A stretch of DNA of 64,000 nt. It comes from Alteromonas stellipolaris. GTDB lineage: Bacteria; Pseudomonadota; Gammaproteobacteria; Enterobacterales; Alteromonadaceae. The notes below the pieces were generated by a model, which saw only the letters and a program-made list of their open reading frames with translations, was not told where the DNA came from and did not search any database. This document shows, one piece after another, positions 1 to 64,000 of this stretch (the first letter of the stretch is position 1; each line of letters starts with the position of its first letter). The stretch is taken from NCBI RefSeq assembly GCF_001562115.1, contig NZ_CP013926.1:2666001-2730000 (forward strand), in the 5' to 3' direction. The position numbers and the translations under genes were made by a program.

Positions 1-546
1 CTGTACGTTGAAGAAGATGATATTGACTCAGTGCTTCGTGGCTTGGCGAAACAACGTCATCAAGCTATCGATATTAAAGTGGTAAATGGACTACGTAACT
101 TTCTCTTTGGCCGACCTGGCAGCGGCGGTTTTGATCTTATCTCTTTGAATATTCAGCGGGGACGCGATCATGGGCTAGCATCCTATAATGATGTTCGCGA
201 AGCCATGGGCTTTGAGCGTGCTGAATTTTTCAGTGATATTACTTCAAACACCACACTGCAAACGGCATTGTCCAACGCCTACAATTCAGTTGATGATGTA
301 GAGCTATGGATAGGCGGGTTATCTGAAGACCCTCAAACTGAAACGGGTTCTCAGTTAGGTGAGTTATTTACTGCTATCAATGTTAAGCAGTTCGACGAAC
401 TACGCGAAGGCGACCGTTTTTGGTATCAAAGATACTTGTCCAATGACGAGCTCGAATTGGTAGAAGGCACCACACTAGCTGAGGTGATTCGAGCGAATAC
501 CAACATTGGTAACGAACTACAATCCGAGGTTTTCTATGTAGAGTAA
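1..546 (+). CDS. Animal-type heme peroxidase, C-terminal part (5' end outside window)
   Basis: The reading frame is open from the first base, so only the last ~181 residues are present. The segment NIQRGRDHGL (about residue 54 of the visible part) is the signature of the animal/peroxinectin-type heme peroxidase superfamily, which oxidises small substrates with H2O2; the run LRNFLFG before it and the LRxGDRFWY-like segment (ELREGDRFWYQRYL) after it are also typical. These bacterial members are usually large secreted or surface proteins, but the signal sequence, distal histidine and heme-linking residues lie upstream of the window. The protein ends in an ordinary TAA. Family assignment is secure; substrate is unknown. 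Confidence 0.88.
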   Translation: MYVEEDDIDSVLRGLAKQRHQAIDIKVVNGLRNFLFGRPGSGGFDLISLNIQRGRDHGLASYNDVREAMGFERAEFFSDITSNTTLQTALSNAYNSVDDVELWIGGLSEDPQTETGSQLGELFTAINVKQFDELREGDRFWYQRYLSNDELELVEGTTLAEVIRANTNIGNELQSEVFYVE

Positions 547-760
547 CGTGTAAAGCGCGGATTTACCCTACTTGCTTTATGGATGAAGGGAACGGTACTA
601 GCGACAAAGGAACAAGTAGGGTTTATTCCGCACATTGGCCCCTCACCTTTCACCTATCAGTGCACCAAAATTGCCAAGTTGGAGTATACAAAGTAAGGCT
701 AAATTAACCTTATCAGCTTTTTTGGTACTACCGATGAGAAAATGAGTAAAGGAGATAACC

Positions 761-1024
761 ATGGCCAAGCAACACGCTGCACAGATCAAGAACGACGACA
801 CGTATGAAGCACTTCGGGATAAAGGCTACAGCAAAGAAAAATCAGCCAGAATTGCCAACGCGCAAGCCAACGATGCGCAATCGCCCTCGAAAAAAGGCGG
901 TGAAAGTAAAAAGTATGAAGAACGTACGAAGCAAGAACTGTACGACAAAGCAAAAGAAGTCGGTATTTCGGGTCGCTCGACCATGAGCAAAGATGAACTA
1001 ATTGATGCGTTACGACATCATTAA
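761..1024 (+). CDS. Small basic Rho_N-type protein (DUF7218-like)
   Basis: An 87-residue, lysine-rich soluble protein. The N-terminal half (KNDDTYEALRDKGYSKEKSARIANAQA) matches a small-protein family often annotated as DUF7218; the C-terminal ~35 residues (TKQELYDKAKEVGISGRSTMSKDELIDALR) look like the Rho termination factor N-terminal helix-loop-helix, a nucleic-acid-binding SAP-like fold. A strong Shine-Dalgarno AAAGGAG sits 6-7 bases before the ATG, which fixes the start. It stands alone between two unrelated genes with its own hairpin downstream. Role unknown; a nucleic-acid-binding accessory or stress protein is an inference from the fold and charge. Confidence 0.8.
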   Translation: MAKQHAAQIKNDDTYEALRDKGYSKEKSARIANAQANDAQSPSKKGGESKKYEERTKQELYDKAKEVGISGRSTMSKDELIDALRHH

Positions 1025-1111
1025 TAGCAGATTGAGCGTAACCTTAACAAAGAAGAAGCGTGTGTAATGCTAATGTGTGCCGGTCTAAGTAATATCAAGG
1101 CATTATTTAAA

Positions 1112-1165
1112 GCTGGTGATTTTGCTGTTGTTAAATCCAATGAAGCAAACAACAAATCCACCAGC
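1112..1165. terminator. Imperfect long hairpin between convergent genes
   Basis: GCTGGTGATTTTGCTGTTGTT at 1112-1132 pairs imperfectly (one bulge, one or two mismatches) with AACAACAAATCCACCAGC at 1148-1165, followed on + by a T-rich stretch. It lies between the convergent Rho_N-type gene and the aminotransferase gene, so it may stop transcription from either side. The stem is long and not GC-rich at its base, so terminator function is only probable. Confidence 0.45.
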
Positions 1166-1210
1166 ATTTAGTTTTTGTATTATCTTACAGGCCTTAAAAA
1201 CCTTTCAGTA

Positions 1211-2395
1211 TTATGCTAAGACTGTTTTTAATGCTTTTACGCAAGCGTCAGTTTCCTCAGGAATACCTACACTAATTCGCGACCATGTGTCGTAACCAGG
1301 CCATGTGCGGCCAACAACTTTAATACCTTGCGCTTTCATTAACTTTGCAAACTCGTCATGTGGCATACCGGTATCCATGTAGATGAAGTTGCCTTGCGGG
1401 TTTTTTGCATAAGCCTGCCCAAGTGATTCAGCTGCAGCCGTTAGCTTCTCGCGTTCAACCTTTACCCGCGTGCGCATGGTATTTAGGTTTGCATGATCTG
1501 CCATGCTAGCCATACCCGCAACTAATGCTAGGTAATTCACACCACCCATGCGCAACATGCCGCCCATCTTCTTAGCTTGTTCAGCTGGTAAAATGGCATA
1601 ACCTAAACGCTGGCCTGCCATGGCGTGAATTTTAGAGAAAGTACGGCAGATAACGACATCATGCCCTTCTGCCACTAACTTTGATTGTACGTTAGCAGGA
1701 TAAGCATCTGACATTTCAATGTAAGCTTCATCGATAAATACCTGCGCCTTTTTAGATACGCGCTTTGCAAACGCGGTAAGCTTAGCAGCATCTACCACTG
1801 TGCCCGTTGGGTTATTAGGGTTACAGATATACACGGCTGTAGTGTCTTCAGTGACAGCAGCTTCAATCGCGTCTAAATCGAAATTCATATCTGCATCTAG
1901 AGGAACGTAAGTCACATCAGCGCCCATGAATTCAGCGCCACGAGGTACACCCTCGTAAGTAGCCATTGAAGTTACCAGTTTATTACCGTTTTTTGTAATC
2001 CAATCGGCGTAGCCAAATAAGATGGGAGAAGATCCATTGGTAACAATAATTTGATCTTCAGATACCCCTTCTTGTGCTGCAATTTTGCTTTTAAGTACAT
2101 CCACCGTTGCATCTGAGTAGCGTGCTAAGTTGAATAATTCACCTTGCATGGCATCTACTGCTTTAGCTGAAGGGCCAAAGGCGTTTTCATTAGATGATAA
2201 ACGAACAAGGCCGTCACTCACATTAGGTGTAGCAGTAGGAAAATGATCCGTTTTCATACCTGCTGCGCTAAGTTCTTTAACGCTAGAGTCTACACATGCT
2301 GTTAGCGCAACTGCGCCAGCACCTAAACCAACTGACTTTAACCATTTACGACGTGATGAGTTAACTGATGGGTTGTTTTTTAATTCTTGTTTCAT
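1211..2395 (-). CDS. Tat-exported PLP aminotransferase, HisC-like
   Basis: A 394-residue fold-type I pyridoxal-phosphate aminotransferase close to histidinol-phosphate aminotransferases. Visible motifs: CNPNNPTG (PLP/substrate pocket), FIDEAYIE (cofactor aspartate), RTFSKIHAMAGQRLGY, whose lysine forms the Schiff base, and a C-terminal arginine segment. Unusually, residues 13-34 form a twin-arginine signal (SSRRKWLK, hydrophobic stretch, then LTAC), so the protein is probably exported folded by the Tat system and may be lipidated at Cys34. Cofactor-bearing enzymes do travel by Tat. Single gene; substrate in the periplasm unknown, so HisC function in histidine synthesis should not be assumed. 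Confidence 0.85.
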   Translation of the reverse strand: MKQELKNNPSVNSSRRKWLKSVGLGAGAVALTACVDSSVKELSAAGMKTDHFPTATPNVSDGLVRLSSNENAFGPSAKAVDAMQGELFNLARYSDATVDVLKSKIAAQEGVSEDQIIVTNGSSPILFGYADWITKNGNKLVTSMATYEGVPRGAEFMGADVTYVPLDADMNFDLDAIEAAVTEDTTAVYICNPNNPTGTVVDAAKLTAFAKRVSKKAQVFIDEAYIEMSDAYPANVQSKLVAEGHDVVICRTFSKIHAMAGQRLGYAILPAEQAKKMGGMLRMGGVNYLALVAGMASMADHANLNTMRTRVKVEREKLTAAAESLGQAYAKNPQGNFIYMDTGMPHDEFAKLMKAQGIKVVGRTWPGYDTWSRISVGIPEETDACVKALKTVLA

Positions 2396-3000
2396 TTGCC
2401 ACTAAGCCTTATATGTACACCGAATTTTAGACTAATGGGTAACAAGCAGGCATGCAAGTGAGAATTTGAAGTAACCCACTGAATTAATTGCACTTATTTA
2501 GTGCGCGCAATGCTCAAAAATGTACATTAGTAATAAATAGCTAAATTGTGTTTTTAATTCTTCCTTACATAAGCATTCGTATAATCCACATATAAGGCGG
2601 TGAAACTCTGGTATTTAGGTATAGGGGAACATGGCATTGTGCAACGATAGAATGTCGCCCGTTATCTGGCAAGAAGAGGGATTAGTGCCGAAATTTCATC
2701 ACTCGTGTTGTGACTATTATCTTAGAAATTAAGAGAAAATAGCCTAAATTAGCAGCATAGTTATTATCATCCTAGTTATAGGTATTACACGCTTTTATAT
2801 AACTATTGGGGCTAAAAGGCGCATCTAAGTATTAATTGTAATGTTCTTGTTTGTAATATTCCCCTTTTCAACTTGCTCAAATCACAAGTTCATTGAAGCG
2901 CACCGAATACGATAAAAATCATGCTGTGAGTTGGTGCATATTGGTGCATGTCGAGATCAAAAAAATAGGTGTTTTTTTATTCTTTCACCATTTTAATTTG
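2396..3000. other. 605-base intergenic region with tandem TTGGTGCAT sites
   Basis: No convincing gene on either strand. It contains the promoter side of the aminotransferase and the 3' side of the large membrane protein gene. The only structure seen is a 10-base tandem repeat, TTGGTGCATA at 2931-2940 followed by TTGGTGCATG at 2941-2950, one helical turn apart, as expected for a protein-binding site. The remainder is AT-rich and featureless to the eye. Confidence 0.4.
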
Positions 3001-6000
3001 TCAGTCCTTAGGCAATATCTCCAATGTTCTAAGGCTCGACAAATTCGTAATTAGCATGGGTAGCACGCCTAGTACCGCCGCTAATGTGGTAATAATAGAG
3101 TCGAAGGCAATATTGGCACTGAAAATCACTAACAGAAATAATAGCCCCACCAGCATAAATAATGGCGGCCGCAAATTATGCCAAATACTAGAACGCGTTT
3201 CTGCAAGCCATACCTCAATGTGCTTCGCAGACTCTGCGCTCATGACAAACTGCCTAAAGCTCTCATTCACCAAGTGCCATCCACAATCTCGATAAATAAG
3301 ACCCCTTCGTTGTAAATGCCCAACAATTTCAGCACTTGCTGGGTTTAATTTAGCACCCTGGGCAAGCTGTAACAGAATAAGCCGTTCGTTCGTTGTACAT
3401 TGCTCCCACCGCATTCGATAAGCGGGCCGGGCATGGTGAACAAAAAACTCAACTATTTGCTGAGGAGACCAGAAATCGTCCAGTCTCAGTGCGTGCTGCA
3501 CCTCTTTTAGGTGAGTCACATTAACTCCATTCAGCGACGACAATACTGCATCTATATTTTCTGCTGAGCGCTTCAGCTTTATTTCTAGGTGGTAAATGAG
3601 AAACGCCCTCTGCACATCGAGTAAATCGGGCCAATGAGTAGATTCATGCGCCAATACCGAAAAGGCAGTAGGCGATGTGGTGAGGGTATTTTTCTTACTG
3701 GCCACCCAATAATAATGTATAGAAAAACTGCGAAGTAATTTGCTCCACTGCCACAACTCGTTTTTACTCGGTAAATGTTCAGTTTCAAACGCAGGGAAGC
3801 TCTCGGCGTGGCTAAGTAGCTGCATCGGTGACATTTCAGATACTAATATCAAGTGATACTTGTGTTTTTGCAGGGTTTGAATAAGCTCAAACGCGGCATC
3901 TCGTTCGGTGTGATCAAGCAGTGCTTTGTTTAGCCCTTTTAGAATGATGGTTGGCGTGCTTTTATGTTCGTCTATTTTAATTATCTTTTCAAAATCGGGT
4001 TCTTTCACGCGAGTGAGCCAATCTTGAATGTCACCCACTTTATTTTCGAAAATTGTATGTTCGTGCGCTAAGAACGCGTTTTCTAAATCAGATTGGCTGA
4101 GTTGACTAATAAATTGCACCTGCATACGTGTTGAATTTTGCGGTGTTAGTTGCTTCCAAATGTACTCACTTTCTTCTGATTCAGATGGCGGGCGTAAACG
4201 ATAGCTGTCAAAAATATGCTCTCCTAACAGTTTGCGACTAATAAGCAATAGGGCTGCACAAAACACACTGAAAATGAAAATAATTGTAATCGCTAATATC
4301 TGTAAAAAGTACAAGGTGCTAGATGCCCGCATGAATCGTTGTGACGAGTAATGGAGGATTTTGTCATTGGTTGTTATTATGTCGGTCCCCGCTTTGAATC
4401 TATACTCGGCTGCAGAATCCGTTTGCAACGCTAAACTTCTGACAATAGCGTTAATAAAGGTATCAGTGTTATTGTTCAATACCGATGAATAGTCCTCGGC
4501 GTCGTCTAATGTTACCCAATCTTTTCTATCTAGCGCTGGGAATATCGTCTCAAAGGGAATGTCGGGGTCAGCAGCTGGTAGCCCTTCTCTTTGGCTCGAT
4601 GGGTCTTGATGCATTAAAGTTCGATACTTCTGGCTTTCCAGTGAAACTTGTTGCTGCCTTTCTAGTAGATGTTGATTCTGGAAGGTTGCCTGCCCTTCTA
4701 GCATGTAACTGTTTACGCTATTCACTAATATAACCGTAGGTACAACGGTAATAAGGTAAATGCATCCCGCTAAATACCATATGTAGCTGTTTGGCACGCG
4801 GCTGCTCAGCTCAGACAAACTACTGGGATTTTTAACTGATTGAACAGCAATTCCTTCGCGGACCGATTTCATCCACATCAAATAAGTTGAATACAAAAAT
4901 AGCCCGATTCCGACTAGTGGAAAAAGTAACGACTCGAAGTTTAAATGAGATACATGGCTGTTTTCAGTGTTTGTGACAAATCCCGATAAAAGCAGTAAAG
5001 ACAGCATGGCGAAGCAAGCCAACGGAATAAAGAACGGCATTCTAACTAATAAACTAGGTGTGCTTCCGTATCGCCATGCTAAAGCCTTTAATGATAATTT
5101 CTTACCCTCTACTTCAACGGGCACAAAGATAAATTGCAAAATGATGAGCATGAAAGTTAACGTAAAAGACAAAAAGGCCAACCGTGGAATAACAGTATCA
5201 ATGATGCCAATGGTGAAAAGTTGCATAGCACAAGCAGACCAAATCCATAAGGCCAACCAGCGATAGGTTTTACGCTCTCCTCCTATGACGTTTGCCTTAG
5301 GTGTTGCGGTATTTTCATCATCGTACTGATAATGAAACAAACGCGCCCACACACCTTGCGAGCTAACGTATCGACTTACAAGTACTAAGGGAATTAACAG
5401 TGTTAAGTAAAGGATAACCGCTAGAAACACCAGCAGCATATTAACTTGCGACGCTTCTTCTTGGTTGTAGAACACCACAAGCGCCCATTCAGGTATTGTG
5501 CCGTGCAATGGCCCAATAACCATGCTGTGTTCTTCTCCGCGATAATCTAACTGTAGCTTCGCGGGCTGGTCAACGTCTATATTCTGTAAGTTGGATAGCG
5601 TCGTTAAAAGCTGTAAATCGTGTCCGTTTTCAGCCACGAAATTTTCCACTAAACTTCGCTCTTCGTTACTGTGGTAGAGCACTTTCCCCACTTGGTCGAT
5701 AACGGCGTACCCTATATTTTTCGGCATTATGCGCTGATTTAAGCTAGTCAGTAGCGTACCTATAGAACTTATACGCTTGATTATTTCGCCTGTGCCATTT
5801 TCCCCATCTTTATCGATATGTTCGAAAACCAATTGGCTATTAAACCTTGCATCATCGATATTGCGTATTCGTTCAATGAAAAATTGCTGAGGTATGGAGT
5901 TAGTTGATTCAAGCAATTTTTCACAGCAAACTTTCCGCCCTGTGGTTTTATAGTGAAATTTACCAACAAGCTGCGTGTCTAAACGCCACATGCCTCCATT

Positions 6001-7401
6001 CCACGCTCGTTTATAGTATTCCCGTTCATTTAAAGGTGTTTTTTTGAAGTTATGGAGGTTTTTATGCGGGCGAAAAATCATGTCAGGCCTGTTCTCTTTG
6101 TAGCGACTCACCACACCGCTTTTGCCAAGCAAGAACCAGTTTTCAATAAAATAAGCGCTGGTATCAGCTACTGATTGCTCATTGATAAGCGAGCAATTCA
6201 AAAAATCAGTAGCGTTAACATTATCGTTGCTACCGCCTGAATCTACACAGCCTGAAATGACTTCACTTTGGCTTCTTTCAAAATAACGAGAATCTAATAA
6301 CAACAGTTCCGATAACTCTTTATCGAAATCTGAACTTATCATTTTGTGTATATGTGCGGAATCTAACGTTTTTTGTTGGAGCCAATATCTAAAGAATAGC
6401 TGATCGCTTATCGCTATCGTGGCAACCCCAAGTAAAATAAACAATCCTAAAATACATTGGGTAACATCAGAACGCGTATAGCTATAGGTGGGAGCGCAGT
6501 ATTGAATTTTAAGAATAGGAAGTGTAGCAACGAGTAATGTTAAAAAAAGTACTATCCATAACGCTGTATTGTTACCAATTTTAAGGTTATTGAGGACCAC
6601 TTCTTTTTTTTCTACGAAGGCTAGCAGATAGAGAGTCTTCGAATCGGCTGTACCTCCAGCATTTAGGCCCGTTATTGTAATGGGTTGCCGATAAACCCGA
6701 AGGTATAGCCCTGCAATTTGCCTATCTACAGAATCACTTGCCTTTAGATTATCTTCACTATCCGATTTATTATTTACCTTTTCGCCCAGTAATTCTTCTA
6801 CGTTTGAAAAGCGAAGATCAGACAGCGCTTTCGCGAAATTACTATGTCTTTTTTCCGCAATGACCTCACCATTATCATCACTGATGACAAGCAATGGAAA
6901 CGGGCTTAAGTGATTTGAGATAAGGTCAGCGATGGGTACTGCTACTGTATTATGCGCTACGTGAACTTTAAAAATGCGAGACTTTGCGTCAAACTCGCCT
7001 TTATCTTTATTTCCTTCGACCTTGGGGTTTTCTAAAGTACTGGCATTGTTTTTAGTGGTATTATTCACTATTACGAGGTGTTTGAAGTTTTCATTCGAAC
7101 TGATACGCTTTTTAAACTCACTGACTTTTTCATTTCTATTTTCGCTTTCATTTCCACTTTCATTTTTAGTTTCTTGAGGCTTAAACTCTTCTTTCACGCT
7201 TGTTAAAAGCATATCAATAGACTGCTGAAGGCTCTTACCCGCCTCGTTTAACTGCCGCAAATAACCATGGTTTTGCTGAATTTCATTCTGTTGAATTCGA
7301 AGAAAGTAGTATGCAGAGCCCACTAAAATAGCAATGAGCAAAAGTAGGCTGTAACGTTTGAGGGCTTCATGTCTGCCTGTTTGCATAATCCATACATCCA
7401 T
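3001..7401 (-). CDS. Giant membrane protein: Cache-like sensor segments, degenerate AAA/STAND-like module and winged helix
   Basis: 1466 residues. A membrane helix at ~18-36 is followed by a first extracytoplasmic region (to ~275), two more helices (~280-340), then a large extracytoplasmic region containing REYYKRAW and a GYAVIDQVGKVLYHS segment typical of double-Cache sensors, then several helices (~665-920), another small outer loop and a helix at ~1075. The cytoplasmic part has TPTIILKGLNKALLD and HLILVSEMSP, which sit like Walker B and sensor 1 strands of a P-loop NTPase, but no GxxGxGK[ST] Walker A is present. Next comes a winged-helix-like segment (TTNERLILLQLAQG...GHLQRRGLIYR...NESFRQFV), and two final helices. 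Single gene. A signal-sensing scaffold is inferred; ligand and partner unknown. Met6 (7386) is an alternative start. Confidence 0.82.
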   Translation of the reverse strand: MDVWIMQTGRHEALKRYSLLLLIAILVGSAYYFLRIQQNEIQQNHGYLRQLNEAGKSLQQSIDMLLTSVKEEFKPQETKNESGNESENRNEKVSEFKKRISSNENFKHLVIVNNTTKNNASTLENPKVEGNKDKGEFDAKSRIFKVHVAHNTVAVPIADLISNHLSPFPLLVISDDNGEVIAEKRHSNFAKALSDLRFSNVEELLGEKVNNKSDSEDNLKASDSVDRQIAGLYLRVYRQPITITGLNAGGTADSKTLYLLAFVEKKEVVLNNLKIGNNTALWIVLFLTLLVATLPILKIQYCAPTYSYTRSDVTQCILGLFILLGVATIAISDQLFFRYWLQQKTLDSAHIHKMISSDFDKELSELLLLDSRYFERSQSEVISGCVDSGGSNDNVNATDFLNCSLINEQSVADTSAYFIENWFLLGKSGVVSRYKENRPDMIFRPHKNLHNFKKTPLNEREYYKRAWNGGMWRLDTQLVGKFHYKTTGRKVCCEKLLESTNSIPQQFFIERIRNIDDARFNSQLVFEHIDKDGENGTGEIIKRISSIGTLLTSLNQRIMPKNIGYAVIDQVGKVLYHSNEERSLVENFVAENGHDLQLLTTLSNLQNIDVDQPAKLQLDYRGEEHSMVIGPLHGTIPEWALVVFYNQEEASQVNMLLVFLAVILYLTLLIPLVLVSRYVSSQGVWARLFHYQYDDENTATPKANVIGGERKTYRWLALWIWSACAMQLFTIGIIDTVIPRLAFLSFTLTFMLIILQFIFVPVEVEGKKLSLKALAWRYGSTPSLLVRMPFFIPLACFAMLSLLLLSGFVTNTENSHVSHLNFESLLFPLVGIGLFLYSTYLMWMKSVREGIAVQSVKNPSSLSELSSRVPNSYIWYLAGCIYLITVVPTVILVNSVNSYMLEGQATFQNQHLLERQQQVSLESQKYRTLMHQDPSSQREGLPAADPDIPFETIFPALDRKDWVTLDDAEDYSSVLNNNTDTFINAIVRSLALQTDSAAEYRFKAGTDIITTNDKILHYSSQRFMRASSTLYFLQILAITIIFIFSVFCAALLLISRKLLGEHIFDSYRLRPPSESEESEYIWKQLTPQNSTRMQVQFISQLSQSDLENAFLAHEHTIFENKVGDIQDWLTRVKEPDFEKIIKIDEHKSTPTIILKGLNKALLDHTERDAAFELIQTLQKHKYHLILVSEMSPMQLLSHAESFPAFETEHLPSKNELWQWSKLLRSFSIHYYWVASKKNTLTTSPTAFSVLAHESTHWPDLLDVQRAFLIYHLEIKLKRSAENIDAVLSSLNGVNVTHLKEVQHALRLDDFWSPQQIVEFFVHHARPAYRMRWEQCTTNERLILLQLAQGAKLNPASAEIVGHLQRRGLIYRDCGWHLVNESFRQFVMSAESAKHIEVWLAETRSSIWHNLRPPLFMLVGLLFLLVIFSANIAFDSIITTLAAVLGVLPMLITNLSSLRTLEILPKD

Positions 7402-7580
7402 GTCGAATTAAGATAAATAAGTATGGCTCACACCACCAGATTTGTACACTTTTTAAACAATAAATTTACGATGACTTAAGCTATGAAGAGAGATTTAGCC
7501 CGTTTTGATCCATATCAACGCTATTTTGACTGACATAAACCACACTACACCTATCCTTAAACCATTATGACAATGTGTGT

Positions 7581-7997
7581 ATGCTCTCGTTAGTAGACAA
7601 CAGCAATGCAAACCACGACATTCGTGCCGAACATCATGGCTTATATAAACTTAGCTTAACGCGTAATGCGGATATTGCAGTTGCGAGCAAGCCGGTCTTT
7701 GGTGCGAGCATTACTTTTCACACAGACCTGCTTACTCACGACAGCTTCATTGTTAAACCAGATAATTTATTAGGATGGGTAGATATGGGGGGATTGGTTT
7801 ATTTTAATATTTGTTCAGGTCAGCATCCCCTTGGCATGGGTAAAGTGAAAGGCGATACTACCACCACACTACCGTCACAATTTATTACCGTGGAAAATGG
7901 AATGTTACGCTTCACGACTGCGCTTCGCATATACCTGCTAGCGAAAACGCCCAGAGACATTCAAGAACACGGATTATGTTACTTCACCCCTGCGTAG
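7581..7997 (+). CDS. Hypothetical protein, 138 residues
   Basis: Not recognised. The protein is soluble, with no signal peptide or membrane helix, and alternates beta-type segments (SITFHTDLL, GGLVYFNICSG, GMLRFTTALRIYLLA). The ATG at 7581 is chosen over a GTG two codons upstream; neither has a good ribosome binding site, so the start is uncertain. It is divergent from the large sensor protein gene and convergent with recD. Sequence composition looks coding and no larger overlapping gene explains it, but function cannot be stated. Confidence 0.6.
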   Translation: MLSLVDNSNANHDIRAEHHGLYKLSLTRNADIAVASKPVFGASITFHTDLLTHDSFIVKPDNLLGWVDMGGLVYFNICSGQHPLGMGKVKGDTTTTLPSQFITVENGMLRFTTALRIYLLAKTPRDIQEHGLCYFTPA

Positions 7998-8151
7998 TTA
8001 ATAACATGTAGCTACGCGCAGATAGGTTGGCAGGAACCGTATACCTAGCTGCGTCTGGGTTTTAGCTTTTAAGTTTTAGGTACTAGGTTTTAGTTGCCCA
8101 CTTTTACGACTCAAATTATGGTAAGCATTTATAACTGTAAGTGGTAACACG

Positions 8152-10212
8152 TTATTCATCTTCTAACACACACATTTTAATTGCCTCTGACAAACCTGAA
8201 AAACGCTTATCTCGCCGCTCTACCATAGCGCTAAATGTTGTGGTGTTCGCAATAACCAAACACCCATCTTTAGCCCGCGTTAGGCCGGTGTAGACCAACC
8301 CTCGATGAAACAATCCAGCAGCTTTTTCGTTTTCAGGCCTAGGCAGTATTAACACCACGTATTTAAACTCTGAACCCTGCGATTTATGTATTGTCATTGC
8401 AAATACTGTCTCAAACGCAGGAACCCGAGATAACGAAATTGAACGTAGGTCGCCGTCTTGCGTTTCAAACCAAGCCAATAGCTTGCCGCTGAGATCAGGC
8501 CAGATAATACCCACCTCACCGTTCGATAAGCGTTGTGGATGATTGTTTTTCACAATCATAATGGGTTGGCCTTGGTAGAAAAAACCTTCGCGGCGTTTGA
8601 TATTGTGTTTTATCGCGTCAAACACCAACGCATTCAACCCTTCCACACCCATGTCGCCCTTTCGAACTGGAGTCAACCATCGCACGCGATTGAGCAGACT
8701 CAACGCTTCTTTGGCGCTCTGCGCTTTAAACACAGGTTCATAGCTTTCTTGTGCTAACTTTCTCAACACGCTAGTTGTAAACCGGCTTTCAGGTTGAATA
8801 AATACACCGTCTTGTAGCCAGTGGCTTTTCTCGCCTGTATCTCTAGATTTAACCGCCGGCATTTTGTCTGTAAGAGCCTCTGAATGCATAGCATCAAGCG
8901 CCTGCTTGCTTTTTCCTGCCTGAATAGCGGTAGCAACTTCAGCCACCTGCCCTTTAAATCGCTGAGGCGCTTGCAGGGTATGCACCCAGGTTTTAGCATT
9001 CTCGTTCACAGGCAGCAAGGGCAGATGTGGGCACAGGGAAGCAATATGCTGGCGTAGCTCGCTAGTGACTGCGCCTAGGCTATGGCTATTGGTATGTATA
9101 CCCGATGCGACAAACTCTTCTTCGTCGCTATCGTGTACAAGTTGTTCAAGCACGTTACCTAGCTCTACCGCAGGCAGCTGATCGGCATCACCAATGAAAT
9201 ACAAACGTGCATGAGGCGGTAAAGCGCGAATAATTCTAGCCATTAGCGCCAAGTCGACCATGGACGCTTCATCCACAATAAGCACATCAAGCATGAGCGG
9301 GCTTTGCTGATTGTAACGCGTGGCGATGGTGTGTTCCCGTAGTCCTAACAACCTATGAAGCGTAACCGCATCGGTAGGTACGCTGTTTAACAGGTTGTCA
9401 TCAACTTTACCCCTTAAGGTTTCCAAATTACTCACGATAGATTCGGTCATGCGCTGCTGCGCTTTACCCGTTGGGGCTGCTAATACGATCCGCTCGTTCT
9501 GGTTACACGCCTGAAGCGCTAATAGCAGCCTGAGTACGGTGTAGGTTTTCCCTGTGCCTGGGCCACCGTTAATTACGCTAAATTGTTGCACTAAACTTTT
9601 CGCCACCGCGACTTGTTGCCAGTCTTGCTCATCGGTGGTGTTAGTTGGAAACATGGTTGGCCATAGCGCTTTAACCCGTGATAGCCCGTCTTCGCTTAGC
9701 GCTGTCACATGCGTTCGATTAGCAATACTGGCGGCAATTTCTTGCTCAAAATTATAGTAGCGGCGGCTGTACAACTTGCCTGATTGATAGACAAATAGCG
9801 GAAATAACTTGTTACTCTTGTCATCCTTTTCACTGCCTAGTGCGTTTTTAATCACACTGATCATTTCGGTAAGACCTGGAAATGCGTAGCCTAACTTGCG
9901 AGATGATGTCTCTGTACTTGATTCTGTAGGAGCAGGTTCTGCTTGTGACTCAATAACAGTGCTGGGATCAAGATCGGGCTCGCTTTCTGCGTCGCTTTGG
10001 GGCTCAACAAACAACCGACTTCCTGCGATTTCAGTCAGTAACAAGCAACTGTGGCCGCTGCGCTGCATAAAAGACAATGCCACCAGCAAATGTAACCAGA
10101 TGACCTGCTCAGCGTCGGTAAGTCTTTCGCAATGGGCAAACTCCAGAGCTACAAAACGATCAATTGCTTCAATACCGAAAAGTTGTTCTAAATACTCGTC
10201 ACTATTTATCAT
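8152..10212 (-). CDS. recD: Exodeoxyribonuclease V subunit alpha (RecD helicase)
   Basis: 686 residues, a superfamily 1B 5'-3' DNA helicase of the RecBCD complex, which unwinds and degrades broken DNA ends and loads RecA at Chi. Walker A NGGPGTGKTYT lies at ~214-224, DEASMVD is motif II (Walker B), FIGDADQLP is motif III, and TIHKSQGSEFKYV with the VYTGLTRAKDG segment are C-terminal motifs V/VI. An acidic, low-complexity stretch (~residues 72-105) in the N-terminal domain is a family-variable linker. The ATG overlaps the recB stop as ATGA, implying translational coupling, and it is the last gene of recC-recB-recD. Confidence 0.97.
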   Translation of the reverse strand: MINSDEYLEQLFGIEAIDRFVALEFAHCERLTDAEQVIWLHLLVALSFMQRSGHSCLLLTEIAGSRLFVEPQSDAESEPDLDPSTVIESQAEPAPTESSTETSSRKLGYAFPGLTEMISVIKNALGSEKDDKSNKLFPLFVYQSGKLYSRRYYNFEQEIAASIANRTHVTALSEDGLSRVKALWPTMFPTNTTDEQDWQQVAVAKSLVQQFSVINGGPGTGKTYTVLRLLLALQACNQNERIVLAAPTGKAQQRMTESIVSNLETLRGKVDDNLLNSVPTDAVTLHRLLGLREHTIATRYNQQSPLMLDVLIVDEASMVDLALMARIIRALPPHARLYFIGDADQLPAVELGNVLEQLVHDSDEEEFVASGIHTNSHSLGAVTSELRQHIASLCPHLPLLPVNENAKTWVHTLQAPQRFKGQVAEVATAIQAGKSKQALDAMHSEALTDKMPAVKSRDTGEKSHWLQDGVFIQPESRFTTSVLRKLAQESYEPVFKAQSAKEALSLLNRVRWLTPVRKGDMGVEGLNALVFDAIKHNIKRREGFFYQGQPIMIVKNNHPQRLSNGEVGIIWPDLSGKLLAWFETQDGDLRSISLSRVPAFETVFAMTIHKSQGSEFKYVVLILPRPENEKAAGLFHRGLVYTGLTRAKDGCLVIANTTTFSAMVERRDKRFSGLSEAIKMCVLEDE

Positions 10213-13200
10213 AGGTCCAACTCCCCTTGCACTGCATCTGGCGACGGGCCATTTAAGGCGTGATCGTCTGAAAGCTTCTGAACTGAAGCTTTATCTTCTG
10301 CAATCACGGGGCCTAAAAACAAGGTATCTAAAGCCTGTAGCGTTACCGAATCTATGGACGTGAAAAAGACGCCCTCCCCGTTCGTATTGCTTGGATGCAT
10401 GCCCCGTAAATACAAATAGTACACGCCACCAAAGTGCACTTCGGGCGTATAGTCAACAATGGCATTCTTTAGGTATCTGTGTAGTGCTAAGCAATAAATT
10501 AAATACTGTAAGTCGTACAAATGATGCTGATTATTAGCGTTTAATGCTTGAGGCTTATAGTGCGATACGCTATCACCAAGCCACGTAGATTTATAATCGG
10601 CAACATAGTACTTGCCTTCATGGGTGAATATTAAGTCTATAAACCCGTGCATCATGCCCTCAAGAGCCGACATCATTAAAGATGGAACAGGCTCGGCCTG
10701 AATAGGCTCGGCCTGAATAGGCTCGGCCTGAACAGGCTCGGCCTGAATAGGCTCTGCTATAGGTAAATCAATGTCTGATTCGCCACCGTGCTCTAACGCA
10801 AGCTGCTTTGCCACAGACTTTCTGTGTTCAAACAATATGTGTTTTAGCTCACTCCATTTACTTTCGTTCATGGGAAAATAAAACTCTGCTTCCCTAAGCG
10901 TTTGCGCCAGTGAAAGGTCTGACAGGGTTAAATGACTTGGCGACTGTTTTGTACCCAGTGGCGTAGCCAGTACTTCGTCTAACCAGGTATATAAATCGGC
11001 AGTACGTGATGCTTCTAACCCAAATCTAACGGCGAGTTCAGCACCATTTTCATCCCAATTAGGCGCTGAAAAATCGTTAAGCTCAAGTAAGTCATGCAGT
11101 AAATTACCGGCGCTCGCCCCTTTTTGTAGGGTAAAGCGTATTTGGTTCTGTGAAACGACCTCACCAGAGGTAACCGCAAAAGCATCATCTGATGTTATCT
11201 CCTCGTCTCGCACTGTTTGCATGACAGGAATGCTGGGTACTGTTTGGCTAACTTCTTTTGCTGCTTGGCTTACTGACATCACCGTCATGCGGCTAATGGC
11301 CGAGAAAGAATACAATCGCCAATCTTCGCTGCTAGTACCCTCAAAGGTTAAGGTACTTAAGGGGACAAGCGTTTCCGTGCTGTCAAAGCTTGAATACTCA
11401 TGCGCTAGTGAATCGGCACTAATGTGAGTGGCGTGCGCGTCAGGTTCATTAGCAATGGCGTCTAGCATAGTGCCCCAATCACGCCCTTCATCGTCATTGA
11501 TGTTTAACGCATGGGCCAAGGCACTTTTTTCATGCCCGTCTAATGGCAAGATGCCCATATAACATCGATGTGCGGCTCGGGTAACAGCCACATAAGCTAA
11601 TCGCATTTCTTCTGCGTCGCCCTCTTTGCGTACCCGTTCAATTGCCGAATTAGTGCGGCCCAATTGTAGCTGCAATTCTTGGCTCTGTTCGTCGTAATAG
11701 GTGAATATTTGCGAGTACGATTTTCCACTTTTCGCGGGGTCACGGTAACCTGTAGCAAAGGGTACGAACACAATGGGATACTCTAAACCCTTAGAGCCAT
11801 GCTGCGTAACCAAGCGTATTAACTGGCTGTCACTTTCAAGTCTAAGGGTCATTTCCTCATCGCTTTCAGGCTGATGAATTTGCTTGTGTAGCCAATCAAG
11901 TAACTGCTCCGGGCGCTGATGGGTAGCCCCCGCTTTTTCTAACGTTTCCGCTAGATGCTGATAATTAGTAAGAGCACGCTCTACTTCGCCACCATATGGC
12001 GTGTAGTTTTCTTGCATCAGATGCAGCAATACGCTCATGCAGCCTTTTTGTAGCCACATATCACGTAATGAGGAGACCTTGTCGTAAGCCTCATCCCATA
12101 GCGCATCGTCTTCGTGATACAACAAGTTTACGAGGGTTTGCGGTGTATACCCCCATAAAGGTGAAGCCAAACTAGAGGCCACCTTGCTAGTATCAGTGTT
12201 GTGCCACACACCATTAAGTAACCGCAGTACATCTTTAGCCTCGGGGGTAGCAAATAAATTACTTCTATCGCTTAAATAAACGCAGGCCAAGCCTTGCTGC
12301 TGTAATACATATTTAATTACCGAGGCTTCATTACGATTTTTTACCAATATGGCAATATCGGCAGGTTTTACTGGCCTAACGGGGTTAGTGGGTTCCTTTT
12401 CATCTACAAAAGTCACCTCGTTAAACAAACGGTAAATCTCTTGGGCTATCCACTGCGCTAACCCACGGCGTAGCGTATTCGCATCACTTTTTTCATCTAA
12501 ACTAAAACTCACGTAATTCATTGCATCACGTTCATCGTTAGGATCGTGAAGTGGGTGAGTTGCTGCCGCGGCATTGGGTGTAAATTCCACCGGATTGTAT
12601 TGAATATTAAAGCCAAACACATTTCTAGCGCTAGACTCTTTTGGATTGGGCGTTTGCGGAACCGGCGCGCCGTAAAACAACCGGTTATAGGCCTTCACCA
12701 TGCCGGCCACCGAACGCCAGTTGGTGTTCATTACCCAACGATAATCCGCCTGCTGCCCTGCTTTTAAATAAGTAAAAATGTCGCCGCCCCTGAAGCGGTA
12801 AATCGCTTGTTTAGGGTCGCCAATCATGAGTAGCGCGTTGTCGCTGTTTCGCTTTCCATAACCTGATTCAACGCCAGCATTTTCCTCGAAAGCTAAGCCG
12901 GACTCGAAGCCCGTGCCTTCTGTAGCATTCACATCGCCGACATTAGCGTCCGCTTTAGGGTAGACCGCATCTAAAATAGCGTATTGCTTGGCATCGGTAT
13001 CTTGAAATTCATCAATTAAGGCAACAGGGAATTTCTTTCTAAGCTCGGGCACTAAGCTGTTATTAGGCTTAACCACCTCATCGGCGAGCATACGAATAAG
13101 GTCGTCAAAGTCGATAACCCCAAGTTGCTGCTTTTGCGCCGCCACATTGGTTTTAATAAAGCTAATGGCGTCGTTAACAAGCGTAAAAACAGGGATTTTA

Positions 13201-14309
13201 TCGAGGTTATCTTGCTTTTCTTTGCATGCCGCTATTACGGCATCGGCAAAGCCTTTAATAGGCGCAAGAATTTCTTTTACCCCAGACTTGTTTCGAGCAA
13301 ACCGGCGGCCATCAAGAAACGCGGCGCCCTCTCGCGGTAACGGCTCATATTCAGCGCTTTCAAGCCAGGATTTCAGTGCAGCGAGTTCAGGCGTGCGCAC
13401 CGCTTTGTGATCAGGCTTTTTAAGTAGTTGTTCGTGAATAAGCGTTTCGTTATCCACAATATTATTATAATGGAACGTAAATTGTGCTGGCGCAGTACTC
13501 TCGTTTTCGTGCAGGCTAGCGGTAAAAGCCTTCTCTATGGTTTCTTCATCTAGCAAAACCGGTGTAAGCGCGCTTCTTACACTTGAAGAAAATTCATTTA
13601 ATAGGCTGTCCGGCACATGCCAGCCTTGTTCAGCCAACAACATGAAATCGGCTTCATTCTGTGAGACTTTTCTTATCCAATCTTGCGCCGCTTGCAAATA
13701 AAGATCGCTAGTGTCTTTACTTAAGTTCAGCGCCATTGCAAAACCACTATTAAACGCTAGTTGCCCAATCACATGTTGGCAAAACCCATGAATAGTAAAG
13801 ACTGACGCGTCATCGAGTTCTAGTTGAGCGGCTTTTAGCAGAGCCAAACTTTCTTTAGGTGCACAGGCTCGATATAAATGGGCATAGACAGGATCGGTTC
13901 TGTTTAATAGCGCAGCTAAATCAGCGTTTTCATTTAAACCGCTAGCATCCATTTCGCCGCGAGCGCTATTTTCTTTCTCATTAATCGCACTGCTATCACC
14001 TGTATCAGAGTCATCGACTTGCAGGCACGCTTCCCAAAACGCGGTGGCTTCTCGTAGCGTTTTGGCCACACGCCCTTTAATTTCTTCGGTAGCTGCTTTG
14101 GTGAAGGTCATCACCAAAATCTCTTTTACGTTAAGTTTTTTCTCTAACAATAAGCGTAAGTATAAACGAGTGATGTTATAGGTTTTACCTGTGCCCGCAC
14201 TGGCTTCAATTAAATGCCTTCCTTTTAGCGGCATAGCTGGCACGTTTAGCAATTTAGCTTCTTTCGTGGACGAGGCACTTGTAGATCTTTCACTGTTAGA
14301 AAAGCTCAT
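10209..14309 (-). CDS. recB: Exodeoxyribonuclease V subunit beta (RecB helicase-nuclease)
   Basis: 1366 residues. N-terminal superfamily 1A 3'-5' helicase with Walker A EASAGTGKTYNI (~35-46), DEFQDTD (motif II), GDPKQAIYRFRGGD (motif III), VTQHGSKGLEYPIVF (motif V) and AYVAVTRAAHR (motif VI). The C-terminal RecB-family nuclease domain has GFIDLIF and ADYKS (~1236), giving the Mg2+-binding D-xK catalytic pattern. Just before the nuclease core is a 15-base in-frame tandem repeat encoding AEP(I/V)Q units (see repeat feature). The gene overlaps recC and recD by 4 bases each. Compared with E. coli RecB (1180 residues) it is longer, mostly through acidic linkers and this repeat. Confidence 0.97.
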   Translation of the reverse strand: MSFSNSERSTSASSTKEAKLLNVPAMPLKGRHLIEASAGTGKTYNITRLYLRLLLEKKLNVKEILVMTFTKAATEEIKGRVAKTLREATAFWEACLQVDDSDTGDSSAINEKENSARGEMDASGLNENADLAALLNRTDPVYAHLYRACAPKESLALLKAAQLELDDASVFTIHGFCQHVIGQLAFNSGFAMALNLSKDTSDLYLQAAQDWIRKVSQNEADFMLLAEQGWHVPDSLLNEFSSSVRSALTPVLLDEETIEKAFTASLHENESTAPAQFTFHYNNIVDNETLIHEQLLKKPDHKAVRTPELAALKSWLESAEYEPLPREGAAFLDGRRFARNKSGVKEILAPIKGFADAVIAACKEKQDNLDKIPVFTLVNDAISFIKTNVAAQKQQLGVIDFDDLIRMLADEVVKPNNSLVPELRKKFPVALIDEFQDTDAKQYAILDAVYPKADANVGDVNATEGTGFESGLAFEENAGVESGYGKRNSDNALLMIGDPKQAIYRFRGGDIFTYLKAGQQADYRWVMNTNWRSVAGMVKAYNRLFYGAPVPQTPNPKESSARNVFGFNIQYNPVEFTPNAAAATHPLHDPNDERDAMNYVSFSLDEKSDANTLRRGLAQWIAQEIYRLFNEVTFVDEKEPTNPVRPVKPADIAILVKNRNEASVIKYVLQQQGLACVYLSDRSNLFATPEAKDVLRLLNGVWHNTDTSKVASSLASPLWGYTPQTLVNLLYHEDDALWDEAYDKVSSLRDMWLQKGCMSVLLHLMQENYTPYGGEVERALTNYQHLAETLEKAGATHQRPEQLLDWLHKQIHQPESDEEMTLRLESDSQLIRLVTQHGSKGLEYPIVFVPFATGYRDPAKSGKSYSQIFTYYDEQSQELQLQLGRTNSAIERVRKEGDAEEMRLAYVAVTRAAHRCYMGILPLDGHEKSALAHALNINDDEGRDWGTMLDAIANEPDAHATHISADSLAHEYSSFDSTETLVPLSTLTFEGTSSEDWRLYSFSAISRMTVMSVSQAAKEVSQTVPSIPVMQTVRDEEITSDDAFAVTSGEVVSQNQIRFTLQKGASAGNLLHDLLELNDFSAPNWDENGAELAVRFGLEASRTADLYTWLDEVLATPLGTKQSPSHLTLSDLSLAQTLREAEFYFPMNESKWSELKHILFEHRKSVAKQLALEHGGESDIDLPIAEPIQAEPVQAEPIQAEPIQAEPVPSLMMSALEGMMHGFIDLIFTHEGKYYVADYKSTWLGDSVSHYKPQALNANNQHHLYDLQYLIYCLALHRYLKNAIVDYTPEVHFGGVYYLYLRGMHPSNTNGEGVFFTSIDSVTLQALDTLFLGPVIAEDKASVQKLSDDHALNGPSPDAVQGELDL
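10688..10754 (-). repeat. 15-base in-frame tandem repeat within recB
   Basis: Four complete and one partial copies of a 15-base unit (on +, [C/T]AGGCTCGGCCTGAA) at 10688-10702, 10703-10717, 10718-10732, 10733-10747 and from 10748. In RecB it encodes repeated EPIQA/EPVQA pentapeptides in the linker just before the nuclease domain. Because the unit is a multiple of three, copy-number change would alter linker length without breaking the frame. Confidence 0.95.
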
Positions 14310-17300
14310 AACTGCTCCTCTGATGAAATGTTAACGACCAAAGCAAACAATAAAAAAGCCTGTGTAGTTGGCATATCATGCCAACTCACGCCATCGGGAA
14401 ATAACCATTTAACATAAGGGTTACTCGCGATATCAGCGGTAAATTGCCCCGATGACTGTAGCCAATTTTTAAGTATGCGCTGGGCATCTTCACTGGCAAA
14501 AAATGCGCATATATCAGGTATGAGGGACTTGCCGACTTCTTCTGTATCTTCGGTATCACTATCAAATTGAATACCACCACCTTGAGCACCGTCTTCAAAT
14601 TCAGCATCAATCTTTGAATTAGCCTCAAGGCTAGCCAGAAATATGGGTAAGGTGACTTTGTTTGCCAAAAGGGTGCCAGGTGATTTCTTAGTACCACTTA
14701 CTACAGCACTCATTAATGAGCTATACGCTGGCGTAGGGGCACTTAATATGCCAACGAATAATGATTCAATACTTAACAAAACTTGGCGGGCAGTATTCTT
14801 GTCCACTGCTGGAAACGTGCGCTTCATTAGCTTAGTTTCACCTTTTACCCAATCGCAGTAAAAGATATCTAGCGGATATTGAGTATGGGGTGTTACATCA
14901 TCGCTTGCACTAAACACAAGCTGGGTCATAAAGTAACCTAAGGCTCTTATATCATTCACCTTACCTGCGCACGGCTGCATTAAGCTGCTTCCGCCTTCAA
15001 GCGCACTGGCAGTAAAGGTAAAGTGGTTGCCTGCAAATTGCGCTCTTTTCGGTTCGGCATCATGAGGCCCCATCGCTTGGGTAAGAGCTACCGCGCTCTC
15101 CTTCCACAGCTCTAGCTCTTCTTGAGCTACAGGGTTATTAGGAATGTCACCACGAAGCGCGGCGAATTGAACTACTCTATCGCTGTGCTGAAGAGTTGCC
15201 GCATTCGCATCATCAAATGAAGCACTTGAAGAAAACATTGCGTCGAGTACTTGATACCGTACTAGCGCATTTGTTTCAAAAGGTTCGCTATTGTCTAGTA
15301 AGGTGAATGACTGGGATAAGTTTACCCCTAATCGCTGCTGTGAAAAGAACTCTAGTGGATCGCGAAACGCGCGTGCCACCTGCATACACTGAAAGCTGGT
15401 GTTTTCAGGTGTGCTGTCTACCGCTAAAGGCGCGAGTGAACTTTGTATTTCGCTGCCTTTTTTACCGCCTTCTCTGCCTTTTTTGTTGCCATCAATGCTA
15501 GAGCTTTCGGTTTCGGGGGCAGGCGAAACAGCATCACGTAGTGATTGGGCTAGGCGTAACCAGCCCGTTTCATAGCTGGGGAGTGCGCCAGTAAACGCGC
15601 TTTCACTGAACGGGTGTAATGGCGCATGCTTTAAATAATGGCCAATGTTTACCTGATAGCCCGTGTCTAACATATCCAGAAATTCACCTAACACTAAGCT
15701 AGGTTGGCGCTCACTGTTATTTTTTACATCGTTACCTTGGTAGCTTAAATACAAGCTTTCTCTGGCCGAAATAATCGCTTCTAAAAAGAGGTATCTGTCT
15801 TCTAAACGACGGGAACGGTCACCTACTCTTCTATCAGGCCCCGCCATTAAATCGAGACCTAAGGGTGTAGACTTACGAGGAAACTCGCTGTCGTTAAGCC
15901 CTAATATACAGACTTTTTTAAACGGGATACTACGCATTGGCAGCATGGAACATACCGTCACTTGCCCCGTCATAAAGTGGTTACCTGCATCAGGAGATGA
16001 GAAACGACTTAGCAGTAATTCCCTCACCTGACGTAAACTTAAATCGTAGGTATAACCTGCTTCTTCACATCGAGCTGCCAAATCAGCGGCCACTTTAGCA
16101 ATAAGGTCCCAGCTGTGTTCTTGCTCTTTGGTAGGGGTAAAGCAGGTATCACGCAGTGCTAATAAATCGGCCCCCCACGCATTCGGGCTTCGTGGGGTAT
16201 TAAGCTCAGTGGCAAATCTACCAAGTAGCTCAATAACATGGATTAGCTTACCTAGGGTTACCGTCGACTGACCTTCCACATCGGGAATGGTAAGCATGTC
16301 ATCGATAATACCTTCGCTATCTGGCGCTAACATACCTAACAATAAACGCCTAATTCCCCACCACCAGCTGTAGGTGTTTTCATGGGTGGCTCCTGCCGAT
16401 ACATTGGCTTTGTGGCTGCCGTCTAACCCCCAGTGAATATGAGCTTGCTTAAGCCATACTGTCATTTGGTCAATATCATCTTGTGCAATACTAAAGCGTT
16501 TTTGTACCGCATCAAGTTGCAAGTAATCGACAATATCTGATACGCCAAAACGACTATCAGGCAAATGAAGGAGTGTCATGTAAGCGGCAATAAGAGGCTC
16601 AGCATCCATGGGGCTTCTATCGGCAATAGTACATGGCAAGCGCACTGGCCCATTGCCTCCTAGCGGTTTAGTTCCCACCCGATGAAATACCGTGTCTACA
16701 AAAGGGGCATAGTTTTCTATCGCGGGGCACATCACCAGCACATCAGATGGCGTTCTTGATGCATCTTGCGATAACCAGTGCAGTAAATGATCGTGCAGCA
16801 CCTGTACTTCACGTAGCGCTGAATGGGTACACATAATGGTCACACTGTCATCAGCGTTTTCACAGGGGTCTGCATCTGTGCTTTTTATACTGGTGAAAGG
16901 CGTAGCCGGTAACGCTTCTAATATATCGTTATGAATTTGGTTTAGTAATAAGATTTCACCGCTTTCACTGTCAGCTGGAATGGGCGCGTCGAAGGCACTG
17001 ACTTCAAAGGTGTCTAAATCGGTGAGCAGATTGAAAAGCTCTCTGCCCTGCTGACCCAAATTACCTAATAACGGGTTACTTTGATTCGTCTGCATCCATT
17101 TCTCTAGCCCGTCCATGCGCAGCTGCCTTGCTAGTTCGCTATCGCTTTTCGCATCGCCCCAATAATTAACACTGGGGTTCAAATGAAAAATATGAATATC
17201 GATGTGCACCGCTAACGCATCGAAAAAAGCAATCAACTGCGGCGCCATGGTGTTAATAGCAAACACCACAATACGGCTGGGTAATTCGCTAACGCCGCTT

Positions 17301-17926
17301 TCAAGATGATCGCCGCTATTTAACGCGGTAAGGGTAAGTTGGTGCAGTCTTGCTGGGTGCAAAGGTTCTTGCTTGGATAGATGACGCCATATTTCACTTT
17401 GCCAAATTTCAGACTCATCATTCGTTTTGCGCTGGTTTTCTTCCCACGCAAACAACCAATCTGGACGATATAACAAATACTGCTCGTACACATCGGCTAA
17501 TGCGGTTGCTAATTGCAGTCGTTGTACACCTTGCTCTTGCACACTGCCCGCTTGTAACCAGTATTTATTAACCTGCTCGAACGCTGCTGTAGATTGTAGC
17601 GATGTTTCTTTTCCCGCCGCTTCTAGTAAAAGTGCATCAATGCGCCATGCAAGCACTTCACGTCGGTAAGGCGACTGCTTAGGTACTTTATCTTTACCCA
17701 ACACTAACCTTGCCGTGTTCCACATAAAGCGAACTGGTAAAGGAAAATCAAGGTTCATCGCCACGCCTTGCTCTTTAGCAAGTTGCATACTTACCCAATG
17801 CTGCATGCCTGGGCTTTCTACCAGTATGGTTTCAGGGGTGAAAACGCCATTGGGTTGATGCTTAATTAGCGTAGTAAGAAGGAAGCTGAGGTGTTCAAGT
17901 TTGTTCGATGGATAAAGCGCGAGCAA
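14306..17926 (-). CDS. recC: Exodeoxyribonuclease V subunit gamma (RecC, Chi recognition)
   Basis: 1206 residues. RecC holds RecB and RecD together and scans for Chi; its helicase and nuclease folds are inactive relics. The N-terminus LALYPSNKLEHL...ESPGMQHWVSMQLAKEQGVAMNLDFPLP aligns with the E. coli RecC N-terminus (YHSNRLD, STGMAQWL, DFPLP). That homology fixes the start at a TTG codon at 17926, preceded by AAAGGA about 8 bases upstream. Other family segments include CSMLPMRSIPFKKVCILGLNDSEFPR and DRYLFLEAIISARE. First gene of recC-recB-recD; unlike E. coli, no ptrA gene intervenes between recC and recB. Confidence 0.96.
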   Translation of the reverse strand: MLALYPSNKLEHLSFLLTTLIKHQPNGVFTPETILVESPGMQHWVSMQLAKEQGVAMNLDFPLPVRFMWNTARLVLGKDKVPKQSPYRREVLAWRIDALLLEAAGKETSLQSTAAFEQVNKYWLQAGSVQEQGVQRLQLATALADVYEQYLLYRPDWLFAWEENQRKTNDESEIWQSEIWRHLSKQEPLHPARLHQLTLTALNSGDHLESGVSELPSRIVVFAINTMAPQLIAFFDALAVHIDIHIFHLNPSVNYWGDAKSDSELARQLRMDGLEKWMQTNQSNPLLGNLGQQGRELFNLLTDLDTFEVSAFDAPIPADSESGEILLLNQIHNDILEALPATPFTSIKSTDADPCENADDSVTIMCTHSALREVQVLHDHLLHWLSQDASRTPSDVLVMCPAIENYAPFVDTVFHRVGTKPLGGNGPVRLPCTIADRSPMDAEPLIAAYMTLLHLPDSRFGVSDIVDYLQLDAVQKRFSIAQDDIDQMTVWLKQAHIHWGLDGSHKANVSAGATHENTYSWWWGIRRLLLGMLAPDSEGIIDDMLTIPDVEGQSTVTLGKLIHVIELLGRFATELNTPRSPNAWGADLLALRDTCFTPTKEQEHSWDLIAKVAADLAARCEEAGYTYDLSLRQVRELLLSRFSSPDAGNHFMTGQVTVCSMLPMRSIPFKKVCILGLNDSEFPRKSTPLGLDLMAGPDRRVGDRSRRLEDRYLFLEAIISARESLYLSYQGNDVKNNSERQPSLVLGEFLDMLDTGYQVNIGHYLKHAPLHPFSESAFTGALPSYETGWLRLAQSLRDAVSPAPETESSSIDGNKKGREGGKKGSEIQSSLAPLAVDSTPENTSFQCMQVARAFRDPLEFFSQQRLGVNLSQSFTLLDNSEPFETNALVRYQVLDAMFSSSASFDDANAATLQHSDRVVQFAALRGDIPNNPVAQEELELWKESAVALTQAMGPHDAEPKRAQFAGNHFTFTASALEGGSSLMQPCAGKVNDIRALGYFMTQLVFSASDDVTPHTQYPLDIFYCDWVKGETKLMKRTFPAVDKNTARQVLLSIESLFVGILSAPTPAYSSLMSAVVSGTKKSPGTLLANKVTLPIFLASLEANSKIDAEFEDGAQGGGIQFDSDTEDTEEVGKSLIPDICAFFASEDAQRILKNWLQSSGQFTADIASNPYVKWLFPDGVSWHDMPTTQAFLLFALVVNISSEEQL

Positions 17927-18083
17927 TCGGAAAATCCTTTGTCGTATTCAGCGGGCGTTATGATATTGAGTGTATCGTAATTCAGTGAATAGGTAAGCTG
18001 AAATTAAACAGATTTAAGCGATATTATTAAGGGAAAGAGCGTTTAATTGATGGCTACTAGGAAGAGACAATAAAAAGAAAAAA

Positions 18084-18122
18084 ACCCATACAGGCCTCAG
18101 GACACGAAAAACCTGTATGGGT
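18084..18122. repeat. Perfect inverted repeat, 11-bp stem
   Basis: ACCCATACAGG at 18084-18094 is the exact reverse complement of CCTGTATGGGT at 18112-18122, with a 17-base loop. It is preceded by an A-rich stretch on + and not followed by a T-run there; read on the minus strand the stem is followed by TTTTTTTC, so it could act as an intrinsic terminator for leftward transcription even though no gene is seen immediately to its right. Confidence 0.6.
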
Positions 18123-18141
18123 AAGGTTTACGGGTTACCCA

Positions 18142-18190
18142 GTAGCAACGTGAATAAGCGTTGCCTGGCGCTCATTCACGTTAGCGCTAC
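18142..18190. repeat. Imperfect inverted repeat, stem with 9-bp perfect core
   Basis: GTAGC-AACGTGAAT-AAGCG (18142-18160) pairs with CGCTC-ATTCACGTT-AGC-GCTAC (18169-18190): a perfect 9-bp core AACGTGAAT/ATTCACGTT plus outer GTAGC/GCTAC and an inner GCG/CGC. It begins 20 bases after the preceding hairpin, separated by a small GGGT/ACCC stem at 18132-18140. Function unknown; candidate structured RNA or repetitive extragenic element. Confidence 0.55.
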
Positions 18191-18305
18191 TGCATAACAC
18201 AGTTAACAAAAATGATTTTGCAGGTTAAGTGCCAACTTTTAATTCGAATAAAATCAACAACTTAATCAAAGTCGTGTTTTATATAAGTCTTTCCTTAGGT
18301 TACTA

Positions 18306-18334
18306 ATGGTGCAGGTGCACCATTTATGCACCAT
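18306..18334. promoter_or_regulatory. Cluster of ATGGTGCA/TGCACCAT sites
   Basis: ATGGTGCA (18306-18313), then after GG the inverse copy TGCACCAT (18316-18323), then a second direct copy TGCACCAT (18327-18334), 11 bases on. The arrangement looks like a multi-site operator. The half-site resembles the GGTGCA half of the NtrC consensus but the spacing does not match the usual TGCACC-N5-GGTGCA, so the factor is unknown. Lies ~190 bases upstream of the dUTPase start. Confidence 0.35.
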
Positions 18335-18520
18335 GAATTCAGCCCGTGTTTCGGACTCAACCTGCGACTGATCCCCTAAACCTTCAACAGCATTACGCTA
18401 AATAAGTCATCAATAAACATTCACTGACTCTTCGCATTGCAGTACAATTTCCTCAATTAGAAATTAGGTTTACCGCAGTGTAATGCTTAATTTGATAAAG
18501 ACATCGTTTTAGGAATAATA

Positions 18521-19174
18521 ATGCTTACACAACAACAACTTGCCACCATGCTCGCACTACAAGACAAAATGAACACAAAAGTTAATCCCGATTGGATTAA
18601 TGCAGGCTACGGTTATTTGCGAGCCGCTATGGTGGAATCTGTTGAAGCGATTGAACACCACGGCTGGAAATGGTGGAAAGCACAGCAAAAAGATTTGCCA
18701 CAACTGCAAATGGAATTGGTCGATATTTGGCACTTCGCGCTATCTGCGTGCATCATCGATTCTAAAGGTGAAGTCAGTACTGCTGCTGAAAGTATTGCTG
18801 CACAATTAGCCTTAGGTGATGTTATCGTCACCTTCGACGGTAGAGAATACCAGCCAAAACAGCAATCGCTGTTAGACAACTTAGAATTAATGACAGGGCT
18901 TTGTGCCGCTAAACGTTTTAGTGTGCCGCTTTTCATGGAAATTGTTGAGCAGTGCGATATGCATGCCGACGAACTTTATCGTCAATACGTGGGCAAAAAC
19001 GTTCTAAACTTCTTCCGCCAAGACAACGGTTATAAAGAAGGCACCTACAAAAAAGAATGGCAAGGACGTGAAGACAATGAACATTTAGTTGAAGTCATGA
19101 ATGACTTGAACCTGTCAGACGCTAGTTTCAGTGACAACGTGTATAAAGGGCTTCAGGCAAGATACACCGCCTAA
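18521..19174 (+). CDS. Dimeric dUTP diphosphatase (all-alpha dUTPase_2 type)
   Basis: 217 residues of the all-alpha NTP pyrophosphatase superfamily (dUTPase_2, as in trypanosomatids and Campylobacter), which hydrolyse dUTP to dUMP plus pyrophosphate, keeping uracil out of DNA. The metal-binding helices are visible: ESVEAIEHHGWKWWK (~36-50) and ELVDIWHFALS (~65-75), with DNLELMTGLCAAKRF further on and a final GYKEGTYKKEW...EDNEHL segment. This differs from the trimeric beta-type Dut of E. coli. The ATG follows AGGAATAATA. A strong bidirectional terminator follows, shared with the convergent acyl-CoA ligase gene. Confidence 0.9.
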   Translation: MLTQQQLATMLALQDKMNTKVNPDWINAGYGYLRAAMVESVEAIEHHGWKWWKAQQKDLPQLQMELVDIWHFALSACIIDSKGEVSTAAESIAAQLALGDVIVTFDGREYQPKQQSLLDNLELMTGLCAAKRFSVPLFMEIVEQCDMHADELYRQYVGKNVLNFFRQDNGYKEGTYKKEWQGREDNEHLVEVMNDLNLSDASFSDNVYKGLQARYTA

Positions 19175-19226
19175 TTTAACTGACATTGCGCAAGTCGCTT
19201 TTTAATTAGCTGCACTTACAAAAAAA

Positions 19227-19250
19227 GCCGAGCATAATAATATGCTCGGC
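19227..19250. terminator. Bidirectional intrinsic terminator
   Basis: GCCGAGCATA (19227-19236) and TATGCTCGGC (19241-19250) form a perfect 10-bp stem with a 4-base loop, with AAAAAA before and TTTAT after. It serves the convergent dUTPase (+) and acyl-CoA ligase (-) genes. Confidence 0.93.
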
Positions 19251-19282
19251 TTTATCATAATTTACGCTGCTCACTTACTGAG

Positions 19283-20962
19283 TTAAGCATCTACCCATAC
19301 TAATTTTTCTATGTATTCACCTTGAATTACACCGTCAAAACGCTCTTCAAGCACATGGCGTTTCACTTTAAGCGTTGGCGTAAGTAGGTCGTTCTCAATA
19401 CTCCACTCATTTTTCATGATAACCACACGATCCATCACTTGGTGGCTCTCTAGCTTCGCATTGATGTGTTCAAAGGTCTTTTTGAGGCTAGCTTCAACAC
19501 TTGCCTTATCGTGTTTTTGCGCGTCTTCACTTAGTACTAACAAGGCGACAGGTTGAGGAAGGTTATTCCCCGTTACACAAACCTGTTCTACGATAGGGTT
19601 TTCCATGAATTTAGCTTCAATAGGTGCTGGTGCTACGTATTTACCCTTGGCTGTTTTGAAAATATCTTTCAATCGGCCGGTGATCTTAACGTAACCGTCT
19701 GCATCAATAACACCTTTATCGCCCGTGCGAAGGTACTTATCTTCAGTAAAAACTTCTGCTGTTTTATCGGGCTCAAGGTAGTATTCGAGCATGTTACATG
19801 GCGCTTTAACTTGAATCTCGCCTTCTTCTGAAATGCGAACATCTACGCCCTGATAAGCTTTACCGATACAACCAATTTTGTCGTGGCGGAAAGGCACGCT
19901 ACTAGTACCGTAGGCACTGTTTTCCGTCATACCCCAACCTTCTGAGATATAAACACCAATTTTAGCAAACCATTCAATAACAGCAGGTGCTAACGGCGCT
20001 GATCCACTGGCCCATAAACGTGCACTGTCGATACCAATACCTTTACGTACTTTCTTCGCCACCAATTTATTGATAATTGGAATCTTCAATAAGGTATCTA
20101 GTTTCTTCTGTGGCATTTTAGCCAATACGCCCATCTGGAACTTAGTCCAAAGACGAGGCACAGAAATAAACAAAGTAGGCTCACAATGAAGTACATCACG
20201 TTGGAACGACGATAGCGTTTCAACAAAGTGAATTTTGCCGCCACTGTAATAGCTTGCCAATTCAACAAGTACGCGCTCGGTGATGTGGGCTAGAGGAAGA
20301 TAGCTTAGAAGCCTATCGTCACGGTTAACATCAAGTTGCTCTAGCGATTGCTGTGCAGCCCAACAAATCGTGTAATAACTATGAACTACCCCTTTCGGTT
20401 GACCCGTACTACCCGACGTATAAATAATTGTCATGATGCTGTTCATATCTTGAACAGGCGAGTCAGCTATAGGCGAACAATCGATAAACTCTTTCCATTG
20501 CTGCTTGGTATCGATATTCGGATAAGGAAAGGCAACAGTCTTATATTCAGCTGGAATAGACGCTACTTGCTCTGCAGTATTATCTAACTTACCTACGAAC
20601 AATAATTGAACGTCGGCGTGCTTGAGAACGTATTGTACGGTGTCAGGCCCGGCAGTAGAAAAAATTGGCACTGAGACGTGCCCTGCCATCATTATACCTA
20701 AATCGGCAATAAACCATTCGGCACAGTTTTTCGAAAAAATACCGATACGGCTGCCTGCAGGCAATGCCATTTCTTCAAGTCGTTTCGCTACGCGACGAGC
20801 AAGGTTACCCACCTGCTTCCACGTATAATCTTGATATTCACCATTAACAGGCTGAGTAAGGAAAACGTCGTCCCCACTGGTTTGCTCCCAGTGGTACAAC
20901 ATACTTAATGGCGATTTAATCACTTCAGTGCTGTTTGCGTTTGCTGTCATGTCTAGCGGCAT
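19283..20962 (-). CDS. AMP-forming long-chain fatty acid-CoA ligase
   Basis: 559 residues of the adenylate-forming (ANL) superfamily, Faa/FadD-like branch: activates a long-chain fatty acid with ATP to an acyl-AMP and transfers it to CoA. Motif A3 IIYTSGSTGQPKGVVHS (~184-200), EGWGMTENSAYGT (A5, ~340), LRTGDKGVIDADGYVKITGRLKDIFKTAKGKYVAP (A7-A10, ~415-445) with hinge and catalytic lysine region. It lacks a signal or membrane helix. The ATG at 20962 has a GAG Shine-Dalgarno; a second ATG four codons later is possible. Monocistronic with its own terminator. Precise chain-length preference cannot be read. Confidence 0.92.
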   Translation of the reverse strand: MPLDMTANANSTEVIKSPLSMLYHWEQTSGDDVFLTQPVNGEYQDYTWKQVGNLARRVAKRLEEMALPAGSRIGIFSKNCAEWFIADLGIMMAGHVSVPIFSTAGPDTVQYVLKHADVQLLFVGKLDNTAEQVASIPAEYKTVAFPYPNIDTKQQWKEFIDCSPIADSPVQDMNSIMTIIYTSGSTGQPKGVVHSYYTICWAAQQSLEQLDVNRDDRLLSYLPLAHITERVLVELASYYSGGKIHFVETLSSFQRDVLHCEPTLFISVPRLWTKFQMGVLAKMPQKKLDTLLKIPIINKLVAKKVRKGIGIDSARLWASGSAPLAPAVIEWFAKIGVYISEGWGMTENSAYGTSSVPFRHDKIGCIGKAYQGVDVRISEEGEIQVKAPCNMLEYYLEPDKTAEVFTEDKYLRTGDKGVIDADGYVKITGRLKDIFKTAKGKYVAPAPIEAKFMENPIVEQVCVTGNNLPQPVALLVLSEDAQKHDKASVEASLKKTFEHINAKLESHQVMDRVVIMKNEWSIENDLLTPTLKVKRHVLEERFDGVIQGEYIEKLVWVDA

Positions 20963-21229
20963 AGGTCACTCATATGTTGTTATAATGTAGCTTATTTTTA
21001 CAATCATTTCACAGATCTCTAATAAGCCTTATTTTCAGACGAATAACAAGCTTTTTAAACGGACGTTTACATTTCATGCGATGAATGACGTGGCGTAGCG
21101 CCGGAAATTTAGATTTCTTATAGTTTAGACTTAACTTCTATGATGATCTAATACGCGTTAATTTTAAGCAAATACCTATTCTTCCATCGCTTGGGAAGTT
21201 AACGGCGCACTTAAATTAGTAAACTTCAC

Positions 21230-24200
21230 TCACCATTGCTTAAACAGATAGGAGGAAAGTTCATTGCTGGGCATAGGTTTAGCGTAAAAGTAGCCTTGAT
21301 GTAATACACATCCTTTTTCAGACAGACTCAGCGCCTGCTCTTCGGTTTCTACGCCCTCAGCAACACTCAACATATTTAAGCTGCTAGCAAGGGTTATTGT
21401 GGTCGTTACCAAAGCATCGTTTGCATTGCCTGGTGCCATATCGTTAACGAAGCTTTTATCAATTTTAAGTACCGATAGCGGGTAACGCTTAAGATAACTT
21501 AGTGACGAATACCCAGTCCCAAAATCATCTAACGCTAGAATGAAACCTGCATCAACGAAGCGTTCGATTTGACGCAGTGCATTGTCACTATCATCCATCA
21601 ATACACCTTCCGTGATTTCAAAACGAAACGCTTCTTTTGGCAGATTGAATTCTTTTAGTAAGGAAAAAACAGCGTCTAAATCAAACTCGGTTTTAAAATG
21701 AAGGGCAGATAAATTGATTGAAACGAAACCTCTAAAGCCTTCTTCATACCAAATAGCTAAATCTTCGGCAGCCCGACGCATGGCCGACCGAGTCACATCA
21801 ATGATATACCTTAACTCTTCTAGAACGGGAATAAAGACGTCTGGGTAAATAGGTTTGCCATCTAGCTCACCACGAAGTAGCAGCTCAACCCCGATGGTAG
21901 TTTTTTCGTGGGTATTAATGATTGGCTGATAATGATTGAAGAAACTGTCTTCAGAATAAGCACGTTTTATTAAGTTTTCTGTGATGAGCCTGTGTTTAGC
22001 TCTGTCGTTCATATCTTTCGTGAAGTATGTAAAACCACTCAGGGTATCTTTCTTTGCAGAATACATGGCCACATCAGCTTGTTTAATTAGCTCAGCGGGC
22101 TCTGTGGCATCATCGGGGTAAAAGGCAATACCGACACTGCATGATACCCGTAGCACTTCGTTAGCCAGCGAAATAGGGGTTTCAACCGACTCGATCAACT
22201 GTGCTACAAAAGAGGTAAGCCCATCGGTGGTTTCCATGTCTTCAATGACAATCACAAACTCATCGCCGCCCAAACGCGCTACGGTACCTGCATCAGAGGC
22301 TAAGTTACGCATTCTATTCGCCACCACTTTGAGTAGCTTATCGCCATAATCATGGCCTAGTGAGTCATTAATACCTTTAAAGCGGTCTAAATCTACAAAC
22401 AACACTGCCACATGGGTACTTTGTTGACGCGCCCCTGCAATAGCATGTTCTAATCGGTCCAGTAGCAAGCTGCGGTTGACCAGGCCTGTTAGGCCGTCAT
22501 AATTGGCTAACTTCAGCAGTTTACGTTCTGCATTCTTTTGTTCTGTAATATCAGACACTACAAGCAGATAATGGTCAGCTTGCTCGTCTTTTTCGCTCCC
22601 CTTAACAGCGCTAATGTCTATCAGTACGTCATACTGCTTTTTGTCAGCGCCTTCAATAACCGCTTCGTCCTTCCAAAACTCTCCCCCCTTGAGGTCAGAA
22701 AGCTTGCCAGATAGCTGCCATTCCAGCGTAGGATAACGGATGAAAAGCCTATCAATCTGCTTTGCTAACGATTCTTTGGTGTTGAATTCAAATACGTTTT
22801 CAAATGCGGGGTTTGCAGCCACAGGCACTTTATTTTTGTCAAAAATAAGCACCCAGTCACGGGTTTGGCGAAATGCATCGTTGAAAAGTAACGCTTGCTG
22901 CTGCGCTTTTTGGAGTCGAAATAAATGACGCTGGCGTGAAACCACGTACGCAATAATCATCAGCAGTATCAAGATGAAATACATTGCATAGGCAAAGGGC
23001 GAGCGCCACGGAACATAAGGCATATCGAACGTTAATGTGGCGGGTAAAACGTTATATTCCACACTGCTGGCCAGTGGTCCCACTGTAAAGTGATAGCGGC
23101 CTGGCTCTAAGTTAGTTAAGGTAATTTTATCGTCTTCTGACACGCCATCACTAACCACTTGGTTGTTGCGTAGCAAGGTGTAGTGATACTTTGCTTTACC
23201 TACTCCATTCATCGACAAGGATGAAAAGTGGATAGTCATTCCGTAATCTTGATAATCTAAACTGATATTCTGCCCGTTTAAATTACCTAAGGGGAGCAAA
23301 AGCTCACGTGAATCGACACTCACATCAGTAATTGCTGTCTGTCTGGAAACGAGGTTCGAATTGCTGCCCATTTGTTTGAGCAACGCGGGAGAGAAAACCA
23401 CAACACCTGATGTTGAGCCATAAGCGAGACGCCCGTCAATAAGCTCAAGTGATGCCCCTTGATTAAACTCCGACACTGATAATTCTCGGCCGTAAATAAA
23501 GTTTTGTACTTGAGCTGAGGCTGGTGAGTACCGGTGCAGCCCAGAATGCGAACTAAACCAAATATCTCCGTTACTGTCTTTTTGTAAGCCGTAAACGATG
23601 TTGGAAAGTAACAAGTTACTTTCGTTTAACTTATAAAGCGGTTCAAAGGTATCGGCATCTACTCCGAATAACCCATAACCACTAAAAGCGAGCCACAATA
23701 CACCTGTGTTATCGATAACCCACGATGTTATCGAACGCTCATTCGCGCGTTGTTTTTCTGAAAAGCGATATACCAACTCATGCTCTAAGGTAACAGGGTC
23801 GACCAACCATAGACCGCCAACCATGGCAAGAAACAGACGGTTATCGTGATAAGAAGAGGCACCTAAAAAGCCAATGGAAAAATTGATATCGAAGATATCC
23901 TCATCCAAACCGATAATCTCTAATTTTTCCGCCTCTAAGTTGTAGCGGTAGTAATGATTACCGACAAAATATAAGTCGCCGTCAGCACCTATGGTAATAC
24001 TAGAGTTCCATGCATTGAACACATCGCTATCAAAAGATGATTGCAACGGTGGTATCGATAATTTTCCTGTACTGGGGTCGAACAACCGGATCCCCATGTA
24101 AGTTTGCACAAACAACCTGCCATCGCCTGTGGGGACTAACTTTTCAATTAACCACTCTCTTTCGGCCACAAATTCACTGTCAGAGGTAATGAATTGTTCT

Positions 24201-25411
24201 GATGTGCGCGCTTTGAGGTTAAATCGATTCAATCCGTTTTCGGTACCAATCCATAACACGTCTTTGCCGGTTTGAGTTAAAGACCAAACCACACTGTCGC
24301 TTAGCGTGGTACTTTTGTCATTTCGGTTGTTTTGAATAGCATAAATTTCGGCGCTTTTTACGCCAAAATACAATGCCCCCGCGTAAACCGAACTTAACCA
24401 TAAATTACCGGCATAATCGGTTTCAATATCAAGAATGCGTTTGTTAGAGAGCTCTGTTCTGCCGTTATGGGGCTCAAGGATGTGTTCACTCACCCATTTG
24501 TTTTGGATAAGTTGTAATTCAAACAGACCTTCGTTGGTGCCAAACCAAAATGCGTTGTCGTCACGTTGTTCCATCGTCCAGATATTGCGGCTTCTGACTA
24601 TTTGCTGGAACCCCGAGGGCTTATCGCTAACCACATGAGACAATAATTCAACTTTCGTGGTTTGAAATAGCCCATTAACCGTACCTACCCAAATCCTGCC
24701 TTCCGTGTCGTGCATCAGAAATTTAGTGTTTAGGTTATCAATATCGGGCTCAACGCCGTTCAGGTAATTAACGGAAATGGTTTTTGCATCAGCGTTGGAT
24801 AACTCGAGAGCATCTAATCCATCACTAGTGGCCAGTAATAGCCAGCCGTCTACAACGATAATATCTCGAATGAAATGCCGTTGAGCAATGAGTTCGTCAC
24901 TGAGTATGAAAACTGTCTCGTAAGACATGGTGCGAGTATCAAAACGAATAACCTGTTCAGGCATGGCAATGAACAACGTAGCTTCATCTTGCCAATAAAA
25001 CTGACTAACATCTTGAAACCAATCTTCTTGGGTTGAAAACGGTAATGCCACTTGTTTGGTGATAGCTTGGGTGCTGAAATCAAGGCGGTAAACACCCGAT
25101 GCATACGTGCTTATCCAGAGTGCCTTGTCAGTTTCTAAGCTAATTTTGTTTATTGATGCATTGACGAAAAGATCGTTGGGACCTTTTATAATTTTTGTTC
25201 TTACGCCATCCCATCGCGCCACGCCGCCATCAGTGGCTATCCATACAAAGCCATCTTTATCTATAGCGATATCGTTTACAACATCTTGTGGAAGCCCATT
25301 TTTCGTGGACAACGATTGGAATACTGGATTTGAAAGACGGGGAGACTCAGCGTAGCTAAAAGTGCTAACGAAACAAACAACAAATAAAACTGAGATTAGG
25401 TACCAGCGCAT
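21230..25411 (-). CDS. Two-component-propeller sensor with PAS, GGDEF and EAL domains (c-di-GMP signalling)
   Basis: 1393 residues. Signal peptide (1-22), then ~650 residues of Reg_prop beta-propeller repeats (for example IAIDKDGFVWIATDGGVARWDG, TDYAGNLWLSS, NTGVLWLAFSG), a Y_Y_Y domain (~690-790), a membrane helix (~810-828), a PAS domain with the ITEQKNAERKL linker, then GGDEF and EAL. The GGDEF motif is intact (ARLGGDEFVIV, ~1048), suggesting diguanylate cyclase activity. The EAL domain has ELL in place of the EAL tripeptide but keeps the glutamate, the Asn in SINLSALHF, RFEITEGVLM, DDFGTGYSSLSYLK and AEGVETEEQ, so phosphodiesterase activity is likely retained. Periplasmic ligand (propellers often link to glycans) is unknown. 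Confidence 0.92.
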   Translation of the reverse strand: MRWYLISVLFVVCFVSTFSYAESPRLSNPVFQSLSTKNGLPQDVVNDIAIDKDGFVWIATDGGVARWDGVRTKIIKGPNDLFVNASINKISLETDKALWISTYASGVYRLDFSTQAITKQVALPFSTQEDWFQDVSQFYWQDEATLFIAMPEQVIRFDTRTMSYETVFILSDELIAQRHFIRDIIVVDGWLLLATSDGLDALELSNADAKTISVNYLNGVEPDIDNLNTKFLMHDTEGRIWVGTVNGLFQTTKVELLSHVVSDKPSGFQQIVRSRNIWTMEQRDDNAFWFGTNEGLFELQLIQNKWVSEHILEPHNGRTELSNKRILDIETDYAGNLWLSSVYAGALYFGVKSAEIYAIQNNRNDKSTTLSDSVVWSLTQTGKDVLWIGTENGLNRFNLKARTSEQFITSDSEFVAEREWLIEKLVPTGDGRLFVQTYMGIRLFDPSTGKLSIPPLQSSFDSDVFNAWNSSITIGADGDLYFVGNHYYRYNLEAEKLEIIGLDEDIFDINFSIGFLGASSYHDNRLFLAMVGGLWLVDPVTLEHELVYRFSEKQRANERSITSWVIDNTGVLWLAFSGYGLFGVDADTFEPLYKLNESNLLLSNIVYGLQKDSNGDIWFSSHSGLHRYSPASAQVQNFIYGRELSVSEFNQGASLELIDGRLAYGSTSGVVVFSPALLKQMGSNSNLVSRQTAITDVSVDSRELLLPLGNLNGQNISLDYQDYGMTIHFSSLSMNGVGKAKYHYTLLRNNQVVSDGVSEDDKITLTNLEPGRYHFTVGPLASSVEYNVLPATLTFDMPYVPWRSPFAYAMYFILILLMIIAYVVSRQRHLFRLQKAQQQALLFNDAFRQTRDWVLIFDKNKVPVAANPAFENVFEFNTKESLAKQIDRLFIRYPTLEWQLSGKLSDLKGGEFWKDEAVIEGADKKQYDVLIDISAVKGSEKDEQADHYLLVVSDITEQKNAERKLLKLANYDGLTGLVNRSLLLDRLEHAIAGARQQSTHVAVLFVDLDRFKGINDSLGHDYGDKLLKVVANRMRNLASDAGTVARLGGDEFVIVIEDMETTDGLTSFVAQLIESVETPISLANEVLRVSCSVGIAFYPDDATEPAELIKQADVAMYSAKKDTLSGFTYFTKDMNDRAKHRLITENLIKRAYSEDSFFNHYQPIINTHEKTTIGVELLLRGELDGKPIYPDVFIPVLEELRYIIDVTRSAMRRAAEDLAIWYEEGFRGFVSINLSALHFKTEFDLDAVFSLLKEFNLPKEAFRFEITEGVLMDDSDNALRQIERFVDAGFILALDDFGTGYSSLSYLKRYPLSVLKIDKSFVNDMAPGNANDALVTTTITLASSLNMLSVAEGVETEEQALSLSEKGCVLHQGYFYAKPMPSNELSSYLFKQW

Positions 25412-25523
25412 GACAACTCGTATGAATGAATCGTTATTATTATTTTTTATAGTGTATCAGAATGTTTGAGTAAATTGCAGCCAGTACCACTAAGTTCCTA
25501 AGACGTGCTTGCGTTAAACTTTA

Positions 25524-26894
25524 TTAATCTTGCTGAACAGGAACTCGCCCAGTATTAATAACTTGCCGTCGAATGCTTGGTTGAGGAGCTAACCGATACA
25601 AGTCACCGTTTTGCCCCACGTAGTGTTTTTTTACACCACATTCTTTGGCAATCATCGCATGAGCTTTAAGGTGCACCTCTTCGCCATGCACAGGAATAGC
25701 AATTTGTGGCTTCACCCAATGGTACATGAGTTTGAGTTCTTCGGCGCATGGGTGACCACTTGCATGAATAGGCAGCTGACTCTCTTCACTCATGATTACT
25801 TTTACGCCTCTAGCACTAAGCACATTATTTACTCGCTTAATGCTGTCTTCGTTACCCGGTATTGCAATAGCGGAATAAATAACGGTATCGCCTTTGTCTA
25901 ATTGTAAATGAGGGTGACTGTCGTTGGCCATTCTAGAAAGGGCGGTATTTTTCTCCCCCTGACTGCCTGTTGCCACACCGAGCACTTCATTTGGTGGCAA
26001 GTAGCCTAAATGAAACGCATCTGCCACTGGCAAGTCTACAGGCCAGATTCCTTGTTGGCGGGCAATGCTGTACATATTGATAAGAGAGCGCCCGTATAGA
26101 GCAACGTAACGCCCGGTTTTTTGGGCCACCCTAGCTAGGGTAATTAATCGCGCGATATTACTACCAAAACAGGTAACGACGACTCTGCCCTGCAGTGGTT
26201 TAACTGTGCTCAACAAACCGTCGTAGCAATTGCGTTCAGAGATGGAGAAACCTGGTTTTGTCGCGTTGGTTGAATCTCCAACCATGGCAAGAATGTTTTC
26301 GTTCCCCAATGCGCGATAGGTATTACTGTCAAAAGGCTTACCGGTAATTGGCTGCGCGTCAATTTTCCAGTCGGCAGTATGTAAAACCGTGCCCGCTGAC
26401 GTGGCTATTTTTAACGCATAAGGTTCGGGCAGCGAATGGGTTACTGATAACCAGCTTACATCAAAGGGCCCTAATGTCAGCGTTTGCTCAGAGGCTATCT
26501 CTACTATAGGTACTTTGTTGGCTAATTTGGTTTGCGCAAGTTTACGGCGTAATACTTCGGCAGTAAAAGAAGTGGTATAGATGGGGCACTGAAAACGTGC
26601 CCATAAATACGGTAATGCGCCTACATGATCTTCATGCGCATGAGTGATAACAATGCCGGCAATATTCTCTTTTTGCGCCGCAATGAAAGCGGGATCTGGC
26701 GCAACTACCCTGTGATGGGTTTGCTTTTTTGTACCAGTATAGCGATAAGGAGGAATAAGCGGTTCATCGAACGACACTCCACAATCTACCATTAACCATT
26801 TGCCGTCATGCCCATACAGGTTCAGGTTCATGCCTATTTCCCCAGTTCCCCCTAATGGCAAAAACCAAAGCTCCTCTTTTTTCGGCGTTATCAA
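25524..26894 (-). CDS. RNase J-like metallo-beta-lactamase/beta-CASP ribonuclease
   Basis: 456 residues. N-terminal LGGTGEIGMN, metal-binding THAHEDHVGALP (~81-93), HTADWKID, GDSTNA, VTCFGSNIARL (beta-CASP), GSQGEKNTALSRMA, the HASGHP motif and PVHGEEVHL are all signatures of the RNase J family, which processes and degrades RNA by 5'-3' exo and endo cleavage. It is shorter than Bacillus RNase J (~555), apparently lacking the C-terminal domain. The start is a TTG at 26894 (conserved residues LWFLPLGGTGEIG begin only nine codons in, excluding later starts), with AAGGAG and a second AAGG upstream. Divergent from yceH. Confidence 0.88.
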   Translation of the reverse strand: MITPKKEELWFLPLGGTGEIGMNLNLYGHDGKWLMVDCGVSFDEPLIPPYRYTGTKKQTHHRVVAPDPAFIAAQKENIAGIVITHAHEDHVGALPYLWARFQCPIYTTSFTAEVLRRKLAQTKLANKVPIVEIASEQTLTLGPFDVSWLSVTHSLPEPYALKIATSAGTVLHTADWKIDAQPITGKPFDSNTYRALGNENILAMVGDSTNATKPGFSISERNCYDGLLSTVKPLQGRVVVTCFGSNIARLITLARVAQKTGRYVALYGRSLINMYSIARQQGIWPVDLPVADAFHLGYLPPNEVLGVATGSQGEKNTALSRMANDSHPHLQLDKGDTVIYSAIAIPGNEDSIKRVNNVLSARGVKVIMSEESQLPIHASGHPCAEELKLMYHWVKPQIAIPVHGEEVHLKAHAMIAKECGVKKHYVGQNGDLYRLAPQPSIRRQVINTGRVPVQQD

Positions 26895-26997
26895 ACCTTA
26901 ACCACTCCTTTAACTGCTTTCAGGTTAGAATATAAAACTTCCATGAGAGTTGTTACTATACTTTCATACGTAAATACTTAAAGACCGAATATTTATC

Positions 26998-27651
26998 ATG
27001 ACCACACCTTTATCTGATATGGAAGCACGTGTTATTGGTGTACTACTTGAAAAGTCAGTGACTACGCCCGAACAATACCCTTTATCGCTTAATGCGCTCA
27101 CCAATGGATGTAACCAAAAAAGTAACCGATTACCCGTCACTCAGTTAACTGAAGACGAAGTCATTAAAATACTTGATGGATTGAAAGGTAAACGAATTGT
27201 TCAAGCTTCATCAGGCTATGGTAGCCGAGTAGACAAATATTCCCACCGTTTTTGTAATACCGAATTTGGAGATATAAAACTTAGCGATCATCAGCAAGCC
27301 ATTATTACCGAACTCTTATTGCGCGGACCGCAAACACCCGGTGAATTGCGAGGTCGGTGCCAGCGTTTAGCACAATTTGCTGATATCAGCGATGTAGAAG
27401 CAACCATCAGCAGCTTACTTGCTTACCAGCCAGATGCACTTATTTTCTCATTACCAAGAGAGTCTGGTAAAAGAGAAATACGCTATAACCACACATTTTG
27501 TCAGCGAGGTGGGTATAACGATAACGGCGAAAGTGAAAGCAAAAGCGAAAGTGCTGATACCGTTGAAACACTAAAGGCGGCTTTACTAGAAGTAAAAGCC
27601 ACCCTTGCCGATTTAGAATCAAGAATTAATGATTTATCGTCAGACGACTAG
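26998..27651 (+). CDS. yceH: YceH family protein (DUF480)
   Basis: 217 residues. The N-terminal MTTPLSDMEARVIGVLLEKSVTTPEQYPLSLNALTNGCNQKSNR pattern is the hallmark of YceH, made of two winged-helix domains (~5-80 and ~90-165); in E. coli it is uncharacterised. The C-terminus is an acidic SES-rich linker followed by a short coiled coil (ALLEVKATLADLESRIN), common in this family. The stop codon TAG overlaps the stop of the convergent DUF2789 gene in the palindrome CTAG. Confidence 0.93.
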   Translation: MTTPLSDMEARVIGVLLEKSVTTPEQYPLSLNALTNGCNQKSNRLPVTQLTEDEVIKILDGLKGKRIVQASSGYGSRVDKYSHRFCNTEFGDIKLSDHQQAIITELLLRGPQTPGELRGRCQRLAQFADISDVEATISSLLAYQPDALIFSLPRESGKREIRYNHTFCQRGGYNDNGESESKSESADTVETLKAALLEVKATLADLESRINDLSSDD

Positions 27652-27878
27652 TGCAAACGCACATTGAGTTGGTCGATAATTTCAGCCCAATCGGCGTCGT
27701 CTTCGATAGCCGTTTTCAAGAAAGCTGCTTGGCTTTCAGACCAGAAGGGCGCTTGGAAAATATGTTGGCTCTTATTTAAGCCTTTGTGCGTTTCAATAAA
27801 ACTGTCTATTGCTTCATCGCTACTATCTAGCCCTAACTGTTCAAACAAACTGCTCATAGTCGGTTGTTCAGTAAACAT
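27648..27878 (-). CDS. DUF2789 family protein
   Basis: A 76-residue acidic soluble protein (MSSLFEQLGLDSSDEAIDSFIETHKGL, then FWSESQAAFLKTAIEDDADWAEIIDQLN) that matches the DUF2789 family, widespread in marine and pseudomonad gammaproteobacteria with no known function. Good Shine-Dalgarno GAGGAG ahead of the ATG. It may share a transcript with the DUF2750 gene 66 bases upstream. Its stop codon overlaps that of yceH by the bases CTA of CTAG. Confidence 0.88.
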   Translation of the reverse strand: MFTEQPTMSSLFEQLGLDSSDEAIDSFIETHKGLNKSQHIFQAPFWSESQAAFLKTAIEDDADWAEIIDQLNVRLH

Positions 27879-27943
27879 GGTAGCTCCTCTTCAATCATGA
27901 TAGTCCGGTAATATTGAAACGCTAAAAGCAAATGATGAGATCA

Positions 27944-28294
27944 TTAAATTTGCTGTGCAAATTCCTCTGGTTCCATCACTTCACCTTCCTCTCCTGGTAC
28001 CGGACAAACCATCACCGTAAGGTTATCTTGCGTCATGCCGCCCACCCATTTGGTAAGAAAGTCTTTGGTAGAAATTTCCATCGCTTCACAGTCTGACCAG
28101 TCTTCAGTTGCCCATAGCAAAGCAAGAGATGATTCCGGCCATACTGGAATACCATCTTCATCGTCTGTCGTTAACATCACGCAACCATGTTCATCTTTAA
28201 GAATAAAAAGTTTGCCCGACGTTTTAATTAATTCAACGCTGGCTTCTAAGCGTTCGAATGCGTTCATCTGTAATAATGGGTGTTGAGTTGTCAT
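27944..28294 (-). CDS. DUF2750 family protein
   Basis: 116 residues, acidic and soluble. The pattern FERLEASVELIKTSGKLFILKDEHGCVMLTTDDEDGIPVWPESSLALLWA...STKDFLTKWVGGM is that of DUF2750 proteins, which have a small alpha/beta fold and no established role. Upstream AGAGAA serves as ribosome binding site. It lies 16 bases downstream of the HdfR-type LysR gene on the same strand and so may be co-transcribed with it. Confidence 0.88.
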   Translation of the reverse strand: MTTQHPLLQMNAFERLEASVELIKTSGKLFILKDEHGCVMLTTDDEDGIPVWPESSLALLWATEDWSDCEAMEISTKDFLTKWVGGMTQDNLTVMVCPVPGEEGEVMEPEEFAQQI

Positions 28295-28310
28295 AATTTT
28301 CTCTTTGCTA

Positions 28311-29147
28311 TTAGGCTGGGTGTATGGCCGATACGCTGGTAATTAAGGCTTCTAGCCCTACACGCCTGACTTGTTTCATGGTGTGAAGATAAACTTTCAT
28401 GGTTATACCTTCTAAAGGCTGTATTAGTGAAATTGCGATAGTTGGATCAAGTTGATTTACCGCTCCTTCAGGAAGTACAGCAACGCCACCCTCATATTGT
28501 AGGTTATTAAGCGCTAAGTTGAGCGAGTTCGTACGTAATTTAGCATCACGAAGTTGAGGGTATAACGTAAGCAATAGATCTCTGGCTTTGCTGCCCCAAT
28601 CAATGGCTACAAACTCTGCCGCGTCGACTACATCACTGCCTTCGCCAATTCGGTATAACCCTAATTGGTTTTCTAGTAACACTTCACTTTTAACTTCTTC
28701 TGACTTTAGCGGCTCGGTTGAAAAAGCCAAATCAGTTACCCGCTCGTGCAATTGACGAGACAGGCCATCGAGAGAAAGTACTTCTGCTTTAACAGACCAA
28801 TCAGGAAATGTGTTATGAAGGTGGCTTAAGGTGGTAGGCAACATTAATTCACTGGCTAACTGCGTTGCCCCGCATACCACATATTCAGAAGACTGAATTT
28901 GCAGTTCTTGCTTGGCTTCATTTAGCGTACTGCAAAGCTGCCGTGCGTACGGCAACAGCTTTTCACCCGATTGGGTTAGCTGAATACTATTTCGCTGACG
29001 TATGAAAAGCGTGGTATGAAAGTATTCTTCTAGCAACTTGATCCGCGCACTTACCGCAGATTGCGTTAAATAAAGATTTTCAGCTGCTTTGCCAAAATGT
29101 CGGGTTTTTGCAACTTCAATAAATGTGGTGAGAAAGCGTATATCCAT
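28311..29147 (-). CDS. hdfR: LysR-type regulator, HdfR-like
   Basis: 278 residues from the ATG at 29147 (MDIRFLTTFIEVAKTRHFGKAAENLYLTQ), chosen because the upstream in-frame extension is not homologous to anything in LysR proteins. The N-terminal winged helix-turn-helix (LYLTQSAVSARIKLLEEYFHTTLFIRQRN, LTQSGEKLLPYA) closely resembles E. coli HdfR, a repressor of the flagellar master operon flhDC. The rest is the periplasmic-binding-like effector domain. The assignment is supported by context: in E. coli hdfR is next to and divergent from maoP, and a maoP homologue lies just to the right here. Target genes in this organism are unknown. Confidence 0.82.
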   Translation of the reverse strand: MDIRFLTTFIEVAKTRHFGKAAENLYLTQSAVSARIKLLEEYFHTTLFIRQRNSIQLTQSGEKLLPYARQLCSTLNEAKQELQIQSSEYVVCGATQLASELMLPTTLSHLHNTFPDWSVKAEVLSLDGLSRQLHERVTDLAFSTEPLKSEEVKSEVLLENQLGLYRIGEGSDVVDAAEFVAIDWGSKARDLLLTLYPQLRDAKLRTNSLNLALNNLQYEGGVAVLPEGAVNQLDPTIAISLIQPLEGITMKVYLHTMKQVRRVGLEALITSVSAIHPA

Positions 29148-29221
29148 GCTTCTTACAAAACCGATAAATAAGTGATTGTAAATTGTCACAGATAATACGG
29201 CATGTAAACACAAAAGCACAG

Positions 29222-29250
29222 CAACGCACTGCTATAAAAGCAGTGCGTTG
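29222..29250 (-). terminator. Perfect 12-bp stem hairpin
   Basis: CAACGCACTGCT (29222-29233) and AGCAGTGCGTTG (29239-29250) form a perfect 12-bp stem with a 5-base loop. On the minus strand it follows the 55-residue gene and precedes hdfR, with a short CTTTTG after the stem; on + it is followed by TATTTATTTT. It likely separates the small gene from hdfR. Confidence 0.7.
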
Positions 29251-29275
29251 TATTTATTTTCAACTAAGAAGCGCA

Positions 29276-29443
29276 TTAACTGCCTTCGTGCATCAAACGG
29301 CGCTGTTTCTCTCGACGTTGTAAGTCACGATTCTGTTTATTCTTTACGCTTTGGTGGCGCTTAGTGCCCACCTTCTTGGTGTGAAAGTTTTCCTCTTCTA
29401 CCGAGTCCAATTCTTCACTTTGGTAACGATAGTCTTTACTCAT
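29276..29443 (-). CDS. Small basic protein, 55 residues, between hdfR and maoP
   Basis: A short frame not long enough for usual cut-offs: ATG at 29443, TAA at 29276-29278, 55 residues. The N-terminal third is acidic (SKDYRYQSEELDSVEEENF), the rest strongly basic (HTKKVGTKRHQSVKNKQNR, then LQRREKQRRLM). An AGAGATAG stretch lies just upstream of the ATG, and a perfect hairpin follows the stop. Small proteins with an acidic head and KRHQ..KNKQ..R basic tail occur widely in gammaproteobacteria, but I do not know a function. Position suggests a nucleic-acid-binding role linked to maoP/hdfR only by inference. Confidence 0.68.
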   Translation of the reverse strand: MSKDYRYQSEELDSVEEENFHTKKVGTKRHQSVKNKQNRDLQRREKQRRLMHEGS

Positions 29444-29831
29444 GTCTATCTCTAGGTTATTGCCACTTCGTCATTATTATCTTGGCGCCAAAAATAGAAA
29501 ACGAATTTTTCTCATCGTTGCGACAATAATTTTTTGTAGTGAGTTTTGGTCATGTATTTCGCTTCGTCGTCTCAATTCACCTACACCTGACCGCCCTTTC
29601 ATCGCCACATCACAACAATTACAAAATAAATTAAATTTCAATAACTTGAGCATCTTAAAAAGGAGCAGAATCTGTAAATTCACGTTTTTCACGCCCCATA
29701 AACTCGTACATTTTTTGGCGTTATATTTTCCAACAAAATTTTTTATTGAGAAGGAAAAAATGTTTTGTTTTATGTTCTGATTCTTTTGTCTTAAAAGTTC
29801 GCTTGAAGACAACTCAATGCTGGGTACAACC
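29444..29831. other. AT-rich intergenic region upstream of maoP
   Basis: About 390 bases without a gene I would support. Two weak open frames on opposite strands lack plausible protein character. The stretch 29690-29790 is very AT-rich (A and T runs) and probably carries the maoP promoter. In E. coli the maoP-hdfR intergenic region carries maoS, the cis site on which MaoP acts; a counterpart could lie here but I cannot identify it by eye. Confidence 0.4.
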
Positions 29832-30191
29832 ATGAAAAATTTATCAATTCGCGTTTCTCAAAAACCTTTTATAGATAGACAAAAATTTCCTTATGGCTTT
29901 CGAAAATCTGGCGACTTCAGTATTGGTGAGGCAGATATACTAACCGGTTATGGAAAGACCTTACTGGCACTAGAATGCGGGGAGCTATCACCAGAGACAG
30001 ATGATGAGCGTCACTTTCTAGACTTTATCAGTGGTAAAGTGGAAGCTGAAAACGCTTTAGAGCGCACTTGGGCCAAGTACGTACGCTTATCTCGAGGCAA
30101 GAAACACTTCTACACATTACATAGCAGCGCTGCGAGTAACCAATCGGATTACGATGAAGATTACAGCGATGAAGCATTCGATGTAGCCTAA
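29832..30191 (+). CDS. maoP: MaoP family protein (DUF413), Ori macrodomain organiser
   Basis: 119 residues from ATG 29832 (an in-frame ATG at 29817 is possible; homologue length favours the shorter). The core FIDRQKFPYGFRKSGDFSIGEADILTGYGKTLLALECGELSPETDDERHFLDFISGKVEAENALERTWAKYVRLSRGKKHFYTL aligns with E. coli MaoP/YifE ([23 protein letters not shown]...E..WSKYM...KRFHTL). MaoP with its maoS site organises the Ori macrodomain of the chromosome. The acidic tail (DYDEDYSDEAFD) is also family-like. If the role is conserved, this part of the chromosome would be near the origin; that is an inference. Confidence 0.85.
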   Translation: MKNLSIRVSQKPFIDRQKFPYGFRKSGDFSIGEADILTGYGKTLLALECGELSPETDDERHFLDFISGKVEAENALERTWAKYVRLSRGKKHFYTLHSSAASNQSDYDEDYSDEAFDVA

Positions 30192-30212
30192 TTTTAGATT
30201 CGACCTCTTATC

Positions 30213-30240
30213 AACCAGCTTGGTGCAAATCGGGCTGGTT
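30213..30240 (+). terminator. Probable terminator after maoP
   Basis: AACCAGC (30213-30219) and GCTGGTT (30234-30240) form a 7-bp stem with a 14-base loop, followed by ACCTTTATTTG. Placed 22 bases after the maoP stop. The weak T-run makes this moderate. Confidence 0.5.
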
Positions 30241-30462
30241 ACCTTTATTTGTGATATTTCCCTCGCTATTCAACCTGTTTGTTGATCCATATCTAGATTG
30301 CGCCCGAACAAATCTTTGCATATTTGTAATGTTCAAACAGATGGTTCTATATTAATAACTTAGCATTGTGAAATTGCTATTTTACGCAAACCACGCTGTT
30401 AGAAAAATAGTAGAACAATATCTAATGAATTACCCAAGCCTGAAGGCAAAGGAGGCGCAGCG

Positions 30463-31206
30463 ATGATGGTGTCATATAAACAGATTAAACATTTTTCAAT
30501 TCATGCTACCGATAAGGACATAGGCGGCGTACGAGATATACTTTTCGACGATAAAGATTTCGTTGTTAGATATGTAGTTGCCGATACAAATACGTGGCTT
30601 CCCCTAAGCAGGAAAGTGGTTATTTCACCTATTTCGGTCACACGTGTTGATCGGGAAGAAGAAACCGTTGATGTATCCATGACGGCAGACACGCTTAAAA
30701 ACAGCCCATCAATTGACGAGCACAAACCAGTTTCAAGAGAATTCGAAGAAACGCTATTTCGTTACTTTGGCTACGGCTATTACTGGATTGGCCCTGGCGC
30801 GTGGGGCGATTTCGCTCACCCAAACCAACTAGCCGATCCTGAGTTAGCAGCCATGGGTAAAGAGGAGTTAGATAATAAACCTGACAATCATCTAAGAGCT
30901 TGCGGCGAAATCAGTGGTTACGAAGTGGCCACCCAAGACGACAATGTTGGGCACATCAGCGATTTCATATTTGATACTGAAGGTTGGCAAATTCAGTTGT
31001 TAGTGGTAGATACAAACAACTGGCTACCGGGTGGTAAAAAGCTTGCAGTACTGCCCTCAGACATCAAGAATATCGATTGGTCTTCACATAATGTCTCGGT
31101 CGTCCTAACCCACGAGGGGTTGATGGCTAGACCGGAAGTTGACCTTGATAAATTGGGTGACACTGCATACGTAGAGGCCTTGATAGCGAATGCGAAGCTT
31201 GTCTAA
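30463..31206 (+). CDS. Double PRC-barrel domain protein
   Basis: 247 residues with two similar halves: IHATDKDIGGVRDILFDDKDFVVRYVVADTNTWLP (~12-47) and VATQDDNVGHISDFIFDTEGWQIQLLVVDTNNWLPGGKKLAVLP (~152-197). Both are PRC-barrel repeats, beta-rich modules related to the photosynthetic reaction centre H subunit and RimM and used as stress or protein-interaction domains. The middle has an aromatic-glycine segment (FRYFGYGYYWIGPGAWGDF) typical of this subfamily. AAAGGAGG lies 7-8 bases before the ATG. Soluble, single gene; role unknown, often linked to osmotic or general stress. Confidence 0.87.
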   Translation: MMVSYKQIKHFSIHATDKDIGGVRDILFDDKDFVVRYVVADTNTWLPLSRKVVISPISVTRVDREEETVDVSMTADTLKNSPSIDEHKPVSREFEETLFRYFGYGYYWIGPGAWGDFAHPNQLADPELAAMGKEELDNKPDNHLRACGEISGYEVATQDDNVGHISDFIFDTEGWQIQLLVVDTNNWLPGGKKLAVLPSDIKNIDWSSHNVSVVLTHEGLMARPEVDLDKLGDTAYVEALIANAKLV

Positions 31207-31268
31207 CTAAGTCGAGTGCCATTTGAGCAAGAGCGATTAACTGTCTTTTAGCAAACTTTTAACTAAGG

Positions 31269-31604
31269 TTAATCGTTCTGAGCGCAAAAGAACTTGTGGA
31301 GCAGGCCAATAGTTTGCTTCACTCTTTCGTCGGCTAGCCGATAGTAAATGGTTTGTCCGTCACGGCGTGTGGCCACCATTTTTGATTCTCTTAATAGGGC
31401 CAAATGTTGTGAAATCACAGGCTGAGAAACGTCTACTTGGTCTAACATTTGGGTAACAGATAACTCTTTATCCACTAAAGAGCAAAGAACCATTAAACGG
31501 GTTTTATTCGCCAACTGCTTTAGATAGAGCTCAGCTTCCATTGTATATTGAGCCATTTCGCTCGTATCTACAGATAGATTATCAACGGCTAGATTATCAG
31601 TCAT
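31269..31604 (-). CDS. ArsR-family repressor with persulfide-sensor cysteines (SqrR/BigR-like)
   Basis: 111 residues with a single winged helix-turn-helix: LANKTRLMVLCSLVDKELSVTQMLDQVDVSQPVISQHLALLRESKMVATRRDGQTIYYRL. Only two cysteines exist, Cys41 (LMVLCSL) and Cys107 (KFFCAQND); both numbering and 66-residue spacing equal the Cys41/Cys107 pair of Rhodobacter SqrR, which forms a polysulfide bridge on exposure to persulfides and releases DNA. The metal-binding motif ELCVCDL of arsenic/cadmium ArsR proteins is absent. Divergent from a rhodanese gene with a 14-bp palindrome between them, so it probably represses that gene and itself and responds to sulfide-derived persulfide. Confidence 0.88.
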   Translation of the reverse strand: MTDNLAVDNLSVDTSEMAQYTMEAELYLKQLANKTRLMVLCSLVDKELSVTQMLDQVDVSQPVISQHLALLRESKMVATRRDGQTIYYRLADERVKQTIGLLHKFFCAQND

Positions 31605-31652
31605 AACAACTCACTTATAAATTTACGTAGACGAGCTACCAACCCGCCATAT

Positions 31653-31666
31653 TATACTAAAGTATA
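31653..31666. promoter_or_regulatory. Candidate ArsR/SqrR-like operator
   Basis: TATACT-AA-AGTATA is a perfect palindrome (6-bp arms, 2-base spacer) in the space between the divergent ArsR gene and the rhodanese gene, 49 bases upstream of the repressor start and ~125 upstream of the rhodanese start. AT-rich symmetric sites of this kind are typical of ArsR family operators. No other palindrome of this quality was seen between the two genes. Confidence 0.5.
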
Positions 31667-31792
31667 CTACTATAGCGGCGAACGCCAAAACTCAATGTCA
31701 TTTTTTTATAAAAAATATAATGAAAATAGGTGCTAGAAAATATAACCACTTCCTTATATAGTAAACTCATCATTATTTTTCAAGGTGTTCTA

Positions 31793-32143
31793 ATGTTAAT
31801 TGATATCACTACTAGACTCGCTAATATCCCTTTCCCGCTACGTTGTATTACGGCTAAAGAAGCGATGCAGGAAATATCTTCTAATCATGGTTTATTACTT
31901 GATGTTCGTGAGCCCGCAGAGGCAGCGTCTAGCCCGGTTGAAGCTGCATTAAATATTCCTCGTGGCGTGATAGAGATGAAAGTTATCGAAAAATGTAAAG
32001 ATGCTAAGTTTCCAATCTATATTCATTGCGCCTCGGGTATTCGCGCCAAATTAGCAGCCGAACAGCTAATGAACATGGGGTATGACAACGTGAGCGTGGT
32101 AACCTGTTCAATAGGCGATATTAAGCAAGCCACCGACGCATAA
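31793..32143 (+). CDS. Single-domain rhodanese (thiosulfate sulfurtransferase)
   Basis: 116 residues from the ATG at 31793, preceded by AAGGTG; the longer frame starting at 31730 adds residues foreign to rhodaneses. Features: ITAKEAMQEI, LLLDVREPAEAA (DVRE motif), ALNIPRGVIEMKV and the active-site loop HCASGIRAKLAAEQLMNMGY, in which Cys carries the persulfide (CxxxxR). Rhodaneses move sulfane sulfur between thiosulfate, glutathione persulfide and acceptors. Being divergent from an SqrR-like persulfide repressor, it likely serves in sulfide or persulfide detoxification. Cytoplasmic; no signal peptide. Confidence 0.9.
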   Translation: MLIDITTRLANIPFPLRCITAKEAMQEISSNHGLLLDVREPAEAASSPVEAALNIPRGVIEMKVIEKCKDAKFPIYIHCASGIRAKLAAEQLMNMGYDNVSVVTCSIGDIKQATDA

Positions 32144-32215
32144 GCGCTGACAGCCTCTGGTCGCTTGTGGTATAACCGCTCTATACAGTGACAGAATAAT
32201 CGATTAGAGCTCGCG

Positions 32216-33151
32216 ATGTTAAAATCTACGTTAGAACAATGGCGCATGTTTAAGGCTGTGGTAGATGCTGGAGGCTTCAATCAAGCTGCCGCATTAGTGC
32301 ACAAGAGCCAATCTAGTGTGCATCATGCGGTTCAAAAGTTAGAAAATGCCATTGGCGTTGTGCTGTTCGAAAACAGTGGTCGTAAGGTAAAATTGTCCCC
32401 TCAAGGGGAGTTGATGTATCGTCGAGCAGCGTTCGTTTTGAATGAAGCTCAAAAGTTAGAAGCGGTAGCGGCTAGCTTACAAGCAGGAACTGAAACACTT
32501 CTTCGTATCGCCGTTGATATTATTTTTCCATCAGACTTACTCTATAACGTACTAAGCAAGGTGTCTGAAGAATTCCCGCTGCTGCGTATCGAGATTGAAG
32601 AAACTGTATTAAGCGGCGCAAACTCCCTACTAGATAGTGGCAATGTCGATATCGCAATTTCACCTTTCCCCTACCCCGGCGGTTTCAGTGAAGATTTATG
32701 CGAGATAGACTTTGCCGCGGTAGCACATGTCAACCATCCTCTGCACGCACTCGACCGCGCATTAACATTAGAAGATCTCAAGTCGCATCGCCAAATAGTA
32801 GTAAGAGATTCATCGGCTGAACGTAAAGTTGATGCAGGTTGGCTTGGCGCCGATCAGCGCTGGACGGTTAGCCACATTAGAACGTCGGTAGATATGATTT
32901 CTCAAGGGCTTGGGTTTGCTTGGATCCCTATCGCTATCATCAAAAAAGAATTAGAAGAAGGGCTGTTGCTGCCGCTTCCAATTGATAGCAACAGTGGGTT
33001 ACGCCGCGCCATGCTTTATCTTACATTTGAAGATGGTGACGGCCTAGGGCCCGCAGCAAGAAGCTTTATCGGTGAACTTAGATATCAATCGATGCAGCTT
33101 CCTTCTGCTGATGGCATGCTTGATCAATGTACAGAGTCTCTGCATCGTTAG
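32216..33151 (+). CDS. LysR-family transcriptional regulator
   Basis: 311 residues. N-terminal winged helix (LEQWRMFKAVVDAGGFNQAAALVHKSQSSVHHAVQKLENAIGVVLFENSGRKVKLSPQGELMYRRA), then a LysR substrate-binding domain with the paired lobes around LRIAVDIIFPSDLLYNVLSKVSEEFP and the C-terminal SQGLGFAWIPIAIIKKELEEG. Located 72 bases after the rhodanese on the same strand, so it may be on the same transcript, but no functional link is evident. Effector unknown. Confidence 0.92.
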   Translation: MLKSTLEQWRMFKAVVDAGGFNQAAALVHKSQSSVHHAVQKLENAIGVVLFENSGRKVKLSPQGELMYRRAAFVLNEAQKLEAVAASLQAGTETLLRIAVDIIFPSDLLYNVLSKVSEEFPLLRIEIEETVLSGANSLLDSGNVDIAISPFPYPGGFSEDLCEIDFAAVAHVNHPLHALDRALTLEDLKSHRQIVVRDSSAERKVDAGWLGADQRWTVSHIRTSVDMISQGLGFAWIPIAIIKKELEEGLLLPLPIDSNSGLRRAMLYLTFEDGDGLGPAARSFIGELRYQSMQLPSADGMLDQCTESLHR

Positions 33152-33277
33152 CATAAGCTGTGGGAACACGGTTATAGCAAAAGTGTTATAGCCAAGCTGT
33201 ACTTAACGTAAAACCTCAGAAGCAAGAACTCGGGTATTTTAACCAATATCTAGTTTGTCCAATTCCAAGTATAGCCA

Positions 33278-33304
33278 GCGCTTGGTTTACCCAATACCAA
33301 GCGC
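33278..33304. terminator. 8-bp perfect hairpin overlapping the exoD stop
   Basis: GCGCTTGG (33278-33285) and CCAAGCGC (33297-33304) are perfectly complementary, loop of 11 bases containing the exoD stop codon at 33287-33289. The convergent LysR gene ends at 33151. No T-run follows on either strand, so true intrinsic termination is doubtful; it may instead protect the mRNA 3' end. Confidence 0.35.
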
Positions 33305-33892
33305 AATTTGTTGGCCGCCATACAAGAAACCAAATAGAGCAATGGATAGCCCAAAGAGTGCTACAGCGCCGTCATCCGTTGCCATACCTATAGCCATAAT
33401 CAATACGGCGAACGCCGGTATTAACCCCATGAAGGGTACTAATTCTAATGGTACCATCAACAATCCACACGCCGCGCAGCTAAGTGCAATCAATGAACGA
33501 AACACTGGTTGACGCATAAAAAACCACCGTGGCATTAAGAATCGGTCAAATCGCACCGCCACAGGTTTCATTTTATTCACCAAAAATTCAATTCTATCAG
33601 CGTCCATTTCAATTTTCATAATGGTAGCGGGAAGCCACGGATGACGGCGACCGAGTAAAATTTGCATTGCTATCAGTAAAATTGTCACACCGGTTATGGT
33701 AGGTACACCAGGAATGGCTCCTATGGGCGTTGCTGCAATAAACGCAGGTAAAGCCAACATGGGTCCAAACCCCCTCTTTTCCATGGCATTCCAGAACTCG
33801 GAAAACGCCATGGCGTCGGTAGTGTTTTTGGGCTGCATCTTGCCCAACAACTCATAAAGTGTCATTGACCTTGCGCCAGTTTCCTCAAACAT
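33287..33892 (-). CDS. ExoD family membrane protein
   Basis: 201 residues, matching the ExoD family (named for a Rhizobium exopolysaccharide/alkali-tolerance locus). The pattern FGPMLALPAFIAATPIGAIPGVPTITGVTILLIAMQILLGRRHPWLPATI is diagnostic, followed by RFLMPRW and hydrophobic segments at ~55-80, ~135-155 and ~158-195, i.e. an integral inner-membrane protein with several helices. Function in this organism unknown; polysaccharide production or cell-envelope homeostasis is only suggested by the family name. Single gene with GGGAATAAAA upstream. Confidence 0.9.
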   Translation of the reverse strand: MFEETGARSMTLYELLGKMQPKNTTDAMAFSEFWNAMEKRGFGPMLALPAFIAATPIGAIPGVPTITGVTILLIAMQILLGRRHPWLPATIMKIEMDADRIEFLVNKMKPVAVRFDRFLMPRWFFMRQPVFRSLIALSCAACGLLMVPLELVPFMGLIPAFAVLIMAIGMATDDGAVALFGLSIALFGFLYGGQQIALGIG

Positions 33893-34202
33893 TTTTATTC
33901 CCTATTTATGGCTTGAAGCTTATGCCCCATTTCCATTGAAACCTATGCGTCTTGTGTGATAGCGAAGCGCAATACGCTTTGGGTATTCCATCAAAAATTA
34001 AATTAATTCAGCAGTATTTCCGAGCTCAACGATTATATTTTGCGCTAACCCGTAAATAAAAATCTGAGATAAATTTTTCAGAAAAATACGTACAAGCGCT
34101 GAATTTTCGCGTTTGGTTATAGAACTACTGTGAGATTGATAATGCGATAACTGTGCCACTGGAGTGGGTCAGCGTTCAAATTTGTGCTTTTTTGGTAGCA
34201 AT

Positions 34203-34218
34203 CGGCACAATATGTGCT
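34203..34218 (+). promoter_or_regulatory. Weak candidate sigma-54 promoter
   Basis: CGGCACAATATGTGCT keeps the essential GG and GC dinucleotides of TGGCAC-N5-TTGC[AT] at the right spacing (12 bases from G to G), with two mismatches. It lies ~250 bases upstream of a sigma-54 activator gene, so autoregulation is conceivable. Chance occurrence is quite possible. Confidence 0.25.
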
Positions 34219-34322
34219 TTATCAGGAAAAGATATGTCAGTGTGTGAATTATGTTTAGCTAGCCCTCTTTTGCATGATGCGAGGATCGCATCTTGAGGTC
34301 AGCCCCAAGATATTGCTGCCCA

Positions 34323-34340
34323 ACTCAACCAAAGTTGAGT
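34323..34340. repeat. Inverted repeat ACTCAAC/GTTGAGT
   Basis: Perfect 7-base arms with a CAAA spacer (34323-34329, 34334-34340), about 130 bases upstream of the sigma-54 regulator start. Could be an operator or a short RNA stem; no T-run follows. Confidence 0.4.
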
Positions 34341-34471
34341 ATGAATGCGACAACGTCTGCGTTTGAATGTAATAATGCACAAATAATTATAAAATCTGGT
34401 CAACTTACCCATCCAATGTGCTGAGACAAGCTATCAGGAAGTGGTTGGTCAATTAAAAAAGGGATATTCAA

Positions 34472-35803
34472 GTGTTAACTGTTTTACTTGTAGATGATGA
34501 TGCCGAGTTTACCGAGGTGGCCTGCACTATTATTGAGTTTCTCGGCCACGAAGTTCTAACTGCTGCCACATTAGGTGAAGCGCGAGACTGGTTAAAGAAA
34601 GAAACTTTCGACCATGTATTACTTGATTTCATGTTGCCAGATGGCAGCGGTGCACACTTGTTCGATGAACTTAACGCACTTCCCAAACGTCCACGCATTA
34701 CCCTTATTACCGGACACCCATCGGTAAAAGGCGTCATTAAAGGTTTATGCGGCCCCAATATTGATTACCTTGTTAAGCCTATTCAACGTGAAGACATTGA
34801 AGCAGTATTAACGGGGAAACCTAAAGTTGCTGAAGATACCAGCGAAAAAATCGAAAAGCATTTCGACTTGCTTATTGGTGAATCTGCGCCAATGAAAGAA
34901 CTCTACAAATTAATTGAGAGAGTAAGCAGAACAAGCGCAAACGTTATGCTACTTGGCGAAAGTGGTGTAGGTAAAGAGGTGGTTGCAGCCGCCATTCACC
35001 GCGCTTCAGAAAGTGAAGGCCCTTACGTAGTGACCAACTGCGGTGCCTTTTCAAAAGAATTGATTGGTAGTGAATTATTTGGCCACGAGAAAGGCGCATT
35101 TACAGGCGCAGTTGGACGTAAAGAAGGTGTTTTCGAACAAGCTGAAGGCGGATGTTTGTTCTTGGATGAAATCACTGAGATGCCTATCGACATGCAGCCA
35201 AACTTACTGCGCGTATTGGAAAACAAAGTGGTTATCCGTGTTGGCGGTACTAAAACTATCCCGGTCAATTGCCGCGTGGTGTCAGCGACCAACCGAACCA
35301 TGGAAGAAATAGCACAAAGCAAAGTGCTGCGTGAAGATATCTACTTCAGACTTGCGGTGTTTCCAATCACCATACCCACTTTGCGCGAACGCAAAGAAGA
35401 TATCCCTCTATTAGCAAAAACCTTTATTGAAGAATTTAATAAAGATAATGGCTCTAAATTTAGTTGGCAAGAAAGCCAGCTAAACACGTTACAAGCCTAC
35501 GATTGGCCAGGTAACGTACGTGAATTGCGCCACTTTGTTCATCGCGCCGCCATTATGAGCGATCCGACAAAACAGGTAATAGAGCTTCCTAAAACGATTG
35601 AATCGCCTTTTGCTAAAAAACAAAGTACAGCGCCAGCACTCCAAGCAGGACGTACTATTGAAGATGTTGAAAAGGAACTTATTTACGCAACGCTTGAGAA
35701 GGTTAATGGGAATAAAACCATGGCCGCTGAGATGCTTGGCATAAGTACCAAGACCCTATACAACCGACTTCACGCGTATGGCGATTTGGTCAAAGAAGAC
35801 TAG
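34472..35803 (+). CDS. Sigma-54-dependent response regulator (NtrC/AtoC type)
   Basis: 443 residues, GTG start with GGGAT upstream. Receiver domain 1-~120 (LLVDDDAEF; phosphoacceptor Asp52 in LLDFMLPDG; KP at ~100). AAA+ domain ~135-370 with Walker A GESGVGKE (~160), the sigma-54-contacting GAFTGA loop (~208-213), Walker B CLFLDEI, and sensor LREDIYFRLAVFPITIP. C-terminal Fis-type helix-turn-helix (NKTMAAEMLGISTKTLYNRLHAYG). Activates sigma-54 promoters when phosphorylated. It is followed 17 bases later by a DHp-only mini-protein and a histidine kinase, forming the front of a multi-gene signalling cluster. Confidence 0.95.
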   Translation: MLTVLLVDDDAEFTEVACTIIEFLGHEVLTAATLGEARDWLKKETFDHVLLDFMLPDGSGAHLFDELNALPKRPRITLITGHPSVKGVIKGLCGPNIDYLVKPIQREDIEAVLTGKPKVAEDTSEKIEKHFDLLIGESAPMKELYKLIERVSRTSANVMLLGESGVGKEVVAAAIHRASESEGPYVVTNCGAFSKELIGSELFGHEKGAFTGAVGRKEGVFEQAEGGCLFLDEITEMPIDMQPNLLRVLENKVVIRVGGTKTIPVNCRVVSATNRTMEEIAQSKVLREDIYFRLAVFPITIPTLRERKEDIPLLAKTFIEEFNKDNGSKFSWQESQLNTLQAYDWPGNVRELRHFVHRAAIMSDPTKQVIELPKTIESPFAKKQSTAPALQAGRTIEDVEKELIYATLEKVNGNKTMAAEMLGISTKTLYNRLHAYGDLVKED

Positions 35804-35820
35804 TAAGGCAGGAAAAAGTT

Positions 35821-36045
35821 ATGACTGAAGATGAGTTTGCCCGATTGAGCACCTATGTACACGATGCACGCAAACCGCTGAATCGCATTTCCATGCAAGC
35901 TGAATTGGTAAAAATGGCGCTTAATGGTGAAGTTCCCGCCCAAAAAGCGATGGCAGCATTGGATAAAATAATTTCCAGTGCTAAAGACTGCAGTGACTCC
36001 CTTTCTGAAATGACTTCAGATTTTGGCGACACATTATTGGATTGA
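35821..36045 (+). CDS. Stand-alone histidine-kinase DHp (HisKA-like) mini-protein
   Basis: 74 residues, ATG preceded by AGGAAAAAGTT. The segment YVHDARKPLNRISMQAELVKMAL is an H-box: compare SHELRTPLNxI..xxELL of HisKA domains; His14 would be the phosphoacceptor, followed by the usual [DE]xRxPL pattern. A second helix (AALDKIISSAKDCSDSLSEMTSDF) completes a DHp helical hairpin. There is no sensor and no HATPase domain, so it cannot phosphorylate itself. The stop TGA at 36043-36045 lies 4 bases before the ATG of the downstream CHASE3 kinase, suggesting translational coupling. It may act as a phosphotransfer shuttle, a decoy or a dimerisation partner; all inference. Not a fragment of the next gene, which has its own H-box. 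Confidence 0.75.
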   Translation: MTEDEFARLSTYVHDARKPLNRISMQAELVKMALNGEVPAQKAMAALDKIISSAKDCSDSLSEMTSDFGDTLLD

Positions 36046-36049
36046 TGTA

Positions 36050-37564
36050 ATGCTAAACAAAGTTTTGTCTTCGCTATACAGCTGGGTAATCATGGTGGTA
36101 TTCGTGATTGCTATTATTACTGCGAATTCATTTTATGTGGTGCAAACCCTTGATGACTTATCAGCCCTAGAAGCGCGCTTGTTTACCACCAGTCGCGTAA
36201 TAAGTGCGGTAAACAAATTGCACGTGGCCGTTTTGCGCGCCGAATCAGGTCAGCGTGGTTTCCTTCTTACTGAAGATGAAGCTTATTTGGAGGAGTACAC
36301 ACAAACGCTGAATAACTTCACGGCCCTTGCAGATGAAGTTGAAGTGAGTGCTTTGGCGTCTGATTTGCCGGAACAATCAGAACGGATTGAAAAGCTACTC
36401 GCCCTTACTCGCGTTAAAATTAACGGTATGGTGCGAATTGTAGAGCTAGTAAGAGTAGGTGATTTAGAGCAAGCCTTTACATTACTTGAAAGCGATAAGG
36501 GCCTTGATTTATACAACGACTTCGAGAATATGTTCGAACGCATCGATTCCTCTGAAAGGGATATTCAAGGTACGCACTTAGCCAGTTTGATGAAGCTAAG
36601 ACGTGACTCAGTGAATACATTATTAATTTCTTCAGGTACCACCCTATTTCTCATTATCTCAATTTTCTTGTTGTTAAAGGCCAACATTCGAGAAAATGAA
36701 AAACATAAAGATATCCTGGTTGATGTGAACGAAGATTTGGAGCATAAAATTTCAGAGCGAACCCAGGAGCTCCGTATATATTCAGATGAGTTGGCCCGCA
36801 GCAACCGAGAACTTGAGGACTTTGCTTTTGTGGCGTCTCACGACCTGCAAGAGCCTCTACGAAAAATTCGAGCTTTTGGTAACCGGTTAGATTCTGGCTA
36901 TAGAGATGTTATGGATGAACGAGGACAAGATTTTCTTGCACGTATGCTGAATGCGGCAGAACGGATGTCTATGTTGATTTCTGACCTGTTGTCTTTTTCT
37001 CGCGTTTCTACACGAGGTAAAGACTTTGAGCAAGTGAATGTCGGTGATGTCATCGATGGTGTGCTGGGTGATTTAGAAATAGCCATTGAGGAAAAAGGTG
37101 CCAATGTTATTGTGCAAGACATTCCGACTATTCGCGCAGACAAATCACAAATTGATCAGCTGTTTCTGAACTTGCTGTCAAATGCGCTAAAATTTCAAAC
37201 CGCCGACAAAGCTCCCCTTATTGAAATTACGGCGACACCACCAAGTGAAACTGATATGAAGGACATATTGTTAGCTGACGAGTATGACTGGATTAAAATC
37301 CAAATCTCAGACAACGGTATTGGCTTTGAACAGAGTTTTGCAGAAAAGATTTTTGCCCCGTTCCAACGCTTGCACGGACGAAGCGAATACAAAGGAACAG
37401 GGATTGGCCTAGCGGTATGCCGACGCATTGTTGAACGCCACAATGGTCAAATTTCGGCAAAAAGTTCGCCAGGAGAAGGTGCAACCTTTACTATCCTTCT
37501 GCCAATAAACAGCGAGCCTTTTGGCTCTCTAAATAATAATGGAGATACCACACATGACGCGTAA
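36050..37564 (+). CDS. CHASE3 sensor histidine kinase, phytochrome/Cph1-type core
   Basis: 504 residues from ATG 36050; an in-frame TTG at 36023 would overlap the upstream gene and lacks support. Membrane helix ~10-32, then a periplasmic CHASE3 domain (AVLRAESGQRGFLLTEDEAYLEEYTQTL), second helix ~185-207, coiled-coil linker (ISERTQELRIYSDELARSNRELEDFAFVA), H-box SHDLQEPLRKIRAFG with His ~264, N-box FLNLLSNALKFQ, G-boxes DNGIGFEQSFAEKIFAPFQRLHGRSEYKGTGIGLAVCRRIVERH. This DLQEPLRKI type is usual for kinases paired with Rcp1-like receivers, and one follows immediately. No transmitter-attached receiver. Ligand unknown. Confidence 0.93.
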   Translation: MLNKVLSSLYSWVIMVVFVIAIITANSFYVVQTLDDLSALEARLFTTSRVISAVNKLHVAVLRAESGQRGFLLTEDEAYLEEYTQTLNNFTALADEVEVSALASDLPEQSERIEKLLALTRVKINGMVRIVELVRVGDLEQAFTLLESDKGLDLYNDFENMFERIDSSERDIQGTHLASLMKLRRDSVNTLLISSGTTLFLIISIFLLLKANIRENEKHKDILVDVNEDLEHKISERTQELRIYSDELARSNRELEDFAFVASHDLQEPLRKIRAFGNRLDSGYRDVMDERGQDFLARMLNAAERMSMLISDLLSFSRVSTRGKDFEQVNVGDVIDGVLGDLEIAIEEKGANVIVQDIPTIRADKSQIDQLFLNLLSNALKFQTADKAPLIEITATPPSETDMKDILLADEYDWIKIQISDNGIGFEQSFAEKIFAPFQRLHGRSEYKGTGIGLAVCRRIVERHNGQISAKSSPGEGATFTILLPINSEPFGSLNNNGDTTHDA

Positions 37565-38006
37565 ACAAACCCAACCTATTAATATCCTTATGGCAGATGA
37601 CGATGAGGACGATCGTCTATTAACCGTAGACGCACTAAAAGAAAGCCGTGTGTTAAACAACTTATTTTGTGTTGAAGATGGCGTGGAATTACTTGAATTT
37701 TTACGTCATGAAGGGAAATACACAGATGCCAGCAAATTTCCACGCCCTAGCTTAATTCTGTTAGACCTTAACATGCCACGTAAAGACGGCAGAGAAGCGC
37801 TGCAAGAATTGAAAACCGACCCTAAATTACGTGGGATCCCAGTAGTCATCCTTACTACGTCCAAAGAAGAAGAAGACATGCTTCGAGGATACGATTTAGG
37901 CTGTGCTTCCTATATCACCAAACCTGTGAATTTCGAGGGACTAGTCGAGCTTATGCGCGCGCTAGGTCGCTACTGGATTGAGTTTGTAGAATTGCCACAC
38001 GATTAA
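37554..38006 (+). CDS. Rcp1-like single-domain response regulator
   Basis: 150 residues from ATG 37554 with GGAGAT upstream; the gene overlaps the kinase gene by 11 bases. Receiver fold: ILMADDDEDDRLLTVDALKES, phosphoacceptor Asp ~71 in LILLDLNMPRKDGREAL, TTSKEEEDM and the conserved Lys in ITKPVNFEGL. The NMPRKDGREAL and YW(I/L) C-terminal pattern belong to the Rcp1 group that accepts phosphate from phytochrome-type kinases. No output domain, so the signal must pass on by protein contact or phosphorelay. Coupling to the CHASE3 kinase is evident from the overlap. Confidence 0.95.
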   Translation: MTRKQTQPINILMADDDEDDRLLTVDALKESRVLNNLFCVEDGVELLEFLRHEGKYTDASKFPRPSLILLDLNMPRKDGREALQELKTDPKLRGIPVVILTTSKEEEDMLRGYDLGCASYITKPVNFEGLVELMRALGRYWIEFVELPHD

Positions 38007-38163
38007 TTGAATCATATAAATTCGATTTAAGCTGATGTGAGTCACTATTTTTGGCTCGTTAAGTTTTTACTCATGCCGTACGGCGCTAGCCATTAGTGCC
38101 GCTATGTTTTAAAGCGCTGGTTATTTAGCGCTACATTACGACCAATGTTTTATGGAGCGCACA

Positions 38164-40149
38164 GTGACCGAAGTTATCCGGGTTTTACTGATTGAAGATG
38201 ACGAAGATGATTATTTTTTAACATCAGATTATTTACTTCAATGTGAAGAACCCCGTTTCCAGCTTACCTGGGTAACCAACAGTGCTGACGCCATAGACGC
38301 GTTACAGCGTCGTAATTTCGATTTGTGTCTGCTCGACTATCTACTTGGCGCAGAAAACGCAGTAGATGTATTAGAAGTGCTTAAATCTAATCAGTTCAAC
38401 CTTCCTGTTGTTATTCTAACTGGTCAGTCAGACTCTCAAGTTGACGAATTAGTAATGCGAGCAGGTGCAGCCGATTACCTGCAAAAAACAGAAATTGAGT
38501 CGCCACGTTTCATGCGAACCATCCGCTACGCCATGGTTCGACGAGAGATAGAAAACGAACGATTAGAAAGGCATAAAGTTGAACAACAAAATAAAGCGAA
38601 AGATAAGTTTTTGGCTCACTTAGGCCACGAACTTCGTACTCCGCTTACATCAATTTTAGGTTACACAGAGCTGCTATTAGACGACAAAGGTAACGACCCT
38701 TTGGCCCAAGAACTTTCTATTATTTATTCTAATGGGAAGCACTTGCTTAGCCTGTTAAACGACCTTCTTGATATGTCTCGCATTATGGCGGACAAACTTG
38801 AACTTAATATTAAAGAGGTGCATTTAAGCCCTTTCCTTACTGATATCCACTCATTAATGCGATTAGCAGCGAAAGACAAAGATCTTGTTTTCGATGTGAT
38901 TGCAGAGACCAAGATACCGGAAATAATTGAAACCGACCCTACCCGTTTGCGTCAGGTATTAATTAACTTAGTCAGTAACGCTGTGAAATTTACCGATACT
39001 GGTACCATTACCGTCACCGTTGAAGTTCGTCCACCAGCGCCGGGGAAAACGAACGAAAGGTTACACTTCATTGTTGAAGATACTGGCATTGGCATGCCCC
39101 CCGATAAGCTAGAAAAAATCTTTCAGCCTTTCGAGCAAATCGAAGATATCATGCGTGCAAATCATGGCGGTGCTGGATTAGGCTTAGCAATTAGCCGTGA
39201 ACTGGTGGCTAAGCTAGGCGGAAGCATTAGTGTAGATTCCGTTTTTGGAAAAGGTAGTCGCTTTTCGTTTTCCATCGATCCCGGTGATATTAGCGAGCAA
39301 AGTCGTGCTCATCTTGCGCTTAAGGCTCCGAGCAGAGCTGAGGCCAATGATTTAGATTTACAAGTTACTGGCAAAGTGTTGATTGTTGATGATATCCGCG
39401 AGATTCGCCGCTTAACCGGGCATTTAGTTAGTCAATGTCACGCTACTGTAGCTTATGCTGAAAACGGGGTTAAAGCGTTAGAGGCAGTATTACAAGCCGA
39501 AGAAGATAACGACCCCTTTCATTTAGTGTTAATGGATATCCATATGCCAGTAATGAATGGAATTGAAGCCCTACATGCAATAAGACGGCACAATAGCAAC
39601 GTACCTGTTGTGGCCGTCACAGCCGCTAGCCGAAAAGGATTAAAACAGTCTTTAATGGATGACGGATTTAATAATGTTATTGGCAAACCTATTGAACGAG
39701 CAGCGCTGACTGAAGTGCTCGACCAATATTTGGTTCGCTCTCAAGGTCCAGCCGTGTCGAAGATAGAAAGCGTTAAAACAGTGACACAAAGTACTCAACC
39801 TCAACCGACGTCTAAAAAAGTGTTAGTGATAGAAGACGACGAGGATGCAGCAGAGTTGTTGCAATTATTCTTGGTTCATCAAGGCCATGATGTCATTACG
39901 GCAAATACGGGCGCGGATGCTATAGAGCGTATGAACGAAGTGGTATTTGACCATGTCTTGATGGATTTAACCCTTCCCGACTACCATGGATATGACTTAG
40001 CTGCCGAGTTGAATCAAATTCAACCCAAGGCGAAGTTGGTTATTGTGAGTGGCAACGAGCCAGATAAAGATACTATGAAGCATTTAGGTGTGAGTCAGTC
40101 ACTTCTAAAGCCTGTTAGTAAAGAAGATTTAATTAGTGTGGTGTCTTAA
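38164..40149 (+). CDS. Hybrid histidine kinase REC-HisKA-HATPase-REC-REC
   Basis: 661 residues from a GTG at 38164, chosen because GGAG sits 6 bases before it; an in-frame ATG at 38152 has no ribosome binding site. Domains: REC1 (~6-120; IEDDEDDYFL, Asp in LCLLDYLLG), DHp with HLGHELRTPLTSILGYTELL (His ~155), HATPase (NLVSNAVKFT, VEDTGIGMPPDKLEKIFQPFEQ, GGAGLGLAISRELVAKLGG; ends ~380), REC2 (~400-520; VDDIREI, LVLMDIHMPVMNG) and REC3 (~545-660; IEDDEDAAEL, HVLMDLTLPDYHG). No membrane helix, so it is cytoplasmic. With three receivers it can integrate several phosphate inputs. Separated by ~157 bases from the Rcp1-like gene, so co-transcription is likely but unproven. Confidence 0.94.
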   Translation: MTEVIRVLLIEDDEDDYFLTSDYLLQCEEPRFQLTWVTNSADAIDALQRRNFDLCLLDYLLGAENAVDVLEVLKSNQFNLPVVILTGQSDSQVDELVMRAGAADYLQKTEIESPRFMRTIRYAMVRREIENERLERHKVEQQNKAKDKFLAHLGHELRTPLTSILGYTELLLDDKGNDPLAQELSIIYSNGKHLLSLLNDLLDMSRIMADKLELNIKEVHLSPFLTDIHSLMRLAAKDKDLVFDVIAETKIPEIIETDPTRLRQVLINLVSNAVKFTDTGTITVTVEVRPPAPGKTNERLHFIVEDTGIGMPPDKLEKIFQPFEQIEDIMRANHGGAGLGLAISRELVAKLGGSISVDSVFGKGSRFSFSIDPGDISEQSRAHLALKAPSRAEANDLDLQVTGKVLIVDDIREIRRLTGHLVSQCHATVAYAENGVKALEAVLQAEEDNDPFHLVLMDIHMPVMNGIEALHAIRRHNSNVPVVAVTAASRKGLKQSLMDDGFNNVIGKPIERAALTEVLDQYLVRSQGPAVSKIESVKTVTQSTQPQPTSKKVLVIEDDEDAAELLQLFLVHQGHDVITANTGADAIERMNEVVFDHVLMDLTLPDYHGYDLAAELNQIQPKAKLVIVSGNEPDKDTMKHLGVSQSLLKPVSKEDLISVVS

Positions 40150-40170
40150 AAAAACACATCACTTGAACCA

Positions 40171-40193
40171 GTTAGCTACTACGAGTAGCTAAC
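40171..40193 (+). terminator. Terminator after the hybrid kinase
   Basis: GTTAGCTACT (40171-40180) and AGTAGCTAAC (40184-40193) form a perfect 10-bp stem with a 3-base loop, followed by TTTCCCT. Closes the signalling cluster. Confidence 0.65.
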
Positions 40194-40404
40194 TTTCCCT
40201 CCGCGTTATTTGTTAGATGCTCACCGATTACGAAATTATTACACGGCCTACCTTGCAACTCTTACGTTAAATTGAACTTTAGAAGAACTCTTAAAACTCA
40301 AAATCAAATAAAACACTTTAAAAACAATAACTTAAATAATTATAAATATTGGTACAAGCGTTGCAACTCTCTATGTGCAATCTAGCAAACTTAAGGAGAG
40401 TACT

Positions 40405-40722
40405 ATGGCGACACAAACTACTACGCCTAAAACAGCGAAAGTGAATAGCGTAACTGAGCCTAGTCACCCAGTCACGGATCAGTTAAAAGAAACACTTCAT
40501 TCGTCAGTTGATAAACTGGCTGATAGTGCGGCCGTAGCTGAGGACAATATTCGTAACACGGCAAGCCGCTCTGCGGACAACATGTCTGAACGAAAACGTT
40601 TAGCTGAGCAAAAATGGCAGGCCTCTGGCGTACGTAAGTACGCTATCGAGAATCCATTGGCAACTGCTGGTATGGCCTTCGCAGCAGGTATGTTAGTTAC
40701 TTCATTATTTCGCAAGAAATAA
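40405..40722 (+). CDS. DUF883/ElaB-YqjD family inner-membrane-tail protein
   Basis: 105 residues from ATG 40405 with AAGGAG upstream; the preceding in-frame GTG has none. Helical, charged N-terminal region (VTDQLKETLHSSVDKLADSAAVAEDNIRNTASRSADNMSERKRLAEQKW) and a C-terminal membrane anchor (NPLATAGMAFAAGMLVTSLFRKK) as in YqjD/ElaB, which tether to the inner membrane by a tail and, in E. coli, associate with ribosomes in stationary phase. Followed by a YqjE-like gene 3 bases after its stop, the same order as E. coli yqjD-yqjE. A stress role is inferred. Confidence 0.86.
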   Translation: MATQTTTPKTAKVNSVTEPSHPVTDQLKETLHSSVDKLADSAAVAEDNIRNTASRSADNMSERKRLAEQKWQASGVRKYAIENPLATAGMAFAAGMLVTSLFRKK

Positions 40723-40725
40723 AGC

Positions 40726-41238
40726 ATGGAAACTCTACCAGATTTTCGTAGTGCCACATACACGCTGAGCAGCGAAAATCCGTTTCGCCTGACTTCTCCG
40801 AGAGGTCAGGCGACATTTCGCATTCACCAGCAACGCACAAACGGCGCTTCAACCGAGTCGTCTAACGACATTCCCCCAGACATTGCTTTTGAAGAGGCGC
40901 TTTCTTCTTTTAAAGCGCTTTTCACGCAAAAGAAATATCAAGGTTTTGCCTTAATCGACTTGGTTAACGCTGAACTTCAACTCATTACCAAATCTATTTT
41001 TGTCAGCATATTTGGCGCACTTACCGCATTTGCATTAGGTGGTTTTTGCTGGATTTTGCTCAATTCATGTATTGGGTTAGCGATGCATCATGCTGGTATG
41101 CCTGCATTGCTTATTATGGTTATATTGTTACTCGTTAATAGTGTATTAAGTGTTATCGCATTTATGCATGCGCAAAGTGCATTCCGTTTTATTAATATAA
41201 AGCGGCTTAGCACGTTAATGCAGTCTTTAACTAAATAG
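40726..41238 (+). CDS. YqjE-like phage-holin-superfamily membrane protein
   Basis: 170 residues. A soluble, low-complexity N-terminal ~55 residues, then SFKALFTQKKYQGFALIDLVNAELQLITKSIFVSIFGALTAFALGGFCWILLNSCIGLAMHHAGMPALLIMVILLLVNSVLSVIAF: an amphipathic helix plus two strong membrane segments (~85-115 and ~123-145), the arrangement of YqjE-like (holin superfamily III-type) proteins. The gene starts 3 bases after the DUF883 gene stop and the next gene follows in the same direction, matching the yqjD-yqjE-yqjK layout. Function unknown in all of them. Confidence 0.78.
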   Translation: METLPDFRSATYTLSSENPFRLTSPRGQATFRIHQQRTNGASTESSNDIPPDIAFEEALSSFKALFTQKKYQGFALIDLVNAELQLITKSIFVSIFGALTAFALGGFCWILLNSCIGLAMHHAGMPALLIMVILLLVNSVLSVIAFMHAQSAFRFINIKRLSTLMQSLTK

Positions 41239-41287
41239 CAGCAAACGGGATTGCCGTCAGTGAGTCTAAAACTAAGGAGCACTTATC

Positions 41288-41545
41288 ATGAATATTTTTC
41301 TGAAAAAGAACTTGGAGGACATTAGGCAGTGCCAACATAATTACCTAGCTCAAAAACATCACGCTGAAGAATCACTTGAAGAGGCGAAGCGAGACTGTCG
41401 ACTGCTAATGGGCAAACCTGAAGTATTATTAGGTATTGTTGCTGCAGGGGCTTACAAGGGCATAAAAACTGACGCCCCCAAGAGCAAAAGAAATCAAGCT
41501 ATTATGACTTTCGTGCGCACCACCGCACTTTCGTTCCTAAAATAA
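41288..41545 (+). CDS. Small protein in yqjK position
   Basis: 85 residues, ATG preceded by AAGGAGCACTTATC. N-terminal two thirds charged and helical (LKKNLEDIRQCQHNYLAQKHHAEESLEEAKRD), then PEVLLGIVAAGAYKGIKTDAPKSK, a glycine-rich short hydrophobic segment reminiscent of the C-terminus of YqjK-type proteins. Sequence identity to YqjK cannot be judged by eye; the call rests on gene order (DUF883, YqjE-like, this). A peripheral inner-membrane protein is likely. Confidence 0.68.
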   Translation: MNIFLKKNLEDIRQCQHNYLAQKHHAEESLEEAKRDCRLLMGKPEVLLGIVAAGAYKGIKTDAPKSKRNQAIMTFVRTTALSFLK

Positions 41546-41575
41546 TAGTCACTACAATTAATACTAGGAATTACC

Positions 41576-42127
41576 ATGCGCCTACCAACAAAAATGAAAA
41601 TAGCGGCTTTAGCATGCAGTTTATTTGTTACCGCTTGCACAACCACCCCTATCGCCTCACCAACACCTTATAAATCAGCGGTCACTAAAGAAGGATACGG
41701 GTACTCTAGCGTTCAACTAACCGACAATGAATATCGAGTATTATTTAAAGCCACAGATCGCACACCTGCGGATGTTATTCAGCAATTCGCGTTGCGAAGA
41801 GCCGCTGAACTTGCAAAAAAACATAATTATGAATGGTTGGCTATCGTCAAAACTGATGTTGATAAAAAGGCCGTCATGGCCAGAGCAGTAACCCACAATA
41901 CAGATGAGCCCCAACCGTTTGCCACCAATCAGCAATGCACTATGTCAGGATGTACCGAGGTGGCACAGCCCGTGCCAGGTCAGGGGCAAAACACGGTGAC
42001 GCAGACACAGATTAACGACGTTTACTTTTCTATTCTGGTAAGAATGAGCAATACCCAAGGTAGTTTAGGGAAAAACGTGATGTCTGTTGAAGAAATTCTT
42101 GCTAACCAGGCTGATAACGCTAAATAG
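41576..42127 (+). CDS. CC0125/CC1285-like lipoprotein
   Basis: 183 residues. Signal peptide with lipobox FVTAC (Cys21), so exported and lipidated. The body GYGYSSVQLTDNEYRVLFKATDRTPADVIQQFALRRAAELAKKHNYEWLAIVKTD matches the pattern of CC0125/CC1285-type lipoproteins (YSSxQLxDxxYRVxFxG...TPxxxVxxxxLxRAAELxxxxGYxxF). Function unknown. AGGA ribosome binding site; same direction as the preceding DUF883-YqjE-like cluster, 30 bases downstream, and followed by a strong terminator. Confidence 0.8.
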   Translation: MRLPTKMKIAALACSLFVTACTTTPIASPTPYKSAVTKEGYGYSSVQLTDNEYRVLFKATDRTPADVIQQFALRRAAELAKKHNYEWLAIVKTDVDKKAVMARAVTHNTDEPQPFATNQQCTMSGCTEVAQPVPGQGQNTVTQTQINDVYFSILVRMSNTQGSLGKNVMSVEEILANQADNAK

Positions 42128-42163
42128 GCATGATTCGAACAGAAATACGTAAATTTTGATAAC

Positions 42164-42185
42164 ACGACCGCCAAGTGGCGGTCGT
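42164..42185. terminator. Intrinsic terminator after the lipoprotein gene
   Basis: ACGACCGCC (42164-42172) and GGCGGTCGT (42177-42185) form a perfect 9-bp GC-rich stem, AAGT loop, followed by TTTGTTTT. Lies between the convergent lipoprotein and nucleotidase genes; strong in the + direction. Confidence 0.92.
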
Positions 42186-42221
42186 TTTGTTTTAAGCCCT
42201 CGAAGCTATATATGATTTCGT

Positions 42222-42875
42222 TTAATTTTGCTCTGAATCTAAATGTAATGTATTGGCTCGTTCTACCCAATCAAGATCTTTAGTTTGTTCGTCCAAAGTA
42301 CCCTTGGCATCTTCTAAGAATACTTTGCAAAAGTACTCTACTGACTGAAATCTTTCTCGGTACTGCTTCAATTGCACTTCCATTTCGTCCATGGCATTTG
42401 AAAACTCTGAATTCGATTTCGACAACTCATAATCACATTTAAGATACGCACATAGCACATCAGCGGCTTTAGCAAGTCGAACGTGAACATCATCTTTATC
42501 TTGTTCTATTAAGGGCTGGTAGCGCTTCTGTAGCGGCTCAGGCAAGGTTTGAATCAGCATAGCCTCAAACCGACGCTCTAACTTTTTAATAGCCGCAGTA
42601 GTTTCAGGATCGTGGTATTTCACCGGGCTTGGAATATCACTCATACCCGCAATTTCGCTACCTTCATGAAATATAGCCATAGCAGCAACTCGGTCAGGGT
42701 CAACATCTTCGTTAAACACATCCGCAGCTATTGCGCCTAACATATGCGCTACCATAGAGGCTTCGTAGATATGTGTAGACAACATCTCTTCTTGAAACTG
42801 TGCCATCAAGGGCCATCGTTTCACATTTCTTGCCCGTTGCATTAAACCTATAAATGCGGAGTGAGTTTTTGCCAT
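42222..42875 (-). CDS. YfbR-like 5'-deoxynucleotidase (HD superfamily)
   Basis: 217 residues from ATG 42875, chosen because AAAGGGCG precedes it and its N-terminus (MAKTHSAFIGLMQRARNVKRWPLM) lines up with the start of E. coli YfbR ([22 protein letters not shown]). YfbR dephosphorylates dNMPs. Conserved: RWPLM, the first metal His (STHIYEASMVAH), SDIPSPVKY, and ADVLCAYLKC with the last metal Asp. Notably the HD motif reads FHEGSE, Glu replacing the Asp of E. coli YHDASE (Asp69). Activity may persist but should be tested. A longer frame to 42965 is unlikely. Confidence 0.88.
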   Translation of the reverse strand: MAKTHSAFIGLMQRARNVKRWPLMAQFQEEMLSTHIYEASMVAHMLGAIAADVFNEDVDPDRVAAMAIFHEGSEIAGMSDIPSPVKYHDPETTAAIKKLERRFEAMLIQTLPEPLQKRYQPLIEQDKDDVHVRLAKAADVLCAYLKCDYELSKSNSEFSNAMDEMEVQLKQYRERFQSVEYFCKVFLEDAKGTLDEQTKDLDWVERANTLHLDSEQN

Positions 42876-43131
42876 TTCGCGCCCTTTAGAATAACGAGAG
42901 TTAAAAAGTGATAGTAGCATCTGCAAATCGTGAATGCTTCTTTGCTTCCTACCCGCCTCGGCCATGTAAAAAGTGCAAATGCTCTGTAAACCTTGTTTAC
43001 CCTACGAAGAATTCATTAGTAAAAAGTAGCGCAAGATAAGATTAAAATCATTTAAATCAGAAGCTTACCATTTAGGCACGGAGTTCGCATTAGTATCTAT
43101 GTCAGTAACGGAGCAAAAAGAGGATTTAGCT

Positions 43132-43308
43132 ATGTTAGGTTGGGCAATTACTTTTTTCATTATCGCCATTATTGCAGCAGTTTTTGGTTTTGGCGGCATC
43201 GCAGGTGCAGCAACAGGTATCGCACAATTTTTATTCTTTGTGTTCATCGCCTTACTAGTCATTTCACTAGTCGCGAATGCCTTACGCGGTCGGTCACCAC
43301 GAGCATAA
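43132..43308 (+). CDS. YtjA family (DUF1328) small membrane protein
   Basis: 58 residues from ATG 43132 with GAGG upstream (an earlier ATG at 43099 gives a longer charged head not found in the family). [47 protein letters not shown] closely matches E. coli YtjA ([47 protein letters not shown]): two short membrane helices around FGFGGIAG. YtjA-type peptides are stress associated and of unknown mechanism. Followed by a small lipoprotein gene. Confidence 0.88.
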
Positions 43309-43372
43309 ATTTATTACGCTTTTAGATATTTTCAATATCTTTAAGATACTTTTAGGAAACAGGAGAACGGAC

Positions 43373-43567
43373 ATGATCTCACAGAAATCATTATTGAAAC
43401 TTTTAGCAGCTGGTACATTCGCACTAACACTTGCCGCATGCGGTGACGGTGAAGCAGAAAACGCTGGTGAAGAGCTAGACGAAATTGTAACAGACGCAGG
43501 CAACGCAGTAGAAGATGCTTGTGAAGATGTTAAAGAAGGCGCAAACGCCGAAGATAAAGACTGTTAA
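43373..43567 (+). CDS. Small acidic lipoprotein
   Basis: 64 residues from ATG 43373 with CAGGAG ideally spaced. Signal peptide with lipobox LAAC (Cys22); the mature part is ~43 residues and very acidic: GDGEAENAGEELDEIVTDAGNAVEDACEDVKEGANAEDKDC, with two further cysteines (in EDACED and at the C-terminus) that could be disulfide bonded. It recalls entericidin-like small lipoproteins in layout only. Function unknown. Followed by a strong terminator shared with the convergent 71-residue gene. Confidence 0.82.
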   Translation: MISQKSLLKLLAAGTFALTLAACGDGEAENAGEELDEIVTDAGNAVEDACEDVKEGANAEDKDC

Positions 43568-43585
43568 TTCACGCTTTATTACGAG

Positions 43586-43616
43586 AAAAGCTGATGGACT
43601 TTGTCCATCAGCTTTT
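43586..43616. terminator. Strong intrinsic terminator
   Basis: AAAAGCTGATGGAC (43586-43599) and GTCCATCAGCTTTT (43603-43616) form a 14-bp stem with a TTT loop followed by TTTT. It serves the acidic lipoprotein (+) and, read in reverse, abuts the stop of the 71-residue gene (-). Confidence 0.93.
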
Positions 43617-43618
43617 TT

Positions 43619-43834
43619 TTATACTTCTTCCCCGCCAAGCTCTCGCGCTAAATCGTCTAACTCTGATAACGTTCTATCAAACTCAGCTACCGCATAACGG
43701 TAAGATATCAACACGTGACGATCACTGCGTCCAAACTTCACGACAAGTGAATCAACATCCATGTGTTTAACCGTGTTGATAAAACGATATGCCGTCATTT
43801 CACTGGCAAAACCAAACTCAACTTGGCTTTTCAT
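43619..43834 (-). CDS. Hypothetical protein, 71 residues, coupled to the DUF349 gene
   Basis: Not recognised. ATG at 43834 starts one base after the stop codon of the DUF349 gene (43836-43838), so it is almost certainly translationally coupled to it. A longer frame to 43870 would overlap that gene. The protein is soluble: FGFASEMTAYRFINTVKHMDVDSLVVKFGRSDRHVLISYRYAVAEFDRTLSELDDLARELGG, with an alpha/beta pattern and acidic end. The pattern (small domain of ~70 residues with a beta-hairpin and two helices) gives no family hint I trust. Likely shares a pathway with the DUF349 protein. Confidence 0.75.
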   Translation of the reverse strand: MKSQVEFGFASEMTAYRFINTVKHMDVDSLVVKFGRSDRHVLISYRYAVAEFDRTLSELDDLARELGGEEV

Positions 43835-43835
43835 T

Positions 43836-46817
43836 TTAAGCAACCACCTCTGGGTTGTTATCCAATACATTCACTACTCGTTCAAGTAAATGCGTCTCTT
43901 GGTCATCGACTTTGCCATGCGCAATCCAATCTTCCAACAACTGCGCAGGAGATAGGCTCTCACCTTTCTCTAGTTTCGCTGTCATCATGGTTAGCTGTAC
44001 ATTGGTTCGCATACTGCTATCGCTTTGGGGGCTTGGTATATCAGTAGCCGCTTCCAAAGCAACGGTTAGCCAATGACGACTTTGTTGAACAGGTGTAGGT
44101 TTAGACAGCGCAGACTTCCAACGCTTCCCTAGTAGGTCAGCGTCATCATCACTGATGCTAGTAAAATCGCCTGCCCTCAAACTTTCGCTTAACACTGTAA
44201 TAACCGATTGAGCACGCTGCTGTACTTTACGTACGTGGCGCTGCTGAGCACGTGTTTGCTGTTGCTTTTGAATAACGGTTATTTTCTTATCAAGTTTTGC
44301 ACGCATTGCACCAGGCAAATCTTTCGCTTGCGTTTCAATATCCTGAATTGAACTAGCAATCGTTGATTCATCAGATTCCGAGTCAATGGCATTTAATTGA
44401 GTAAAAAGGGTATTTAAGGTTTCATCAAATGCAGATGACTGTGCCTTACGCTGCTCTTTTAAGCGTCCAAACAATGCATCATTCGCCAGGCGAAACTCAC
44501 GCCACAATCGGCTTTCATCACGCTTACCGGCATGGCCTATGGATTTCCAATTGTGTTGCAACTGCTGCGCTGTTTCAGTGGCACTAGCAATATCCTCTTG
44601 TACTGACAGCGCTGATGCTTGAGCAACGAGTTCCTGCTTTGCTTTTTTATTCATCCCATGCCACTGGTTCACTTTCGTTTGCAGCGGGCTAATGGTTTTA
44701 TTCCAACGTTGCTTTAACGACTCGTAATCACGCTTTTCAACTTGGCCACACTCATGCCATTGTTTAACGGTTCTATCGAACACTTTAGCCAGCACAGCTT
44801 CGTCTTGTGACAAATCGATGGCGGCAACTTGATCAATCAATGCCTGACGAGCTTTAAGCGCTTTCTCACGCTCTGCATCCAATGCTGCGTAATGTTCGCG
44901 ACAAGGTTGAAACGCAAGTTCTAAAGCAGCGTCGAAAGCACTTTGTTGTGTGTCATCGTCGCTACCAGCGCCTAACGAAAGCCACTGCTGGCGTAAATAA
45001 CGAATTGCTTCACCGCGCTGTTTAATATCTTCAACAGGGCTAGCCGCTAATGCCTGAGCTTCCTCTACCAGTGCAGGTTTTCTAGGCGCCGCGATATAAT
45101 CTTGCCAGCCTTCAAGGTGAGCAATATCTTCAGCGGTTTTCTCAAAACGCTTAGCCAATTGTTTTTTCACATTCTCAGGCATAGATTCGAAGCTTGCAGA
45201 TAGCTTTTCAAACTTGGTAATAGCCGCGCGGTACTTACCTTGGGCAATCAAGTTGTCAACCACACTGATTTGTTTTCTGCACTGACGAAGCGCGTGGTCT
45301 ACTTCTGCTTTTTTAGCTTGTTTTTTCTGACTGAAAACGCGCGAAGCTGCATGCCAGCGCTTATTAAGGGCGCTTGGTACTGAAATGAGTTCATTGCGTA
45401 AATTATGATACTTTTCACTTAACGCTTTAAATTCAGCCTCAATCGATTCTGGCGCTTTCTGGCTAACGTTCTTGTCTTCAAAATCTTGATCTTGAATGGC
45501 TTTGTTTTGAATAGCTTGGTCTTCAACAGAGTCACTTTCAATTGCATCAGTGCTTGCAGCTTTTGACACTTCAGCAGTTTGTTCTTTTTCACCTTTTACT
45601 TTAACGTCTTGGGCACTTTTTGCTGGTTCAATAGGCGTACCTGCCGCCTGCTGCTTAGATTCTTCTGCAAGGGATTCCACTTGAGACAAACAAATCAAAA
45701 GTTTTTGGCCGTACTGCTGTTGCATCGAAAAGGCTTCTAAACTGTTGTTTAATGCCGCAATGCCAGCTCGAACTTCATCAAGCAGTTTGGCGCTGCCACC
45801 TAATGAAGCCATGTGATCAGCACTTACTTCTAACGCGCGTACCGATTCATTAACCACCGCTACATCAGCAAGAGTCGCCTCGCATAAACGCTCACCATAA
45901 AGCCAATTAACTTGCGTTGTGGCATGCGATAAGTGCTGCTTACAGAGGGCTTCTATCTCAGCTTTTTCTTTTGCCGCTTTTTGCGCTTCCCACTCAGGTC
46001 GAATACGCGATAAGTGACGTGTTACTTTTTCGCTAATACGGGCGAACTTAGCGTCTACTGCCGTCTTATCTTCTGCACTTAATATCGATGCATCTGACAT
46101 TAAGTCGTTATATTCACCTAACAATTTAACTTGGCGCTTATCAATATCTTCAACATCTGATTTATCTACCAACGCTTGGTACTTAGACAAACATAAAGTA
46201 ACACGTCGCATTAACTCAATAGGCTTTTCAGCTTGCGCTTTTAATAGCTGAAGTTTTGCAACGATAGCACCGTGAATAGCATTATCTCGGCATTTCTTTT
46301 CCAGCTTTTGTAGCACACTACTATCTTCAATTGTGGCTAAAATAGCTTGTTGCAGTGCGTTATCTGCATGTTGAAGAAAAATGGTTTGAGTAAAAGCAGG
46401 CTTATCGACTTTGTTAAGCAATGTCATTACTAAGCTTTTGTCTGCCAACAAACTTGCGTCATTAACCAACACGGTCTGAATTAATTCACCATTGGCACTT
46501 TCGCGCAAGAATGAAGCTTTTTCATTCGCGTTTATATTGACATCACCCTGCCCCATCAATGCGGCTTCAACGGTGCGTTCAGCAATTTTTTTCACTTTCG
46601 CATGTTGCGCGCTTTGTGACATTTTAAGCCACAATACAAAAGTATTTAATTTGCTTAAGGCTGCAAGGCTGACATCAGCATTGGCATCGTTAAATGCCAA
46701 TTCATGTAAAATTGTTTTGTCTGTAGGCTTTTCCGGTGACAGGTTTTGAATGGCTTCCAGTCTTTTTTCGGGATTCTGACTGGTGTGAGAAGGAGCAAAG
46801 AACCGACTAAATATCAT
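43836..46817 (-). CDS. DUF349-repeat coiled-coil protein
   Basis: 993 residues, mostly helical and charged. N-terminal ~150 residues resemble HEAT-like repeats (FAPSHTSQNPEKRLEAIQNLSPEKPTDKTILHELAFND...SLAALSKLN). An acidic, low-complexity linker (~390-450, with EPAKSAQDVKVKGEKEQTAEVS) precedes several DUF349 repeats, recognised by the [LI]WxxFRxAxDxxFxRLKxxR pattern at LWREFRLANDALFGRLKEQRK (~775) and related KQRWN, KQRW-like and QWLSLG segments. DUF349 proteins are widespread and uncharacterised. The 3' end is coupled to a 71-residue gene and the 5' end overlaps yeaC by 11 bases, so four genes (zinc ribbon, yeaC, this, 71 aa) form one operon. Confidence 0.88.
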   Translation of the reverse strand: MIFSRFFAPSHTSQNPEKRLEAIQNLSPEKPTDKTILHELAFNDANADVSLAALSKLNTFVLWLKMSQSAQHAKVKKIAERTVEAALMGQGDVNINANEKASFLRESANGELIQTVLVNDASLLADKSLVMTLLNKVDKPAFTQTIFLQHADNALQQAILATIEDSSVLQKLEKKCRDNAIHGAIVAKLQLLKAQAEKPIELMRRVTLCLSKYQALVDKSDVEDIDKRQVKLLGEYNDLMSDASILSAEDKTAVDAKFARISEKVTRHLSRIRPEWEAQKAAKEKAEIEALCKQHLSHATTQVNWLYGERLCEATLADVAVVNESVRALEVSADHMASLGGSAKLLDEVRAGIAALNNSLEAFSMQQQYGQKLLICLSQVESLAEESKQQAAGTPIEPAKSAQDVKVKGEKEQTAEVSKAASTDAIESDSVEDQAIQNKAIQDQDFEDKNVSQKAPESIEAEFKALSEKYHNLRNELISVPSALNKRWHAASRVFSQKKQAKKAEVDHALRQCRKQISVVDNLIAQGKYRAAITKFEKLSASFESMPENVKKQLAKRFEKTAEDIAHLEGWQDYIAAPRKPALVEEAQALAASPVEDIKQRGEAIRYLRQQWLSLGAGSDDDTQQSAFDAALELAFQPCREHYAALDAEREKALKARQALIDQVAAIDLSQDEAVLAKVFDRTVKQWHECGQVEKRDYESLKQRWNKTISPLQTKVNQWHGMNKKAKQELVAQASALSVQEDIASATETAQQLQHNWKSIGHAGKRDESRLWREFRLANDALFGRLKEQRKAQSSAFDETLNTLFTQLNAIDSESDESTIASSIQDIETQAKDLPGAMRAKLDKKITVIQKQQQTRAQQRHVRKVQQRAQSVITVLSESLRAGDFTSISDDDADLLGKRWKSALSKPTPVQQSRHWLTVALEAATDIPSPQSDSSMRTNVQLTMMTAKLEKGESLSPAQLLEDWIAHGKVDDQETHLLERVVNVLDNNPEVVA

Positions 46818-47100
46818 CCTGTTTAAACCGCGCTATAGTGTTGTTATCATCTTCTTGCTTGGAAAGTGCACGTTTAAAATCTGATTTACTTTTATGCACT
46901 ATTTCGCCGCTTTCATTTACCGTCATATGTTCCGACGATTTCTCAATTTTTGCTTGATACAGCATAACTGCTTGCATGCAGCTGGCTTTCTGGTCTTCAC
47001 TTAACGGCGTACCATCAAGCCATTTACCGGTTTCCACCGATTGACGCAGACGTTCGTACACCTCTGGCGTCATACTATTTAGTAATACTTCTATATTCAT
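46807..47100 (-). CDS. yeaC: YeaC family protein (DUF1315)
   Basis: 97 residues, matching E. coli YeaC: MNIEVLLNSMTPEVYERLRQSVETGKWLDGTPLSEDQKASCMQAVMLYQAKIEKSSEHMTVNESGEIVHKSK has the same NSMTPEVYxRLxxxVExGKWxDGxxLxExQKxxCxQxVMLxQA pattern and HMT. Role unknown. It overlaps the upstream zinc-ribbon gene by 4 bases (ATGA) and the downstream DUF349 gene by 11 bases. In E. coli yeaC sits near msrB and gapA, whose homologues also occur later in this window. Confidence 0.94.
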   Translation of the reverse strand: MNIEVLLNSMTPEVYERLRQSVETGKWLDGTPLSEDQKASCMQAVMLYQAKIEKSSEHMTVNESGEIVHKSKSDFKRALSKQEDDNNTIARFKQDDI

Positions 47101-47426
47101 GAACGGAATCGTTTAATAAGTACAATTCTTACGCGGTTGACAAGATACCACACGAAGCCTGCAATACTGGCTACAATAGCGAGATTATGTTGCAAGTCGC
47201 CGGGTCTTGTTCCGCCCCAATACATAAAACCGAATCCCGCCACAAATATGATCATGGCAATAAGCGATTGATTTTGAATGCTCTGTAACTTTTTGAATTT
47301 TTGTAGATTTTTCTTACGTTCAATATCTTCTGAGGAAGCATCGCCTATTTTGAAATCACAATGCGGGCATATTTTTGCTTTGTCAGACGTTTTTTTATTG
47401 CACGATGGGCAGTCAACGAGTGCCAT
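47097..47426 (-). CDS. Zinc-ribbon membrane protein
   Basis: 109 residues. N-terminal zinc ribbon CPSCNKKTSDKAKICPHCDF (two CxxC pairs), a charged linker (~30-52), then two membrane helices (SLIAMIIFVAGFGFMYWGG and LAIVASIAGFVWYLVNRV). Ends with KRFRS. First gene of the zinc ribbon-yeaC-DUF349-71aa operon, start preceded by AGGAGCAAATT. A membrane-anchored zinc ribbon could recruit a protein or nucleic acid to the membrane, but no function is known. Confidence 0.86.
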   Translation of the reverse strand: MALVDCPSCNKKTSDKAKICPHCDFKIGDASSEDIERKKNLQKFKKLQSIQNQSLIAMIIFVAGFGFMYWGGTRPGDLQHNLAIVASIAGFVWYLVNRVRIVLIKRFRS

Positions 47427-47623
47427 AATTTGCTCCTGTAGGAATGATGCGAAAATAACCAGGTAGCATTGGTTTTAGAGGTGAGTATTTTACGTATTGA
47501 AATGCGTATTGCAAAGCCTATTCAAAGGCAGATGAGCATTAATATAATTTAATTGAATTTGTGGTGTGAAAGCCAAACTTAAAAGGCTACCACGTTGGCT
47601 TACACACCCATTCACACTAACGA

Positions 47624-49282
47624 TTATTTTTTATGTCTAGACCAATAATCATTAACGGTTTCTTTCATTTCTTTACTGAGCAGCACAATACCAAATAGGT
47701 TAGGTAAAGTCATTACCACAATGGCCACTGCCGACAGTGCCCATACTAATGTGGTATCAGAAAAGGCAGCCCACACAAAGCCAGCTACGTAAATAACACG
47801 ATATGGCATTACCGAGCGGGGGCCGAGCAAGTAGGTCATCGCCCTGTCACCGTAATACGACCACGCAATAGCAGTTGAGAACGCAAACAGCATAAGCCCG
47901 ATGGATACTATGTATTGGCCGAAGTTACCGAAATATCCGCGTGTAAAGGCAATGGTCGTTAGTGCAGCAGAGTGCACCAATGATTTACCGCTTACTTCTA
48001 GGTTGTCTCGTACTGGTTTACCCTCTTCGATTTTTAACGTACCGGTAAACAAGTCTTCGCTACCAATGTTGTATTTAACATCTTCAGCAACTGAGCGTGA
48101 ATTTAACAAGGTAAAACCATCGCTAACCGCAGTGCCATTTACTACCGTGATGCTACCTGTGTACGCTTTTATCTCGTTACCTTCTACATCGTTCAGGTAA
48201 CCGTAAAGTTTATCGACATCGGCCTGATCGCTGTCATCATATTGGCCTTGAACGAAGAACATGTCTGAACGGTCAAATACGTTTTCATGCTTTTCTTTCC
48301 ATACACCAGAAGACAAGATAACCAAACCAGTCACCGTACAGATAATGATGGTATCGATGAAAGGTTCAAGTAGCGACACCATACCTTCAGACGCTGGCTC
48401 TTTGGTTTTCGCCGCAGCATGAGCAATGGGTGCAGAACCTTGACCCGCTTCGTTCGAGAACAAACCACGGTTTACACCACGATTAAATGCATACGCAAGT
48501 GACGCCCCTAAGAAGCCCCCTGCAGCCGCAGACCCTGTAAATGCATCTTTAACTACCGCAGCGAAAGAAGGAATAATATTTTCAACGTTCGCGAAAATTA
48601 CCGCTAACGCACCAATAAGGTAAATAACCGCCATTACCGGCACGACTCGCGCAGTAAAGGCAGCAATGCGTTGAATACCACCAAGGATAACAAGCGCAAG
48701 TAAAATACCTAGCACGCTACCTACTGCCCAAGGCTCGAAACCAAACGTGGCTTCAATACTTTGCGCAATACCGTTACTTTGCGGCAAGTTACCTGTTCCG
48801 AATGAACTCACTACAGTGGCAATGGCGAAAGCTACCGCTAACCATTTCATGTTTAAGCGTCTGTCCATGTAATACATGGGACCACCCGCCATGGTGCCAT
48901 CTTCGGTTTTCACACGGTATTTGTGAGAAAGGGTTACCTCAACGAATTTCGTTGTCATACCTAAAAAGGCGGTAACCCACATCCAGAACAACGCTGCTGG
49001 ACCACCCAAGAATATAGCAAACGCTACACCACTGATATTACCGGTACCAACCGTACCTGATAACGCGGTAGTAAGTGCGCGGAAGTGTGTGGTATCACCT
49101 GGATCGCTCTCTTTGTCGAACTTGCCAGTTACTACTTGCCATGCGTGTTTGAAAAAACGAATTTGAGGGAATTTAAGGTAGATAGTGAAGAATAAACCTA
49201 CACCTAGCAATACGTAAGGAAACCACCCTGCGCCGCCTAAAAAACCATCCAGTATGACGAGAAAACTATATAACCCTTCCAA
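47624..49282 (-). CDS. Sodium:alanine/glycine symporter (AGCS family) with a loop insert
   Basis: 552 residues. AGCS signatures: [48 protein letters not shown] (~75-125) and [26 protein letters not shown] (~263-288). AGCS transporters couple Na+ entry to uptake of alanine or glycine and have ~11 helices and ~450-490 residues. Here an extra, hydrophilic ~95 residues (~330-430, [29 protein letters not shown]...[16 protein letters not shown]) lies in a loop between helices, probably outside. The start is a TTG at 49282 preceded by AAGGGGTG. Single gene. Confidence 0.9.
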
Positions 49283-49337
49283 GGTATCACCCCTTTATTA
49301 TCTTGTTGTTATGATTTCTATTATTGTATTTATTAAT

Positions 49338-49361
49338 AAAGCCCCGTTGAAAAGGGGCTTT
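49338..49361. terminator. Intrinsic terminator
   Basis: AAAGCCCC (49338-49345) and GGGGCTTT (49354-49361) form an 8-bp stem with an 8-base loop, T-run on both sides. It lies after the carboxypeptidase gene (minus strand) and before the symporter gene start, so it separates the two transcription units. Confidence 0.9.
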
Positions 49362-49382
49362 TTTGTGATGCTAATTTAACGT

Positions 49383-50513
49383 TTAAGCATTTAACTTCTT
49401 TACTACGGCATTTACGGCAATAAGTAAATCCTCGCCAAGCTGTCTGCTGCGCTGAACAGACCAGCCGTAAATTTCATCTGGTACATCTGCGTTGTCTTTA
49501 AACGGCATTTCAACGGTGTAAGACATGCAATTAAACTTCTCACCTACTGCATTGGCTGCCACGGTTAGGTTCCCCTCACCTGGCGCGTCTTTATCGTAAC
49601 CGAACTCGTCTTGGAACTCTGGCGTTGCATTTAACAATGCATCTTTAAAGGTGTTCTCTAACGCTTTAATTTCGTCAGAGTAACTTGGGTTACCTTCACA
49701 GCCTGCCACAAAATTGTACGGCAGTGCTTCATCACCGTGCAAATCGACAAACATATCTACGCCAATTTTTTCCATTGCATCCATCACATAAAGCACTTCT
49801 GGGCTTTTATCAGCACTAGGGGTTGCCCACTCACGGTTTAAATTAGTGCCTACCGCGTTGGTACGCAAATGACCGCGTGCACTACCGTCAGGATTCATGT
49901 TGGGGACTACGTAGAACACTGCGTTATCCAGCAATTGTCGCGCCAGTCCGTCTTGCTCATCAAGCAAACGGTAAATGAGACCTTCTGCACACCACTGTGC
50001 CATGGTCTCACCTGGATGCTGTCGGGCTGTAACCCACACCTTTTTCTTATTAGGCGTTTCTTCGCCAATCACTAGCATGGACATATCGCGACCATCTAGA
50101 GTTAAACCTAGAAAGCGATGTTCACATAGCAATGACATTTGCGCATCGTGCACTAGGTCAAGATGCCTTTCGTAGCTATAAGGGATGAAGTAAGCGAAAT
50201 AAACGCTAGGCTGTTCGAGTGTTAGTGAGAATGTGAGGTTATCGCCATCAAACTCGCTGGGAATACGAAACCAGGTTTGGCGATCGTATGAAGCAAGCAC
50301 ATTGTAGCCTTTCCAACCCTCTGGATAGGCCGACTTAGCCAAGTCGGTGATGGTCATTGTATGGGTAACGAACGACTCGCCAACTAAGCGAAAGTGAAAC
50401 CATTGAGCAAATTCAGATTGATTATCTTTAGGTATAGCAAGACGAATGTCTTCGGGTGATTGTGCGCTTAGCACCTCAATATTACCGCTGTCGAATAGAC
50501 TAGAAATATGCAT
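49383..50513 (-). CDS. M14 zinc carboxypeptidase (cytosolic-carboxypeptidase type)
   Basis: 376 residues. An N-terminal beta-domain (~1-125), then the M14 catalytic domain: ARQHPGETMAQW (zinc His and Glu, ~165), NMNPDGSARGHLRTNAVGTNLNREW (substrate-binding Arg and Asn-Arg), VDLHGDEALPYN (third zinc ligand His, ~260), and SYTVEMPFKD with the catalytic Glu (~345). This is the subgroup resembling eukaryotic cytosolic carboxypeptidases (CCPs) that deglutamylate tubulin; the bacterial substrate is unknown. No signal peptide, so cytoplasmic. Single gene. Confidence 0.93.
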   Translation of the reverse strand: MHISSLFDSGNIEVLSAQSPEDIRLAIPKDNQSEFAQWFHFRLVGESFVTHTMTITDLAKSAYPEGWKGYNVLASYDRQTWFRIPSEFDGDNLTFSLTLEQPSVYFAYFIPYSYERHLDLVHDAQMSLLCEHRFLGLTLDGRDMSMLVIGEETPNKKKVWVTARQHPGETMAQWCAEGLIYRLLDEQDGLARQLLDNAVFYVVPNMNPDGSARGHLRTNAVGTNLNREWATPSADKSPEVLYVMDAMEKIGVDMFVDLHGDEALPYNFVAGCEGNPSYSDEIKALENTFKDALLNATPEFQDEFGYDKDAPGEGNLTVAANAVGEKFNCMSYTVEMPFKDNADVPDEIYGWSVQRSRQLGEDLLIAVNAVVKKLNA

Positions 50514-50627
50514 AAACTGTCGTTTCCCTCTTTATTTGAGCGCTAATTTAGCATAGTCAGCAACACAAATACCATGTGCCAATGCGCTATTTATGCCACT
50601 TGAAGGCACGGTTTTGTTTACACAAAT

Positions 50628-50657
50628 AAAAAACCGACCCTAGGTGGTCGGTTTTTT
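50628..50657 (-). terminator. Terminator after the GapB-like gene
   Basis: AAAAAACCGACC (50628-50639) and GGTCGGTTTTTT (50646-50657) form a stem with a 6-base loop, with T-runs on either strand. It lies immediately after the stop of the 481-residue GAPDH gene. Confidence 0.92.
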
Positions 50658-50671
50658 ATTCAAATTGAATA

Positions 50672-52117
50672 TTAAAGCGGCAATGTAGGGAAACTGAGCC
50701 CTGCCATATCGCGGATAACACGCATTACCTGGCAGCTATAACCAAACTCGTTATCGTACCAAACATAAAGAGTAAGGCGTTTATCGGCTACAATAGTTGC
50801 TTGGGAGTCAACCACTGACGCTGCTCGTGAGCCAACCAGATCAGTAGACACAATCTCTTTACTGGCCGTGTAATCAATTTGGTGTTGCAAGCTAGAAAAG
50901 AGTGCGGCATCCCGTAAGAATTCATTCACTGCCACTCTATCTGTGCCTTTCGCTAAGTTAAGGTTCAAAATAGCCAATGATACATTCGGCGTAGGCACGC
51001 GAATAGCGTTACCGGTTAGCTTGCCAGCAAGCTTAGGGTAAGCTTTCGATACCGCTTTCGCTGCACCCGTTTCGGTAATAACCATATTAAGCGGCGCACT
51101 GCGACCACGTCTGTCACCCTTATGGTAGTTATCAATGAGGTTTTGATCATTCGTGTATGAATGCACAGTTTCAACATGACCGTCTTCAATGCCGTATTCT
51201 TCATCTAACGCTTTAAGCACAGGCGTAATCGCATTGGTAGTACAACTTGCAGCTGAAAGAATGGTATCGTCTGGCGTGATCTCTTCATGGTTAACACCAT
51301 GAACGATATTTTTAATATCGCCTTTACCTGGTGCCGTTAGTACGGCTTTAGACGCCCCCTTCGCTTTAAGGTGTAGACCTAAACCATCGCGGTCACGCCA
51401 AATACCGGTGTTATCAACAATAATAGCGTTGTCGATACCGTATTGCGTGTAATCAACCTCGTCTGGGCTGTTAGCGTAAATCACTTGAATAAATGAGCCG
51501 TTTGCTTTTAATGCATTGCGTTCATGATCAATAGAGATACTGCCATTAAATGGCCCGTGCACTGAGTCGCGGCGAAGCAAGCTAGCACGTTTTTCTAAAT
51601 CGCCATCGCGCCCACCACGTACCACAATGGCACGTAAACGTAGTTTGTTGTTTTTACCTTGGCGCTCTATTAATAAACGGGCTAATAAACGACCTATACG
51701 ACCAAAGCCATAAAGTACAACGTCTTGAGGCTTCTGCTCGTCCTCTTTATCAATCACGTCGCCTAACTTCTCACTTAAAAATGCATTTAAGTCGTCATTG
51801 TCTACCGCCGAACCGTAATTAAAGTCGAAGGCCAATTTACCAATGTCAATTTGAGCAGGGGCAATCTGCATTTCACTTAGCGCGAGTAAAATTGGGAAAC
51901 TCTCCCGAAGTCGCAATTTTACTCCCTCGTGCAAGCGTACTTTGCGATGCGCTTTTATCACATCAGTCGCACTGGCATTTAATAAAGAGCGGCCATAAAC
52001 TGAAATTTCTACTGCGCTATTTCGGTATAGCTTACCGATAAGGGGCAACATCATTTCCGCGTATTCCTGACGCTCTTGCCAGCTGCTTTGTAATTCCTGC
52101 TCAAACTGTTGGTTCAT
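50672..52117 (-). CDS. Long glyceraldehyde-3-phosphate dehydrogenase (GapB-like, N-terminal extension)
   Basis: 481 residues. GAPDH proper begins at ~130 ([17 protein letters not shown]) and includes SAASCTTNAITP with catalytic Cys ~292, the histidine in SYTNDQNLIDNYHKGDRRGRSAPLNMVITETGAAKAV and the C-terminal WYDNEFGYSCQVMR. The first ~130 residues (coiled, charged, YRNSAVEISVYGRSLLNASATDVIKAHRKVR) are an extension known in this long gamma/alphaproteobacterial GAPDH subgroup. It converts glyceraldehyde-3-P and NAD(P)+ to 1,3-bisphosphoglycerate; a gluconeogenic or NADP-linked role is possible but not shown. A second, canonical GapA lies at 62.3 kb. Confidence 0.92.
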   Translation of the reverse strand: MNQQFEQELQSSWQERQEYAEMMLPLIGKLYRNSAVEISVYGRSLLNASATDVIKAHRKVRLHEGVKLRLRESFPILLALSEMQIAPAQIDIGKLAFDFNYGSAVDNDDLNAFLSEKLGDVIDKEDEQKPQDVVLYGFGRIGRLLARLLIERQGKNNKLRLRAIVVRGGRDGDLEKRASLLRRDSVHGPFNGSISIDHERNALKANGSFIQVIYANSPDEVDYTQYGIDNAIIVDNTGIWRDRDGLGLHLKAKGASKAVLTAPGKGDIKNIVHGVNHEEITPDDTILSAASCTTNAITPVLKALDEEYGIEDGHVETVHSYTNDQNLIDNYHKGDRRGRSAPLNMVITETGAAKAVSKAYPKLAGKLTGNAIRVPTPNVSLAILNLNLAKGTDRVAVNEFLRDAALFSSLQHQIDYTASKEIVSTDLVGSRAASVVDSQATIVADKRLTLYVWYDNEFGYSCQVMRVIRDMAGLSFPTLPL

Positions 52118-52240
52118 GTTTTTGCCTTTATCGACGTAAATTAACGGTATGTGACACGTCAGTTTTTTAATATTTTAGGGTACACTAGGTGAAGATTTCG
52201 TCTGACGGTGACGAGCAGTATCTTAAAGAAACAAACAAGG

Positions 52241-53134
52241 ATGACCAAATTGTTGATAAATTTCATGAAATCACAAAATTCGCCAGTTCTAGGCACTTTA
52301 TTTAGTAATTTTCCAACAGGTTATAAAAATGTTATTGCCACGCTATCGATGACCGTCATGTTGTCTGGATGTAGCAATTGGTTCGAACCGACTATTAGTG
52401 AAATTTGCGAAACCCACAGTGAGATGTGTTTAGATTTGAGCCTAGATGCACGTTGTCGTCATGAACGTGCCGATATTATTAGGTTGAGATACAACCACCA
52501 AGCAGATACCTCAGATGCGTTCAAATACCCACTGTTATTGGCGTTTGAAGATTACTTAGTGTGTGTGGAAGAAGTTCAGCATATTGAACACGTGAAACGT
52601 AAAGGCAAAGAAGCCACCCGCCTTAAGGGAGTAATTACTGCTCAACGCGAACTTACCCGATTAGCGCGTGAAACTAAACGTTCCCTTGACCCTCACCTTT
52701 CTTACTACCATTGGTCTCGTCACAATGATAAAGAGGCATTTCACCGGTTTGAGCGCTATGTCGCGAGTAACAAAGTTAACGATCCTGAGTTGCTCATCTC
52801 TTTGGCCTCGGCGCAAATTAAGACCGATCCTGAGCGCACTATCGATACCTTGTATAAAGCGCTAAGCCTGTACAAGGATGCCGATGACATAGACAGTGCG
52901 GTTTACCTATCATTGGTGTCGTTAGGCATGGATAAAGAAAACTACAGAATGGCTTATGTATGGCTAGGCGTAGGTGAATACTTTGACGAAAAAATACCCT
53001 CAGCTAGGCGGGAATCAATCGGTCAAAAGTTTAATTTACCGGTTGATATTTTAGACAGCGTGGTTAGTGATATTGTCTCTGCCCTTGATAATAGCCAGTT
53101 CGATGCAAGCGCACTTAAGCTAAATAGACTGTGA
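52241..53134 (+). CDS. DUF2989 family lipoprotein
   Basis: 297 residues from ATG 52241; the start is uncertain (a GTG at 52208 and an ATG at 52265 are in frame, and no good ribosome binding site decides). A hydrophobic stretch IATLSMTVMLSGCSNW ends in a lipobox LSGC, so the mature protein is lipidated and lies in the periplasm or outer membrane. The remainder (ISEICETHSEMCLDLSLDARCRHERADIIRLRYNH, then TPR-like helical repeats to the end) is the DUF2989 pattern. Function unknown. Divergent from the GapB-like gene. Confidence 0.82.
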   Translation: MTKLLINFMKSQNSPVLGTLFSNFPTGYKNVIATLSMTVMLSGCSNWFEPTISEICETHSEMCLDLSLDARCRHERADIIRLRYNHQADTSDAFKYPLLLAFEDYLVCVEEVQHIEHVKRKGKEATRLKGVITAQRELTRLARETKRSLDPHLSYYHWSRHNDKEAFHRFERYVASNKVNDPELLISLASAQIKTDPERTIDTLYKALSLYKDADDIDSAVYLSLVSLGMDKENYRMAYVWLGVGEYFDEKIPSARRESIGQKFNLPVDILDSVVSDIVSALDNSQFDASALKLNRL

Positions 53135-53185
53135 TAATGAAAATGAATTACATTTTTTTCGTATAAAATAAGTGTTAAAAAAAGA

Positions 53186-53214
53186 AAAAATCCGCCAAAT
53201 AAAGGCGGATTTTT
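53186..53214 (+). terminator. Terminator after the DUF2989 gene
   Basis: AAAAATCCGCC (53186-53196) and GGCGGATTTTT (53204-53214) form an 11-bp stem with a 7-base loop followed by TTATTT. Strong. Confidence 0.93.
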
Positions 53215-53313
53215 TTATTTCAAACATCAAGGCAATCATAACTGTATATTTTTTGTTCGACTGTTTACCTTGTGAAAATCATTTACTCAACGTATTAGCT
53301 ACGGCGCTTATGT

Positions 53314-53712
53314 TTAGCCTTTCACCACAACATCACCATTACCTTTAAACGTCAGTGAAATTGAATTTACACAATAGCGCTGCCCGCTTGGCTCTGGCCC
53401 GTCTGGAAACACATGCCCTAAATGGGAATCACATTGTTTACAGAAAATCTCTACGCGATGCATACCATGGGTATTGTCGTCTCGGTAACCTACGTTATCG
53501 TTTTCAAGTTGTTGAAAGAAAGAGGGCCAGCCACAACCAGCATCAAACTTGGTTTGTGATGAAAACAAATCAGCACCACAGCACTTACAAACATAGGTTC
53601 CTTCTCGGGCTTCATCTAACAATGCCCCAGTAAAAGGTCGTTCTGTCCCCGCATTGCGGCACACCCGGTATTCTTCTTCTGACAGTGTGTCTTGCCATTT
53701 TTGCTCAGACAT
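53314..53712 (-). CDS. msrB: Peptide-methionine (R)-S-oxide reductase
   Basis: 132 residues. MsrB repairs oxidised methionine (R-sulfoxide) in proteins with thioredoxin. Zinc-binding cysteine pairs CKCC (with one CxxC, ~42-45) and CKQC (~91-94), FDAGCGWPSFF, EIFCKQCDSHLGHVFPDGP and the catalytic Cys114 in GQRYCVNSIS. AGGAGAAATT precedes the ATG. Cytoplasmic and monocistronic. In E. coli msrB neighbours gapA; here the gapA gene is ~9 kb away in a partly conserved neighbourhood. Confidence 0.97.
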   Translation of the reverse strand: MSEQKWQDTLSEEEYRVCRNAGTERPFTGALLDEAREGTYVCKCCGADLFSSQTKFDAGCGWPSFFQQLENDNVGYRDDNTHGMHRVEIFCKQCDSHLGHVFPDGPEPSGQRYCVNSISLTFKGNGDVVVKG

Positions 53713-53743
53713 AATTTCTCCTAAATTCAGGCGTCATAAAGAA

Positions 53744-53777
53744 AAAAGGTGCGCCAATAGAACCTAGCACACCTTTT
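53744..53777 (-). terminator. Terminator after gnd
   Basis: On the minus strand AAAAGGTGTGC and GCGCACCTTTTTT (53777-53767 and 53754-53742) form a stem with one wobble pair, loop of ~12 bases, followed by TTTTTTC. It lies between the gnd stop and the msrB start. Confidence 0.75.
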
Positions 53778-53796
53778 AAATTGGTACAGGAACCGT

Positions 53797-55350
53797 TTAG
53801 CGTTTTATAGAAGTTTGCGGACGTTGGGGATCACTCCATTCTAAGTGATACTTTTTACCCGCAGGCTTATCTACACGTTGGTATGTATGGGCACCGAAAA
53901 AGTCTCGTTGACCTTGTAGCAAGTTAGCCGGTAATACTGCGGTGCGATATGAATCATAATAGCTCAACGATGACATCATAGCGGGGCACGGCACACCAGC
54001 AATAGTGGCTTGCGCAATTGATTGACGCCAATCAGATTGGAACTCAGAAATTTGATTGGCAAAGAAAGGGTCCATCAGCAAGTTCGACAACTCTTCGTTG
54101 TTTTCGTATGCCTTAGAGATAGACTGCAAGAACACCGCGCGGATAATACAGCCTGCACGCCAAATCTTGGCAATTTCACCAAACTCTAACTGCCAACCGT
54201 GTTCTTTGGCAGCAATAGCCATTAGCTGGAAGCCTTGTGCATAAGCACAAATTTTAGAGCAGTATAACGCTTGCTCTAGTTTATTAATGATGTCTTCTTT
54301 TTGCTCATCAGAATGAACAACAGGTTCAGGGCCACTAAGCACCTTACTTGCTGCCACACGCTCATCTTTCAAGCTAGAAATACTGCGCGCAAAAACGGCA
54401 GACGTAATAGTTTGGGCTGGGCTACCCACTTGCAATGCACTTACCGCAGTCCACAGTCCAGTGCCTTTTTGTCCTGCTCTATCAAGAATTACATCAACAA
54501 GAGGCTGCTGGGTATCAGGGTCAAGTTGGTCGAGCACTTCGGCGCTAATTTCCATTAGGTAGCTATTTAGCTTACCTTCATTCCAGCGTCTAAATACGGC
54601 TGCAATGTCAGAAGGCGACATTTGCAATGCTTCGCGCATCACATGATAGGTTTCACAAATTAGCTGCATATCGGCATATTCAATACCGTTATGTACCATT
54701 TTTACATAATGGCCTGCGCCAACTGGGCCAATATAGGTGGCACATGGCTCACCTTCTAATATTGGTTTACCTGGCACGAAACTCTCAAGCGGCTTACCCG
54801 TTTCAGGATCGACCTTCGCGGCAATCGCTTTAAGTACAGGCTCAATACGGGTCCACGCATAGGGATTGCCCGATGGCATTAATGATGGCCCAAAGCGCGC
54901 CCCTACTTCACCACCAGAAACGGCAGTAGAAAAGAAGATAAATTTGCCTTTGTATTGCTCTTCGCGGGCAACGGAGTCTGTCCACAAGCTATTACCGGTA
55001 TCAACCACGATATCGTCGGCATGAATACCCGCATCAATAAGATGATTACATACATGGTCGACAGGGTCGCCAGCTGGAACAGAAAGAATAATAAGATGAG
55101 GGGCTTTTAGTTTGCTGAGTAATTCGGTGTAAGAGCTACAACCTTCTACGCGAGGTTCAGCGTTGGCATCTCGCTCACTGGCGTCTTTTGCAAGAATAGC
55201 ATCGACCTTGTGCTGATCTAAATCGAAACATGCTACTCGATAACCGTGGTCTACCAAGTTCATTGTAAGGTTATTACCCATTACGCCTAAACCGATAAAA
55301 CCAATATCACACGCTGTTGTGGCGTGCTTACTTCCACCTTCATTTTGCAT
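53797..55350 (-). CDS. gnd: 6-phosphogluconate dehydrogenase, decarboxylating
   Basis: 517 residues (E. coli Gnd is 468; extra residues are at the N-terminus and in loops). Oxidises and decarboxylates 6-phosphogluconate to ribulose-5-phosphate with NADP+. NADP fold IGFIGLGVMGNNLTMNLVDHGYRV (~17-40), FSTAVSGGEVGARFGPSLMPSG with the substrate-binding segment, VGAGHYVKMVHNGIEYADMQLICE with the catalytic Lys, and RAGCIIRAVFLQSI plus ANLLQGQRDFFGAHTYQRVDKPAG at the C-terminus. Good ribosome binding site (GAGGG). Next to the glycogen operon, consistent with feeding glucose units into the pentose pathway. Confidence 0.96.
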   Translation of the reverse strand: MQNEGGSKHATTACDIGFIGLGVMGNNLTMNLVDHGYRVACFDLDQHKVDAILAKDASERDANAEPRVEGCSSYTELLSKLKAPHLIILSVPAGDPVDHVCNHLIDAGIHADDIVVDTGNSLWTDSVAREEQYKGKFIFFSTAVSGGEVGARFGPSLMPSGNPYAWTRIEPVLKAIAAKVDPETGKPLESFVPGKPILEGEPCATYIGPVGAGHYVKMVHNGIEYADMQLICETYHVMREALQMSPSDIAAVFRRWNEGKLNSYLMEISAEVLDQLDPDTQQPLVDVILDRAGQKGTGLWTAVSALQVGSPAQTITSAVFARSISSLKDERVAASKVLSGPEPVVHSDEQKEDIINKLEQALYCSKICAYAQGFQLMAIAAKEHGWQLEFGEIAKIWRAGCIIRAVFLQSISKAYENNEELSNLLMDPFFANQISEFQSDWRQSIAQATIAGVPCPAMMSSLSYYDSYRTAVLPANLLQGQRDFFGAHTYQRVDKPAGKKYHLEWSDPQRPQTSIKR

Positions 55351-55407
55351 AGAAAAACCCTCACATTCAGATGGGAGAGCATAATACCACCTGTACCAAT
55401 AAAGAAC

Positions 55408-55439
55408 AGCATACCGTGCCGATATCCGTTCGGTATGCT
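55408..55439. terminator. Hairpin between glgX and gnd
   Basis: AGCATACCG (55408-55416) and CGGTATGCT (55431-55439) form a perfect 9-bp stem with a 14-base loop, followed on + by ATTTTTTT and on the minus strand by GTTCTTTATT. It follows the glgX stop (minus strand) and precedes gnd. Confidence 0.75.
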
Positions 55440-55462
55440 ATTTTTTTCGTCAGAGGTAAAGC

Positions 55463-57550
55463 TTACGAGGTAAATTCGTTAAAACTAAACAAAGTAAGAG
55501 ACTTACCCGCTTGTAAAAAGACCTTCTGAATACAGATTTTAGGTTGCTCGCTGAGTGAAGCGTAACGGGTATCTAAATGCAACGTCCAACCTCCTTTGGG
55601 TGACAAACTTGGCAAATTAAATCTCACGTCGTTGTCACTGGCATTTACACACATAAACCAATGCTCTGGGGTTTGCTCACCCACCGCGCAGCCTCTGATT
55701 TCTACACCAAAAGCTTTATTGTGTGCCGCGTTCCAATCTTCAGACGCTTTATCGGTGCCATCAGGTTTGAACCAATTAATTTGGCTGACATTTTTCGATA
55801 ACGAGTAAGGGTCATCTTCTAGTTTTATCTCGCTTAACAAGGTAGAACCTTGTTTTAGGCGAATAACATACTGACAAAAACTAAGGAAATCTTGCTGACG
55901 CTTGTTCATTTCCCATTGCGTCCAACTAATTGGATTATCTTGGCAATAGGCGTTGTTGTTACCGTTTTGCGTTCGACTTAGCTCGTCGCCACCTAAAATA
56001 TGCGGCGTGCCTTGCGAGAAAATAAGCGTGGCGAATAAATTTCGCTTCTGCCGTTCACGTAGCGCCAGTATATTTTTGTCTTGGGTTTCACCTTCAACCC
56101 CATAGTTAGCTGATAAGTTATGCCCGTGGCCATCTCGATTTTCTTCCAGGTTAGCGAGATTATGTCGGTCTGCATAACTTACTAAATCATGCAGCGTAAA
56201 ACCATCGTGGTAGGTGATGTTATTCACCGATGTAGAAATATGACGGTAGCCTTTATGAAATAAGTCGCGAGACCCCATAAAGCGAGTAGCAAAATCGGCT
56301 GCTAAACCTTCATCTCCGCGCCAAAACGCCCGCGCGGTGTCTCGGTACTTATCATTCACTTCAAGCCAAGGCGTGGGGAAGTTGCCCACCTGATAGCCAC
56401 CAAGACCAATGTCCCAAGGCTCGGCCAGCAATACAGTTTGCTTTAAAACAGGGTCTTGTCCGATGGCACGAATCAGACCAGCATATTTGTTGTAGGCTTG
56501 AGGCTCGCGCCCCAGGGTTACGGCCAAGTCAAAACGAAAGCCATCTACACCGATAGTGGTTGCCCAAAAACGCATAGCGTCTAAAATGAGGGTCATCATA
56601 TAAGGATGAGAGGTATGCACTGTATTACCGCAGCCAGAGTGATTCGAATAAACCAACTCTCCCCGCTTAGTTTGCTCTAGCAAGTACGCTTGGTAAGGGC
56701 AGAAACCTTTATAGGACAAAATAGGGCCGCCTTTACCGCCCTCTGCCGTGTGGTTGTAAACTACATCTACAATCACCTCAAGCCCCGCTTTATGGTATTC
56801 ATCAACCATATGCTTAATTTCGGCCAACGCATCTTTGTTTGCATAGCGAGGTTCAGGTGCAAAAAAGTTAACCGGGTTGTAGCCCCAATAGTTGGTTAAC
56901 CCTTTTTCCGTAATGTAAGGCTCTGGCATAAACGAACACATCGGCATGAACTGAACGGTAGTAATGCCTAACGCTTTTAGGTGAGCAATAACCGCAGGGT
57001 GGCTTGCCCCAAGGTATTTGCCTCTGTGTTCTTTCGGCACATCGGGGTGTAACTTGGTTAACCCTTTCACATGCGCTTCATAAACAATACGTTTGTGTTT
57101 TAAAACGTTTACTTTGCGAATAGCACTTTCAGGGTAATCGGCGTCAGCCACCACCACACACTTAGGCACCATAAATTGCGAGTCGAATTTATATTGCCTT
57201 GCATCCCAATGAATCGGTCTACTGAGTTTTTTCGCATAAGGGTCGATAAGTAGTTTATCGGTAGGAACGCCGTGAAGTTGCCCTTCACCACGCTCTACAC
57301 GGTAACCATACAGATGGCCTGCTTTTACATTGGGAAAGAAACCATGCCAAATATCGCCGCTTTTTTCAGGCAACAATATTTCTTCCATCGGCTCTTCGGT
57401 ATCGTTGTGAAAAAGACATAGCGCCACTGCTTTTGCATCTGGTGCATAAACTGCAAAGTTACACCCATCATCATAGGGCGTTGCTCCTAGTGGAAACGCT
57501 TCACCCAATAAAACATGGCTTGTCTCTGTGACATTCTGTTTCGCGTCCAA
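55463..57550 (-). CDS. glgX: Glycogen debranching enzyme (GlgX, isoamylase type)
   Basis: 695 residues of glycoside hydrolase family 13: CBM48 (~18-110), then a (beta/alpha)8 barrel with DVVYNHTAEGG, DGFRFDLAVTLGRE (catalytic Asp), LAEPWD (catalytic Glu), YHDGFTLHDLVSYADRHN and NAYCQDNPISW. Hydrolyses alpha-1,6 branches of phosphorylase-limit glycogen. The start is a TTG at 57550; no Met occurs before the conserved CBM48, and AGGA sits 7 bases ahead. That ribosome binding site overlaps the glgB stop codon TAG, so the two are coupled. Confidence 0.94.
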   Translation of the reverse strand: MDAKQNVTETSHVLLGEAFPLGATPYDDGCNFAVYAPDAKAVALCLFHNDTEEPMEEILLPEKSGDIWHGFFPNVKAGHLYGYRVERGEGQLHGVPTDKLLIDPYAKKLSRPIHWDARQYKFDSQFMVPKCVVVADADYPESAIRKVNVLKHKRIVYEAHVKGLTKLHPDVPKEHRGKYLGASHPAVIAHLKALGITTVQFMPMCSFMPEPYITEKGLTNYWGYNPVNFFAPEPRYANKDALAEIKHMVDEYHKAGLEVIVDVVYNHTAEGGKGGPILSYKGFCPYQAYLLEQTKRGELVYSNHSGCGNTVHTSHPYMMTLILDAMRFWATTIGVDGFRFDLAVTLGREPQAYNKYAGLIRAIGQDPVLKQTVLLAEPWDIGLGGYQVGNFPTPWLEVNDKYRDTARAFWRGDEGLAADFATRFMGSRDLFHKGYRHISTSVNNITYHDGFTLHDLVSYADRHNLANLEENRDGHGHNLSANYGVEGETQDKNILALRERQKRNLFATLIFSQGTPHILGGDELSRTQNGNNNAYCQDNPISWTQWEMNKRQQDFLSFCQYVIRLKQGSTLLSEIKLEDDPYSLSKNVSQINWFKPDGTDKASEDWNAAHNKAFGVEIRGCAVGEQTPEHWFMCVNASDNDVRFNLPSLSPKGGWTLHLDTRYASLSEQPKICIQKVFLQAGKSLTLFSFNEFTS

Positions 57551-57558
57551 CGTAATTC

Positions 57559-59760
57559 CTATTTCGTGATGTAAAATACGGTAGATAATGGGGGTAAATT
57601 AATACTAACTGAGTGGTCTCGGTTATTCCATGCTATCGGAGTAGGCGTGACATGGCCGTCCACAGGATAATCGCTACCCCAAAATACCTGACTATCTGTA
57701 TTTAGTGCAAGCGCCAACTCACCTGCCCCATCTACACCTACACGGTAATGTTCTCTAGGAATAGGCGTAAAGTTACAAATTACATATACTTTTTGCTTAC
57801 CATCTAAAGACGTGCGCACAAAAGACACCACACTTTGGTCAGCATTTTCATGGTCAATCCATGCAAAACCATTATGACTGTGATCTTGTTCGTACATGGC
57901 AGGAGTGTGGGTATAAAACTGATTCAAGGCTTTATACAAGCTTTGAATACCCTTGTGCTTTTTATGTTCAAGAAGGTGCCAATCTAAGCTGGTGTCGTGG
58001 TTCCATTCTTTGCTTTGTGCAAATTCATTACCCATGAAGCTTAATTTCTTACCTGGGTGACCAAACATAAAGCCAGCATAACAACGTAAGTTAGCGGCTT
58101 GTTGCCATTCATCACCGGGCATTTTGTGTAATAAGCTACCTTTACCGTGTACCACTTCATCGTGAGATATTGGCAGTACAAAGTTCTCGTCAAACGCGTA
58201 AACCATGCTGAAAGTAATTTCGCCATGATGATAATTACGGTAAGCAGGATCTTTAGCAATATAGGTTAAAGAATCGTGCATCCAACCCATATTCCATTTA
58301 AAGCCAAAACCTAACCCGCCTTCAAACACAGGTCGTGACACTTTTGGAAAAGAAGTCGACTCTTCGGCAATAGTCATGGCATCAGGGTAGTGCTTATACA
58401 CTTCTTCATTCATCCAGCGCAGCAGGCTGATAGCTTCGTAATTCTCGTTTCCACCGTCGACATTCGGTATCCATTCGCCTTCATTGCGGGAGTAGTCGAG
58501 ATAAAGCATAGAGGCAACCGCATCTACTCTTAATCCATCCACATGAAACTTGTCTAACCAGAATAATGCATTGGCGACGAGAAACTGGCGAACGGTTTGC
58601 TTACCAAAATCATAGATGCACGAATTCCAATCAGGATGCCAACCGCGTCTTGGATCTTCATATTCATAAACATGGCTGCCATCAAAGCGAGCAAGACCAT
58701 GGCCGTCTTCTGGGAAATGCGCAGGTACCCAATCAATAATTACCCCTAAACCAGCTTGGTGGCATTTATCGACAAAGTATTTAAAGGCATCTGGGTTACC
58801 AAAACGGCTGGTTGGCGCGAACATGCCAACCGGCTGATATCCCCACGACCCATCAAACGGAAACTCTGAAACGGGTAATAACTCAAGGTGGGTGTAGCCC
58901 ATCTCTTTTGCGTAAGGAATGAGGTCTTCGGCCAACTCTTCGTAAGTTAAATAACGCTGCCCGCTGTCTGCACCAGGGCGTTTCCACGAGCCTAGGTGCA
59001 CTTCGTAAATACTCATGGGGTTTGCGTATTTATTTTGTTTACGGGATGCTAGCCATGCATCGTCGTTCCATTGGTATTTTTCGTGGTCAAAAATTTTTGA
59101 TGCATGAGAAGGATATTGCTCTGCGCTAAACCCTAGTGGGTCGGTTTTGTGCGGTAATTCATGCCCGTGAGCATCTTTAATTTGGTATTTGTAGCGTTCG
59201 CCTTCGCCTAAGTTTGGAACCACTAATACCCAATACCCCAGTGAGGTTTTTTCCATGGGGTGTAAGCGCCCGTCCCATTGGTTAAAGTCTCCAATTAATG
59301 AAACTGACGAGGCGTTTGGCGCGTAAACGCAAAAACGGGTGGCAGCGATTGCTTCGCCTTCATCAGGCGTAACGGTAATGAGCTGTGCACCGGCTTGGTG
59401 ATACAAATTCTCTGGTTTGCTGTCGATGTAATGTACAGCATGATAAGCATTTTCAGCGAATTGATAAGGGTCACAATAGGTGTAGCTATCCGCTTTAGTG
59501 GTGATCGTCACCGAGTAAACTTGTGCGCTTTGGGATTTTGTGATTTCACCTTCAAATAAACCAGCTTCATTGAGTGGTTTCAGCATAACCTTCGGCAATG
59601 CGGTATCTGGCCAACTTATTTCGATGGATGAAGCGTCTGGACGCCATACTCGAATCTTAGTTTTACTTCCTGTTTCAATTGGCCCAAGAACGGAAAACGG
59701 CTGAGAACATGTTGCATGTTCTAATTGCTGCGCTATCTGTTTTATCCGCGTTACCTGCAT
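57559..59760 (-). CDS. glgB: 1,4-alpha-glucan branching enzyme (GlgB)
   Basis: 733 residues. Transfers alpha-1,4 glucan segments to alpha-1,6 branches. N-terminal domains with CBM48-like SLIGDFNQWDGRLHPMEK, then the family 13 barrel: YEVHLGSWKRPG (~245), DWVPAHFP, GLRVDAVASMLYLDYSR (catalytic Asp), IAEESTSFP (catalytic Glu), ISHDEVVHGKGSLLHKMPGD and FMGNEFAQSKEWNHDTSLDW. Expected length ~730. Preceded 16 bases upstream by an intrinsic terminator-like hairpin, so expression from the malQ transcript is likely attenuated or depends on read-through. Confidence 0.96.
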   Translation of the reverse strand: MQVTRIKQIAQQLEHATCSQPFSVLGPIETGSKTKIRVWRPDASSIEISWPDTALPKVMLKPLNEAGLFEGEITKSQSAQVYSVTITTKADSYTYCDPYQFAENAYHAVHYIDSKPENLYHQAGAQLITVTPDEGEAIAATRFCVYAPNASSVSLIGDFNQWDGRLHPMEKTSLGYWVLVVPNLGEGERYKYQIKDAHGHELPHKTDPLGFSAEQYPSHASKIFDHEKYQWNDDAWLASRKQNKYANPMSIYEVHLGSWKRPGADSGQRYLTYEELAEDLIPYAKEMGYTHLELLPVSEFPFDGSWGYQPVGMFAPTSRFGNPDAFKYFVDKCHQAGLGVIIDWVPAHFPEDGHGLARFDGSHVYEYEDPRRGWHPDWNSCIYDFGKQTVRQFLVANALFWLDKFHVDGLRVDAVASMLYLDYSRNEGEWIPNVDGGNENYEAISLLRWMNEEVYKHYPDAMTIAEESTSFPKVSRPVFEGGLGFGFKWNMGWMHDSLTYIAKDPAYRNYHHGEITFSMVYAFDENFVLPISHDEVVHGKGSLLHKMPGDEWQQAANLRCYAGFMFGHPGKKLSFMGNEFAQSKEWNHDTSLDWHLLEHKKHKGIQSLYKALNQFYTHTPAMYEQDHSHNGFAWIDHENADQSVVSFVRTSLDGKQKVYVICNFTPIPREHYRVGVDGAGELALALNTDSQVFWGSDYPVDGHVTPTPIAWNNRDHSVSINLPPLSTVFYITK

Positions 59761-59776
59761 CTGCTACTCCTATTAA

Positions 59777-59800
59777 AAACCCGCAAGAAAACGCGGGTTT
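59777..59800 (-). terminator. Terminator-like hairpin directly before glgB
   Basis: On the minus strand AAACCCGC at 59800-59793 pairs with GCGGGTTT at 59784-59777 (8-bp stem, 8-base loop), followed by TT then AATAGGAGTAGCAG and the glgB ATG. Stem, T-run and ribosome binding site are packed within ~40 bases, leaving no room for a separate glgB promoter after it. Two further stems lie upstream (CCTAATATTAGG palindrome at 59806-59817 and GGCGTGC/GCACGCC at 59822-59841). Confidence 0.7.
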
Positions 59801-59874
59801 ACTGCCCTAATATTAGGCAAAGGCGTGCGTATTTGCACGCCAACATATTCATTTTAAAAAATGAAAACTATAAC

Positions 59875-62070
59875 TTAAGCACCGGCTTGTTTACGTGCTT
59901 GCGTTAATTGAGCTGCCAACTCTGTTATATCATGAGTCTCGAAAATAGCCTCAACATTCCTGGTCAGCTTTCTACGCCAGTTAGGGTACTCGTTGAAAGT
60001 ACCTGGAATATTCACTGGCTTGTCCATTTGTAACCAATCTTCTAACTGTAAGCTTAACAAAGCACTTGAACCGCCAGCCATATGCACTTGCATACCTTTA
60101 CTAAGTTCTGCTGTCATGCCTGTAGCGTTAACATCTCTACCCACATTATCTGCTACCGAGTGATGGCCATGTAGCGAGTCTAATATAGACTGTTTATTCG
60201 CGTGACGGTCGGTATAAAGGGATTGCAGAATTTCCTCTGTAGGGTAAAGACCAATGTCTTTGCCTAACGCCAAATCTAAGCAGTGCCAGTAGCCAATAAG
60301 CGTAGGCATGTCGTGCGTGGTGAGCGTAGACATAGACTGCACAGGGTAATGGCTTGGCGAGAAGAAACCACCGTCTTCTGCTTGCTCAAAGAAGAAAACT
60401 CGGTATGAGTACACACCATTGTCTGCCAACTTACTGCGAATTTCTTCAGGCACGGTGCCTAAATCTTCGCCGATAACTAAGCTTTGGTTACGATGACTTT
60501 CGAGGGCTAAGATACCCAATAAATCATCAACCGGGTAATACACATAACCGCCCTCTTTCGCATCATCACCTTTCACTACCCACCACAAACGTAGCAGAGC
60601 CATTACGTGGTCAATACGAAGCGAGCCTGACGACGCCATATTGGCTGAAAACAAGTCGATAATAGGTTGGTAAGCTTGTTCATAAAGCTTGCGAGGATCC
60701 ATTGGAGGAAGACCCCAGTTTTGCCCCAACGGCCCTAAGATATCAGGCGGAGCACCTACGCTTGCATCAGTGCAGTATAAATCTTTGTTGCCCCAAATTT
60801 CAGCGCTACCTTCACTCACCCCTACAGCAAGATCTCGATATAAACCAATTGTCATACCACAGTCAGTGGCTTTGCTGCTTGCCGCTTCTAACTGTTGCGC
60901 CGCTATCCATTGCAAGAATAGGTAGAACTTAACTTCGCTAGCATTGGCTTTTTTAAATTTCGCAACGGCGGGGTTATGGTAATCTTTGTATTCTTCAGGG
61001 AATACAGGCCATCCCCAACAGTCTTTCCCTTTCGCTTTAAGGTGAGATTGAAGCGCATCGTATACCGCTAGCATATCTAAGCTTTCACCGCCTTCGGCAA
61101 CAAACGCTTTGAATGCTTTATTTTGCTTGGTATTTTTACGAAGATGACGAGTATCGTAAACATCAAACACTGCTTTTAACGCTGCCAATTTAATATGAGC
61201 GACAGCCTCATAATCTACGTGTTCTGTTTCACGGGCATGAGTCAGCGTGTTTTGGAACTCGTCAGCATTCACAACGGCCTGAACACTTTCGTCATCAAAA
61301 CCTTCAATAGCAGACGCATCAATGTATAAGTAGTTTAGCCAGCGGCGAGAACTAGGACCATAAGGAGAACACGCGTCTGGATTGGCAGGATAAAGTGCAT
61401 GAATAGGATTAAGCCCGATAAAATCTGCCCCTACGCCAGCTGCTTTTTCAATTAGCGTTGCAAGGTCGGTGAAATCCCCTATTCCCCAGTTTTTCTCACT
61501 ACGCACACAATAAAGCTGCACGCTTAATCCCCAAATCTTTTTGCCAGCGGCAATAGGCTCTGGGGTGTAGCAGGCTTTTGGCGCAACAATAATGCGAGAC
61601 TCGGCAAACTGATCATCGTCTGCACTTAACGCTATGGTGTGATAACCAAGCGGTAAGTTAAGTGGCAACGATACTACGTATTCATGGAACTCCACCTCAT
61701 CGATGTGCGCCATGGTCGTCATTTCTTGGTCTACCGGTGTAAACGTATGTTTTTCAATTTTTCCGTTTTCACAGTGAACTGTAATGACATGTTCATCGTT
61801 TACAAGCTCTATAGGTAGGCGCACAACGATAACAATAGCTTCATCGCTACGAACCACTTGAACAGGGTTCAAAGGAGATAACCATACTGAGCTAATGTCG
61901 TCTATAATTTGCGACTGAATCTTTTCTTCACTGGCGGTGTCATAACCCAGCACGTTAAGTAATTTGGCTTTACTTGACTCTGCGATGGTTGCTGGTTTGC
62001 CCCATGCGTCGACGTATTGAGTCTCTATTCCACGCATTTCAACCAGTTGTTGCAGAAGATCTTGTGTCAT
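59875..62070 (-). CDS. malQ: 4-alpha-glucanotransferase (amylomaltase)
   Basis: 731 residues from ATG 62070, preceded by AGGAA; an earlier ATG at 62103 gives 11 extra residues with no ribosome binding site. Family 77 enzyme that disproportionates maltodextrins. N-terminal all-beta region (~1-150), then LSVQLYCVRSEKNWGIGDFTDL, ALYPANPDACSPYGPSSR, GLYRDLAVGVSEGSAEIW, LRIDHVMALLRLWWV (catalytic Asp), GEDLGTVPEEI (catalytic Glu) and THDMPTLIGYW. First gene of malQ-glgB-glgX on the minus strand, so the operon handles storage glucan and maltodextrin together; glgC and glgA are not in this window. Confidence 0.95.
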   Translation of the reverse strand: MTQDLLQQLVEMRGIETQYVDAWGKPATIAESSKAKLLNVLGYDTASEEKIQSQIIDDISSVWLSPLNPVQVVRSDEAIVIVVRLPIELVNDEHVITVHCENGKIEKHTFTPVDQEMTTMAHIDEVEFHEYVVSLPLNLPLGYHTIALSADDDQFAESRIIVAPKACYTPEPIAAGKKIWGLSVQLYCVRSEKNWGIGDFTDLATLIEKAAGVGADFIGLNPIHALYPANPDACSPYGPSSRRWLNYLYIDASAIEGFDDESVQAVVNADEFQNTLTHARETEHVDYEAVAHIKLAALKAVFDVYDTRHLRKNTKQNKAFKAFVAEGGESLDMLAVYDALQSHLKAKGKDCWGWPVFPEEYKDYHNPAVAKFKKANASEVKFYLFLQWIAAQQLEAASSKATDCGMTIGLYRDLAVGVSEGSAEIWGNKDLYCTDASVGAPPDILGPLGQNWGLPPMDPRKLYEQAYQPIIDLFSANMASSGSLRIDHVMALLRLWWVVKGDDAKEGGYVYYPVDDLLGILALESHRNQSLVIGEDLGTVPEEIRSKLADNGVYSYRVFFFEQAEDGGFFSPSHYPVQSMSTLTTHDMPTLIGYWHCLDLALGKDIGLYPTEEILQSLYTDRHANKQSILDSLHGHHSVADNVGRDVNATGMTAELSKGMQVHMAGGSSALLSLQLEDWLQMDKPVNIPGTFNEYPNWRRKLTRNVEAIFETHDITELAAQLTQARKQAGA

Positions 62071-62298
62071 CGTAACTTGTTCCTGTATTCCTGTGAGAGG
62101 CACGCTTGATTTGCACTAAGCAAATTTGCTTATACGTACAAAATATTAACATTATTCTAGAAACAGTCGCGCTATGAAAACTGAATACGATTGCATAAGC
62201 TGTTGTTCGTAATTTTCCAACAGTTTAGCGTTTTTGTTTTGCCAATTATGGCATTTTGATCCATACTTTACGTAATTTATTTTCATATTCAAAAATAA

Positions 62299-63306
<1,008 letters not shown>

Positions 63307-63367
63307 TCGGGTGTATCAATAACGGCAACCCGGTTGCTCGGTTATTGAAGACATTGTTTGTAGATTG

Positions 63368-63400
63368 AAAAAAGGTGCGAATACTATTCGCACCTTTTTT
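63368..63400 (+). terminator. Strong intrinsic terminator after gapA
   Basis: AAAAAAGGTGCGAAT (63368-63382) and ATTCGCACCTTTTTT (63386-63400) form a perfect 15-bp stem with an ACT loop and T-run. Separates gapA from the following gene. Confidence 0.95.
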
Positions 63401-63497
63401 GTTTTCATAGCACAATAAGCCATTATTAAATGGGAATGCGAGACCTTGTGGAAATCTCGACAACGGTACAATCAACACGTTGCTTCATGGAGGATTT

Positions 63498-64000
63498 ATG
63501 TCAACAGAATCATTGCAAGTAAGCGAATCAAACGGATTGACGTTTTTAGAGGTAGATAACCACCTCGGTTCAGCAAAAATCAGTTTATTTGGCGGACATG
63601 TTTTATCTTTTATTCCAAAAAGAGATGGGCAGGAACGCTTATGGATGAGCCCCCATGCCTACCTTAACGGTGAACGCCCTATACGTGGTGGAATACCTGT
63701 GTGTTGGCCATGGTTTAGTGACGACCATGGCAAAGCGAAAGGTGAGCTGCCTGCCCATGGCTTTTTGCGCACACAAGTGTGGCAGTTAACATCATCAAGC
63801 GAAGATGAAACTGGCACGCATATTACGCTTACCCCATCTTTCACGCGAGCAGAAGGGTTTGAACATGACTGTGCTGTTACCCTATCAATTACTGTAGGTG
63901 ACGCCCTCACCGTATCGTTAATTACAGAAAACACAGGCGTAGTACCTTTTACTTACAACTGCGCGTTACACAGTTACTTTCATGTTGATCATATTCAAGC
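63498..64000 (+). CDS. yeaD: D-hexose-6-phosphate mutarotase (YeaD-like), partial
   Basis: ATG at 63498 with GGAGG ideally spaced; the gene runs off the right edge (first ~167 residues seen). YeaD/aldose-1-epimerase-like enzymes interconvert alpha and beta anomers of glucose-6-phosphate. Visible: AKISLFGGHVLSFIPKRDGQERLWMSP, RPIRGGIPVCWPWFS, LPAHGFLRTQVWQL (catalytic-type His region) and FTYNCALHSYFHVDHI. Its position after gapA is the same as in E. coli, supporting a link to hexose-phosphate metabolism. Confidence 0.9.
   Translation, partial: MSTESLQVSESNGLTFLEVDNHLGSAKISLFGGHVLSFIPKRDGQERLWMSPHAYLNGERPIRGGIPVCWPWFSDDHGKAKGELPAHGFLRTQVWQLTSSSEDETGTHITLTPSFTRAEGFEHDCAVTLSITVGDALTVSLITENTGVVPFTYNCALHSYFHVDHIQ

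Follow-up and report, generated by a model that had tools for sequence, protein, structure and literature searches.

A free-standing DHp protein encoded between a sigma-54 regulator and a CHASE3 kinase in Alteromonas stellipolaris, and its proposed role as a phosphotransfer intermediate

The gene at positions 35821..36045 (+ strand) of the window, by which we mean the whole stretch of 64,000 nucleotides of Alteromonas stellipolaris DNA that was analysed, encodes a free-standing DHp protein (HisKA-type hairpin) of 74 residues. We consider it rather likely that this protein is a minimal histidine phosphotransferase, in which His14 would carry the phosphoryl group between receivers and on to the sigma-54-dependent response regulator encoded beside it. 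What was computed in favour of this role is the fold prediction, the conserved histidine, the free-standing state, the gene order, the lack of an Hpt match in the cassette and a promoter downstream of it. The literature searched contained no account of such a lone DHp protein.

Results

The open reading frame runs from an ATG start to a TGA stop and translates into 74 amino acids. A ribosome-binding-site-like AGGA (35810..35813, +) is located 7 nt 5' of the ATG, a gap of 17 bases separates the ATG from the stop codon of the sigma-54 regulator (35803), and 4 bases (36046-36049) lie between the TGA and the ATG (36050) of the CHASE3 kinase. An earlier note on this DNA had described a 74-residue free-standing DHp protein between a sigma-54 regulator and a CHASE3 kinase, with its own ribosome binding site and with a stop codon 4 bases before the kinase, and this is borne out by the open reading frame, the Pfam assignments and the neighbouring genes. 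Residue 14, found within VHDARKPLNRISMQAELV and encoded by the CAC codon at 35860..35862 (+), is a histidine and is the residue that we propose to be phosphorylated.

When the protein was searched against Pfam, HisKA (PF00512) matched residues 9-67 with E=4.3e-5 and 23.9 bits, below the curated cut-off of 26.9, and the sole further row at E<=1 was ThrE (E=0.074). No ATPase (HATPase), sensor or Hpt row was obtained for the 74 aa at E<=1, in agreement with the earlier reading of a protein with neither a catalytic ATPase domain nor a sensor. Among its relatives (loci are numbered L, genomes G and proteins P), L050:7116-7307 scores 32.4 bits with PF00512, above the curated 26.9, and L063:5702-5920 has no PF00512 match at E<=0.01; precomputed PF00512 assignments are found on many, not all, of the DHp relatives listed. 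The genome of A. stellipolaris contains 50 HisKA matches, of which the DHp protein is the sole one in a frame shorter than 250 aa (the next shortest frame has 259 aa), and a search of the same genome with the Hpt model (PF01627) gave 10 places at E<=0.01, none of them at the DHp gene.

The structure of the protein, modelled as a single chain, is a two-helix hairpin (H3-34/H40-73) with a pLDDT of 92.8. Together with the translation, the model confirms the H-box with His14 and the second helix that had been noted before, and it is DHp-like, with no different fold predicted. The best 50 Foldseek rows include the DHp domains of HK853, EnvZ, LvrB and ChpT at 22-29% identity, above that of the unrelated rows; nothing was found at E<=0.001, and many unrelated proteins match the two-helix hairpin equally well or better. 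The family profile gave no significant match in the PDB, with the best kinase row (E=0.67) placed after four unrelated rows. We infer that the protein probably forms a homodimer.

A protein search with the DHp sequence yielded 111 homologous small proteins of 42-95 aa at E<=0.01, and profile A1, built from 33 rows, yielded 426 small proteins at E<=0.01, the best 120 of which were listed; both searches admit proteins of similar length only, and the genome searches have no length limit. With the single sequence, DHp was found in 33 of the 36 genomes of the genus (the own genome included) at E<=0.001, and no match was obtained in 24 genomes of other families. A profile search of 394 genomes of the order gave 26 matches in 23 genomes at E<=1e-6, all 26 in stop-to-stop frames of 66-104 aa, three of the matched stretches crossing one stop. 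Named genomes were scanned with the peptide pattern IS[ML][HNQ]AEL[GIL]K, which partly forces residues 23-31, and 70 loci were found, 67 of them free-standing with 63-90 aa. The remaining three are L198 and L199, within frames of 330 and 444 aa (Planctomycetaceae), and L200 (uncultured), which has no resolved frame. Free-standing genes occur in Alteromonas, Pseudoalteromonas, Colwellia and relatives, Thalassotalea, Catenovulum, Rheinheimera, Arsukibacterium, Paraglaciecola, Glaciecola, Ningiella, Psychromonas and Motilimonas, and also in two Cellvibrionaceae. In a scan of 369 genomes of the class, meant to reach beyond the order, profile A2 matched in 7: two belong to the own genus (G000, G001), and in the other five, from other families, the frames have 364-1450 aa and resemble the cassette kinases by blastp. 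The scan with A2 was not exhaustive, since the two Cellvibrionaceae loci came solely from the named-genome scan.

For the DHp gene, the median pN/pS over 253 pairs of 23 own-genus sequences is 0.28, with medians of 0.31 and 0.30 for the two neighbouring kinases, 0.12 for the regulator and 0.11 for the single-receiver protein (Rcp); as the median pS is 0.84, with synonymous sites near saturation, these values are a rough sign of purifying selection only. The DHp protein is real and probably functional.

Two other origins of the gene were considered and rejected. A kinase fragment was rejected on the free-standing family and the low pN/pS; the relatives stand free and are not fused to a full kinase, so the frameshift fragment that the earlier note had allowed for was not found. 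A recent copy of the DHp domain of a neighbouring kinase was also rejected: within the A. stellipolaris genome, the closest match among the other DHp domains has E=0.79. Between P0001 and the CHASE3 kinase there is a 10-residue H-box match only (E=0.093), and with the hybrid kinase P0001 gave no H-box match.

The DHp gene is the second of a cassette of five genes. It follows the sigma-54-dependent response regulator (34472..35803, +; REC, AAA+ with GAFTGA, and HTH_8), the proposed final acceptor, and is followed by the CHASE3 sensor histidine kinase (36050..37564, +; CHASE3, HisKA and HATPase, with the H-box HDLQEPL), the Rcp (37539..38006, +), a single-receiver response regulator and the proposed phosphate donor to DHp, and a hybrid kinase REC-HisKA-HATPase-REC-REC (38152..40149, +), which has no Hpt match and is an alternative donor. 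The Rcp, which we take to be Rcp1-like from its position and length, is given here by its longest frame, with a 26-base overlap with the kinase, and its true start may be later. Besides DHp, no Hpt match and no free histidine donor were found in the cassette, and the hybrid has three receivers.

The five genes are found in this order in 38 of 40 fetched regions, a few frames being split, and the further neighbours vary among those 38. Across the named genomes, the survey of gene order that the earlier note had suggested gave regulator, DHp and CHASE3 kinase in succession in 64 of the 67 free-standing loci, with cassette regulators 56-92% identical to that of the window. The Rcp follows the kinase in 63 of these 64, 60 by frame and 3 by tblastn (L132, L170, L196); the exception is L181, where no Rcp was found on a contig 4,289 bases long. 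A small phosphotransfer-type gene is thus directly 3' of a sigma-54 regulator in 65 of 67 loci (the 64 cassettes and L131); the other two have REC-GGDEF regulators. In the receiver of the sigma-54 regulator, helix 1 varies somewhat less, with a mean entropy of 1.18 versus 1.63, 1.61, 1.34 and 1.31 in the other helices, a weak signal with helix limits set from the general receiver fold.

A strict sigma-54 (-24/-12) promoter match, TGGTACAAGCGTTGCA, is present at 40350..40365 (+), the only one in the window, with 39 nt between it and the probable start codon (ATG, 40405) of the gene that follows the hybrid. This gene (40405..40722, +; MATQTTTP...) is the probable target; its product has no Pfam match at E<=0.01 and presumably resembles the YqjD/ElaB-type tail-anchored proteins. 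The strict pattern, a form of the sigma-54 consensus in which Y is permitted at positions 4 and 6 and R at position 7, was fixed after the site at 40350 had been seen; it has 19 matches in the 571,147 bases of 40 regions, compared with a mean of 1.17 and a maximum of 4 for 60 permuted patterns. A match within 900 nt 3' of the hybrid was found in 18 of the 40 regions, that is in 18 of 22 from the own genus (window, L064-L085) and in 0 of 18 elsewhere, where the test is unfair to L050, L062 and L063 because a non-cassette hybrid was taken or there is no cassette. Scanned over their whole length, the 18 regions outside the genus contain one strict match, in L051, which is not 3' of the hybrid; evidence for the target is thus confined to the genus. 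The GAFTGA loop is the element that contacts sigma-54, and the combination of the promoter match with a GAFTGA regulator makes the operon after the cassette its likely output in the genus. Further downstream, the window encodes a DUF1328 protein (43099-43308) and a small acidic lipoprotein-like gene (43277-43567), relatives of the latter being located near the cassette in L051, L053, L056 (= L155), L059 (= L148) and L170; both genes are possible further targets.

Conservation was analysed over 131 proteins from both protein searches (the best 120 of 426 from the profile), 126 of which are readable at the motif and 5 start after it. The histidine of the HDARKPL-type motif is kept in 125 of the 126 and in 67 of the 67 free-standing named-genome loci, where its position is outside the search pattern, so that the homologues do retain the residue on which the earlier note had laid weight. 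P0056, on one contig of 552 bases, is the sole exception with Asp for His, possibly a sequencing error. Over 108 aligned rows (the window, the 40 fetched regions and the named-genome loci, with some genomes included twice), H14, R17, N21, I23, E28 and I50 have zero entropy and both ends are variable. I23 and E28, as well as M/L at 25 and N/Q/H at 26, are inside the search pattern and are in the named-genome loci conserved partly by construction; H14, R17, N21, H+4 and I50 are outside it.

The residue after the histidine is acidic (D/E) in 126 of 126 proteins and in 62 of 67 loci, and such a residue is described as needed for the kinase, not the phosphatase, activity of the HisKA kinases tested (PMC3510030). 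For phosphatase activity, the same source describes Thr or Asn at H+4 as required in the HisKA proteins tested (PMC3510030). K is the commonest residue at H+4, with 24 of the 67 loci, followed by A (20), G (13), N (5), S (3), T (1) and R (1); the 126 proteins have K (118), R (7) and T (1). Asn is found in L131 (a solitary pair of regulator and DHp), in L132 and L134 (Cellvibrionaceae, full cassettes) and in L137 and L152 (REC-GGDEF pairs), and from its replacement in the other 62 of the 67 we predict that the protein transfers phosphate but does not act as a phosphatase. Of the cassette kinases, the CHASE3 kinase (HDLQEPL) carries Glu at H+4, again without the Thr/Asn of HisKA phosphatases, and the hybrid kinase has Thr (HELRTPL). 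In a quick tree of 65 sigma-54 regulators and two outgroups (SH-aLRT, no bootstrap), the three rows with N at H+4 and a sigma-54 regulator split off before the other 62 (SH-aLRT 99), and one change between N and not-N suffices on this tree; a single change is likely, not proven, since the N rows have long branches. All 126 readable proteins carry N, M and Q/H/N at the DHp sites aligned to T250/L254/A255 of EnvZ, described as its specificity triad (PMC2991266).

The DHp gene is also found outside the cassette. In addition to its cassette, L050 (= L131) encodes another sigma-54 regulator (52%), which is paired with a separate DHp and has no kinase on the same strand; this pair (L050:5749-7307) is convergent with the main cassette. 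A REC-GGDEF regulator followed by a lone DHp is seen in L062:5966-7219, in L063:4667-5920 (= L152) and in L137, the assignment being by Pfam for L062 and L063 and by a 56% match to the L063 protein for L137; such pairs may give a c-di-GMP output that draws on the same relay. The main cassette is also present in each of the three G genomes that have a solitary pair, and the assembly of L137 has cassette L156. The occurrence of solitary pairs beside main cassettes suggests that DHp accompanies the output regulator and that the kinases may be shared.

None of the 18 genomes of the own genus or family in which the searches had found no DHp gave an orthologue-like regulator: the best matches are 35-53%, those of 50-53% are to AAA+ only, and those spanning receiver and AAA+ reach at most 41%. 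G595, from another order, has a sigma-54 response regulator (44%), a CHASE3 kinase, an Rcp and a hybrid together (L125:1850-9734), and no DHp was found there. Such kinases may thus reach such a regulator without DHp, and the alternatives are that DHp joined the cassette later, that another carrier is used in G595 or that the kinases reach the regulator directly. A 328-aa frame between regulator and kinase of G595 was considered as a full-length phosphotransferase and rejected, as it reads as a spurious frame; a 159-aa minus-strand gene adjoins the regulator in L125. In L128, a 199-aa gene 3' of a sigma-54 regulator was dismissed as unrelated to DHp by eye.

Discussion

We propose a relay in which the CHASE3 kinase would autophosphorylate and pass the phosphate to the adjacent Rcp, and/or the hybrid kinase would load its own receivers. 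His14 of DHp would take the phosphate from the Rcp or from a hybrid receiver and donate it to the sigma-54 regulator at Asp52; once phosphorylated, the regulator would activate sigma-54 promoters such as that at 40350. A hybrid kinase that ends in receivers passes its phosphate on via a histidine carrier, and the succession of histidine kinase, receiver, histidine and receiver is the logic of Spo0 and PhyT. The CHASE3 kinase might also phosphorylate DHp or the regulator directly.

Other roles are conceivable for a lone DHp hairpin. Since a kinase gene directly follows DHp in most loci, the two might work as a split kinase: the CHASE3 kinase, or the hybrid kinase, would use its ATPase domain to phosphorylate His14 in trans, and the phosphate would then go to the regulator, with no receiver between. 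The acidic residue linked to kinase activity is kept after the histidine in the 62 loci and 126 proteins given above, as this would demand, but it does not discriminate, since Spo0B also has an acidic residue directly after its histidine. The cassette kinases, moreover, have intact H-boxes of their own, and the solitary pairs of regulator and DHp have no adjacent cassette kinase, and we regard a split kinase as unlikely. We are similarly doubtful of a non-catalytic adapter or competitor, which would bind the receiver of the regulator or the DHp domain of a kinase, blocking or tethering it and carrying no phosphate. The protein is small, and PhyT of Sphingomonas is described as sequestering its regulator as well as transferring phosphate (PMC5898713), yet H14, R17, N21 and I50 are invariant in the 108 rows and a pure binder need not keep a phospho-histidine. 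The earlier note had left open whether the protein is a carrier or a competitor; we favour the carrier, and the competitor is less favoured because DHp also occurs with output regulators that have no adjacent kinase gene (L050/L131, L062, L063/L152, L137). New relative to that note are the conserved family, the retention of the five-gene cassette, the replacement at H+4 and the sigma-54 promoter downstream.

That DHp serves solely to dephosphorylate the sigma-54 regulator, or to drain phosphate from it, is in our judgement highly improbable: HisKA DHp domains can be phosphatases, and the N at H+4 in 5 of 67 loci (L131, L132, L134, L137, L152) would suit it, but the other 62 have K, A, G, S, R or T there, T in one only. 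We give almost no credence to the view that the gene is what remains of a decaying kinase or a piece of one cut off by a frameshift. Many DHp relatives are annotated 'hypothetical protein' or, misleadingly, 'histidine kinase', and the latter name would speak for it; the genes, however, are free-standing in several families with low pN/pS and with conserved histidine and length, and no recent source is at hand, given the E=0.79 of the nearest DHp in the own genome.

The minimal phosphotransferase that we favour suggests a wider picture, which we put forward tentatively: DHp may be the smallest natural kinase-derived phosphotransferase, a portable docking and relay piece, with the kinase-less pairs sharing a phosphate source and one loss at H+4 leading to a transfer-only protein. 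The main cassette would drive the sigma-54 regulator, and the duplicated kinase-less pairs would act on a further regulon or on c-di-GMP; a DHp that worked both ways would have become a relay for transfer alone when, once in the tree, it lost the phosphatase residue at H+4. A family without the catalytic part says what a kinase-derived phosphotransferase needs, ChpT, Spo0B and PhyT having been described as kinases whose catalytic part has degenerated, and it offers a piece of 63-90 residues in which to study receiver recognition. In common marine genera it also marks a candidate phosphorelay, complete and packed into five genes, for which a target promoter is predicted in the own genus. A known catalytic position varies naturally among its members, so that the question of kinase, phosphatase or transfer can be tested within one family.

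Several known systems can be compared with it. PDB 1joy (67 residues), which we take to be the isolated DHp domain of EnvZ, is similar in size and its H-box aligns with that of DHp (E=0.67, not significant), but it is a piece of a full kinase, whereas DHp is a natural lone-domain gene. In HK1/HK2-TcrA of Mycobacterium tuberculosis, the DHp is on one protein and the ATPase on the other, and this mechanism resembles the split kinase weighed above. The two kinase genes, Rv0601c and Rv0600c, are described as cooperating with one regulator, TcrA (PMC9274095). They differ from the present case in that the kinases beside DHp are complete, the organism is unrelated and the regulator is of another type.

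LuxO, of Vibrio quorum sensing, is sigma-54-dependent. LuxU resembles DHp in being a small phosphotransfer-type protein that is encoded beside a response regulator, and several kinases feed it (PMC4398556); in V. cholerae, all LuxO-activating inputs studied are described as running through LuxU (PMC4398556). However, LuxU is an Hpt protein (PMC4398556), whereas DHp is HisKA-type, with no Hpt match at E<=1.

Spo0B, ChpT and PhyT, histidine phosphotransferases derived from kinases, share with DHp the hairpin and the lack of autokinase activity; their phospho-histidine, to which His14 would correspond, carries phosphate between receivers, as we propose for DHp, whose output, unlike theirs, would be a sigma-54 regulator. 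Spo0B keeps a second domain. So does ChpT, which is described as a DHp protein that forms dimers and has no autokinase activity; its C-terminal domain is ATPase-like but degenerate (PMC3433190), whereas the DHp protein ends with the hairpin. PhyT and Spo0B are likewise described as degenerated kinases (PMC5898713), and the DHp protein differs from them in having no second domain. PhyT transfers phosphate from the single-domain SdrG to PhyR (PMC5898713), and this passage from SdrG to PhyT to PhyR parallels, step for step, the one proposed here from Rcp to DHp to the sigma-54 regulator.
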